From contig NC_135554.1 of NCBI RefSeq assembly GCF_964340395.1, positions 20,321,592 through 20,385,591 of the forward strand: DNA of 64,000 nt, read 5' to 3'. Position 1 is the first letter of the stretch. Each line of letters opens with the position of its first letter. The notes below the pieces were generated by a model, which was not told the origin of the DNA, searched no databases, and saw nothing but the letters and a program-made list of their open reading frames with translations. Both the position numbers and the translations under genes were made by a program. Of the stretch, positions 1 through 64,000 are shown piece by piece. The DNA is from Glandiceps talaboti. Its lineage: Eukaryota; Hemichordata; Enteropneusta; Spengelidae.

Positions 1-50
1 AATTTACAGTCAAAATGGTTATCAAACTGTCATTATTTGTATAGGTAGTT

Positions 51-117
51 AATCCTCTTTCTCCCAACTTGTACTTAGTTGTGTACAAACAATTACCACC
101 TAGGGAGAAAGAGGATT
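51..117. repeat. Short inverted repeat, 15 bp arms
   Basis: Positions 51-65 and 103-117 are perfect reverse complements (AATCCTCTTTCTCCC against its complement), separated by 37 bp. It lies past the last ERMP1 exon in the window and is probably intronic. Positions 1-386 show no further ERMP1 exon. Confidence 0.6.
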
Positions 118-386
118 TTAATAATAAAACTGTTTTTCTGAGAAACCTGTTGACAATATCCTAACTTCTTCTGTTCTTACAGAAAAATTGATGCAAACAA
201 ACTTTTCAAATTTTTTAATTTAACCATCAAACTTATTAACCTCAGCTTGGCCTCAGACAAAATAACAACCAATTAAATAGTAGATGCTGGCCTAAAAGTG
301 TTCTGTTAAATTCATTTACTTGGCACAGAGCTGTACTATGATTAATTATTGTAGCCATGGTGACTCTTGAGTCCAAATCTACTCAC

Positions 387-3300
387 CTTATCATTCTTTT
401 AATAGGTATATAAATGGAAGCCCCACAGTAAGGAGCATTGTCGATACATTCAAGTGGTTCAGCTGCTTTGAAATGAGAATCATGATTGATAACATGATCT
501 ATACCAAGAAAATCTAATGGCCATAACTCAAGGTGGGCATCTTCTTTCCATACTGCTCCAGACTTGTCGTAAAATGTTCTCATCACATGCTGTAATCATG
601 AACATTACGATACTGTGGTGTCATACTCCTTTGCAACTGAAGTTTGGAGTAATGGTGGCATTCAATTTAGCACAACTATTCATTTTGTCCCAAAACTTTC
701 ATATGTTTGATTTGATTCACATACATTATTGATTAAAGTTATCTAGATAAATAAATGAATTCAGAAATGATATAAAAATATAAATATGACGTAATTTTTA
801 AGGTACCAATTGATTTGTTTCCAAATAAGTTACAGTATGTATTGTGAATTTGCATTCTGTACACTGATGTTAGTAAAAATGAGTCTCGGTACCTGCAATA
901 GAATTCTCCCACCTAGGTGTGTCATAAATGTGATGACTATTTTATTTCTTGGTCAACCCCACTACTTCCGCTCCACAATACTATGGGCCTGTGAGAGAAT
1001 AAGTCCATTTCCTTGTTCTATTTTGACCCTCTAGCATGAAGTAAAAAGCTATTGCAAGCACTGAGAGTTATATTCTCTGCCACTTTACGTTACATACATT
1101 GGTTGTGATCATCTAGATCACAAAAAAAAAGCAAAGAGTAAATTTTTACCAATAGTTCTTACCTGGGCAAACATCCTCTTTGGCGTTGGAGAAAGTGCAT
1201 TACTACCATATGGGAAACCAAATGGAGTTTGTATAGTAATGCCAAGTGATACTACACACATGATAGCTAGCACCATTGTAGTACCATCTACACTATGTAA
1301 GGCATGGATTAAACTCACCTGTAAATTCATGATACAAATGTATATAAGGTATTATTACATATGTCCCAGAGATTACTTGCACTGGTGCACATACGCATAC
1401 TAGTGGTATTTGCACTGCAGTGCAATACTAAAAATATTATTACATACCTTAATGCAAATGAGGACACGAGTGTTCATTCTAAATGAAAGCGCATGATCGC
1501 ACAGTGTCATTTTTATGGAAATTTGTTGTTTCAGATAAACATATGTAATAATTACAGAACTGCATGAATGCCAGTGTAGGTACTCAGGGGTATTTGTACT
1601 CATGCTTGCAATGTTTTCTGCAGCACTTTCACTTGTTACTGCTGCAGAGAACACTCATGCAATATACCCAGAGTACGCCACACTGGGACTTGTGCATCAT
1701 GGGGTTTTGTCACAGTATTGATTCAGGGGGGAGAATAGCACAAAAACCACTGACAGTACGTCCAATGCAAGTATGAGCATTATGGATTGAGAGTACCGTG
1801 ATACTATGTTTATTGTATGTATAAAAGCTACATTTTCTTCCTTCAAAATATATTTGAATACCAATAGAGATGACACTTACTAGATAACAAGTGACAATGA
1901 TGACACTTAATGCCACTAACATGGACATAAAGATATCGGGATTGATTTCTGAGCCCATCCTACCCATCATTGGTGTAAAAACTTCAAATGCTGTCATCAA
2001 TACATACACAGTTAGTAAGGTTGGTAGTATTAATGACAGAAGAGTAAATACCAATAGTCTGCTATTAGAACCTGCAAATTAATTGTGATAGAAAAGTCAT
2101 AAAAATTAGATGTAATTATCAAAAACTGTAAGTTCTGTGTCACAAATGAACTGGCTACATTGTTACACTACATGACGTATTTGATACATGTGTGTATTGG
2201 TATGTCCATTCAATACATTGTTCTGGACATTTGACTGTCCTAGGCATACACTGACTATAATAGACTAACAGACATAGCTTTCAATCGAAAAGACATCTGG
2301 AGACTACAGGTTCCTGGTGCCACTGATGCTTCCTTTTATCATGGGGTTAAAACCAGTTAAAACTGGATAAATATGGTTAGAATTGTTTAGAACCAGTTAA
2401 AACTAGTGAAAATTAGTTTAAAACCAGTTACAACCGGTTAAAACATTGACAATTGTAAGTATATTCAATAAGTTACATGACAATCAAACGGTAAGTTTTT
2501 CATTTTTGTCAGTGGATTACTAACCTTTTGAAGTATATATGCTACATAATGTATAACAATTTGACTACGCTGTATCATATCTAAACAATATATTCAACAC
2601 ATTTCCAAGAATTACCTAAAACTAGGAGTTTTAAACACAAGTGAAATACAATACATAATTACGGTACATACCTTGTGATATACTATTGACTAGAACTGTG
2701 ATAAACCTCCTAAAAACTATAGGAGAGGCGACCCATAGGAGAGGTAGATATGAAGACACAGACTCCTTGTAAGTAGTAAACATTAACAGTAATGTCCATA
2801 GTAGTAGAGTTGCTTCAAAGTAAAGAGCTTCTATATCCCATGCATTGGGAAATCTCTGAAAATTAAAAAAACATCAACAGTTTTATTTCATCTGAAAAAT
2901 TGAACTATGGTTGGATGCTTATAATCAATGTTATGTACTGGAAAATATAAAAACCATGTTACAATGGTTGAACTGAAAGTAGACAGTGAGTAAATAACTA
3001 TTTACATATGCACTGTGACTATAAAGTGGCCATGTGGGTGAGGATAATTTAGGTATTTATTTTAGATTTTATAAAACAATTTCTCTAGTATGTTTTCCTA
3101 CTTGAAAAACCAATGTGAAACAATGTTGACCACATGTGTTTGTAACTCAATACCTTGCATAAACTAAAAATTGTGAAAAATTTTGTTATTGTATGTACAA
3201 TTATAACAAATATTTTTTTTAAACATTTATTTATCTTTTGCAATTTATTGAGTTACAAACAAGGACTTGGTATATGTTTCACATTGGTTTTTCAAGTAGG

Positions 3301-6300
3301 AAGCCAAGATAAAATTGTTTTATAAATGACTTCAAAATATTCTTACTGACAGATGGTAAAAGTGGTAATTTGTTTGGAACAATATTTTTAAGTCACGCAT
3401 GAGTAAACATCATGACTTCACATCCCTGCAGAAGACTTGAGGACTCAGGTTGAATGTTGAGATTCATTCAAGAATTCAGGTGCAGGACAAATTTTTATAT
3501 TCATTTGCAACTATGTTACCTGCACAGATGAGTCTTGATCATAATTTTATGCTTACCTTGAAATAGAATACTTTATCAACCAAAGAGTGAACAGCTAACA
3601 AAGTTAATGCTGCAGGGCATGCATAGATACCAAACAACAAAGACGGATTGGTGAACCACGACATTCCATGACCTAACGCACTCAAACCGTATCCCATAGC
3701 AACATTGACGCCAATGGTAACCAACCATGAGAATATGATGACGACAATGGCAAATATTAGATGGAGGATATATGACAACCCAGTAAGACCTAGAAAAAAA
3801 AGACAGACAAATAAAAAAGTATGCATTCACTGATTTGTTACACAAGGAAAAATAGAGGGTGCTCTATACATATATACATTTGCCAATGATATATAGTGTT
3901 CATGATAAGCCAGCTACGCTATTCATAAACCAAAGAAGGGTGCCCTCAAGGGATGGAGATTGATGGTTGATGCTACTACTGTTACAGCATTACTAAATCA
4001 TTAGTAAATTCCATATATGGAATATTATCTCCCACAAAATCTTATGAATTCATCCTTTGTCTCATAGACAATCTTTCTACAATGTGTAATATATAATGTG
4101 CTACTTATCAAACAAAAACAATCAGCAGAGGTAATACAATTACAATATAATTGAATGTTGGCAATTCCCATCAAAACGTTGAATATATATGATTATCAAA
4201 CTTTACTGAAAAGTTTGTGTATTTTGCTGCCTTTAATATGGGTGGATTACCATTATTTTTTTTTTATTTTTTTTTTTTTGCAATGTGTTTTGACAGAGAA
4301 GTAGGAATTCAGTAACACTGGCATGATTTTATAACACATACTCATTCATCCAAGTACATTAATGCCTTTTTGATCATCTATCTAGATGTAGTTGTCATTT
4401 TTTTCAAATAAAATCAAACATAGTAAAGTTTTGGAACTTCGTAGTTTAGCTAAGTGGGGATGTTGAGCTGAACTGAATGCCACCATTGCTTTAACTTTTG
4501 GCACAAGGGATATTGCATAAATGACGCCACTATGTCCAAAATTTTGAAGTGTCTGAGAACCAAAGTTTCCAAGCTTTTTTTCAAATAAAATCAAACATAG
4601 TAAAGTTTTGGAACTTCTTAGTTTAGCTAAGTGGGGATGTTGAACTGAACTGAATGCCACCATTGCTCCAATTTTTGGCACAAGGGATATTGCATATATG
4701 ACGCCACTGTGTCCAAAATTTTGAGGTGTCCGAGAACCAAAGTTTCCAAGCTGTTCAGTGTTTATAACATGCTATTGTTCAAATGCTACAGTTGCTATAT
4801 AAATTAACTGCATTGAAATTAGTAACAGTCTGGTGAAACTTTACAAAAGTAGGTAGGACTTTTCTTCATAATATCTTTATAAACTAAAGCCATTCCAGAA
4901 ACTTACCTTGGTCACCAGGTGCTATTGCTTTTTGCCAAATCAATGTCAATACTAGAAAAACAAAGCAACTATTGAGAATGGTTGCTATGCGAGCTGGATA
5001 TGTCACCATAAATAGACCAATCACATCAAAGAATACTACATCACCATGACGATATTCTTGTGGATCTTCCAGATAAGAGGAGTTGGCAATATTTTTTATC
5101 AATTCCATAATATTCTCACCTAGAAGGAACAGTTAAAATCATGAATACTAGTGCAAGGGCGAGTGTGTTTAAATAAATCAAACAACCTCTTTATTTTTTC
5201 AAAAATTACCAAAAAGCAAAAGAAAATAGAAATATTTTCAAGGAACTGACCAACTACAAATGTATTTCTTTGCACACACCATTGCAATGCTTCATGTTCA
5301 CATATGCACTATAAAATCAATCTTGTTTATTACTGTAAAAAAATCACATATATCAATCAGTAGTTTTTCTATTCAAAAGTGCATGCACATATTTAAACGG
5401 CTGTATTGTGGTGCACTGTATAGTATGGTAATGGTATGGTGATGACTGAAGCCCTACAAGTACACCTAATGAATATGTTCATCTCATTATCTCTGTGTGC
5501 ATACAAACTCTGTTGTGACTTTTACATGAGATATTTATTCTATCACAAAAAAAGTTTCTTCAACTCACCAGCTCTCTGCATAGCACCATCTGGTATGTAC
5601 TCTGGTGCATCATATTCAGTGTGGTAAATATATCCATTGCTGACAAAGGCCATATCAATACCTACACAACAGAAATGAGAGGTAATAGATACTTCATGCA
5701 ATTACCCAGTAACATTGTTAGAATAGGGTATGCCACATACCAATTCCAAATAGTTGCCCCAAGCTAAATATCTTTAATCTATGTCTATAAAGTACACTGA
5801 AATAATCCAATTGTGAATGCCCAACTTTTCTTTATATATCCTTTCAATCGTAATATCATGACCTCCCCCCCCCCCCCCCCCCCCCCCCCCCAATTGGGCT
5901 CACATGTCCGCAAGGTCATGTGTGCTGACTAGTGGGTCAATCTGTTGATAAAAACTGAAGTGTGCAGTCAAAAATTTCAGGTAACAATTTCCGAGTTTGT
6001 ATTTGGATCAAAAGTTTAACCCAATACTCTGATTTACCAACATAGATGACTTTTCATCTAAAAATATTTAAGTCCATAATGAGATCATGTTCAAAATGAT
6101 TCTGCATACAGTTTTTGCCCTGTTATTTTATTACAATTATCAAAACAGATTTTGCCTTGTGATTTTGTGGGAAGAAAGAAAGATTCACATCACTATGTCA
6201 TTCTATTAAAAGACTAAAAAAAATAAATCATTGAATAACTGCAAATACCTGGCACCCTGCCATAATCTCTGAATACCCTGTAATCTGTATCTGATGGAAT

Positions 6301-8491
6301 AATGCCACTCTGGAAAATTTCCTGAGACACGGAATTAGCAAATGGATACTTGACAGACTTTGCATAGGCATGAACTAACCATGGATTTTTAGGACCTGTA
6401 GAGGGAGAACAAGGTCAAGGTCATTGTTATCCTTTATGTCTTGGTGGTATAAAGCCTAACAAACTTGACAGTGTCACAAGATTTAATGTATTCTTTAGCA
6501 AAATGTAAACCACAGAAAAATCCAGTTTGAGATACAGATATTTAAACTGAGGGTCACAATGTATGCAATGAAGATAAGACTGAATATGAGGCTGTATATT
6601 CTTGAATCATGTCATGCACTGATTGAGGCTACAGGTCATAGGTTAAAGGTTAAAGCACAGACCCTGGACTTAGGGTCTATGGTTAGAGTAAACCTTTGTT
6701 CCAAAATCTAGTTGGCTAAAGTACATCTAAGACACAAAAGTCATGAAGTCAGCTTTTTCTCCATTCCTTGATGCAAAAATATTGAAATAGATCTTAAATT
6801 GGAAAACAAGTCTGAAAAAATATTGTTATCACAAAATCCTTATTATTAATATCAAAATCTAAAAGTTTGATATTGTACTCCTTTTTATCTCACCAAGAAT
6901 TATCCCAACACAATGCATACCTGTTTGGAATACCAACTCCCGACCACCACCTCCAGCACTGTCTAGGTTAAGAAAAGCTCGGATATCATTCCTCCAAGTA
7001 TGTTTTGTTATGAACCCATGACTGGCAGGGAGAATGTTCTCTTCAGCTCCATTGAAAAGAAATATAACACTGTGTTTTAATGGCACTGATGAAGATGCTA
7101 AGGCTCTCAGAATCTCCAGTAGAACTGCACAGCTGACAACATCATCACTTGCACCTGTGAAAACAGGACATAATGTAGGCCTGGGTTACATGCTTGAATA
7201 TTAATGTGCCAGACACCTGCTATGTTGGGCTGAGGATAACTTTTTAAATGTGTATTCAGGAGAGAAAATCCAATTTTAGACCAACATTGTTGAGAAAACA
7301 AAATAGTGGACCCAATCTTGAACTCTCTCACTTGAAATATGCATATCCCTTGTTTGACCAATTAGCTGGAAAAATATACATGTAACTGTGGCATTTCTGA
7401 ATGCAGTCAAAAATGGAAAGTATGATAGCATCTCCCGGTGCCCCCACCCCACCCCAGTTGCAGAATGTAAGTACATTATCTCTATCTTTGCTATAAGAAA
7501 CAATTGTGTACATATTCTTGTAATATGAATATGAATGATGCATTTCTTTGGTAGCATGTCTGGTTAATGAGTAACTATAGTATGAGGCTAATAACGTGGC
7601 TTTGCAGCTTGTTTGTTCTGTTCAGTGTCAATAGTTGCATGGCAATGGAATATTAGGAATTTTCCACATTCCATTGCTTTGGTACAAGGTCTCAGTCGCT
7701 ATGTTAATATGACGAAATATGTCAAACCATAAATGAAACTTGATATTTACAAAACCAACACTTCGAAATGTTATCTACACTCTCGCCATGTAAACTGTTA
7801 GAAGACTAATGAAATATAGGTTTTTAACCAAAACGTGGATTGCTTATTACTGTAAATACGTGACTTGATCGAAAACTACTGAAGGTGGATATTGGCAGAG
7901 GTACACTAGTATTTGCTTTAGCTGCAAAATATATACTGCGGTTAACTTACCTGGACTGCCTGGTACGGAATCGTAATGGCAATTAATCAGCAGACTGTGT
8001 CTTTTTTTTATTTTTCCTTTCGGTCCAATACGAGCTATAACATTGGTTATATTTCTGTACACATGACCAATATCTTGGTGAATAAAATAGAGAGTGAAAG
8101 AACCATTTGGTCGCTGTACATCGATATCCAATCTTTGTACGGGGTTTGGTTTCAATTTGTTCAGTTCTCCAAGCAAGTACCGGAAGGCAACCTGTTCATT
8201 TTCGACGCTACCGGTTGGTTTTGGTCCAAAGCTGGTCAACAGTCTCAAGTGTTCCTTGGCTTTATCTTCGTAGAAAGTGTCGACTGGGGAATCCTTCTCA
8301 AAGTCACGTGGTTGAGGAAATGAATTATTCACATACACGACAAGTCCTACAATGCAAGCCAGTAAAACAAGTGCGGCTAAAAGGACAACTTCTGAGCTAC
8401 GAGCATGACAAGCAGGAGCTCCTTGTGCCTTCTCAGTTGAATTCTTCTTTTTCATATTGCTGGAATCAACTTGACTACCAGTCATGTTCAT
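387..8491 (-). CDS. ermp1: Endoplasmic reticulum metallopeptidase 1, 10 exons, 3' end outside window
   Basis: This is an M28-family zinc aminopeptidase anchored in the ER membrane. Coding exons in transcript order are 7951-8491, 6921-7154, 6249-6395, 5569-5661, 4907-5119, 3557-3789, 2672-2855, 1881-2071, 1163-1318 and 387-589. All have GT-AG borders and their phases chain without a break, giving about 731 residues; human ERMP1 is about 900, so roughly 170 C-terminal residues lie beyond the left edge. Residues 34-54 form the first membrane helix. The peptidase motifs are CHYDS (H172, D174), GASDD (181-185), NGAEE (215-219), LNLDSAGG (D245) and YIYHTEYD, which together supply the usual M28 zinc and catalytic residues. 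Exons 5-9 encode several further membrane helices, and exon 10 begins the lumenal tail. The ATG at 8491 is used because the second in-frame ATG (8485) is only two codons later. Introns hold several repeats (3021-3345, 4398-4752, 881-1070, 1395-1735). Identification rests on family knowledge of the GASDD, HGFIT and GIIPSDTD blocks and is firm. Confidence 0.95.
881..1070. repeat. Inverted-repeat element, family D, copy 1
   Basis: This is a roughly 190 bp element in ERMP1 intron 9. It begins with GGTACCTGCAATAG and ends with the near reverse complement CTATTGCAAGCACTGAG. The inner part, including TTCTATTTTGACCCTCTAGC, matches the copy at 37866-38214. It looks like a non-autonomous DNA transposon; no transposase is seen. 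Confidence 0.7.
1395..1735. repeat. Dispersed repeat, family E, copy 1
   Basis: A roughly 300 bp stretch in ERMP1 intron 8 matches 53320-53660 in the same orientation (shared blocks TGATCGCA, GTGTCATTTTTA, TTGTTTC, GATAAACATATGTA, GCACTTTCACTTGTTA). A weaker partial copy lies at about 18405-18600. The open frames inside it exist only because the copies share sequence and are not genes. Confidence 0.65.
2344..2445. repeat. Degenerate short repeat built on AACCAGTT
   Basis: AACCAGTT occurs at 2351, 2391 and 2422 and AACCGGTT at 2432, within a low-complexity GTTAAAACCAGTT stretch in ERMP1 intron 7. The words resemble the Grainyhead consensus, but the simple explanation is a decayed minisatellite. 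Confidence 0.5.
3021..3345. repeat. Foldback element, family A, copy 1
   Basis: This element in ERMP1 intron 6 has long imperfect inverted arms. The left arm has CCTACTTGAAAAACCAATG and the right arm CATTGGTTTTTCAAGTAGG, and both carry the GAGTTACAAACA block. Related copies are at 35937-36279 and 60190-60930, so it is a mobile foldback or MITE-like element with no coding capacity. Confidence 0.75.
4398..4752. repeat. Two-copy tandem duplication, period 177 bp
   Basis: The block starting TCAAATAAAATCAAACATAG recurs at 4404 and 4581, and the two units are almost identical through CCAAAGTTTCCAAGC. It lies inside ERMP1 intron 5. The 99-codon minus-strand frame that spans both units is an artefact of the repeat. 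Confidence 0.9.
5865..5891. repeat. Poly-C tract, about 27 bp
   Basis: An uninterrupted C run in ERMP1 intron 3. Similar homopolymers occur at about 21730-21745, 32862-32879, 34239-34260 (G), 39306-39320 (G), 50989-51006 and 59699-59711 (G). Their exact length may be affected by assembly. Confidence 0.9.
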
Positions 8492-8960
8492 CGCTTTACA
8501 GAGCAGCAGTGATTGTCATTCAAACCACTTTGCATGCTATATGTACAGGTCAAAGGTTGGAAAATCCCTACGAGCTCGTACAGAAATATTGTATCTGGTG
8601 TCATATTCATTTACGAGTAACTTGTAAAATACCATTTAGCAGTTTTAAGACATATATCTAGAAATATTGTATTACTTTAAGAAATTGGACAACATATTTT
8701 GTCAAAAATCTGCACTAAAATTCGTTCCAAATATATGAAAGAAAAAAAATACGTGTACACGAGGGTATCATCTCCCGAGACTCAACGAGAATATAAATGA
8801 GACTATGTTAAAATTGAGTGCACATGCGCACATTTTACATATTTTCTGCTTGCGGAAAATACAAATTTATGTACGTACATTGAGCCCGATCGTCACAGGT
8901 TAGTGCGGTAAAGCTCCCGAATTGGACGAGTAATTTCAGGTCTATAAAGAGAAAGTAGTC
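8492..8960. promoter_or_regulatory. Shared divergent promoter region, ermp1 / ift25
   Basis: Only 469 bp separates the ERMP1 start codon (minus, 8491) from the IFT25 start codon (plus, 8961), so both 5' UTRs and core promoters must lie here or overlap. The TATAAA at about 8943 is too close to the IFT25 ATG to be a useful TATA box. No other motif is convincing by eye. Confidence 0.6.
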
Positions 8961-11432
8961 ATGTTTGATGTTGCATTAGCTGAAGCAGGGGCAAAAGTTG
9001 TCCTAGCAACTTCAAGTGATGAAAAACATCCCCCTGAACATATGATAGATGGGTAAGTACAACCATGGATGTATTAGTGTATCACTAATACATCCATGGT
9101 ACAACTTAGTTGACGTTTTCACCAAGCAACCATTTACTTTTTAGTTTGCTTCGAAATGTTTTTTTTCATTGTAGTCCATTGCTTCTAGACTTTTTGATAC
9201 AAACAGTAATGTTCATTTTATTACTTAAGAATAGAGATCGAAGAAACGAGAAGCCCTATATTTTGCAATACATTGCACCCACTGGTCCCTAATATGTTAC
9301 TATGACAACGAGACGCCATGGTTATTAATATGAAGCGATTATCAGTGTCACGTTTCTTGTCTCACTTCACTTAAATTACATGTATATGTTTTATGTACAC
9401 AACAAACAACAACAAAATGTGTTCAGCATCAGAATTTCATGGACCATCTGACATTGAGTAGGAAAGGGACCAGTGAGAATTTGAGTCCCCACTTACTCCT
9501 TCATCAAGCAGGATTAAGGAAAGGGACAAAATTCAGTTACATGTACTCCATCTGCAAACAGGTGATGCTGCTGAAATGAGATATTACTCTTGTAAATACC
9601 TATGTGTGAGAGATCAGCATAGCTATATTTATAGTATTATTTTTTTATGTGTCAGTGTGTACATATCAAATTTTTTTTTTTTAAACACTGATATATGCTG
9701 ATTCTCCAGTAGCTCCATGCAGTTTGTTGATTGTATACTTTTTATTAATAGTGAACCTATCATATTACATTTTGTTTTTTTCAAAATTGTACCATACCAC
9801 ACTCTCTGGTAGTGTGTGTAGCGTAATAAAGATTAATGTTAATGTTAATGTTAAATATCAAATTAATTCATTCTATCATTCTGTTCTTTTACAGAAATTC
9901 AGAATCATTTTGGTCAACTACTGGACTTTTTCCACAAGAATTCATCATCAGTTTTTCAGGTCTTATGGATATTAATGCAATCAAACTAGAAACATTTCAA
10001 AGTAAGTTTTCAACAGCAGTTATACTTTAATTCCATCCAGGTGGACTTCTGTATATGCTAATGATATAGATCGACAACCACTTTTACTTCTAAACATCAA
10101 AGGGAAACAGAAAATGTCAGATTAATCAGTAGCAGTGTTGGTTTGATCATATATTTGACCTGAATACTGTTTTGAGCAAGGGAAAGCAGTGTGCCCTCTA
10201 AGCCAATTTGACATGTCATTGATGCACACCAACTCCTTGTGACCCATGGTACATAGTGAATGTGGCTTGATTTCTTGATTTCCTTTGTTTAGTGTCGTTT
10301 ACGTTTGTTTTCAATTTTGATTGTAGGAAGTGATTGCCACCATCCCATTCGCATCTGACCCTGTGTAAAAGAACTTCTTGTTCAAATCTCACACTGTTAA
10401 GTAGCCAATCAGGATGATATGAATGTTATGTTACCGGCTACTCACTGAACAAGTAGATATTCACCCTATTCTTTACTTTGTGGTAACTCACAAGACAAAC
10501 CAAATTTCTATCATTTTAACCCACAACAATAATTTTTTGTCAGTCAACAGAGGGCGCACTGAAAGTAAGGTCTGAAAGAGAAAGATGAGTTTCTGTCAGT
10601 CTGTTGAAATTACGTAGCATTTAATGAATTCTTGTTATTGTTTTGTTTTCTCTTTGTAGTTCATAAAATGAGTGTTGAAAGGAGTGTCCATGCAGAACCT
10701 ATAGATTTTGAAATCTTGAATGAAAAAGAATTTACCCCAACTGATGCTGCATTACAAATGGAAGAATTCACCGTAAGTTGCTTAATATCCATTTTAATAA
10801 CAATAATCCTTTGATATCTTATCATGTACAGAAGTTATGTCACTATAGTCTGACTCCCTAAACTACCAGATATGTATATAGAAAACTTACAATGCAAAGG
10901 TTCAATTCTTTTTGAAAAACATTTGTTGTAAATTCATAAATAAGAAAATTGAAATATGTCAAAAAATTGAAATATATCAACAGACAACAACAAAACTGAA
11001 AGTTATTTTGTTCACATTATATATGCAGGATGAGTGATGGATACCTGAACAGAACAAATATATTTCAATAAGATATATTTTGTATGTTTCATTTACTTTT
11101 AAAATTTTATGCAGTGTCTCTGACAAGTAACTTCACAGAAAAGTAGTACAGTTATATCCCTAAAACTTTAGACCTCAGTATCATGCAAGGAAAATCTAGT
11201 AAAATTTTACTGTTTTTGCATAGCATTGGAAAGAAACAAGGTTTAAAAAAAATGTAATGGTCTTGGTTAGATTTTATATAGTTATTATTATACATGTTTT
11301 CTTTTTTTTTTTCTTTTTTTTCAGTTTGATGCTGCTACTTCAGCTACTCACCTAAGGTTTATTATCAAATCAGGCTATGATCACTTTGTATCAGTTCACA
11401 GAGTTAATGTTGATGGCACAGCTGTTAGATAG
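8961..11432 (+). CDS. ift25: Intraflagellar transport protein 25 (HSPB11), complete, 4 exons
   Basis: IFT25 pairs with IFT27 in the peripheral part of the IFT-B train in cilia. Coding exons are 8961-9052, 9895-10001, 10660-10772 and 11325-11432; they chain in phase and give 139 residues, against 144 in human HSPB11. The first exon carries LATSSDEKHPPEHMIDG and the second FWSTTGLFPQEFI, both hallmark blocks of this family. The remainder contains EPIDFE and, near the end, LRFIIKSGYDHFVSVH. The fold is a galactose-binding-like jelly roll. The ATG at 8961 matches the family N-terminus, and all four introns' borders are GT-AG. Introns carry a perfect 18 bp hairpin (9063-9101) and a family F element (10186-10562). 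The last 13 codons and the stop are duplicated just downstream (see 11391-11480). Identification is firm. Confidence 0.95.
9063..9101. repeat. Perfect hairpin, 18 bp stem, 3 nt loop
   Basis: ACCATGGATGTATTAGTG is followed by TAT and then its exact reverse complement. It starts about 10 bp after the 5' splice site of IFT25 intron 1. Confidence 0.85.
10186..10562. repeat. Inverted-repeat element, family F, copy 1
   Basis: The left end reads GCAGTGTGCCCTCTAAGCC and the right end AGAGGGCGCACTG, its near reverse complement. Inner sequence resembles 55435-55619 and the partial copies at about 61010-61090 and 54478-54560. It sits in IFT25 intron 2. No coding capacity. Confidence 0.65.
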
Positions 11433-11480
11433 AGCCTTCAGTTCACAGAGTTAATGTTGATGGCACAGCTGTTAGATAGA
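11391..11480 (+). repeat. 43 bp direct duplication of the IFT25 coding end
   Basis: The 43 bases 11391-11433, which hold the last codons and the TAG stop, recur without a mismatch at 11438-11480, a 47 bp period. The second copy follows the stop and so lies in the 3' UTR. Confidence 0.95.
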
Positions 11481-11847
11481 AGACTAGAAAACAAAAAGGG
11501 GCCTACATTTACAGGTTTTATCACTTAGTGCTTGAAGAATGACATGTGAATTTCATATTGTATATACCTGGAACCACTGATGTTTAAAGAACTTTTCCCT
11601 ATATTTCTTTATGCTATTTTGTTCACAGATATATTTCTAGGGTTGTAGCCAAATTAGTAGTGTATGTATGTATAGAGTATTTTGTGATTGTATAAATTGA
11701 ACAAAATACTTGCATTGACATAGAAGTCCATTTGTCTACATTTCTGTTACACCACCACTGAGGGCAGTATTTATTATGCAGACTAAGTGGACTTGCTCGA
11801 TAGACTGTATTTTCTGTAAATATGTTTTCTGATCTTGTCTTTGACAA

Positions 11848-11853
11848 AATAAA
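11848..11853 (+). terminator. Polyadenylation signal AATAAA for ift25
   Basis: AATAAA lies about 415 bp after the stop codon, the first clear signal on the plus strand. A TG-rich stretch follows within 50 bp, as expected for a cleavage site. Confidence 0.6.
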
Positions 11854-14800
11854 TGTTCTTTCTCAAAGTTTTCATGGTATAATGCCTCAGTGTGATTTGA
11901 ATGGTTGCCAAGGTTACAGGAACTTGGCCAAAATTAGTAGGTTTTTCTCATTCTCTATACATATATGTACTTGCTAAACTGCATATGATAGGCATTACAC
12001 AGACTGGTATTTGCTGTTGTTTTGTACTGCCATGTGAACTCTCCCATCTTGTGTACAGTTTACATTTCAGCAGTAGTTCAAAAATAAAATACTCTCATCA
12101 AAAACCTTGTAGGCTCATAGAGTACTGGAGCTCATGTACATTTCATATTTTAAGAGTGAAAGGTACAACTGGACTGTGTGTAACGCAATGTACATACAAA
12201 GTATTGAAATGAAACACATAAACAACTAACTTTAATGAAGACCTGTTTTATTCAAGGAGTAAAATATTTTGACACCAATTTATACATAGAAAAAAATCCT
12301 GATACAGTATATCACTCCTGATTGTAGTTCAGATCAAAGTATAAATAAAAAATAAATAATTATAAAAGGACACAGGATTTGTGTCAGTTCATTCATTTTA
12401 TCACCTCAGATAATATAGGACATGAATACTTTATGGACACACAAACATTAACATTTTGTTAAAAAGTCTTAGAATATTCAAAATATACACAGTAAAGCAA
12501 GGATATATATTATATATTTTAAATTCCTTTAAAAAAATTACACAGGAGGATGGAAATCGCAAGAATGAAAGACCGTTGACATGTGGATGGATTGTGCATG
12601 TAAAACAATGGACTGCTTACTGTAGACAGACTAAGATAGAAATAACATCAACTAAATTTGAATTTTGGTAGGTATTTGTTGATATCCAAACTCATAGTAG
12701 GGTGACATATACCATTTATAAATTACACTGTAATCACATGGGATGGTGATATAAACACTGCCCTCACACTGGGCATTTGAGAGATGTGTGCTGAAACGGT
12801 ATCGTCATTGTGTCACAATGATGGGTTTTGTTTGTGTTTTTTTCTTGGGAGTCACTGAAACTGTTATTTCAGTCATAACTGATTTGATATCAAATGAGAA
12901 GAAAATCAAGATATATTAAATATATTAAATTTCTTTTAAATTTTCCACAACAGAAAAAGCACACGTGTCTTGGTGGGTATTTGGAAAAAAAATAGTGAAG
13001 AAACAATCACAGGAAAAAACAGTACCCTGCAAGTCTGTCAAAGCATGTCTATACAGTAAACATTCCATTGTAATACATTTGTACTAATATAAATAGGTAT
13101 ACTGGTGGAAGACATTTGTTTTCACATTCATAAAACTAATATACACCAAAAGACATTATAAACATATTACCAAACACATTACTGTAAAAATCATCTACAA
13201 GTTTACGCGAGGTGTGTTAAACACAAATTGCATAGGTACGGTGACACTATTAAAGTCTTCAACAGTATTAGGGTGTCACTGTTAAAAAAAGGCACTCACC
13301 ATCACCTACATAATTAAAACCATGACCCTCCTATATTGTTATATGCCAGTGAAATATACATTTAATAATGACAAAACAATAATCTGTATTTATAGATGGT
13401 GTATGTCTAAATTAGTCATATTAATATATTGTTGTTGTTAAGGCAATGAATGGGTCAGAATTAGTAAGCAAAATTACAACATTTAAACAGCTCCTGTTAT
13501 TTCACTTATTAATATAAATTATTTGGTATGTGTACATATTTGTTCCGATTTGTTTAGAGTACAGGTCATGATTGATTACTTCCTTACTAATATCCTAGAT
13601 TAGTTGGATGGAATTTTCATTATCAAATATGTTTTCTACACTGATTTCATACAGTACAACCTTTACCCACAGAACAAATGCAAGTAATACAGATTTCTCA
13701 CAATGCCCCAAAAGTTTGGTTTTTTTTACATGTACTACTGAAAGTAAAACATACCTGAGCAGTGATAACGAAACGCAATATCAAATTTTACCATTTTGGT
13801 TAAATATATACAACTTTACCACCGTCTAAAATGTGCACTTCAAAACATTTTGACTTTGGAATTTTGATAAATAAAGGCACTACAAACATAATTGACAGCA
13901 TCCATAATTTATAAATTCTTTCTACATTAGAATAAAAGTTACACATGAATTTAGGCTGGGTACTATGTGTAATTTTTTGCATAATTTTGGTGGATAAAAT
14001 AGATGTTCAAAGTTTTCAATTTAACCTTGACTTCATATCTTAGTACTGTCTGACATTCAAGTACAAAATTACACTTTGTTACCTTGGATGGCTTTATGAA
14101 ATGAATATCTCTTGTACGAGTGGTTTGTATCTATTATTCCAAATATTATTTTGTTAAAAATCATTATTAGATGCATACTGATTTACATAAAAAGTCTCCT
14201 TTTCTAAAGTATAGTTGATATTGCATTTGGTGAACATTGAAAACATTACATGCACATAACTGCTGTCATGCAGGCAAAGTTCACAGACAGTATACTTAAA
14301 GTATTATTGTTCAAAGAACAGAATAAACTTCTATACGTAGTGCACAAGTAGTCTTATTTGCATATCAATTATTTCACATCAAGCAGTACAGTACCTAGTC
14401 CAGAAGATACACTGTGTCGGTGCACCGTCTCGCATCGAGCAACTCCTTTCAGAACAGACCGGTGAGGGCGCAACTAACACAATGTACCCTATAGTCCACA
14501 AAGTGCATAGATCAAGATCTAATAATCTCAGTTTGCTTTGCCTCTATCAAATCTGTATTTGCCATCTTTTTTACAGTCATTTTTAATATGCAAATTGTGT
14601 AATGAAAGATATCATATACTATAACATTTCTGTTACCTCTATCTAAGCATAATCTGTAAGCCCATGATTGAATAACAGCTAGTATTCACAGTAGGGATTT
14701 GTATAGGGATACACTATCATAATTCAAGGCAATAATAATACTGGTCATTTTTACTCAAATCACATACACAGTCTGATAAAAAAATCTTGTACATATTTCA

Positions 14801-16308
14801 CTTATGACTGGACATGAGAAATATCTACTATGCAAATATGGGTTTTTCACACACTTTCAACAGATTCTTGGCTATAATTAACTTCAAATGTTGGCAAACT
14901 CTCACCTTCAAATAAGTCTTTTTCATTGATTTTAAAAATCTGTCATTTTTCAGGATTTATGAAAACTCTTGGGCATTTGCCGACAACAGTTTTAAATGCC
15001 AACTTAAAATGAAAGAAATAAACACACATCACCCATTATGCCAAGAAAACTAAGCAAGGTATTAAATCTAAAAATCACAATATATTATATTATTGGTACT
15101 ATTTACAAAATTTGACAGAATTTATTTGTTCAAAATAAATACTAACCCAGAGACTTGGTTATCTGGCTTGAAAATGCTATTTACCAGAACAGCCTTCGCA
15201 TATGAGTTTTTTTAGCAATGAAAGTTGTGCTAATCCAATTGGCCATAGATATAAACCAATGATGTAACTGTTTCCACATGTGACTTAAGTTTGCAGCCAG
15301 TTTGAGTCAGATAGGCAAGTCTCTGGGCTAGTTCAACACATGCTTACTATTTGTTTTCTCTGCAAAATCAAAATTTAGCACTGAAAAATTGACAGAACTT
15401 ATTCTGATTTTCATAATATTGTAAAACTTGTCTTTGGTTATTAAATACATTCCAAGGCAGCAGAAAGATAGCACAAACAAATTATCATACATATCACCAT
15501 ACATAATCCCATTCAATATATACACAAACGCATTTATGTCTTGGAGGGGAATTGAGTTTTCATCTGTCCTGCAGGCAGTCTCTGTATGTTTTTTTTTTTA
15601 AATTTACAATCTTCTAAAAACTTACTTAGTTTCCTGTGTTCTAGTCAACACAGTACTGGAGGTGGCAATGATACAGTTGTATTTCACAAAAATATGTCTT
15701 GAGTATATCAAACAGGGATACACTTTATAGTCTGCATGATGTGCCGTGTCGTTCAACCCTGATCAGGCCTCTCATTATGACTGTACTATGGCATACGTTA
15801 CAGTTAGTCTCAGAAAGATTAAATTAATTTGCCTCCACCTTGAAGTAGTCATTAGAACAGGTTATTGTATAGTCGAGATTAGAAATCAAAAGAAGCATAT
15901 TAACAATTTCCAAGTTTGGTGCTTTGATTGATTGTTGTCATGGTGACAGCTGTTAACTGTTTGTAGCTGAGAAGATACTAGACATTGGCCCAAACTTATG
16001 ATATGATATGATATATGATATGATATGATATGTGTTTTATTGTCATATATATACTGATACATATATAATGAAATGTGCATTGATTTTATGTTTACATCTG
16101 TGATGCACATTAGGGTAGGTGGCAATAAATTAGCATAAAAAGTATGCCGTCATGACGACACCGATTACCACATAACTATATTTGATTGGCTGCAGCCAGA
16201 ACTGGTCGCAGTGTTCTAGCAATAGCTCCATTCAGTACAGACATGAGTGTTAACTGATAGGGCAGCACAACACACAGTGTCTTACAGACCAGGATACACT
16301 AGATCCTG
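11854..16308. other. Region without a recognisable gene
   Basis: I see no exon with family similarity or a sensible splice chain in these 4.4 kb. The sequence is AT-rich with short accidental frames. Because the EYS-like gene ends at 16309 on the minus strand, part or all may be its 3' UTR; minus-strand AATAAA words occur at about 12247, 15121 and 16035. Positions 15990-16100 look like a retroposon 3' tail: a GATAT-type microsatellite next to GACAATAAAAC on the minus strand. Confidence 0.4.
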
Positions 16309-19300
16309 TTAAAATGAACAACTGTTAACTCCTGCTCCTCCGATAGCTTGCCTCTGGAAGTCTACTTGTGACAGGGTACCGTCACCTGTTTGGGCCGCAA
16401 GGAATTGTGTTATACATCCACGGAATCCAGTTGTGTATCGGTTGGCTGTCAACAATGAAATGTCACCACTGTAACCACCTATAGATAGAAAAAGAAACAT
16501 ACGATATGTTACCAGTCAATTATAGCAGCTTTGTCCATTATAAAAAGAAGACTGTGTAATTTCAATTTAAGAAATCTGGTGTCCCATCAAGACATCAAAA
16601 GTGTTATCAACTTCACCTTGAATATTTGTTACCAAATTTCTCTCACAATACTTTTACAACCAGTAACACTGAAGTGAAGCACTTTTTCTATGTGCTACAC
16701 TTGTTTATAGCATTTATATCAAGTGTAAATGTATACTGTTTCAATTGGTTCATTTACAAGCCTAGCATATGGCCTTTCTAATGTGGTCAATTAGCAAATG
16801 AAAAGGTATACTTTTACATTTGATATGGATGCTATAAATGATTGTGGTATATACAGAAAATGCTTTACTTTGGTGTTATGGGTTGTACTTTTACTTGGCA
16901 CAAGCCATGTTATTGTCTTTGAACAGAAAGTATAGAATATATACCCTGGTTGTTCTGAGTCACTGGTTCTGCAGTTCTTGAAATACGAGTCCAAACATTC
17001 CAGAATGCCATTATTTTCCTGATTAGTCATAAATTATTCTTGAGGAGATATAACCATATTATTCCCCAATATTTTTCTTCATTCAGCTGGAAAATACTTG
17101 TGACCTAAGGGTTTGTCACTACTTGTCTAGTGACTCATAGTGACAAGGCCCCTTAGGTCACTCATATTTCCCTTGGGTGAATGAAGAAAAATACTGGGGA
17201 ATAATATCTAATTATACATTCCGTAACCCAAATATACAATAGTCATATTCATCATCACGTAAGCACAGGGTTCTCTCAAGTCCTAAAAGAGTGTTGGTTG
17301 GTTAAACCAATACATGTATATATGGACTAGATATGAACAAAGCTGATCGACCCTGAAGAAACATAATTATAGCAGGAAAGTTAAAAGGCTTCAATGGACT
17401 ATCAAAAAGTGTCCTTACCAAGGTAGAGATTGCTGTCATCTGCATTTAATCCGACTTGTGCACCAGCACTTTGACCTGAGTATCTGTACTGTGTTCCTGT
17501 CATATCCTGTACAGTAAACGTGAGTGACTGCCCAGACCTAAAAAATATATAATCAAATGGTTACAACTTGAGGACCTGGACTTTAACCTTGAGAATCTGT
17601 ACTGACTGACGGCCCAGACCTGGAAAATATTAATGGAACTGTTACTATGGTTACAACTTGAGGACCTGAACTTTGACCTGAGTATCTGTACTGACTGATG
17701 GCCCAGACCTGGAAAATATTAATGGAACTGTTACTATGGTTACAACTTGAGGGCCTGGACTTTAACCTAAGAATCTGTAAAATTATTATTGTAAGCAACG
17801 AAATGCAAATGATGGACTAAACTATTACAAAATAATTATAATATCTTTTAAGAAAACACAATTTATTTATTCCCATATAAGTTTTCATTTTTTCAGTAAG
17901 TTACGTTGTGTTTTTCATTAACCTTCAGTGTATGCTCAGTAATATAAAATTAGATATGATTTTAGTGCTGTGTATTTACCTTTGTACGTTGATATTGTAC
18001 CAGTTATTATTAACAACCTGAACTGTTGAGGCCACAGTTTCACCTGGTCCACTTCCTAGATTAAATCGGCATTCAAAACTACCATCTTTGATTCCCACTG
18101 AGATGAAGTCTGTGGTGACACCTTTACCATACCACAGTAGAAGACTGTCAGTAGAAACATCATCTACACGTATCACTAAACCAAATGAATTTACAGACAC
18201 AGTACTGTGGGCAAAAAAAAAAGAGTAGAATTTAATGCTTACAATTTTCAGTGATTTGCTGACAGCTATGGTACCAAAGACAAGTTTCATTTGAAGGTAT
18301 TCTCAAAAAGTCAGTCATCTCAAATAGTAGTAGTGATTTGGACTATAATGTACAGGTCTAAAGTTGGCATTTCACAAAGATCAAGAGAAGTATTACTGGT
18401 AATGTGACAGAACCCTGTGATGTGCATAAGTACCAGTGTGACATACAGTGGGTATTTGTGTGAGTGTTTTGTGGTGTTCTCTGTGGCCTAAGACTATTGG
18501 TAGAAGAGAATACTACAAAACCCTGTGATGTGGTGTGGTGTAAGTGCCAACATGACATACATGCAGCATTTTGTGATGTGCTCTGTGGCTTATATTAAGA
18601 CTTCAGAGTAACTAGGGGTTCTTACCTTGCTATAGTCGATGCTGGATAAACCAGGTAACTGTATCCACTAAACTCAGGCCTACTAAAAGTCAAAGCTGAA
18701 AAACAGACATCAAAATAAAAATATTTCAGTGGCGTACATGTAGCTTCAGACAAAAGTGTAATAACACCAAACTGTAACCATATTATGGACATATCACCCA
18801 CTGTCACTATTGCCTACAGGTTACTTAAAGCATAGAAGAGTACAGGATTTAAGGAGAACTGAAAACTGGAAGCAAAGTACAGAGATTTATGTTTCTTTTG
18901 TAGCATGCAAATGTAGTTACAAGTTATAGGTATATAATTATGGCCAACAAATTTCCACAGATTTCATTAAGGGACGATCGCACAAAGTCACACAAGCTCA
19001 ATAAGTGAACTTTGTTCATTTAGACTGTACTGTGCGAACTTTGTTCATTTAGACTGTACTGTTTGTACATTTATCTGCACACATTTATCCCATTTTAGTA
19101 CTACAGTACCTGTTTTAAAAGGTTTTTTTAAAAATTATGTTTAAATTATGTGGCACCTTACAATATTTGTTGTAATTATCATTATCGTTACTAAGGCATA
19201 ATACAAGTATGGATTGTCAGGTAAACTTTGCAGACTTACCATCAGAGCATGTAGGTCCTGAGTACTGGAAGGTACATAGACATTGAGCCTGTCCAGTGTT

Positions 19301-20804
19301 GTCAGTATAACAGGTAGCTCCATTCTGACACTGTACATCTTGTGATCCACTACTACATGATGTTAACTCACATGTAGGACCTACAGTATGACAACAAATA
19401 AAAAATTCAAATTATAAAAAAAAAAAAATGTTCAAAGATTTCATCGCAATTGAAAATGAATTGAAAATCTTGCAAGAAATTGGCTCTGATGATGACTAAA
19501 GAATGACAAATTCCTTATCATTGTAATAGAACTTACAATAAACTTCAAGAAACTAAATTACAGCGCAATAACACGGACGGCATGAACTGGTTTTTGCTAA
19601 GCACGATTCTTCCTTCTGTTTCTCAAGTACAATTTAAGTATACTTAAAGTATATGTAAAGTATACTGTATCTACTTAGTTGGTCTCAATAATATTCTAAT
19701 ATACCTTAAGTATACTTTAAGTGTAGTGTCATGGTATGTCATAAAAGCTCTTATACCATTCTTATTCATCTATCATGACCTATCGGTACTGTGTCACTCA
19801 TGCATTCAAAACAAAAGCCTATATTGTGTTTTTACTGAGGTAGAAAGTCGGATATCAAATGCCTTCTTAATATTTTACTGAAAGACATGCACACTTGGTG
19901 TTTTAGCTCTGTCCATATCACATGGTATATAACCTCACGATGATTTACATTTATACAATGCACAAGCCAAGTTATTATCTTAGAACAGAAAATATGGTTT
20001 GTATACCCTTGTCGTTCTACATTACAACAACCTATGTCTACGTCACTAGTTCTGCGGTGCTAGAAATATGAGTCAAACATTCCAAATCGCTGTTATTTCT
20101 CCTGATTTGTCATAATCTTCATTCAGCCAGAAAATACTCATGACTCAATGGTTTTCTCACTACTTGTTTAGCAACTCATTGTGACAAGGCCCCTTACGCC
20201 ACTCGCATTTTCCTTGGCTGGATAAAGCAAAATATTACAGAATACTATCTAGTATTTGTTCCAACAAGTATGGGTGAATCTTTATAAACCGACTTGAAGG
20301 CTTTAAACGTCTTAAACTAATTGGAAAATAACTTAGCAAAAGTAAGTGATTTAACAGAGTAAGGGTTGTATGTACTTCGATGTGTTCAAATGACAAGTGA
20401 CTTTACCTGTATATCCATCAGGACACTGACATCTATAGCCATTGGCTTCATTTTCATCTTCAATACACTGTGCTATTTCAGAACAGCTGGTAGGAAGGCA
20501 AACACTGGACGAACACGTTGACACACTCTTACCCTCACTAGCAAATGATAGATCCACAGTGAGTCCTTGGATTCTAAGGTTCCTTACACAACCAATATAA
20601 CCTACATGCCAGGAGTTAAACAAAGCTTTGTTATTGAAGCAGGTAATTTAGAGAATACAAGTACATCTTTAATTTGTCCTTTTACATGTACATGTTCTCC
20701 ACTGACTGAAAACAGCAACATATTATTGTACACTGTGTCATTTCAACTTTTGTTTCAATGTCAATGTGTTGTTTTTACTATGTACTGTACTGGTAAATCT
20801 GTGT

Positions 20805-20883
<79 letters not shown>

Positions 20884-22931
20884 TGTGTATGCTACGAAAC
20901 TCAGTAACAGAGGGAGAACAATCGAGCTAGTAAGTTCATAGTTTCAACACGTTGCATAATACTTGTAAAAAATAAATTTCTAAATTGTAAAAAATAAATT
21001 GTAAATTGTAAATAAAAAAAAACAAACCCTGAACCTATATCGCTCAGAAAAAGTTGTCCAGATATACACAAAGCCTAGATAAGTTGTGCAATGATAGTAC
21101 ATGTATAATAATTGGTTCAACATAAAGTAACATTGTATTACCTCTACTTATCTGAGCCATGGATGGTATATCCACTGTAGCTGGTACACCACCGATGTAG
21201 GTAATAACACCTAAACCTAACTCTACAGCACCACTGGCAGCTTGACCTACTGATGGTGTGTCTTCATTGTCCACAAACAGAACTCCTTCTAACTGGTTTC
21301 TATTGGCACGGATTGTGTGCCATTCATTCAATGATACTTCACTGTTACTTATCACCACAGCAGGACCTGCACCAACTGGGAACAAATACACACATGATGA
21401 ACACTCAGTGTTTTCTTATTTCAAACCTGTAGTACCTATTAGTATGTACTATTCATTTATTTAAAGACCAGTGGTTGCCAGTCACACATGTCCAGGTGAA
21501 GGGACTCTTAGTCTTACCCATACATGCTGACCATCATGTCAAATTTGGCTTACGTGTATGATGTCAAGAATTCACTAGTGATTTGGGAGAGAAGTTTTTG
21601 GTATGTCATGTAAATTTCTACTCAGAAAGTTAAACATAGTTTTCTTTCGGGTTTACCTTTCAGATTTCCATTGACAGAAAAATATGTATATCAATCTTTT
21701 TTGTGCACCAAATAGAAAATTACAAAATACCCCCCCCCCCCCCCCAAAAAAAAAAAGTCTTAGTATTGCTTCTGCATTATTTTCAGTGTGCGATCCGAGA
21801 CATGCATGTGTGAATCGGACAAATGATGTGCTTTGAAAATTTTTTATAAATTAATTCTAAATAGCAGATACCATTAACCAATATCAAGCAAACTTCAATA
21901 GAAATTGTCCTTGATGTAACTCATGTGGAAACATTAAGAGATTGCCAATAACTTACCTGTCCCCAAACTAAATACAAAGTAAACTCTTCCTTGAAGGAGT
22001 CCAACACCAATGAAGTCACTGTATAAACTGTTCCATAGGAGTATACCATTATTATTGGAGGGTTTGAAGTCCAGTACAATGTCTGTTACAGAATTCATTG
22101 TCATGATATACCTGAATCCAAGGTATGAGTCACCACTGAACAACGGATTTGTTATACTTTCCACTGCAAAGAAAAATAGTCATTGACAAAATTATATTTT
22201 TGTCAAATCTGTATATGTATAGAAAGTATTCATGTTTTCCTGTTTGCTGGGTTTTGATATCAGGTATCATATTGCTACTAGTGAATCTGTTTCATTTAAA
22301 CTCATAAGTAAAACAACAAGTTTAATACTGAACATGTGGTCTGATAGCACATACCTGTATCACAGCACCCCCAGTGCTACATACGTAGAATCGTAGAATC
22401 TGACAGTGTTATACATACCTGTATCACAGCGGTCCCCAGTCCATCCAATGCTACACACACACTCAAATGTAGTATCTGATAGTGTAACACATTCACCATC
22501 ATTTTGACAAGGAGCAGATGAACATGGTGATGTAGAACAGTATCCAACATTAGTACCATCCAGAGATTCCTGCCAATTCACTGAATCCATTGTACTGCCA
22601 CCAACCTATAGAAAATACAGTGCAATATGCTTAGATTTGACCAAAACACAATTTGTGACACCTATGGTCTGTATACATACAGGCACTCATACCAATTTGT
22701 TCATGTACACCCACAACCACACACATCTACCCAACCTCCACATACACTCTGCCACAGACATATGTATGTACACACATACATCAATCACCACAAAACACAC
22801 ACATGACCATATGTATGCATACATGCAGACAAAGAGTCTTAGACATAGACAGACAGACAGACAGACAGACAGATAGACAGACATACACACACATATACAG
22901 ACATAGACACAGACACAGACACACACACACA

Positions 22932-23015
<84 letters not shown>

Positions 23016-26000
23016 ACGTCTGACTTTCCTCAAATAGATTTTTTTGGAGGGTTATAGTAAGTGAGAATGCATAACAGACCACCTGCTGACTACTACAGTA
23101 TAAATATTTTTAATTCAAGGGTGGTCAACTGCCTAAATTATTACTTTTGCAATTGAAAAAAAAGTCATCCCATTTACATAAAGTTGCCAGATATGACTAG
23201 CATACCTGTAAATCCTGCAGGCAGCCTTGATATCCAGTGAAAAATCCAACATCAGTTTTCAGGTCACTAAAGTTAGGCACACCTCCAATATACAACGAAG
23301 TGACATCTAATCCTACAGCTAGCCCCTCAGCTCGTCCAGAGAATGACTGACTTTCCACTTGTAAAGTGGCAAACTTGCCAGTACGTACAACCACCACATT
23401 GTGCCACTGATTCAATGCTACAGGGTAGCTGGTAACACGCCCTGTCAATGCACCTGGACAATAAAAACAAAGTAAAATCAAAAGTGAACAATGAGGGACA
23501 TCTAAACACAAAAAATTGCTATCATGTTCAGTAGTCATAATATTGTCATAATTTATATGCGCCAATAATCATAATTAGGAAACTATTTGTGCAAATTGTT
23601 GATTTTTTTTTTAAATCTGTAATTCCCTGAAATTTTGTTGGACTTTTTGCCCACAATTTTTTTGACAAAAAAAAATAACAATTCGAAATCAGAGCAACTG
23701 CGAGTCTATTCGTTTCAACATTAAAATTTACCTAAGTTCATTCTAACTTGAATTCTTCTTTCTATCATACCAATGGACAAGAAGTCACCAGCTGGGCTTT
23801 GACTTTGAACTAGATACAATATCAAGCCATCGTCACCAGTAGGTCGCAATCTAAAACTGATTGACGTCTGTTCTTGTAGATTAGGTGGTGGAATGAACCT
23901 CATGTAGGAATCACCTAAAAACTCTGGTATGATGGCTGACAAATCTGAAAACAAGAAAAAAAGAAATTCCAATACAGATTTATATTAACCATGAGGTTGT
24001 ACAGGTAAAAAAAATGATATTCTGAAATACGATAATTTTGTTGTAAAGCTCACACAATGAAACAAATATGCAATTGAAATTATCAAGTACTTGGGACATT
24101 TGTTAGAATACAGGACATTTTGGCAAACAAGAATAACTATGCTGTTGAGGAATATAACATTGATGCATTGCCTATCACTATCACCCATTTTTTCTAAATG
24201 ATGTATCCCTATCCAGTGAATTCCATGTTACTGGATGCTGGTTTTACAAATTACCACCTACCCCTAACCCATCCATCACCCACCCCACCATAACCACCAC
24301 CAAGTTTAAATTTCACCCATCATTTGATAAGCCAAGAGCTTTCAACTTAAAACAGTCAGTCTTATTTACTCTATGATCTTGTTTCATATTTTTCGCTGGG
24401 GAATATTTTAAACCTCAGACAAGCCTATGTGGAATTATAGCAAACATGTACACAAGGGAAGACTTTAACAACAAACAATTGTCAAATATTCAGCCATTTC
24501 GGCAAACATTTCATTTTCATTTTGCTATAGAAGTTTTTTCTCTCCTTCTTGTGGACAATTTTGATATTTTTAATGAGTAAATATATTTGTTGCATCTACC
24601 TTGATCCTGATCACAATATTGACCAGTCCTATCAAAGGGACACACACACGTGTACCCTTCAGATGTTGATGTACAAGTAGAACCAGATGTACATAAGTTG
24701 TTATCACAATGATTGGTGACTTGATCACAATCAAATCCACTGTATCCAGACAAACACTGACAACTGTAGGATCCAGGCTGTGGATAACATGTTCCTCCAT
24801 TCTGACAGGGACTAGCTTCACATAGATCTGCATCACAGTGAGCTACGTTGACACCACTCAAGGCCTCCAGGGTGTTGAAACTGTGAAGGAGAAAACAGAG
24901 CAACAATATTACTTATACATGCTGTTGTCTGCAAAGATATTGGATGGCTTACGCAGGTTATAACACACAAGCAGTTCAAAGTTTTTTTCATCGTTGAGCT
25001 TTGATCTGTCTTCGTCTATAATCCTCATCAGAATGACAAATTCCATAGTTACAGCTGACCACTAGGTGGCAGTATAATCTGTCTTGGTTGACAATCCTCA
25101 TCAGTATGACAAATTCCATAGTTCCAGCTGACCACTAGGTGGCAGTATAATCTGTCTTGGTTGACAATCCTCATCAGCATGACAAATTCCATAGTTACAG
25201 CTAACCATTTTGAACAGCTTGTGTGTTGTACCTGTGAAAGTCATTTGATCTACCAACCTGGTAAACATTAGATGTTGGATGTTGTAACTGTGCAAATGTT
25301 AAAAAAAATTATCTTTACATATTGAAACTACAAACATTACACTAACAAATACCACTAATGTATCAATATGTCAGTATAGAACTTGATACTGGAGTCCGTT
25401 ATAAAATATAGTCCCTTCAAACCAGATTGATGAGCTCAAATATCTTGATAACTAAAACAGAACCTGCCAATCACATATGTTGATACAGGACAACACTAGA
25501 TGACCAATCATATGTCCTGGGACAAATCAACAGAGAACCAGCCAATCAAGTATGTTGATACAATACAACTATTTTTACCTGTATTCATAGTCCTGGATGG
25601 TTAATTCTAAGATACAGCCATAAAATCCTGTACCGATGTTAGCTCTCTGTGAGGGCACTGTGTAATCATCAATACCACCCAAGTAGACTTCTGGTTTAAC
25701 ATTCAGGGACGTTAGAACACCTCCAGCACTGCCAACCTTGGGACTGTAAAGACATAAAATATCATTTCATCCTCTAACTTCTGAATTATGAATGTTTTGA
25801 GCTGTAGCGAAAGTCTATTTATTCATTTATTGAATCCTTTTGGATCAGGGAAGCACTAAGTATGTTTGGAGAAGTTGCCAACTATAAAACAGTTAGAAAA
25901 CTTTCTTTAGACAGAATGTATTAATAACTATTTATTCAATGGAGAATATATCGTTCATGGTTCAAAGAATCACTTGGATAATAAAATATAGTTACTTTGG

Positions 26001-27116
26001 AACAGTAAGTTTGAGAGAGACATTAACACTGACTTATTACATCACTGCATGGTCAAGGTTTGTACTAGGCAGATCAAAACGTCACATTCATTTCTAACTT
26101 ACTGTTCTACAGTAACTATATTTTACTGTCCTATTTTCATTCAATAATATTTTCACAACAACATTCTTGATGAAAAAGATTCCAGGGACTGCTTATTGTC
26201 AATCTCTAATTTCAAATCATTTTCAACTATAGACATGACTTCCTGTCCTGAATTGCATAAATCTACAACACTTTTACATCATAACATTTTGGCAACCATC
26301 CAAACCAATGTCACCATAAGATTATTGGTAACCATTCAGATTTCAGATTTTGCAGCCATCAAATAATTGCCTCAAAGTTTGCACTGACCTTTGACCTTCC
26401 ACTGTTAAGGTACAGGTCAGACCATTTCTATCAATAGTGACTGTGGTCCATGTACTGAGTTGGATTGGGTCACTTGTAACACGACCAGTACTACCACCTA
26501 AAACACAAACAGTAAATTACTGTCATTTATGAAAATAATATTGATAAGCAATGCGAATGACCAGTAACCTTTCATTATGTGTTGTGAATAGCTGACATCT
26601 TCAATAATTTTACTGGGGGGGAAAACTTTTCTGATGTGGACCAGCAATTGGTCATTTCACAATTTAAGCTACGACAGCATTGATACCACTAACCACGAGC
26701 GTCATTTGGTGATCTGGGCTGAACTGCAAAAAGTGAACAAATATGAATCTATAACAATTTAGCCTTGGCATATAATGTACAACAAAAGTGAAAGGACGTT
26801 TTCCACATGTAAAAGAAATGTAGAATGTACACTGAACTCAATGGCTGTCATAGAAATTATGTAAAACAAATGAACATCATAAGTTGAAAGGTCATCTTAC
26901 CAAGGTTGTATTCAAATTCAACTTGACTCTCCACCAATGACAAGGCAAAGAAATCTCCCAGTATGTTGTCTTGGCGACTGAACATCAACAAACCATCAGG
27001 TTGCTCACTTCGGAATTTGAGAACTATGTATAAAGTATCCAATACACTGGCATTTCCTGGCAAGGCAAACTTGATGAAGGATTCCCCATTAAATGCTGGA
27101 ACGCTGAAAGATACCG
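16309..27116 (-). CDS. EYS-like distal exons: LamG2-LamG5 with EGFs, secreted C-terminus
   Basis: Fifteen exons chain in phase: 26901-27116, 26389-26497, 25579-25743 (LamG2), 24600-24880 (two EGFs), 23732-23944, 23206-23453, 22419-22605 (LamG3 and one EGF), 21957-22163, 21142-21366, 20407-20601 (LamG4 and an EGF), 19240-19380 (EGF), 18626-18695, 17980-18204, 17419-17537 and 16309-16478 (LamG5 and stop). LamG cores such as [23 protein letters not shown] and the closing FRGCI are clear. The product ends GAGVNSCSF with no membrane helix. The first exon starts in phase 1 with an EYS-like join ([13 protein letters not shown]). I found no separate signal peptide upstream in 27117-30107, which favours these exons being the long 3' end of the upstream gene. 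They could instead be a second gene. Confidence 0.88.
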
Positions 27117-30100
27117 CTGTACAAGTAAAAGAAAGATAAAAAAGAGTGTCACATTTAGAACATAGGACAGTTAAGGCTGAAGGGACACCAGTCAGAAAAT
27201 CATGTTTTTAATGTTAAGTAAGATTTTGTTTGAAAAGCTTCTTTTTGTTCTTTATGTTAACATATCTGTAATGATTTAATGACCTAGTCTATTTTGGCTT
27301 CGACAACCGCCACAATGTGTCAGTTGTCTTAGTCTTTGGTCATCACTAAGTGGCACTATGTACATAGCTTTTCATATAAAGTAAAATGGCAAAGTTGAAC
27401 TGTGATATTCTTAATATAACAGTTGCACATGAATTTTGTGTCTTTTATACCAATGGAAATAAATTTCACAGAGATATACTGATGTGTGATTACTATCACC
27501 GTTGTCAACTCACAAAGAAAATTGCAACTATTTCACAGCATTCATGGGGAGGGGGGTGGGAGCAATTGGCCTCTGTTTTTCTAGTAAGCACTTTTTGCAA
27601 GCTGTATTCCATGACAGCACAATAGATTTGTGGTCATTACCTAGCTGTATAAATTCAATCATTCAGTCTATCTACAGACACTGTCTGATCATCAGAAATG
27701 GTGTAGTACTGAGACCACTACTAATGTAAGATAAACCATTGATGACAAAGGAAACAGGTTCTAAGATGTGAACCAACACCATTATCACCGTACAGTTACA
27801 GCTTTCATAGGACGCCAACCAAAGATATTATGGCACAGTATGCCTTTACATAGCAGGAGATGCAGGAAATGGTACGGTTTCATAACAGAGTTATTATAGT
27901 AGAACTGTGAATTGGATTATCTGTACTTTTAAAGGGGAAACTCAAACAGGGAATTATTTAGAATAATAGCTGACATGTTTATAAAAAAAAAATACAAAAA
28001 TGTGTTTGGCTGGAAAACTTGGTTCACAGCTAAAAATGTAGAGTAATTGTCTAATCCCTACAGACCTACTGTTTGTGAGTTGCCCCTTTAAAACACAGTC
28101 TAGTAAAGTCTAGCAAGTCAAGTATAAGGTAATTTAACTTTGCCCAACTTCCTTTATGATGACATTTATACATTTCAAAAACATGTACTATAGAAAAATG
28201 TACTACAGAAGTATGCTAATTAAAACTCTTCTCCTCTACAGGGGTATTAAAAATTGGTATAAAATTTACAACTTGACATGTGTACTACTTTAGTACATGA
28301 GCTATTCACAATGCCCCGGGTATTAGAACTAAAATAAGTGGTATACTAACATAGTTACTGAAAGGATAGTTACTGCGAAACATATAGTTACACCTTTCTT
28401 TTATGTATCAAAAACCTTCACCATTTTAACCCAAGATAGCAAGGGGTATGATGCTATTTTAGCAGCTGTATTGTTCACCTTCATATTAGGACTAGCTAGT
28501 GAAATGAAACCATTAAATGAATAAATTATGGCTAGGTAAAAAAATATATGCAACTGAAAAATGATTACCTTGAGCAGTGATGTACTATATGAATAGAGTC
28601 ACTCAAAGAATAACAATTAGAATGAAATATCAAACTTTATATTACAAGTGACCAGTGAAAATATTTACAAAGCAATGATGAATGCACCTTATATGTATAA
28701 GTTAAGTAAGAACAGTTATTGTGATGATGATGATGACTAATCTGTGCAGGTGATATAGTTACAAATAAATTAAAACTTTGCCCTAAGCTAAAATAATTAG
28801 ATAAATCCTAGCTTTCAATTTTGGGTCTTCTTCACGGATGAGAAGTCAAGAGTTTTAGGCATTCTTGACTTCAAAAGATTGTTCCAGACAAGAGGTAAAT
28901 TGTAACTGCCCCATTAGAATGCATGCTTCAAATTCAATATAAATTGGTACATACATTTTCCATACCTAAGCGGATCGGTCCTGAAAATATTATCGATCTA
29001 GCTTTTAGTTTTAATAAGATATTGGCTTTTTTCGGTTGTCTGACTTTGTATATTGTCACACATTTGTAATCACCTTGACTTCACATCCTTGAAGACAACC
29101 CAAGGACTTAAGATTGACAGCTAGGATTTACAACATTTGATGTTTGAATTCATTTGTAAGAAGTTATATTGTTCTGATAACATGCATGGTAATAGCATGA
29201 ATTGATGATTTACAAGGGGAGCCATTTCCTTTTTTTCATATTTGTTGCTTGGTTGTTGTTTTTTTACATTTCCTACATCTTTATAGTGGTACTTTGAGTT
29301 CAATTATGGCACACAAGACAATCAACATCATTATTTACAAAGTAAATCACATAAATCAACATGTAAGTATTCACTCTATTTCTACAAATTTGGCAATAAT
29401 TTTCATTTAAGGATGGAATGGTAAACTGAGGTAGGGATACATACAAGTATCAAAACTGCATATATTTGTCATATTGACCTTACAGAACAGTGTTAAAGCT
29501 GCCCATAAAAATATGGAATGCACCAACATAGTTATGAAAGATACAATGAATTATAATAAAAAAAAGAAATACCCTGCAGTAAAGTTACACAAAAAAAACA
29601 TGAATACATGTGATGAGAAGCAGAAAATTACAAAACAAAACACAAAACAAACTGAACCAATATCAAGACATGCTTCAAAACTATTCAGGAAATGTAAGCA
29701 TTAATCACTTGCCTGGGAATATATTAACTAAATCATCAGTTGCATATACAGAGTCAAAGCGCTAACTGAAACTGTGATCACTTTTGATTAATTGTTCTAC
29801 AACGTAACTGTATACAACTAAGAGTTGACTTATTCTTTATGTGAGTTTTATACACACTAGATCATGTTACTTATTAATTCTCAAATAAGTATAAATTATC
29901 CTTGAGATCTCAGGCAGGGTTTTTGTTGCTATGCTGGGAAAGTGCCATATAGACAAACCAGATGCTAAATGAATCACACTCCTTCAACATGGAGACAAAT
30001 GTCAGCTCCTTCCCATCACCAAGTAGAAATCTCAAACTTAAGCTCTTTAATTAATATTCATATTATGTAAATATATTTACGTTTCTATGACTTCCAATTC

Positions 30101-33100
30101 TCTTGATTTATGGCATCTCATCCAGTATACTAAACTCCCCAATCTCATCCCGTCTCAAAACACGACGTACTTTCACACTATTACTAGTTATACTTGCCTC
30201 AGTTCTCTTAAACGCTATAAAATTGTCATTAGAAAGAACATCATTTTCAAAAGTATAAGCAAAGTTTGTGGTATCCGTAGTGTCAGTATTTGACTGAATC
30301 TCCTCTCCATTGTGGTTGAGTACTCTAGCTTCATCAAATGATGGAAATCCCTCCCTATTCTGGGCAATTACTCTTCTACATGTACAATGGTATATGAGAA
30401 TGACAGCAAAGAAGATGAAGATGACAGCAATTGTCCCACACAGTGCAGCAATGAAGGCAGTGGAATAAGACATGGCTGGAGATGAAGATGGTGGAGACGT
30501 TGTCATGGTAACACCATCATCTCCTGTCAGAGAAGTCCAAATATGGTAGATAGCCTAAGCCCATAGATAATAGTAACAGACTGGTACATGTAAAGACTAT
30601 TGCTTCACACTGGCTATGATTTTGGTTTTGATGGGATTGGAGGGGGGAGATGAAAGGCACAACCAGTTTATATGGTGAACAGTGTTTGACATGTAAAGGG
30701 ATTAACTATCTTTTGACATCCTTGAACTTCTGCTGTTTTAATCATTAACACCAGGCGATGACTGACTATTTGCCAGCCATGTCTAGAAGTCAGTGGAACA
30801 GTATCAACAACACCATACATATTAGTTGTTTTGGGTATAATGTATATGCATTATATTGCATTTACAGTGGCAAAATAAAAGGTAGCATTCACGTATTCAC
30901 ATTGGGTAATCACATTCACATTCAGTAATTATATTCATATTGAGTACTCATATTCATGAGATTTATAATCACGATTACTGATATGAAAATAAGAATCATC
31001 AGTACTCCCAAACTGCAAAACATGCATGGATGTGCCACCCTGGGGTACACATGGGGTACACCTTACAATACTGCATGGTGACCACAATTTCAATCTGTAA
31101 AACTGTAACCTTTCAAATCTACTGATATAAGAGGTATACAACTATCAAAGTGACAGCACCTGTCAGTATATTGTCAGAACTGGTATTACTACAAGCAAGT
31201 TGATACCTACTACCAGTAGTCTAACTCTGCTACTTTTACACTCAAATTAATAGTCTAATTCTATATTCACAATTTTTGATCAGGTCCTCACCATACAATG
31301 TTGTCTCCCCGAGATATTTTCTCAAGTAGGGATGGCCACTTTAGCAGTTGTATGTTTGGGACAGAGAAAGTGTATTTCCTCTGACAAGTTTCTAACAATG
31401 GAAAACCAAGTGATGGTCTCTAGAGTCTGCCAGTGATTTTTCTTATGTATTTTTATTACACAGGGGTGAAAGCCCTGAGAAGTAAATACAATTGTCAAAT
31501 TTCAGTTACCGTACTCACAAAATACAAGGGGATATGGCTAAGTGTTGAGGGAGAACACTGCATGTTACAGCTATTAAATCTGGCAAGTATACATTGTCAT
31601 TCACATATTGCAATACAATTTGCATATATAAACAACTTTGAAATCTGTGCTTTTCTAAAGAGGGAAGGCAGCATATACAGTGTAAACTGACAAGAATACT
31701 ACATAAAGATCACCCTTAACAACCATGTAATTTCTAGAGTAGGGCAAGATTGTTGATTTAGTGTACCTGTGTATGGCATTACTTACTTAGTCTAGACTAA
31801 GCACAGTTTATCAATTGGTGAAATGAAATTCCAGAGAGCACACTGCTCTCAAAATATTCACCCATGCCAATTCAACCAACTATTTTCAATGTACATGTGC
31901 TACAGTGACTTTAAATTTACAGCCCCATCTGTAGACTGTAAGATATATTCTGTTGTTAAAGGCCTACCAGGCTTCTAAACCACATGTCAGTGGTAGCTGA
32001 TAGTGTGGCATGAATGTTGTATCTTACATCCAAAATGTAGTACTTTATTTTAGCCTATATATAGCTAATCAGAGAATACCAGCCACAGTAGGATATGTTT
32101 ACTTACCAATTTCACAGAGTGGTCCTGAGTAACCTAGAGGACATCTACAGCTGGTTGCTACTCCAGTCACAATACATGTACCACCATGTTGGCAGGGATT
32201 GTTTTCACAGACAGATATCTCACAGTCCTGACCAGAATAGCCACTAAAGCAATCACAGTAATACTCACTGCCACCCTTGTAAATCAAAGAATATATTGTC
32301 ATTAATCATTTACACTCTATGTATTAATTGCTTCAAAGTAGCTGTTGGCATGTCCTCATTGAAGTTTGGATCATAGTAACGATTCTTTTTGAATGATGTA
32401 TGATGTAATGTTCATTTATAGAGACTCAAACTAAAACAAGCACTGAACATGGTTATCACATTTTTCAAACTAAGTTGGTGTTTGATTATTACAGCTACTC
32501 CATAACACTTGGCTTTATAGATTTTTTCAACTTACCTGTTCTACACACTATCCTCGGCTGTCACATTCACACACTGACAAAACAGTTGCCAACATCCACA
32601 CACCCTGCCTCCATCCCTACCCCTAGGTATCAAACTACAGTTGTATTTAGCTTAGCTGTTCCACACACTCTCCTCTGCTTTTACATGTAGTCTATCAGTT
32701 GACAAACACTGACCAAACAGTTGCCAACATCCACACGCCCAGCCCCACCCCTAAGTATCAAACTACATTATTCAACCTACCTGTTCCATACACTTTCCTC
32801 TGCTATCAACCCAGTTGAACCCACACTGACAAAACAGTTGCAAACATCCACGCAACCTACCTACCCCCCCCCCCCCCCCATCCCCAGGTATCAAACTATT
32901 TAACTTACCTGTTCTACACACTCTCCTCTGCTATTACAGTCTACCAACTCACACATACTGACAGGACAGTTGCCAACATTCATGCCGCCAAGGTAGTCTG
33001 AAGTGAGATCCACAGATTGACTGGCTAGTAGTAAGTCATTGATGCAGCCATTGAAGTTTCCATCACCAAGAGATGTCACTCCCTGCAATAAAGCAAACAA

Positions 33101-36100
33101 AGTCAGTTTGACATAAAAAAAACATATTAGGAACAGGAACAATGCCAGAATTCTCTTTCTCATGACATATCCGCTATACTATATGTGCTAGAATCAGAAG
33201 ACAAAATTATCAACAATGGCAGTGCTGCATCGGAAATGGACCAAGCTGGGTCATGTGATTTTCAGTGATTACTTATCATGTCACTGTGACTATACTTGAC
33301 TTGAATTCAACTTCTCCACATATTTTGGTGGTAACAGGACCAGTGTATTATATAAATTGTATGGCCCATACTTACAGCAGGTACTCCACCAAGATAGACT
33401 GTACATATTCCAGCAATGACAGGGCCAGTATACTGAGATACTGTATTATCTGTCTGCCCTATTGTCATTAGAATTGCACCACTACCCTGCTCTATACTAA
33501 CAGCATGGAACACACCATCAGCATAGCTTTGTTGACTGCTTAGCTGTACGACTTGATTGGTACCAACTTTCATTTGGAATTCAACATGACCATCTTGTAG
33601 GTATACTGCCAAGTAGTCATCTGAAGGGAGTTAATGGAAAATGACAAAGTGTTAGTGATGTAATATGAAAGGTTAAACTACTTTGAGTACAGATTTGGTG
33701 TATTTTCAATGGTTAATACAGTGATCATTTTGGATTCTAATATGACCAAAGTTTGATGTCATTTTGACCTCTACTGCAAAAGTTTGTATGGTGGTGACCT
33801 TGGGATTTTTTTCTTGCGAGGATGGGTTTTAGTTTTAGGAACGAAGGAATAGTTACACTTTCTTATTTTGTCAGATAACATCAACTTACCATTTGCTGAC
33901 TGAGGTACAACATAGAGTAAAATACCATTCTGAGTTGATGTCTTGAATGAGATGATAACACTCAGTGTACCAAAGAATGCATGGTTATATTGTAAGTAAC
34001 TTAAAGCTTCAAAGGATGGAATCTGAATATCAATGCCTGAAAACAATAAAAATACAGGAAAATATGAAAATCAAACAACACTTTGATTATACAGAAATAA
34101 GGAGAAACTGAACTGGCCCAAAGGCAAAGGATACCCATCTTTGTCCTTTTTTGGTAAATATACAAGTGTAATATTTTTGAAAGTTGTAAATTTTATTTAC
34201 GACCCTAAAATTAGTGGTTGTACTAGTATTTAAGTCAATGGGGGGGGGGGGGGGGGGGGGCAATAAGTACAGCAGACAACCAAATTTACTGCAATGAGTT
34301 CATTCCATGTTTTTATGATACAAAGGACAATTAATTAAGTCTGCAGCTGCAATAACTAGTATTATAACCATTGACAGATTTCAGAATTTGAAGCGTATGG
34401 ACTTTCAGATCTGTTTTGGCCAAACACTCCCTACTATGTTGTTACTATGGACATGGTCTCGGTTGCTATATAGATATACTTACTGAGTTCACAGTAGGTT
34501 CCTGTAAGACCTACAGGACACAGACATTGGTAATCACTTGTACTGGTGGGAATACACTCAGCATTACTTCGACATAGATTTCCAAGACATGGGTTGAATT
34601 GACACCGATTACCAGAGTACGGGGCAGGACAATCACAACTATAGCCATCAACCTATTTGAAATTTATAAACAATTCAACAGTTAAAGAAGATGCGTTTCC
34701 CATTCTTGATGATTGTATTATTGTTGGTTTTACCCCAAGATTATCATAAAAAAATTGCAAAAAATTTATTATTATCATGATCATATTAAATTCAATAAAT
34801 CTTGTATTTCTTTATTTTCACCATGAATGTAATTATAGTAAAAACATACACTAACAGACACTAGAGGTACCGGTAACTGATTATTTCGGCAACTGAACAT
34901 TTTGGCACTAGACCTTTCAGCCTTACCTCTGGACATTTTGGCACTGTACCCAGGACAGTTAGGGTTAGAGTTAGTATTAGCATTAGCGGTAGTTTCTGAA
35001 AGAAGTACCACAACATTTTAATTCATAGTGCCGATTTGTCTTGGGTAGTGGTACCAAATCATCTTGCACAGTGGTGCCGAAACATCTTGGGTAGTGGTGC
35101 CAAAACATCCAAAGTGGTGCCGAAATGTCTATGGCCGAAATAGTTAGGTGCTGAAATATCTAGAAAGCTACGTACCATGATGGTGAAGACCATGACAAAT
35201 AGCTGTGACAGATCTAATGAGACATCATGTCCCACCTCATGAATAAACATTACCTCAAATCTGAAACAATAACACTTTAATACTGACCACATCAGTACAG
35301 GTTCCGCCATTAAAACATGGAGTTGATGTACATTCATTGATATTGACATCACAGTCATAACCAGTAAAACCTGACGTACATGTACACACATAACCCTGGG
35401 CAGTAAATACATTGACATCACATTGGCCACCATTCTGACATGGATTATCTGAAAACACACACAGTGTTGAACAGTTAGATGTGCAAGGATCTCAGTCCTA
35501 AAACATTGATACGACACTAGTAATCCATCCTTCATTTTACTAAGATAAATATAGATAGGCACAATTTAAATCTACCGTTCTTCAATGTGGTAGATTACAC
35601 AAGTGGGTGATAGTGGTTCCTCTGTTGTGCAATTCTAATCACCCTGTGATCAACATAGTGTAAACATTGGAAGTAATGAAACAGTACATCACGTTCATGA
35701 AACTCTAAATCCCTACTGAGACTAATAATTAACATCCATCCAATAGCATATCACTGTGTTGTATCAACATGTTGCGACAATAGTTTCAGTTTGTGTCTTA
35801 TCTGTATTGAAAAACGAAGTGTTTACGTAATATCCATAAGTCCCTGTCCCGGACTTCGACTGGCGGGGACTAAAAACGAAGTGTTTATGTAATATTGACT
35901 AGGTAAAATAATGTCTCAAGTTAGCACATGTCCCTTTAAAGTGGCCACATGGAAAACAAACGGGTATTAATTTGGATTTTTTAACTCATAAAACAACTTT
36001 ACTATTATGTTTTCCTTCCTGAAAAAACAACATATACCAAGTCCTTGTTTGTAACTCAATAAATTGCCAATATTTTAAAAACATGACTGTAAAATGTTTG

Positions 36101-39100
36101 TTCTTGTAACAAACTTTTTAGGCACTTTCTAGTTTTTTGCAATTTCATGAGTTACAAACAAGGACTTGATATATGTTGTTTCACATTGTTTTTTCAAGTA
36201 GGAAAACATATTAGAGTTGTTTTATGAATTAAAAAAATCCAAAATAATTCCAAATTTGTCATCCAAATGGCTACATTAACATATCAGTGTTCTTTCACTG
36301 TAAATTTATTTTGCTATAAGTTCCCCAAACTTCTATTATTATTTCTTAGGTAAAATACTGAAGAAGACAACACAAGATCTATCATACAGGGACACCATAG
36401 ATGTAATTAGAAGACTCACTGAAGCAGTAGTCACAGTAGAATCTTGTCTCCTGATTCTGACAACTGACACCAGCAGGACATGGACTGCTTGCACAGAAGT
36501 CCCTATTTTCACAGTTAGCCCCAGTGTATTGGTTTGAACACAGACATGTGTACTGTGTACCATAGGTTGGATTGGGGAGATCTATACAGTTAGCACTATT
36601 CAGGCATGGAGTGTTGACACATGTATACAGGCTGTCACAGAGTAGACCGGTAAATCCAGCCCGGCATTCACATCTAGAAAACAACAATAAAACTTTGGAA
36701 AATTAAGACCTTATACTATAGCTAGTAAACAAAATTAAACCTGATGTTATGAAACATTGATTTGAACAATGGCATGTTACCCTTTTATAACTATTAGACC
36801 GAGTGAAGAATGTCTAACCACTGCAAAGTGACATGCAACATACTTTGTCAGTTACAGATTGATATTGAAACAATTTTTCTGCAAAAAAAGGGTATAAAAT
36901 GGTTGAAGCACTTCTGAGCCCTTCCTTACATAGAGCAATGTTCTATATGAGGTAGTGCAGTAAACACTTACGATATCATATTTCGACGATATTTCTCAAT
37001 ATACCGTAAGCACCATAAAAAGGCTAATACAAAAGGGTACTATTTATAAAATGAAGCGAGTGCAGCAAGAAGGCATAGTAGGATACAACACCAACCAAGA
37101 ATAAAGTTAGACTAAAAATATATCTATAGAAGTGTAGCATGGGGGGAAAGTGAGCCAAAACTGCAGTGGCTTGAATGATGACACACCACCAAAAATAAAC
37201 TGCTTTGAAATTTTTTGAATATGAATATAGAGATAATAGCAGTTAATGGACTCAGTATTGAGATGTGAAAATATGTATGTGACAATTGCCCATTGTAGTA
37301 CACCCCTGATGATGCTGACAAGACGTCAGTGGAAATTTGGGATTCACGTGACTTCCAAGAAATGTTTTGACTGTGAGTAGAAATTTTCATTACTCAGTAT
37401 GGATACTTCTATGATGTCAACATGACTCTGAAAATGATATACTTAACAATGAAAACTCTGCTTGTCCATGACGATGAATTTTAATTTCTGAAAAACTTAT
37501 ACTTACAGAATTCTTAGATAACATTTCCATTAAATCACTTGATATTTTGGTTTTCACAAATTAAGAATCTCTCGTTGGAAACCAGAGGTAAGTAAAAACC
37601 ATCAGAGGATAAGTGGATAACAACAGGTTGTTTTTTTTTAAAGTCAAGAGTGGTAGCACTATCAGGGAAAGTAGAACAGAGATCAACAGAGAGAATCAAC
37701 TAAAAGGAATAAGTTGGAGAGAGAAAGAAGGTTACTGCATAGATAGAGGGAAATAGGGTTAAATTACAAATTACGCATGCTTTTCAGGACTTAAAGAGTC
37801 TTGTCAAGTACCATATACTATATAACTCATATCCAACTGCAAATTTTCTTTAAATTTACTTGTATAATTCTCAGTATCTGCAATAGAATACTACCACCTA
37901 GGTTTGTCATAATTCTCAGTACCTGCAATAGAATACTACCACCTAAGTTTGTCATAATTCTCAGTACCTGCAATAGAATACTACCACCTAGGTTTGTCAT
38001 AATTCTCAGTACCTGCAATAGAATACTACCACCTAGGTTTGTCGTAAAAATAAGGACTACATGTATTCGGTTTCTTGGTCGACATCATAACTTCCACTCC
38101 AGGCGCTACACATGTATTACAGTGACTGTAGGTGCATGTGAGAATAAGTCGACCATCTTGTTCTATTTTGACCCTCTAGCATGAAGTAAAATGCTATTGC
38201 AGGTACTGAGAATTGTTTTCTTTCAGAATATACAATGCCACTTCAATCACTTGTACAGCTGAAAATAGTAAAGCATATTTTTAAGTGAAACTTGAACCCC
38301 GAAGCAGTGACAGGACTGCTGCAGGGGTGTTTGTAACATCGCTGCCACAGGGTTGTCATACACACACCTGCTGCAGAGGTGTAAACATCTCTGTAGCAGC
38401 AATGCCTGCCACAGGATCACTAGGATCACTAGCAGGTGCATTCACAATAGGATATTGACACACATGCGTAGGGCTAGGATATAACAATGACCTTAGATCC
38501 CTTGCTGTACGGATACTATGGATCTTCTGTGTACCAGAGCACTGACAAACTGTATTACAAACCTGTAGCTATTGAACTGGTCGACACATGTTGCTCCATT
38601 CTGACAGTTGTTATTTTCACACTCATCAACTTCAAGCTCACAATCTTTACCAGTATACCCTAAAAATGTACAACAAAAAAAAAATATGTACAAAAATGGC
38701 TCAAATCTTTGACAAGCTTCACAACGCCGTTTTGGAATCTCTCCATTTTCGCCCATCTACGCAAACTCCATTTTCGAATGAAAAAAAGACCAATTTCAAA
38801 TGATCCACTTTCAAACCATTGTGTATGTGTGTGTGTTTTTGTCATCTCCACGTAGACAGTTGCCACAAACACAACAAAATAGTTGCATTTTCATTTGAAA
38901 ACGGCACCATGTAAACAGGGCTTACCAGGTAAGATGAATTCTTCTCAAAAGTTTCTGAAACCATGGTAGACATTTCAGAAACTTTTACAGTACTGTATGT
39001 CAAAGGCACAAGGTTCTGATATTACATGATATTTACATAAATTATATTGCACTGAGGTCACAGCAGTATATTGTACTTCTATTGTCTATCACACAGTTTC

Positions 39101-42100
39101 ATATACATTTTGTATACCGGGTATAATCATGATTGTACAATGTCATCCTGATAATTATAAAGTTGGAGGAAGTATAAATTCAAAACATGACAAAAATTAC
39201 TAAACAAACAAAAATCATGCAAACAGTAATACTCGTCATCACTGTTAAATCTTTTGATAGATATTCATCATAATTCCTTTTCTTTTGAAAAGTGTCAATT
39301 TTTATGGGGGGGGGGGGGGATTTTCATTCAAACGTGTCGAAATATATACTAGCTTGTGATAAGGGAATACACAGCAAACAAATCAATAATTGTATAGATA
39401 CCTGTAACACATGAACAGAAATACTGCTCATCTCCAGTTCTTTGACAGGTTGCGCCATTCTGACAGGGGAGTGAATCACAGGCTGGTAATGGTGTCTGAC
39501 ACTGGTCACCTTCATAGCCTTGTGCACAGATACAAATATACCCACTACCCTCTGATATACATGCACCGTTATTCTGACAAGGACTGCTACTACACGGATC
39601 GACACCCTGGCACTGATCTCCAACAGCTCCTGGGGGACACCTAGAAAAACAACAGTATCATGATTATGAAACCACTATCCCCAGATACACACACACTGCT
39701 ATTCTGACATGGTCTGCATGGATCAACATCCTAACATCGCTCTCCTACAGTTCCCTATTCAATTACCTGTAAATCATTATTCAAAACTACAATGTAGTAC
39801 ACCTTACCTGCACACAATATTACCACTGCTACAATCTAGTACATCTTACCTGCACACAATATTACCACTGCTACAATGTAGTACACCTTACCTGCACACA
39901 ATATTACCACTGCTACAATCTAGTACATCTTACCTGCACACAATATTACCACTGCTACAATCTAGTACATCTTACCTGCACACAATATTACCACTGCTAC
40001 AATGTAATACATCTTACCTGCACACAATATTACCACTGCTACAATCTAGTACATCTTACCTGCACACAATATTACCACTGCTACAATGTAGTACATCTTA
40101 CCTGCATACAATATTACCACTGCTACAATCTAGTACATCTTACCTGCACACAATATTACCACTGCTACAATCTAGTACATCTTACCTGAACACAATATTA
40201 CCACTGCTACAATCTAGTACATCTTACCTGCACACAATATTACCACTGCTACAATCTAGTACATCTTACCTGCACACAATATTACCACTGCTACAATGTA
40301 GTACATCTTACCTGCACACAATATTACCACTGCTACAATGTAGTACATCTTACCTGCACACAATATTACCACTGCTACAATCTAGTACATCTTACCTGCA
40401 CACAATATTACCACTGCTACAATGTAGTACATCTTACCTGCACACAATATTACCACTGCTACAATCTAGTACATCTTACCTGCACACTATTTCACCACTG
40501 CTATCCTCCAAACAATCTCCTCCATTGCATGGATTAGAATCACAGCCTATCAATGCCACTTCATCGCAGAATTCACCTGTAAAACCACTCTTACACTGAC
40601 AGTATGGCTACAAAATAAAAAAATTAACCAAGTTATATTTTTTTGTGGTAAGGACATTGAAAAGTACAAACATTTTTAATCCTTTTAAATTTCACAATGG
40701 AAGTAATTGCTTATCAAGTTATTTCCAAGTCTTTCGGATTTATTTGGATCAAATAAAGATTATTATACCATGCACAAGTAAGGTTATTTTCTTGGAACAG
40801 AAAATATGGATTATATACCAGTCGTTCTAAGTAACAACCTGTGTCTACGTCACTAGTTCTGTGGTGCTCAAAATGTAGGTCAAAGTGTTCAAATTTGGCA
40901 TGATTACTTTCCTGATTTTTCATTAACTATGCTTGAAGAGGTATAATTATACTCTTTCAACATTTTCCTTCATTCAGCAGAAAAATACTCATGACCTAAG
41001 GGTTTGTCACTACTCATATCTAAGAATTCATAGTGACAAGGCCCCTTAGGTCACTCATAGTTTCCTTGGCTTATTGACAAAACATATTGGGAAATACTAA
41101 GTAGGAGGAATCTAGCTGCCTGATTAAATACCACAACAGTTATCTACCATAATGCATCCAAAACAGACTTACCTCATTGTCGATTTCCCAACAGTATCCA
41201 TCATTTTGACATGGGTTTGGAGAACAGATTCCTATTTGATATTCACAAAATGTACCACTGTAGCCCTCAGCACAGAAACAGAATGGACCTAAAATTAAAA
41301 ATAACACAATGTTAAAATGATTATCTTGAATTTTCATATAAAGATCTACACATCAACATTCTCTCCTGACGGCGTGACATTCTGTTGTGAACTAGAACCA
41401 AAAAATTCAATTTTCATTTGTTGAGAAATGGAGGGAAATGGTGTCAATAACTGTTATAGCTTGATGGTTGCCAGATATGGCATGTGTTCTATGTCAGTCC
41501 AGTGTGCATAACATGTTACCAATATTTGTTACTGTTTATGTTGACAAAACTTAATAGTTGCCCTAAAGTTACTGTTAGTATAGCCACAACCACGTTTAGT
41601 GATTTTTCTCAATATGGATATACAAAATGATAAAATCGTGTCTTCTGTATGCGAAGTTGATGGACTAGAAGGAAAAGTTAAAAAGTTAAAAGTTGTGAAA
41701 TGTTTACACATATAACTGTAATGAAACAAAACTGATGAAATAGACACAACAGTGATATATTTCTTAGAATCTATTATATTTGACTTCTCTATCTAGATGA
41801 TACTATAAACACATACCTAGCGCATCAACATAACATGAACCATCATTCTGACATGTTCCTGTGTCACAAGTCGATATACTGGCCTCACAGCGTTCTCCCG
41901 TAAACCCACCAGGGCACTGACACTGGTATACATCATTGTTACTCAAACAGATTCCACCATTGTAACAAGTGTAACTGTCACAGGGATCAGAAATAGTCTC
42001 ATCACACAGTGTCCCTGTAAACGGTATGTTACATACACATACAAATGACAAATAGCCCTGGTTTACACACTGCCCTCCGTTTTGACATGGGTTAGACTCA

Positions 42101-45100
42101 CAGGGTAATGGTGGGAGGGTGGTTTCACAGTTTGTACCTGTGAAGTCAGCAAGGCAGTTACAAGTGTAGATATCACCACTGACTACACATGCACCATTGA
42201 TACAAGGATTGGAGTCACATGGTGTGATTTCCCGCTCACAGTTGACACCTGTAAAGTCGGCTAAGCATTCACATGTGTAACTGTTGATTTGGTTTATACA
42301 TGTGGCTCCATTCAGACAAGGCTGTACATCACAGGGCTGTATCAAAGTATCACACAGAAAACCAGTGTAGCCGGTGTAGCAGGTACAGAAATATGCACTT
42401 CCTTGGTAGTCACATGTACCATATTGACATAGGTTGTTGTCACATGGTGTTATCAACGTTTCGCAATTCTGCCCTGTATAACTAGCAGGACATGTACAAG
42501 AATAAGTAGTGTCACCAGTAATTGAACAAATTCCACCATTCAAACATGGTGTATTATCGCATGGGGTAATAACAATATCGCAATTCTGACCACGATAGCC
42601 TTCGTCGCAATAACAGATGTATGTATCGCCAAGTTGTTGGCAGACTCCGTTCACACATGGACTTGGATTACATGGTATGTCTATTTCACAGCGAGATCCT
42701 TGGAAACCAGCATTGCACTCACAGTAGAAAGTAGCTATACCATCTACACAGCGCCCTCTACCAGAGCATGGTTCTTGTTGAGCAGAGAGACATTCATCAA
42801 CATTGATTTCACAGTGATCCCCAGAAAAACCATTGACACAAAAACAGGCGTACTGTCCTTCCTGAAGTACAGGACAACTCGGCAACCCTTTCTGACAGCA
42901 GTATCCATTGTTCTTACATGGATTGGGCTGACAAGCATCAACTACCTGATCACAGTAGTCACCAGTGTAACCGTACACACAAGCACAGGAATAGCCATTG
43001 ACTTCATCTATACAGGTACCTGTAATATAATAGACAGAAAAGTTAGGCGAGTTCACATCATTCATTCTTACATCTAGACACATTGATCATGATCACCTCA
43101 GACCCCCACATACTTTGAATTCTATCGGTGAATATCAATGAATCAGCATACGTAGACAGGTTCAGACAATAACAAAAGGGAAACATGTTCTAATCGATGC
43201 AATGATAATCACAACACAACTTTGTAGTATCTAAGTGGGTTGAGTGATTGCTACATAATCTTATAAGAAGTTTGAACAGTGAACCGTTGGACCTCAGTGT
43301 GCGTAGTGAGGAAAATCAAGATCACACAACTAAGGTTCTCAGCTACATGATGAAAGCCTTACCGTGCTGTCCACACAAGTTATTCCCACAATCATCAATA
43401 TTAACCTCGCAGTAACGACCGGTAAAACCGTCCAAACAGTTACATGTAGGTTCAATTTGACCAAAAGGGGGCGGTATACAGATTCCGCCATTCCAGCAGG
43501 GATTAGTGGTAGTGCAGGGTGCTGATAATTCACAGTTGGTTCCAGCTCTGTCATCAGTACAAGTACAGCTATACTGATTGACACCATCAGCACATGTACC
43601 ACCATATAGACAGGGATTGGAAGCACACTCATTGATGTTGAAGTTACAGGTTACACCTAAAACAAATAAACAAGAGAGGTTTCTTCATTTCACAATTTTG
43701 GGTACATGTATTCAGTACTCAGTTTTTGTTTCAATAGTCTTGTCATACTACCCGGTACATTGTACAGTTTTACTAAAGACAGCGTCTATGATTTTAACTC
43801 TTCTTGTAAATCTAGTTCAGAAGTTAATATTTTGTGACGTCACTTAAACACATTCAATATAATACTATAGTCAGTTTGGTTATGTTGTTCTTGTAGACAA
43901 ACATTGCATTTTCAAAACTTTTGCAGTGATTTATGCTATTACATTTAAGGTGTGTGGGTTGGTTCATCATCAGATTGTGATTGCTATACTGTTGTATACC
44001 ATGCTGTAGTACATTTTTGTAGATTATTATGAGTGAGTAAACACTGAGAATTTCAAAAGTGCCCATGCATTATCTAAAAAGATAGTGCTGTAAGGATTTG
44101 TGAAAAGTAGCTGGTTTGCAAAAACTGGAACTGAAGTGTTAACAGCACGGCTTGTGATTTTGATTACACCAAGTTCAATAGTCTGTTTGCAAACCATACC
44201 ATAGACTGTAAGATATGTCATGTTGTTCCCCCCTATCAGGCTGCTACACCAGTGAGTGATAGTTGATAGCGTGGCATGAATGTCAAATCTTACAGACTGA
44301 CGCCCGTAAAAAGTAGCAAAGAAAGTTAGCAATGTAACTACGTTATTAATTCTAAGGTATTGTAGCCTACCATATGCTTGAATGGATTTTCAGAGAAAAA
44401 TATTCTGAAATAATTATTTCCTGGCAAAAATAAAATATCCCTCGACATATCTTTAAACACAACTCCCGCTTTCCCAGTATATCTTACCTGCAAATCCTGA
44501 AGCACATTGGCACAGATAGCTGTTTACTTGATCCAGACATGTGCCATCATTTAAACAAGGAGAGCTGTCACATTCATTAACCTCTATCTCACATAGTATA
44601 CCTACATATCCAGGTGGACAGACACAAAAGAACTGTCCTTCTCCATCATTCTGACATAAACCACCATGTTCACATGGATTAGATCCACAAGCGTCTACCA
44701 GGATTTCACAGTTGTAGCCACTATGAGATTGGGGACAGTCACAACTGTAGGCATTCACCAAGTCTACACAGTTCCCTGTATTTCAAATATAGAACATACA
44801 TCAAAGTGAGATGACAATGACGACAACGATTATGATGATGACAACGGTGGCGACGACAACAACTATAACGATGATAATGATGATGATTATGATGACGATG
44901 ATGACGACAACAAACATGTATCAGCCTGTCATAAAGTAAATATACCCATCCCTTATTTTTATAATAATAATAACAAATGTTCATGACTGACTACTCTTGA
45001 CAGTACAAAAGTACATTTTATAGCTATCACAAACTCTTTCCCTATATTTCTTATTATTTCAAAAGAGAAATAATTGCAAAAGTCTGTAACCGGATAAACA

Positions 45101-48100
45101 CGATAATGCACAAAACCACAAGTATTATACGCTAACTTATTGCCTGGTTATATGAGTGCACTAGTAGACATCTATTACCCTGAGGGCTGTTATGTAGCAG
45201 CTATTAACCGAAGATGAAAGCCAAGGGAAATGACAGCTACATCACAGTACAAGGGGTAATATGACATCGACTTAGTCTACTGCTTGAGTAAGGCTCAACA
45301 AGTAGTTTATAACACATCACATTCTCAGGCACATATTCTTTCTACAGGCAAAGCAAAGCTCTAATAAAACTTCCATGCTATGTGAAAATAGAATGCAACT
45401 AGTGCCACTATATGTAAATTGAGGTCACAATGGGTCACTATGCCACACCACATGATATAATTTAAGCCAATCACTGATGGGCATATGCAAACGAAGTGTT
45501 ATAACAAGGGATATTTTCAATATTTTTGGAATACAGTATTGATTACTAATCAATACAAACACTAACCTCCATTTTGGCAAGGATCGCTGCTGCACTCATC
45601 GATCTGAATATCACAGTTTATTCCAGTGAATCCAGATTCACACCGACATTCATATCCATTCACCAAATCTACACAGCGTCCATTATTCTTGCATGGATTA
45701 CTGCCACATTCATGTGTGTCCGTTTCACACTGTTCACCGGAGTAACCATCAACACATGTACACAAAAATGAATTAACTTGGTTTGCACAAATACCACCAT
45801 TCTTGCATGGACTGCTTGCGCATTCATCGATGTCGATTTCACATCGCTGACCGACAAACCCTCCGGCGCACTGACACTGGTAGGAGTTCAAAACATCCGT
45901 ACAGGTGGCACCATTCAGACACGGATTACTTGCACACTCATTTGTGTCTATTTCACACTTTTCTCCTTCGTAGCCACTGCGACAAGTACAAGTATAACCA
46001 TTGACAAGATCAGTACAGGTGGCGCTATTTTGACATGGTGAGCTGTCGCATTCATTGACATCAGTGGCGCACTGCACACCAGAGAATCCTGGCTGACATT
46101 CACATATATATCCATTGATACCATCCTGACAAACAGCGGCATTACGACATGGGTTACTCGCACACTCGTTAGCGTTAAACTCACAGTGTGTTCCCACATA
46201 ACCAGCAGGACAACTACAAGTGTAGGTATTCACGCCATCAATACATGCTGCGCCATTCTGACATGGGTTACTGGAACACTCAAATAACTCAGAACCACAG
46301 TTTTCACCACCGTAACCGGCTGGACAAATACACTGGTATCCATTGATTTGATCCACACAGTCGCCACCATTCAGACAAGGACTGGCTACGCAATCGTCTA
46401 TATTCACTTCACAGTTGCTTCCTGTAAATAATTGCAAAACATCAAGTCAATGTCTCTAAACCTGTCTACCACGACAAAATTAATACTTCAAGCACTTTGA
46501 CCTTCCCTCCTGAAATTAATACTAAAGGGTAAGTTAAAAACGCCACTTTGCAATATTTTACCACAAAACACTGGCATCACCCAAGTACTAGAATCAACTC
46601 TGTTACTTCAGCAAACAAAGAGAGAAACATAAACATAATGACTGACACTTTTAAAATTCATTGATATACTGAGTATCAAGACTCACTTTCAAGTAAAATC
46701 TCAAACATAGGTAGCTAAGTATATCGGTGAAACCTTCCGAACAGTCACAGACATAGGCAGCTAGGGAGTTCATACTAACTCACCAGTAAAACATTCATAC
46801 TAACTTACCAGTGAAACCTTCCAAACAGTCACAGACATAGACAGCTAGGGAGTTCATACTAACTTACCAGTGAAACCTTCCAAACAGTCACAGACATAGG
46901 CAGCTACAGTGTCTAGACACAAGGCTCCATTTTGACATGGACTACTGGCACACTGGTCCCCATCATCCTCACAATTGGACCCAGACCAACCTTCTTGACA
47001 ATCACATCTGTATCCACCTATCAAATCTCTACAAAAACCTGTCAAGATAAAAGTTACAATAACAAGTGGATGAAAGTTGGCCTCACTTGATATGAACACA
47101 TTAATCACGGATGGACGGACCGACAAAAAATTATGAAGTATCATCCCTTCCTCTGGGCACAATTTGAAGCAAAAAGTAGCATTATGTCATGATGGTTAAC
47201 TTTTATTCAAATTAAGAAACTAGGAATTAGCATAATTTCATTTTTATTTGAAACTTTTGAAATATTATAATTGTTTTAAGAAATTAACAACAGAATATGC
47301 TGAAAAGTTAACTTCAATGAAAGTATATAGCAGTTTCTGTTTCAAAATTTCAAAATGGAAATCTGAAAATTTATTTCAATAAATGAATAAGATAAATAAA
47401 TAAATACAAAAATAATTAATAAACAAACAAACAAATATGCAAATAAATATTAAGTAGTTCACTGTGCCCCATGTCAGCAAAGCTTACACTAAATGGGTGA
47501 CTTGTCTAGGACATTCTTTCACCATTTGCATTATGGATTTTTTTCAATCCAGTTCAAAAAGAATCTGAAGACACCATGTAGTTTGCCTTACCTCCATTTT
47601 CACAAGGGTTACTGAGACACTCATTTACAGCATCAATTTCACAGTGAGTTCCTGAAAACTCAGCTGGACACTGACACCGATATGCTTTGACTTGATCTAT
47701 GCAGGTACCACCATTCAAACATGGAGTGCTAGCACACTGATCACCGTCCTCCTCACAATGTGTACCACTAAATCCATCAGGACAGCTACATCTATATGCA
47801 TTCAACACATCAGTGCACTGGCCTGGGTGGAAAAAACAGTATGTACAATACAATGCAATGCAGGTAATGTTGTAAACTGACAAAGAAGTGGAAATAGAAG
47901 TGTGGAAGGGTAGAAGAGTTGAAAATCCAATCCCATCAAGACAGGTACGATTAGTGTATATGTAACATCTATTTATTCAACAGATCTGTACACTGACCTG
48001 GGTGGAAAACACTAAAAGTACATTACAATACAAGAATAGCAAGTTATACACATTCAAACAGAAAATATTTTATTTCTCTGGTTGCTCTAAGTCCTGACAA

Positions 48101-51100
48101 TGCACATTAACATCACTCGTTTTGCAATACTCAAACTACAAGTCAAAACTTTTCCCGCACTATTTTCCCCATTTTTCCCTGATATAAAGTTTGCATAGAT
48201 ACTGTAAAACTATGACAATGTTGTGATTTTACAGTCTTCAGCTAGTCCTCAGGGACTTAATTTTCACTAATTTCACTAAATGCATATAATTCAAGACAAA
48301 TAACACCAAGAGATCAATTTCTAAATTTATAGTAGGATGCTTGCTTTTACTAATAGTAATAACATAGTGAAGAGGATGACACTTTTGAAATGCCTGTAAT
48401 AATGAATGTACTTACCTCCATTCAGACAAGGTCGACTTGCACACTCATTGATCTCAGATAGACAGTCTGTACCAGTAAATCCAGGAAAACACTGACATTC
48501 ATAGCTATTGACTTTATCTATACATGTACCACCATTTTGACATGGGTTACTGCTACATTCATTTATATCAAACTCACAGTTGGGACCTGGAAATAATCAA
48601 GTTTTATTCAAATATTATTGTCAATTTTTCAGTTTAGAAAATATGTTCAATAAGTCGAATTTTCAAATACTTCATGTATACTATACAGTAACTATAGTTT
48701 TGTTTTTGTTTTTAAAGTGAGGTGTTCTGTTCTGGTAAAATCTCAACACTTGCAAGATACAAGATACAAGATACAAGATACAAGAAAACTTTATTATCCC
48801 TTGTAAGAGAAATTACGGTGATATAGTTCATTGAAAATAAAAATGAAGATACAATATAAAAATATACACTCGCTTTATGTCTTTAAAAAAGAAATAAGAA
48901 CTTTATAATACTCCCAAATACACAATCAAATAACACCACAAATTACAAAATTTACCATTAAAATCTTCTAAATATTGACATCGCTTAGACCTTTGTAAGT
49001 CAGAGATATTGATTAAAACAAAGCAATTTAGAGTAGATAATGCAATTCTATTACACAATAACTCTGGTGTGTCACACATACCAAATGGATAAACAAACTT
49101 TCACTGTTAAATAATGTCACTGTACCCTTTCTAGCAAACAACACCTACATGTAGCAAATTCATCTCCTACCAAAGCGATGTAAAGGGAAATAACCATGCC
49201 ACCATGTAAAAACAATGTCAACTTCAACGACTGCCTTGGATACTACCTTTGACTCAGGCTTACAAAACAAAATACACTGTGTTATTTACCTTCATATCCA
49301 AACACACAAAAACAAGTATAGCCTGCAATCTCCTCCTGACATATCCCACCATTCACACAAGGATTACTGGCACATTCCACCGATTCTGATCCACAGTGTG
49401 TGCCAAGAAAACCTTCTGCACATAAACAGGTATATCCATTGACAGCATCAACACAAGTTCCACCATTGAGACAGGGTAGACTGGCACATTCATTGACGTC
49501 TTCACTACAGGTTGAACCTAAGTATGGAAATAATCAGTAAAACTTTAACATGTTTTTCGTGTAAAATGACAAAAGCTGGATAACTCATACTATTTTTTTA
49601 AATAGTGCTTGACATAGTTTTAGGAGGTAAAGCCATGGAATATTGCAAACGTTTACATTTAATAGTCAAACACGTCTTTCACACCTAAATCGTGAAAATA
49701 CTAGAAGTACATAAATAGAAAGAAACTAGTATATTAGCCAGTCTCTCTTTCCTTATCACTATACACACAATCTGGTAAACACTGGTAAAAATTGCTATGG
49801 AAAAGCTTCCCCCAATTAAAATACACTCATGTGGGGCTTCTGGTACAACTACATGTTATTCCACAATATGTTTCTTTGTTCAGCCAAGTGACATACATAC
49901 AAGTGACCTAAGGGGGCTTTGTCACTATGAGTCAATAGATGATAGCAACAACCCTTAAATCACGAGTATTTTCCAGCTGTTTCAACTCGCTGAAAGGAGA
50001 AAAATATTGGAGAACAACATAATTATACCACCGCCACTAATATCAATGAAAAATCAGGGAAAGTAATGACAATTTTGAACGTTTTCACTCATATTTTGAA
50101 CACAACAGAACAAGTGACGTAGACCCATGTTGTCATGACACAGACAAACGTTGTGACATTGAACGACCGGGGTATAAATTCCATATTTTCTGCTTATGCA
50201 TGGTATAAATCCCAGTGTCAGCTGCAGGTTCAGCCAATTAGAAACAGAAGCCACATACCTTATTGTCAAGACATAACAGTTATTGTTATATCTGTCTTGT
50301 ATGGTAAAAAAGATCATTTCCCAAATTTACTTACTCTCAACAACTCAAGAGGGTGCACTAATACTCACCAGCATATCCAGCTGGACATAGACACACGAAT
50401 GCATCCACAAGATCCAGACATGTTGCACCATTTTCACATGGACTACTGGAACATTCATCTTCATTTTTATCACAATTAATACCTACATAGTGACAAGTGA
50501 AATATATGAGAGTTCAGTCGAGGTCCTGACAGGGACCATATTAAGTACTACAATCCCAGTCATGTCCTAGACTAGTGAGAGTTATGATTCCAAGGTTAAA
50601 TTTCACTATTTTGCATTTCTTTATACCAAATATTTACTAGAAATGAGTTACCAGTAAACCTTCTAATAAATTAAACAACCAATTTTCTTGCCTTCTTCTA
50701 GTCATTGATACACTGTCTAAATTGGTTTATATCCGTATGTAATCTACCAGTAATAAGAAACAGTACAGATCCACAGGTAAGAAGTGGCCTTTCCACAATT
50801 TGTCATGGTGGCGCTCTACTTCCTGTTTGTGTGTACCTTGGGGGTACACATGGTATTGGTTACTAAGTTAATCATAGAGCACTGCTGCTTTCCTCAATGT
50901 CTGAACAACACAAAAGACATCCCTGGTTTATATTGTACAAAATACCAAGAGACAAAGTGCTTAAGGAACGGTACTATGAGGTGATAACCCCCCCCCCCCC
51001 CCCCCCATTGTATTCTCAATTTTCCTGTTTGCATTTTGGAATGGCCCAGTGACATTACTGACTGAGTCACTACATTGGTAGAGGGCAGAGTTTACTGTAA

Positions 51101-54100
51101 AAGGTCACTTATTATCCGTACATCTATCAGTACAGACACACTGATGCAGGCTGATAGTCTGTTGACCTTACTACATTGATAGAGGGCAGTGTTATTGTAA
51201 ATGTAACTTATTAGAATATCACCTGAATATCTATCAATATAGATAAACTGATAGAAATTGACATTATTGCATGCACTGCTACATTGGTAGAGGGCAGTGT
51301 TTACGTCACTTATTAGAATAATATCTGAATATCTATCAGTACAGATAAACTGATAGAAATTGACAATACTGAATGAACTACTACACTGGTAGAGGGCAGT
51401 GTTTATTTTAAAGGTCACTTTATTACCTGAATAACCATCTGTGCAGATACACTGGTATGAATTGACATTGTTGGCACATGTTGCACCATTCTGACAAGGG
51501 TTACTTATGCATTCATCAATGTCGACACTGCATACAAGACCTTTAAAAATAACAAAAATATTGAGTTTAAATTCATTTATCCTCATCAGCACATTCTCAA
51601 TTCCTTACAATTCTTACAGTATAACAAACTGATTTATCTGTTGTGATTCAAGTTGATCTTTACTAAATTGACCTTTGAGGTCATATTTCTATTATCACAT
51701 CATTTCTTTCTGCAGTTTCATAGCACAGATATTACATTATATAGCATATTGTGTTTCTTTGTGCTAAGCCTTGTACAAAGTTGACTAGTTATAATGACAT
51801 GTTCCACTCATATACATATTACATGATAACAATTTACCTGTATATCCAGCAACACATCTACACTCAAAACCACCACTATTCGTGACACATGTGGCCCCAT
51901 TTTGACATAAGTTAAAGTCACAAATGGAAGCTTCTGTTGGGACTACCCTTGTGGTTTGCACTGGTACTGTTACTACTGTTGTTGGTTTCTCTGTCACTTT
52001 AGTTGTAACTACTTGCAGAGTCGTAGTTTGAAGTGGCGTTTGTGTAGTCCTTTGAGTAATAGTAGTTGCTTGTGCTGTTGTCACCTCCTGAGTTGGTACT
52101 GGGGGTGACACAGTGGCCCCTCTAATAATGTTACATGTTCTTCCAGTATATGGTGATACACAGTCACACATAAATGACGCAACATGTTCTTCAGTTCGTA
52201 ATGATCCAGTACAAGTTCCACCATTCAAACATGGGTTGGGATCACACGGATTCCCTATAACAAAATGGAAGCACATTTCAGTTACAACTTACTGTATAAT
52301 GTGATCAATTCCAGATATCTAAAAATTTCACAAGACAGTGAGAAGACAATCTACCCACTGCATGTATACAGGGTGTATATGATTCTCTTCACATGCTAAT
52401 GTAGAAACATGTAGACACTTACATTGCAATAGTTATCATGTAGTTTGTCAAGATAAGTGTTTTGCTAGGAATGTATGTCCCATTTTAGACCAAAACATTA
52501 ATTGAGATTTCAGATAGCAGGTGGGGCAATCAAAGGATGACAATATATCTTATGTATAGTTGGGTGAGGGAGGGGGTTCAATTATGGATACCTAATTTGT
52601 TGCTGTAATAAGCATTTGGATATTTAGACGAAATAATTTTTCAGATCAGAATGAACTCAATTTCAAATATGTTCTTGAAACTATGTACATCCCATTGAAG
52701 AACACTGTTGTACAGGCATATCAAAAATGGGTGAAAATTGTAAAGATAACATGTCATACAAGTACAAAATGTAGTTGATAACTTCTCACCATCTCTCACA
52801 ATGTGTGTAGAGAAACCAAACAACAGCCATCACTAACTTACAGTAAACATAAACATAAACATACAAAAACATGAGTCTGTAAGTAACATGTACCTTGTAA
52901 GTATTACTGTATACACCAACTTTTATATTATCTAATATTTGTGAGTTTTCCGTAGTTCTATTTGAGCATTAAATGTTTATGCTAAGACAATCAAACTACT
53001 GGAAATAGACAATTTTTAGTCACTTTATGACTGTTTCATGAGAAAACCAAACGAAAATGGTCATACAGATTTTGAATATTGGTTACCAAGTTTGTCTTTA
53101 CATATACAAAGACACTGACAGACAATATCATAAATAGTACAACTCAGAGATAATATCAGCTATAAACATCAGGGTGCCAATAATTAGTAGCTGCTGTTGT
53201 CTGGATATAATAGTCATCTATACAGTAACATTGAACCATACGGCTGTTTGAAGTACAATGTAAATTGTACTTTGAAAATGTGTTCTTTAGATTTGGATGT
53301 ATGGACTTTTACTGAAAACAATACTGAAAACATAATAGCACGCCTATATGCAAATGATATGCAAGTGAGGATGCAGTTGTTCATTCTACAGGAATGCGTG
53401 TGATCGCATAGTGTCATTTTTACAGAAATCTGTTGTTTCTGATAAACATATGTAGTAATAACAGTACCCCATGCTGCATGAGTGTAAGTGAGGGTACTCA
53501 GGGATATTCCCACTTGTGCTTGCTTTGCTTTCTGCTGCACTTTCACTTGTTATGCTTGTGAAAGTGTTGTCGCAGAGAACACTGCAAGCACTCATGCAAA
53601 TACCCCAAGTATGCCATACTTGCCCTCGTGGGTCATAGGGTTCTGTTATATCAGTCTCTACACAAAGCTAGTACTATGGTGTGCTCACAATGATGAAGCT
53701 CTCAGTCTGCCACAATGTGACTGTCTTATTTGCTTATTTGATGCGCATGTACTAGTTAAGAGACCTCCCATGGTCAAAAAAAGTAGAAATAGAATATTTA
53801 TCAAAAACTCACCATCCAGACATGTAGCATCTGATTCATCTTCTCCATTGGGACAATCTGTCAAACCATCACATAGCCATCCAAAGAAGATACACGTACA
53901 ATTGACATCATTGCATGATATATGTAATGCAGCTCCTACATTAGGACAGTCACAGTTATAAAGGCCTGCTAGAATATAAGAATAAAACATAATGTCAAAA
54001 ATCGTGCAAATGGTGTTGTAGCACAACTGACTGAACAATTCACATATTTGTTTGATAGCTCCTAAACTAGGATATTCACACTGATCGACAGAGGCCTGCA

Positions 54101-56837
54101 AGGATAAAACAACTAAACAATACCTTAAAAATAGCGACAATAGCGTTGCAGCACAACTGATTGCCAGTATACAAATGTATTGATACCCATGGTGTTATTC
54201 TGTTTTGAGCATTTCCAAACTTGACAGCCACAATGATATCTCAAGTCCATGATTTTTAGGAGTGCTCGTGAATAGTTATATTCAAATGTTTTTTTTTTTA
54301 CATATGGCAATTAAGTATCTGAATCTGAATCTTTAAAAAAAATGTATCATGGCAATCTGTAAAGAAGTTTTTTCTTCATCTTGTCACCAAAAATCCTCTT
54401 GTTTAGCTTAATTGGAAGGCACCAAGAAATAAATAAACTTACAACAAAGACTTTAACATCGATACACAGAGGAGCTGTATGCCCTCTGAGAAAAACAAAA
54501 GTTTTCATTATGGGTCAACATGATAAAAAAAGCATGTTTTTATGCGAGTGATAACATATTAAGAAATGGGAGATCATCAAAGTTTGAAAACAGGATGCCG
54601 ATGGGGTAATTTACACCTTAAATTTTACATAAATAAAGCATAACTTCATGAACTTGAAGATTGGGGAAGTGATAGACCTGTGTTAGCATTTATTTGGTTG
54701 AGAAACCACACTAAAATTACTGTTGTAATGTATTCAACCATCATACCGTTATTGTAGCACAACAGGTGGTTGGATGGATAATACACACTCATATAGCCTG
54801 TATATGAATCTGTTATATGCATTGATAATTCAGCATAACAATGTTTGAGGTATTCAGATTGCATTCTAACTTTGCTATATTTATACCTATCTGCACCTGT
54901 CAGTGTACAATATGCACTTGATTGTGAAATACAGTCTGTAGCAATTTTATACCTGTGAGATACATTATGACAATTCACATTCTCATATCTGAAAGTGGTC
55001 TTGGTTTTATCAATATCATGATTTATATGTATCATACAGCAACATACACATTTCTATACAGTTGTTAAAATGCTGCATTATATAAAACACAACTTATAAT
55101 GACACTGATTCCGGTTATCCCAAATACCAGTATTTGATAATGGGTGCCACCCAATCAATTTAAAACAGGTCACATACAAGTGCAAATCCCTCTGCATTAA
55201 CTTACATGTACATGTACATACTCTAACTAAGAGGACACACATATTATCTTCATTTTTTTCATTGGCCTATCCTAATCTATTCATCCAACCATCCACCCAT
55301 AAACCGACCTACCAACCTATCTAGCCATCTATCCATGTAAAATCTCCCTATTTATCTGCCTTTCTCCCTCTGTATCTTTATTCCAAACATTCCAACTATC
55401 CAACTTTGATATGTATTCAATATCATACCAATATGCAGTGTGCCCTCTAATGATAGACAAATTTTGTTGTTGTGGGTCAAAATGATAAAAACTGGCATTT
55501 CTTGTGAGTCACCACATAGTAAGTCTAGAGATACAAAAATGTAGCACACCAAATTTTGATGCGTCACTAGGAATTGTTTGTGTCAGTGGCACATTAAATT
55601 GGCTTAGGGGGCATACTGCCAATATGTATACATATAGATTAGATGTATATACTATTACATGATCCATTTTTTCAAAAATAATAATGAAATCTTCATAAAT
55701 ACTATTTCTGGATGATTTCTACTATTACATGTAAATGACATTTTCAATGTTTTTATACAAATTATATTCAGAATGTTACTGCTTTCCACTCCATGTCAGG
55801 GTTCTCCAGTATTTACAACTTATCAACCACACCTATATGAGTAATACATATAAATCATAATCCAATATTGATGGTTGTATTGTGATTGCCCAACCAACCC
55901 CACCCACCCCACCCCATTTCTCCTGTTGTTTTCCATGCTGTATCATTCAGGTCAAAATTTCACCAAAACATTAACAAAATTTTATACCATTGGCATTCCC
56001 AATTGATCACATTATTATGCCATAATACGAAAATCTGAAAACATACAATGTGACATGCCTATAGTATTTCTGTACCGTACAGATAATAAGTACATTGTAA
56101 CAATAGTTTGTGCGTGCATTTCTATTTGCACCGTTCCAACATTTCCTTGTTCAGTGAAACTGAAAGTGCCTTGCCTATGTACGGTTTATCGAAATCAGCT
56201 ATTTCTACATGTATGTCCACAATTCCAATAATTTCTTGGATTAAATACAACTAAGCGAGCTGAATTTCGATAACCATTACACATTACAAAACAAATTATT
56301 CACAAAAATATTATAAGTATCCTGGTCAATATTGGGGTTAAGCCATTTTTTTTTTCTATTTTTGGCAGAGGCTATACCGTCTGTTGTTTTATAAATGGAG
56401 ATTGTAACTACATGTAGTTCATGAAGCAATCATTATCTGTCCATGGTGTACTTGATACTATACTTATAATGGTCTCAGAGAATTAACAAATTCCCAACAA
56501 GTTGCATTGTACTAAAAAAACGTTACATCATGGACGAAATAATACCATACATGCAACATAACAAACTGCCTTTGTTAACGTTCCGGTCATCGTTACTCAA
56601 TTTACACCCGGCGTTTTGTACGCTTCGAATGCAGTCAAGGCAACTAGTCAACATACAAACTGACCTTCTATTATATTCGAAATTAAAAACATGACTTTCA
56701 GACTTACTGGAAGTGTCCTGGGCGTCTGCAAAGCTGTGGACGAAAAATATTTGCAATAGACCAGCTACCACAACTAAATGAAGCAAGTAGAAATCGGTTT
56801 GTCGACGATAAACTTTCATTTTCAAGCAACCAGTCAT
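16309..56837 (-). CDS. eys: Eyes shut-like EGF/laminin-G protein, long secreted form, 39 exons
   Basis: This is the longest splice chain I can build: exons 1-24 (32107-56837, listed in the block entries) joined in phase 1 to 15 distal exons (16309-27116). The total is 9039 coding bases, or 3012 residues, an exact multiple of three with no internal stop. Order: signal peptide, LDLa, EGF, Thr/Pro linker, about 43 EGFs, LamG1, 2 EGF, LamG2, 2 EGF, LamG3, 1 EGF, LamG4, 2 EGF, LamG5. Five LamG domains alternating with EGFs at the C-terminus, with no membrane anchor and about 3000 residues, is the architecture of EYS (human about 3150). EYS is an extracellular matrix proteoglycan needed for photoreceptor integrity. 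The LDLa module is not part of the EYS I know. Crumbs is the alternative, but it has a membrane helix and a conserved ERLI tail that are absent here. That all 39 exons belong to one transcript is inference from phase. Confidence 0.8.
16893..17215. repeat. Dispersed element, family C, copy 1
   Basis: A roughly 320 bp element, with GCACAAGCCATGTTATTGTC at one end and an inner palindrome (GTGACCTAAGGG ... CCCCTTAGGTCAC). Related copies are at 19948-20256, 40759-41102, 49852-50212 (inverted) and partly 48055-48190. All lie in introns of the EYS-like gene. Confidence 0.75.
17570..17780 (-). repeat. Two decayed copies of the next exon's 5' edge (90 bp period)
   Basis: Upstream of exon 17419-17537 (minus), units at 17570-17659 and 17660-17749 each hold an acceptor (CCAG then GTCTGGGCC) followed by coding-like sequence for RYSGQSS, matching that exon with an internal deletion. 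Read in the exon's phase they reach a stop after about 19 codons, so they are exon fossils. Confidence 0.85.
18405..18600. repeat. Dispersed repeat, family E, partial copy
   Basis: Reads ACAGAACCCTGTGATG ... GGGTATTTGTGTGAGTG ... GTGTTCTCTGTGGC, matching the reverse complement of 53510-53655. A second internal repeat of ACCCTGTGATGTG follows at about 18520. Confidence 0.5.
19948..20256. repeat. Dispersed element, family C, copy 2
   Basis: Shares the GCACAAGCCAAGTTATT end and the GTGACAAGGCCCCTTA inner block with the copy at 16893-17215, in the same orientation. Confidence 0.7.
20801..20890. repeat. (TG)n microsatellite
   Basis: A nearly pure GT repeat of about 85 bp in the intron after the LamG4 EGF exon. 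The cysteine/valine-rich frame across it is an artefact. Confidence 0.95.
22350..22412 (-). repeat. Decayed copy of the 3' edge of exon 22419-22605
   Basis: CATACCTGTATCACAGC occurs at the real 5' splice site (22413-22429) and again about 60 bp downstream in the intron, followed by a shortened match to the exon. The copied 5' splice site (GGTATG) is intact. Confidence 0.8.
22848..23014. repeat. Compound (GACA)n / (CA)n microsatellite
   Basis: A GACA run of about 30 bp passes into more than 100 bp of CA repeat with GACA interruptions. It lies in the intron between exons 22419-22605 and 23206-23453. Frames in several registers across it are artefacts. Confidence 0.95.
24945..25262. repeat. Inverted-repeat element, family B, copy 1, with CTCF-like motifs
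   Basis: Outer ends read AGGTTATAACACACAAGCAG and the reverse complement of ACAACACACAAGCTGTTC. A 73 bp inner unit is present about 2.6 times. Two units contain CCACTAGGTGGCAG (25059-25072 and 25132-25145). The family's other copy is at 60487-60868. Confidence 0.75.
27117..30107. other. Three-kilobase region between the membrane exon and the LamG2 exon
   Basis: This is an intron in the long form and the downstream flank of the membrane form. I looked for a first exon with a signal peptide for a possible second gene and saw none. The sequence is AT-rich with short accidental frames. Confidence 0.5.
30046..30051 (-). terminator. Possible polyadenylation signal ATTAAA for the membrane form
   Basis: The minus strand reads ATTAAA about 57 bp after the TAA stop. 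It is the common variant of the signal and the nearest candidate; no AATAAA is seen close by. Confidence 0.35.
30108..30523 (-). CDS. Terminal exon with transmembrane helix and cytoplasmic tail
   Basis: After an acceptor at 30524-30525 the exon encodes a Thr/Ser/Pro stem, a hydrophobic helix ([20 protein letters not shown] and on), basic residues CRRV, and a tail of about 95 residues ending FSILDEMP and a TAA stop. The tail has no Crumbs ERLI end, no FERM-type juxtamembrane motif I can recognise and no C-terminal PDZ ligand. A Tyr-containing stretch ([10 protein letters not shown]) might be a trafficking signal; that is a guess. Confidence 0.85.
30108..56837 (-). CDS. EYS/Crumbs-like protein, membrane-anchored form, 25 exons
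   Basis: Exon 24 (32107-32275) ends in phase 1, and the terminal exon 30108-30523 begins in the matching phase. This gives 6684 coding bases, 2227 residues: signal peptide, LDLa, about 44 EGFs with a mucin-like linker, one LamG, two EGFs, a short Ser/Pro stem, one membrane helix and a tail of about 95 residues. The same 24 exons also fit the LamG2 exon (see the long form). Either this is one gene with alternative 3' ends, or it is a complete gene here followed by a second gene whose 5' end I cannot find. Uninflatable-type EGF/LamG membrane proteins are another possible relative. The phase chain through exon 24 is strong; which 3' end dominates is unknown. Confidence 0.82.
31932..32030. repeat. 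Short inverted-repeat element, family G, copy 1
   Basis: Starts TAGACTGTAAGATAT and ends GTATCTTACA, with GATAGTGTGGCATGAATG inside. A matching copy is at 44202-44300. About 100 bp each; no coding capacity. Confidence 0.6.
32107..34036 (-). CDS. EYS-like exons 21-24: LamG1 and two EGFs
   Basis: Exons are 33890-34036, 33376-33620, 32909-33082 and 32107-32275. The first three encode a laminin G domain, from [14 protein letters not shown] through NGILLYV and VYLGGVPA to [10 protein letters not shown]. The end of the third and the fourth encode two EGFs, the last ending [14 protein letters not shown]. Exon 24 ends in phase 1 and is the branch point between the two possible 3' ends. Confidence 0.9.
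32530..32870 (-). repeat. Three decayed copies of the 3' edge of exon 32909-33082
   Basis: Units of about 110-120 bp repeat the sequence around the real 5' splice site, including CAACATCCAC and CTGTTC(T/C)A. Two keep a usable GT donor (CAGGTAAGTTG and CAGGTAGGTTG); the middle one has lost it (CAGCTAAG). One has an in-frame TAG in the EGF part. Confidence 0.85.
34484..41288 (-). CDS. EYS-like exons 14-20: EGF repeats 35-44
   Basis: Exons are 41173-41288, 40480-40607, 39402-39640, 38563-38659, 36420-36673, 35288-35448 and 34484-34652. Unlike the upstream exons these split EGFs at varied phases (0, 2, 1, 2, 1, 0, 1), yet the frame stays open throughout. One repeat (DFCASSPC, exon 36420-36673) lacks the usual last loop before the next one begins. 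The donor after 40480 is the parent of the 42 bp minisatellite described separately. For exon 35288-35448 I chose the GTCAGT donor because it keeps the frame and restores the EGF consensus. Confidence 0.87.
35937..36279. repeat. Foldback element, family A, copy 2
   Basis: Outer ends TTTAAAGTGGCCACATGG and CCAAATGGCTACATTAA are near reverse complements. The arms share GTCCTTGTTTGTAACTCA and its complement GAGTTACAAACAAGGAC. It is the best-preserved copy of the family. Confidence 0.8.
37866..38214. repeat. Inverted-repeat element, family D, copy 2, with its left end tandemly repeated
   Basis: Terminal repeats are perfect over 21 bp (AATTCTCAGTACCTGCAATAG in one repeated unit; the complement at 38194-38214). 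The left 45 bp, terminal repeat included, is present four times in a row (37866, 37911, 37956, 38001). The inner part matches 881-1070. Confidence 0.9.
39670..39775 (-). repeat. Decayed copy of the 5' half of exon 39402-39640
   Basis: On the minus strand it reads as GTVGERC, a stop, then [14 protein letters not shown], matching the real exon's [24 protein letters not shown]. The stop and a shortened loop show that it is an EGF exon fossil. Confidence 0.75.
39788..40490 (-). repeat. 42 bp minisatellite carrying 17 copies of a 5' splice site
   Basis: The unit is 42 bp and includes GTGTGCAG followed by GTAAGATG or GTAAGGTG on the minus strand. Donor dinucleotides run from 40478-40479 (the real exon 15 donor) to 39806-39807, exactly 16 periods apart. 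Every unit I read keeps CAGGTAAG. Because 42 is a multiple of three, the plus strand reads open for 296 codons, but this is not a gene. Confidence 0.97.
40759..41102. repeat. Dispersed element, family C, copy 3
   Basis: Same orientation as copies 1 and 2, with ATGACCTAAGGGTTTGTCACTA and its inverted partner TAGTGACAAGGCCCCTTAGG inside. Confidence 0.75.
41817..44775 (-). CDS. EYS-like exons 11-13: EGF repeats 19-34
   Basis: Exons are 44488-44775, 43363-43656 and 41817-43019. The 1203 bp exon is the largest in the window and encodes nine full EGFs and two halves. Most of its EGFs begin TPCD or similar instead of D-x-N-E-C, so they lack the calcium-binding start found in the preceding block. 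This is a clear change of EGF class along the protein. Confidence 0.93.
44202..44300. repeat. Short inverted-repeat element, family G, copy 2
   Basis: ATAGACTGTAAGATATGTC at the left and CAAATCTTACAGACTGA at the right form the terminal repeats. The inner block GATAGCGTGGCATGAATG matches the copy at 31932-32030. Confidence 0.6.
45567..47822 (-). CDS. EYS-like exons 8-10: EGF repeats 8-19
   Basis: Exons are 47592-47822, 46868-47038 and 45567-46421. The last, 855 bp, holds seven full calcium-binding EGFs in a row plus the start of another, with no intron. Introns split EGFs between the third and fourth region (after the Asn-Gly of C-x-N-G-G). Exon-edge duplicates flank the first two exons (47980-48045 and 46724-46860). 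Confidence 0.93.
46724..46860 (-). repeat. Decayed copies of the 3' edge of exon 46868-47038
   Basis: GTGAAACCTTCC(G/A)AACAGTCACAGA appears at the real exon edge and again at about 46811 and 46727. At least two extra intact donors (GTAAGT and GTGAGT) lie just downstream of the real one. Confidence 0.88.
47980..48045 (-). repeat. Decayed copy of the acceptor of exon 47592-47822
   Basis: CACTGACCTGGGTGGAAAA copies CACTGGCCTGGGTGGAAAA at the real acceptor (47815-47833), and the similarity continues into the intron (TACAATACAA). Confidence 0.7.
48055..48190. repeat. Dispersed element, family C, partial copy
   Basis: Contains ACAGAAAATATTTTATT and a degraded match to the central part of the family (CAAAACTTTTCCCGCACTATT). 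Only part of the element is recognisable. Confidence 0.4.
48416..51540 (-). CDS. EYS-like exons 4-7: EGF repeats 3-8
   Basis: Exons 51427-51540, 50369-50482, 49290-49517 and 48416-48586 encode EGFs 3 to 7 and the start of EGF 8. Several are calcium-binding type (D-I-D-E-C, D-V-N-E-C followed by N-S-Y or N-G-Y). Many carry the O-glucose site C-x-S-x-P-C and the O-fucose site C-x-x-x-x-T-C. All borders are phase 1. A four-unit decayed tandem duplication (51078-51478) covers the 3' edge of the first of these exons. Confidence 0.92.
48752..48870 (-). repeat. Probable retroposon 3' tail with (AAGATAC)n
   Basis: Four to five copies of a 7 bp AAGATAC unit adjoin AAAACTTTATTATCCC. A microsatellite tail next to an AATAAAG word is typical of truncated LINE 3' ends; no reverse transcriptase is seen. 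Confidence 0.4.
49852..50212. repeat. Dispersed element, family C, inverted copy
   Basis: AAGTGACCTAAGGG and TTTGTCACTATGAGTCA match the centre of the family in the opposite overall orientation, ending GCATGGTATAAAT. Confidence 0.65.
51078..51478 (-). repeat. Four-unit tandem array from the 3' edge of exon 51427-51540
   Basis: Units of about 105 bp share GTAGAGGGCAGTGTTTA and a decayed version of the coding end (CAGTACAGATAAACTGATAG for CTGTGCAGATACACTGGTAT). One downstream unit still has a GT donor (CAGGTGAT); the others have lost it. Read in frame, they repeat a QFICTDRYS-like motif. Confidence 0.88.
51838..52254 (-). CDS. EYS-like exon 3: EGF, Thr/Pro-rich linker, EGF
   Basis: One 417 bp exon encodes EGF 1 ([12 protein letters not shown]), a linker of about 65 residues made mostly of Thr, Pro, Val and Gln, then EGF 2 ([12 protein letters not shown]). 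The linker is a likely O-glycosylation (mucin-like) stretch. The exon is phase 1 at both ends, as for nearly all exons here, which makes it freely shufflable. Confidence 0.92.
53320..53660. repeat. Dispersed repeat, family E, copy 2
   Basis: The best partner of 1395-1735, sharing ATATGCAAATGA, GTGATCGCATAGTGTCATTT and GCACTTTCACTTGTTA. It sits in the intron after exon 3. Confidence 0.65.
53813..53968 (-). CDS. EYS-like exon 2: LDL-receptor class A module
   Basis: The exon encodes a cysteine-rich domain ending [20 protein letters not shown], the LDLa calcium-binding signature (CDG, DC, GEDE). The acceptor is a tandem TAGCAG site, so the exon can start at 53968 or 53965, adding or dropping one codon in the same frame. 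LDLa modules bind ligands in receptors and matrix proteins. I found no further exon in the 2.7 kb intron between this and exon 1. Confidence 0.85.
54031..54165 (-). repeat. Decayed copy of the LDLa exon's 5' edge and acceptor
   Basis: GCAGGCCT followed by TGTGAATATCCTAGTTTAGG copies the start of exon 53813-53968 (TGTGACTGTCCTAATGTAGG). Upstream intron sequence (CAGTTGTGCTACAAC against CAGTTGTGCTGCAAC) is copied too. In the exon's phase the copy meets a stop after six codons. Confidence 0.78.
54170..56707. other. EYS-like intron 1
   Basis: No exon could be supported here. It contains the family F elements at 55435-55619 and about 54478-54560 and otherwise AT-rich unique sequence. Confidence 0.5.
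55435..55619. repeat. Inverted-repeat element, family F, copy 2
   Basis: Ends GCAGTGTGCCCTCTAA and TTAGGGGGCATACTGC are near-perfect terminal inverted repeats around 185 bp, a typical MITE layout. Confidence 0.8.
56708..56837 (-). CDS. EYS-like exon 1: signal peptide
   Basis: In-frame ATGs lie at 56867, 56837 and 56819. From 56819 the product starts [20 protein letters not shown] and continues with a hydrophobic core to SFADA, a typical signal peptide and cleavage site. I placed the start at 56837, but 56819 is equally good. The 5' splice site after DTS is GTAAGT (56706-56707), phase 1. Confidence 0.75.
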
Positions 56838-56867
56838 GATGTCACGACTCCAGCATCTTTCTATCAT

Positions 56868-57383
56868 TTATGTCACTGTAAAGTTGTCCCACATGCCAGA
56901 TTATTGCATTGTCACACATATAATTGCATTTATAGTAAAATAATTGCAACCGTAGTAGATTCTTTCGTCCCTGGCCTTGATCCAGAATGCCAGCTCAACT
57001 TTCTCTAAATATTCAAAACCTATCGCTAGATGGCGCTGCTCACAAAACGGTGTTGGAACGGATTTTGGGCGCTTTGCAGCTTGCATTATATATTTCATTA
57101 ACATTATTCAAAGAATATGTGCATAATTCAAAGTGATTATCAGTTTTCATTCTTTAATAATTTTAAGAATATTAGTTCGGATAAAGTACGTATCCACAAT
57201 TCATCAATGAATTTTCCTTTGCAATTTTAGGTATTACCTTGAATTTCCATATGGGGGCTGAATATTTAATTTATCTGAACTGAGAATGGCTGATTGTAGA
57301 GAAGCAAAAAAGTCAAAAGTGAACAATCAAATAAAAAATAGACGGTGTGTGCGTGTTGTTGTTGTTGTCGTTGATGTTGTTGA

Positions 57384-57420
<37 letters not shown>

Positions 57421-57428
57421 GCTGTTGT

Positions 57429-57470
<42 letters not shown>

Positions 57471-57826
57471 ACATCGCTCTCTCCAAAGCAAATGTAAAAA
57501 GAAGGTTAAAAAGACTATTAAAAGGAAGATCACTCATTTTCATTAATATTGACAAACAAATTTATTAGTTATTACTTTTTACACATAAACAGAAACATTT
57601 TATCAAAATAAAGTTTGATAGTCTGAAAAGAAATAATATGATGAATTATATTTAAAAATAGATTTTCTGCTAAAAGGGGTGTTTAGAAATTTTCTGTGTT
57701 ATGGTTTCTAATGTAGAGTAAAAAGGATAACGATTATTCGTGATCCTGTACGTACATGTCCCCCCCCCCAATAATTACTGTGAGTCCTCCCTTTTTCCAC
57801 GTAATCCGTTCCAACTGAAAAACAAG
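56868..57826. promoter_or_regulatory. Divergent promoter region, eys-like / ranbp3-like
   Basis: About 1 kb separates the two start codons on opposite strands. It contains CTAGATGGCGC at 57026-57036, which fits the core of CTCF-type sites, and a long TTG/CTG repeat at 57356-57471. No TATA box stands out. Confidence 0.5.
57356..57471. repeat. (TTG)n/(CTG)n trinucleotide repeat
   Basis: A 116 bp trinucleotide array, TTG-rich at the left and CTG-rich at the right. It yields long poly-Gln, poly-Leu, poly-Val and similar frames in several registers, none of them a gene. It lies about 355 bp upstream of the RanBP3-like start codon. Confidence 0.95.
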
Positions 57827-59424
57827 ATGGCTGACTCAGAAGCCAAATCGGGTGAGCTGAGACGTAATGAAAACAAACATGTAATGTGATTAATAACCGT
57901 AAGAATTTGGTAATTTTATACACTGTACTTATTAATGTGATATCGTCGTATTACAGGTGGTGTTGAAGCAGAACCAGAGACGACCAGTGACCCTGAAAAT
58001 GGTAGGTGTGAACGAATGTGCACCGGCGTGCATGTGTGCGAATGTATGCAAGTTTGATTGTGACGGGTACTGAGAACAGTGCCGTGAGATGCATTAGTTT
58101 TGAATGTAAATCTAAGATGATAATTCAGTACCACATCAATATGTACACATATCGCAGCAAATATTGTATCATCAGAGTTTTCATTCTGATGCAGTTTAGT
58201 GATATATGTGTTTTTACAGATCGTATCATCGCAATCTCTGCCTATGTATTGTATGGCAGACCGGCGACCATGATGTGTATGCGACGCTATGCTTCGGCGC
58301 CCATTCCATTTAGCATTGTATAGTGTATATAAAGTGAAAATGGAAAATCTACTTTGAATGCAGTCGCCAGAATTTTTTCCCGCCGAAGAGTTATGATTTT
58401 AAAAGATACATCAAATATATCACAAACAGATTTTCTGACTTTCTTTTTCATGTTCGACATAAACTTGACATGTGGCGTACAAACATTGCGTTTTACATGT
58501 GGTGATCATATGTGCATGTGCTGACTGTGTCTATAAATGGTTTTGAACAATAGCAATGCTTTGATAGGTGAAGTTCTAAAAACAGCACACCGTTTTGGAG
58601 ATATACTTTTATGACTATGAAAAAATGATAAGCAGTTAACCTGTCAAACCTGCAAAACTTCAAAAGGTTTGTGCCAGTGGTGTACCGTGTAGTATCGTAC
58701 TGAATTACATTACTCCAGGCTCAGTGACAATACAAAGAAACTCAAAACTTGCCACTTAGCTGCGATCAGTCAAAATACCTTAATTTATATTAAACTGGCA
58801 TATGTTTAAGTTTCTCTTTTAATGAATTTTTTAAAATGATCATAGCAAATCTGTCACCAGCCACAGTAGTTCCAGAGTAGTATATAAATTTATTTAGGTC
58901 ACACAGTTCGTATGCTAATTAGGCAGTGAACCAGCATGCACCAGTTCCGAGTTCTGTCATAACTAGTTCATACTGGACATATGTCCCATCCAAACTATAA
59001 ACTTGTGCTCAGTGCATCACACATAGTCAGTGTGGCATTTGCTGCAGAATATGGAACATACTTATCTCTCCAAGTATAGTTTTGAAATTATTTTTTATAT
59101 TTATTCAAAATGGATAAAACTGTGTGTGGAAAGAAGACGGTCCAACGAAAACAATATAGACACTGGTATTGTCAGAAAATCATCAAACCTTGTCTGTTCA
59201 CGTATATATACAGCAAGACACTACACTGCTGGAATGGTACTTTAATTAAGTTTCTCCATGTATTTTCATTTGGAGTGTTGGTGCTAACAATTGCTAAGTA
59301 ATGAAAAGAGTGAACTTGATTGTTTTGTTTTGTTTTATTTTGTTCTTCAGAGGCCAAGTCCAGTATGGTTGCACCACCAAAGTTTGTATTTGGACAAAAC
59401 ATGGAAGGGAGAGTACAGTTAAAG
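57827..59424 (+). CDS. ranbp3: Ran-binding protein 3-like, first three coding exons
   Basis: Exons 57827-57851, 57957-58001 and 59351-59424 chain in phase with GT-AG borders to give 48 residues. The sequence begins MADSEAKSG, passes through an acidic stretch, and reaches PPKFVFGQNMEGRVQLK. F-V-F-G-Q-N-[ML]-x-x-R-V is the repeated motif of RanBP3, a nuclear cofactor of CRM1-dependent export that binds Ran-GTP; the Ran-binding domain itself would lie beyond the right edge. The window ends about 4.6 kb into the next intron, in which I see no further exon. RanBP3L is an alternative. The identification rests on one short motif plus exon structure, so it is good but not certain. Confidence 0.72.
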
Positions 59425-60189
59425 GTAGGGTTTATGTTTTCTGATTTTTTTTTCAATTGTACTGAATATATTCCTTATGTATAACCAATGAAATTTATTT
59501 CCTAGATAACTTTGTTTTTATATGTTAGTTGTTTATACTTCATCCATCCACTGCATTTATCACTTGAAAAAAAATTAGTATCCACTGTATGGTAAGAAAA
59601 AAAAGACAAGCACCATTTTTAGTAGTCTTGAGTGCTCTGCACTGTTCTCCTTCATTTATTACAGTATCATTAAACAAACTCTTGAGTGTGTGTGTGTGGG
59701 GGGGGGGGGGGTGTGACCAATGCTGTTTAATGATAATGACTATTTGTAGGAAAAGGGGTAACCACACTCACGGTTGAAGGCGCAATGTATGCTAAACTAC
59801 AGTTTTAACAGGTTTCATCTCCCTATCCTATTTCAAGGATATAAATACTCATCAAAATCAAAAAGCATTTCTTATATAGCAAAAACACAAGATGAAATCA
59901 TAATGTACACAGAAATTATGTAATATTGTTATCGATTCTTGTGACTAGTTGTCACATAGATTTTCATTTTCAGAGCTTAACAGATATAGACTGGAAATAG
60001 ATTTAAATAGATTTGATGTCATAACTGCCTCAAACCAGTAGAGGTCAATAGGTCACTGTATAATAAAATCTCAATGACCTGTGCTACTACAATCATAATT
60101 CAAGCTTGTTTAGATATAAAAATGGTTTTGCTAAGGTTCTTTCAAGGACTTTTATTGATTTGTAGGTTCTACCCTATGGTTTCTTAAAA

Positions 60190-60930
60190 TAGCGATATGG
60201 ATGACAAATTGATATTTATTTTTGATTTTATTCATAAAACAATTCTACTATGTTTTTCTACTTCAATAAAAAATCTGAAGCAACATATACAAAGTCCTTC
60301 TTCGTTACTGTGCAAATTGTAAAAATAAAAAAATATGCAAAAGGTTTGTTACTACACATACAATAATAAACTTTTAGACTTTTTTTTTTGCAATTTATTG
60401 AGTCACAAACAAGGATGTGGGATATGTTGTTTCATATTGATTTTTCAAGTAGGAGATCATCGTATAGTTGTGACCAAAATGTTCATCAGCTTGGTAGATC
60501 AAATGATTTACAAAAGGTTACAACACACAAGCAGTTCAAAGTTTTTAGCATTGCGCTTTTGATCTGTCTTGGGCTACGATTCTCATCATAGTTACAGCTG
60601 ACCACTAGGTGGCAGTTTGATCAGCCGATTGTAGTTGTTAAAAAGTTCAATACCCAGTCTCTATTGAGGGTTGTAGCATCTGATGTTTATAACCTCCTTG
60701 ATCTTCCTCGGGGAAATCATGTTGGAATGTATCAAGATCAACAGAGTCTGAGAGACAAGGGCATCAAACTAACTAAAATCCACAATCAGTTGATCATACC
60801 ACCACCTAGTGGTCAGCTGTAACTATGGAATTTGCTTGTGTGTTATAACCTTTTGTAAATCATAGTATAGTTATTGTATGAATAAATATTCCAAAATAAC
60901 TATCAATTTGTCACCCTTATGGCCACTTTA
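60190..60930. repeat. Foldback element, family A, copy 3, interrupted
   Basis: Left arm from about 60190 (GGATGACAAATT), right end near 60930 (AATTTGTCACCCTTATGGCC). The right arm is split by a family B element at about 60487-60868. The CAAACAAGGA and TTTTTCAAGTAGG blocks identify the family. Confidence 0.75.
60487..60868. repeat. Inverted-repeat element, family B, copy 2, with CTCF-like motifs
   Basis: ATGATTTACAAAAGGTTACA at the left is the near-perfect inverse of TGTTATAACCTTTTGTAAAT at the right. CCACTAGGTGGCAG lies at 60602-60615, and an inverted CCACTAGGTGGT at 60801-60812. Confidence 0.85.
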
Positions 60931-62489
60931 ATAATGATACTGATAATTAACATTATCATACTTTTGTTATGCTAATTTTTCATAATCATATCATATCAAC
61001 ATTATCACCCATGTACCCTCTAAGACAATTTGACACACTACTGACACGCAACTCCTTGTGACCCGCCAAAATCTCTTACAGCTGACTCACAAGAAAACTA
61101 AATTCATCGCAACATTTTTCAAAAAATGTTGTCATTCATTAAAAGGGAATGCCACTCCAGGAAATAGAGACATTTTCATGAGCTATGAGTTCTGGAGAAT
61201 CATTTCATTGATTTTACATCACCTGGAATTATTTGTGATTTCAGAAAGACATCAAGTTGATCTTGTGCATTTATAGGGTATCTTTGATATGGGCAGTTGC
61301 ATCATGGGAGATAGTAGAAATACATTATTCAATGGTTGAACACTAAATATTCATGACAGCTGTTTCACACTGAAGTGCATAGCATTTTGTACTCATGAAT
61401 ATTCATTGTAAGAAGGAGAAAGTATTCCATGTTTTTTGGGGGTTTTTTTATTTCTGATCAAAATAGTTAATAAAAAGCATTTGACTACATTTTGTGTCTC
61501 TCATAGTATGCTGATGAGTTTAATCCAAATGTTGTTGTGTCGATTTCAGTCCTTGGTATTATAGATGTTTGTTTTCAGCATCTATTTCTGTAAAAAGTAT
61601 ATTTAGAAATCTATAAATATCCACAATAGACAACATCTGTAGAAAGAGAGAGAAAACAAATTTAAAAATGTGTAAACCCACACACACACAACAATAAAAT
61701 GAATGTGGGACAAAGTACTGCAAGTATAAAACAGAGGAAATGTAATAAACAATTGATTGCTACGATTAAAATATAAAATACATACAACAGGGCAAAAGGT
61801 GAAGCAGTCCTTGAATAAGTAATGTGCTTTAGTACTGAATGTTTCAGGAGAAAGATTTTTATCCAAAGTAGAATTGTTGAACATTTGCACCAGTGGAAGA
61901 ATCAAGATAATATAGCATGAATAATAAATGGAAGACGGGTAAGGCCTAAAGCAAAAAATTGTTTGCTTCTGGTTACCTGACCCCACCTAGTTTTTCACTG
62001 CCGACCCTAAACTATTTTTACATATTCGAGAAAAAAACAGTAAAATCGCGAAAATTGTGAAGTCTCGCTAGAAATAGTGGATGCGGAAACTGACATCAAC
62101 TTAAAAAGACAATATAAAACTGTTCTTCGTATCTGTAATGGCCATACACACTGATGATAAGAAACCAATAATACAGAGACCATGTGGAAAACATAAATAC
62201 CTGAACTAGACGCTCACACATGAAAAAAAAAAATAATAATTTAAAAATAAAATAAAATAATCTACCTTCCCCACTTATTCGAAAATTGAGCTTAATTGGA
62301 ACCACATAATTTTTTTATTAGACCTAACATATAAAAGTCATTATATGACTGCATAGATTGAGTTTTAGTCAAATGTTTCCCAAGTGTCCAATTTTAATTA
62401 TAATAAAATGTATAGTTATGAATATCAATCAATCTTTATGTAAAATACACTATCAATATGCAAATATCAGACATACAGTGGTAGCTGTC

Positions 62490-62638
62490 AGAATAGGGAA
62501 CTTGCAAACCTGCCATGTTGAATGATGCATCATGGGAAATGTGATAATAAATACCAATCAAATAGTATTGTAAACAATATGTTACATTGTTTTTAACCAC
62601 AAAGCATGCTCAGTCTGGATTGCAAGTTCCCTATTCTT
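62490..62638. repeat. Short inverted-repeat element, 18 bp arms
   Basis: AGAATAGGGAACTTGCAA at 62490-62507 is the exact inverse of TTGCAAGTTCCCTATTCT at 62620-62637. About 150 bp overall, MITE-like. Confidence 0.75.
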
Positions 62639-63051
62639 GGTAATGCGATAGCATTTTACATCCTGCTAGAGGGCCACAATGGAACAAAAGATTGGCTTAT
62701 TCACATTTGCACCTATAGTAATATTTGTGCAATACATGCATCAGATGTCATAAATCAAATGATATTTATTTGTATGCCTAGGGAGTAAAATTCTGTTTCA
62801 GGTAAACATAAACTACAATCTAGGCTAGTATGTATGTAGGTTAATTAATTTTATTGTAAATATATCAATTATGTATGTATGAGATATACAAGGTAGAACT
62901 GTCAGAATTGAAATGGAAAGATTTACTGTTATGGGGTTGTTATATTAGTATGTAATGAAATGAAAGCAAATTTGCAGTAAAGTGATAGTTACATTGGTTA
63001 TAGTGTGATTGTCATGATAAAATACATCAAATAAATAAAAACTAGTTGTGT

Positions 63052-64000
63052 GGTGTGACCTGTCAACCTAGTGTAGTGGATTGTAGTGTGGTGTCAACCT
63101 AGTGGATTGTAGTGTGGTGTCAACATAGTGGATTGTAGTGTGGTGTCAACATAGTGGATTGTAGTGTGGTGTCAACATAGTGGATTGTAGTGTGGTGTCA
63201 ACATAGTGGATTGTAGTGTGGTGTCAACATAAATTGTAGTGTGGTGTCAACCTAGTGGATTGTAGTGTGGTGTCAACCTAGTAGATTGTAGTGTGGTGTC
63301 AACATAATGGATTGTAGTGTGGTGTCAACCCAGTGGATTGTAGTGTGGTGTCAACATAGTGGATTGTAGTGTGGTGTCAACATAGTGGATTGTAGTGTGG
63401 TGTCAACATAGTGGATTGTAGTGTGGTGTCAACATAGTGGATTGTAGTGTGGTGTCAACATAGTGGATTGTAGTGTGGTGTCAACATAGTGGATTGTAGT
63501 GTGGTGTCAACATAGTGGATTGTAGTGTGGTGTCAACCTAGTGGATTGTAGTGTGGTGTCAACATAAATTGTACAATATGGTATCAACACAGATTGTAGT
63601 GTGGTGTCAACATAATGGATTGTAGTGTGGTGTCAACCTAGTGGATTGTAGTGTGGTGTCAACATAATGGATTGTAGTGTGGTGTCAATATTTTGGATTG
63701 TAGTGTGGTGTCAACATAGTGGATTGTAGTGTGGTGTCAAGCCAGTAGATTGTAGTGTGGCATTAACATAGACTAGTATGGAGTTAGCATAGTAGATTGT
63801 AGTGTGCGTTAACATAGCAGACTAGTATTGTGTCAGTATGGTAGATTGCAGTGTGGTGTCAAGGCATTTTATAGTGTGATGTCTACATAGCGGACTGTAG
63901 CGTGGTGTCAGTATGGTAGCTTGTAGTGTGATGTCAACATAAGCAGACTGTAGTGTAGTGTCAGTATTGCAGATTGTAATGTGATGCCAATGTTGTAGAT
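63052..64000. repeat. 26 bp minisatellite, runs to the window edge
   Basis: About 35 units of a 26 bp sequence based on GGATTGTAGTGTGGTGTC and AACATA, regular to about 63730 and then degenerating. It lies in the putative RanBP3-like intron. Confidence 0.95.

Follow-up and report, generated by a model that had tools for sequence, protein, structure and literature searches.

The window (the whole 64-kb stretch of DNA analysed here) contains an EGF-repeat gene on its minus strand, recognized from Pfam matches to EGF and laminin G and from EGF exons. At one of these exons, the 5' splice site is repeated in tandem within the following intron. The window holds three further donor-side and two acceptor-side duplications, which are given below with the exons and the intron concerned.

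40480..40607, minus strand: exon of 128 nt that encodes half of an EGF domain and would have founded the array at its 3' end (acceptor ..TATTTTGTAG, open frame, EGF domain completed on joining to the following exon)
39641..40479, minus strand: intron of 839 bp, phase 2, with the array making up 83% of its length
39401..39640, minus strand: next exon, EGF domains (EGF matches and exon join; 3' end approximate)
39787..40503, minus strand: 42-bp minisatellite, 17.1 copies, each with CAG|GTAAG (TRF)
39672..39754, minus strand: decayed duplicate of the start of the next exon, an acceptor-side duplication (alignment to 39630-39542)
46727..46906, minus strand: second donor-side array of the EGF gene, ..CLEGFTG|GTAAGTT, donor 46867
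51050..51469, minus strand: third donor-side array, at a donor near 51426; units of about 102 bp, about 4 copies, decayed
32516..32985, minus strand: fourth donor-side array, at donor 32908; units of about 120-125 bp, 4 copies
17557..17779, minus strand: acceptor-side duplication, 2.5 copies of 89 bp, TTTTCCAG|GTCTGGGC

The repeat begins 24 bases inside the coding exon 40607-40480, at the 3' end of the exon, which terminates TGTGCAG|GTAAGATG. Its unit consists of 24 exon bases and 18 intron bases and spans the exon/intron boundary. The exact register claimed in the original prediction was borne out: GT stands at 40479, 40437, and so on to 39807 on the minus strand, giving 17 donors and a total of 672 bp, with all 16 steps equal to 42 bp. 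CAGGTAAG is likewise unbroken in 16 of the 16 intronic copies, as had been stated. TRF reported a period of 42, 17.1 copies, and 96% matches over 717 bp; because the score was 1329, the array is not due to chance. The intronic copies (n = 16) differ at one position that is either G or C (C in 7 of 16) and by five further substitutions, none of which falls in CAGGTAAG. The exon's own copy departs from the array consensus within the exonic part; thus, the copies in the array are closer to one another than to the exon. The exon with its upstream flank (40480-40900) has a single full-length place in the assembly (590 Mb, 47 contigs). About 150 bp upstream of the exon, positions 40747-40900 have at least 39 other genomic matches with 77-86% identity and represent a dispersed repeat element.

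When the donor at 40479 is joined to the acceptor at 39641, where the 839-nt intron closes with TTTTTCTAG, a complete six-cysteine EGF domain is obtained, and the joined product of 123 amino acid residues has three EGF stretches by Pfam. By the logic of the protein, these two sites are the predicted working pair, and the EGF join at the first donor places the authentic boundary in the copy at the exon-side end of the array. It had also been claimed that each later donor adds an Arg codon and an in-frame TAA. The three donors that we translated gave ..EIVCR-stop, and the remaining donors should do likewise because all of them take in the first bases of the intron. This ending results from the phase of the intron (phase 2) and its GTAA start. 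The in-frame stop is no special design, as any phase-2 intron beginning with GTAA yields Arg-stop.

The 839-bp intron is duplicated at both ends, as a decayed copy of the start of the next exon lies between the donor array and the acceptor. The alignment of 39754-39672 to 39630-39542 had a score of 76, and the best of 300 shuffles reached 34. We considered CAGGTAAT at 39766, 41 bp on, as an 18th donor and rejected it; it stands at the edge of the decayed exon-start copy, in the place of the acceptor of that copy. In the other donor-side arrays of the window, the GT, as read from the sequence, is kept in about 1 of 3 extra copies at 51426 and in 2 of 3 at 32908, as compared with 16 of 16 in the 42-bp array. 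TRF did not report the array at 32516..32985. The acceptor-side duplication at 17557..17779 may belong to a second gene. At 37860-38047 there is also an intronic array (45 bp, 4.2 copies) with TTGCAGGTACTGAG in its unit. An open frame for a transmembrane segment and a cytoplasmic tail, without a Pfam match, lies at 30108-30554 and is perhaps the end of the EGF gene.

Similar arrays were found elsewhere in the genome. Contigs C1 and C2 were searched for three CAGGTAAG with a spacing of 14-44, and at least nine distinct arrays were obtained, as compared with three control arrays; single CAGGTAAG sites were also commoner than the control (20772 vs 14089). In seven of the nine arrays, the start coincides with the donor of a coding exon with an open frame, and two (L009 and L038) are ambiguous. 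Five of the exon-anchored arrays lie in genes that we take to be IARS1, a USP9X/USP24-like gene, BRF1, PNPT1, and a DDX28-like helicase gene, several of the array-bearing genes presumably being housekeeping genes. The exon of the DDX28-like helicase, the only one of the five named genes run on Pfam, gave a DEAD match. The other two arrays (L015 and L054) stand at open coding exons without a gene name. From the listing of single CAGGTAAG sites, we obtained a donor array of 99-bp units (L055) at an exon that is presumably PSMF1-like. The donor array of the DEAD-box helicase gene (L059 and L060; G000:C2:31286600-31289640) is intronic, extends over 3040 bp in 80 steps of 38, and contains 67 exact CAGGTAAG; it is the longest donor array seen in this genome. 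Two more donor arrays were seen on exons adjoining sampled ones, namely L061 (at least 12 copies), in what we take to be a DDX18-like gene, and L077 (..PTRE|GTAAGT). Contig C1 also carries an array of about 5 kb with 46-bp units containing AGGTGAGT (G000:C1:2288030-2292966).

The periods of eight arrays are 38, 42, 43, 46, 50, 52, 52, and 99, and that of L054 varies; as most of them are not multiples of three, the frame is not kept. The idea that the unit always ends just past the donor was rejected, since the intron parts of the units in seven exon-anchored arrays are 18, 19, 9, 6, 7, 35, and 18 bases. The intron part amounts to 24 and 13 bases in the ambiguous arrays L009 and L038, and, in the DEAD-box array, to almost all of the 38-bp unit.

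We then compared donors with the rest of the unit. In six exon-anchored arrays (L053, L054, and L059/L060 were left out of the count), the donor 8-mers had 7 substitutions in 392 bases and the rest of the units 36 in 2246 (Fisher p 0.83), and we rejected the view that donors are selectively kept; when the ambiguous arrays L009 and L038 were added, the values were 8/656 and 61/3542. Intact donors numbered 9 of 12 in L052, 3 of 6 in L055, and 23 of 23 in L038, but the arrays were located via intact donors, which should bias these values towards conservation, and thus donor conservation is not fully judgeable from them. Even with this bias in its favour, there appears to be little if any conservation of the donors.

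For the frequency of such duplications, donors were chosen independently of arrays: 20 DEAD-box exons, 10 kinase exons (the first 10 of 20 picked by rule), and 24 EGF exons of the window. Six of the 20 DEAD-box donors (weak) and one of the 10 kinase stretches (last exon) were left out, and 47 donors were usable. A copy of the donor surroundings was present within 315 bp downstream at 6 of the 47 donors, 24 of which come from this window, itself picked for its array and hence the biased part of the sample, and at 6 of 86 control points another 330-530 bp along, which were taken by distance from the donor, intronic or not. Three of the six positive control points fall within the 42-bp array itself. 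Donors were not significantly enriched over control points (6/47 vs 6/86, Fisher p 0.34, or 0.07 without these three points); they are duplicated at a rate not below that of nearby sequence. Outside the window, 2 of 23 donors were positive (L081 and L082, both kinases; L083, L086, and L087 are kinase donors from near-identical paralogues), and 1 of 14 control points, none of them taken for kinases. The positive donor at 22418 lies exactly at the hand-set threshold of 38, with 24 as the highest shuffle maximum printed and three control points at 35-37. The window donor picked at 51222, a later copy of the 51426 donor, was scored negative, and the L061 and L077 arrays are not in the donor count. 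In L081, the end bases of the kinase exon recur in the intron as degenerate units of about 19 bp.

Minisatellites are plentiful in this genome in general. Seven 10-kb stretches, taken at the fixed coordinate of 70 kb, contained 16 separate minisatellites with a period of at least 15, and the scripted donor motif occurred in none of the 16; in one of them, in L050, CAGGTAAAAC was noticed by eye. We rejected a general over-representation of donor motifs in minisatellites: triplets of CAGGTAAG numbered 1847 as compared with 497 for the reversed motif, yet for AGGTGAGT the numbers were 1498 and 3684. In the window itself, positions 63074-63963 hold about 35 degenerate copies of a 26-bp minisatellite unit.

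In an amphioxus study, tandem arrays termed "mirages" are described at donors and acceptors of the Adh3 and globin genes (BflGb6 and BflGb9), with units of 10-160 bp, many of them with intact splice signals; haplotypes differed in length, and RT-PCR was taken to mean that regular splicing is undisturbed (PMC3087553). Another paper adds PGBD5 as a mirage, cites troponin C, and gives copy numbers that differ between two lancelet sequence versions (PMC3902484). The 42-bp array resembles these cases in being tandem and boundary-spanning with intact splice signals, and both donor-side and acceptor-side cases occur. It is a mirage by both structural features tested, namely the boundary-spanning unit and the authentic boundary at the exon-side end. 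It differs from the amphioxus cases in its hemichordate host, in the copy number (17, and about 80 in one DEAD-box gene), and in the presence of several such duplications in one window; regular splicing and length instability were reported for amphioxus. Our literature search, which covered titles and abstract openings of open-licence papers, found no mirage arrays outside lancelets. What is new is the lineage (Hemichordata) and the recurrence in this genome; the kind of structure is already known.

Two other systems share features with the array. In the potato RdRp gene, one tandem duplication covering an intron/exon boundary is associated with a new intron (PMC4974935). The 42-bp array likewise has a duplicated segment with an AG|GT boundary, but the EGF domain is completed by an acceptor, 39641, that falls beyond the array and is not supplied by a duplicate. 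An acceptor-side duplicate is present in the 839-bp intron, but it is not this acceptor. Recursive-splicing (ratchet) sites combine a pyrimidine tract with CAG|GTRAG inside an intron, an acceptor and a donor standing back to back, and each unit of the array, with ..CAG|GTAAG, similarly has a possible acceptor adjoining a donor. Unlike such sites, the unit has a poor pyrimidine tract (only 8 pyrimidines in the 20 bases ending in CAG) and a spacing of 42 nt, which is less than the usual minimum intron size. A splice from 40479 to a CAG within the array would recreate CAG|GTAAG, which could be spliced again.

The array is very probably a neutral minisatellite of the mirage type, tolerated through the use of the exon-proximal donor. 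We infer its origin and growth, its neutrality, and the exclusive use of the donor at 40479 as follows. A tandem duplication of a 42-bp segment across the 5' splice site of the exon would have founded the array, which then would have expanded into the intron, with slippage or unequal exchange as the probable mechanism. Since all the added copies are downstream, neither the original exon nor its donor would have been disrupted. The array would be tolerated because splicing starts from the 5'-most donor, the one attached to the real exon, so that the sequence as far as the acceptor at 39641 is removed as a single 839-bp intron. Among the three readings offered in the original prediction, tolerance because the first donor wins has the best support: the same architecture is seen at further genes, several of them presumably housekeeping genes, the donors show as much variation as the remainder of the unit, the periods are mostly not multiples of three, and the published amphioxus cases were reported with normal splicing. 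The intactness of all 16 extra donors in the 42-bp array counts against the mirage reading, as does that of all 23 donors in the ambiguous array L038. The splicing decoy and the copy-number switch that had been offered beside it gained no support here.

In a copy-number-dependent switch, use of a downstream donor would give Arg-stop and lead to nonsense-mediated decay or a truncated protein, and the length of the array would tune the output. The equality of the 17 donors in CAGGTAAG and the immediate stop after each later one are what such a switch would need, but the stop merely follows from phase 2 and GTAA, donors elsewhere decay (L052 and L055), and amphioxus mirages were reported not to disturb splicing; we therefore regard a switch as improbable. 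The same intact donors, 17 of 17, together with the 67 exact CAGGTAAG across the 3040-bp DEAD-box array, could suggest a selected platform of U1 sites that aids exon definition or shields the intron against early polyadenylation. This seems very unlikely, given that intact donors are unremarkable when the intronic copies carry five substitutions and one two-state site, and that donors are not conserved over the six arrays. An assembly artefact, in the copy number or in the existence of the array, is very improbable: only one assembly is available, but the copies bear distinct substitutions, boundary-spanning arrays recur in unrelated genes, and the array is only 717 bp long.

The occurrence of mirage-type arrays here extends mirages, described from a small number of amphioxus genes, to a further phylum and suggests they are not rare in it. 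The identical donors in exact register, with order as their only difference, offer a clean natural test of the choice made by the spliceosome. The arrays also supply material from which introns can grow and perhaps be gained, and they can mislead gene prediction in such genomes. We suggest more tentatively, as a possibility rather than an expectation, that splice-site mirages occupy a sizeable share of enteropneust introns and that a spliceosome with a strict first-donor rule hides the arrays; the numbers behind this are 6 of 47 donors (2 of 23 outside the window) and one array with 67 exact donors over 3 kb. If this is true, mirages are shared by Ambulacraria and Chordata, whether as an ancient deuterostome trait or through repeated origin, and constitute a large natural experiment on 5' splice-site choice among identical competitors.

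One 51-kb contig of the assembly (G000:C40; L042 and L043) contains the mitochondrial genome more than three times over, as 15,435-bp copies joined head to tail. The mitochondrial COX1 is 92% identical to a Glossobalanus marginatus cluster (11 members) and 87% identical to Saccoglossus kowalevskii, the other 118 of the 120 matches listed being at or below 80%. On the strength of the 92% identity, the DNA was assigned to an acorn worm and an amphioxus origin of the window was rejected. Glossobalanus is an enteropneust hemichordate.
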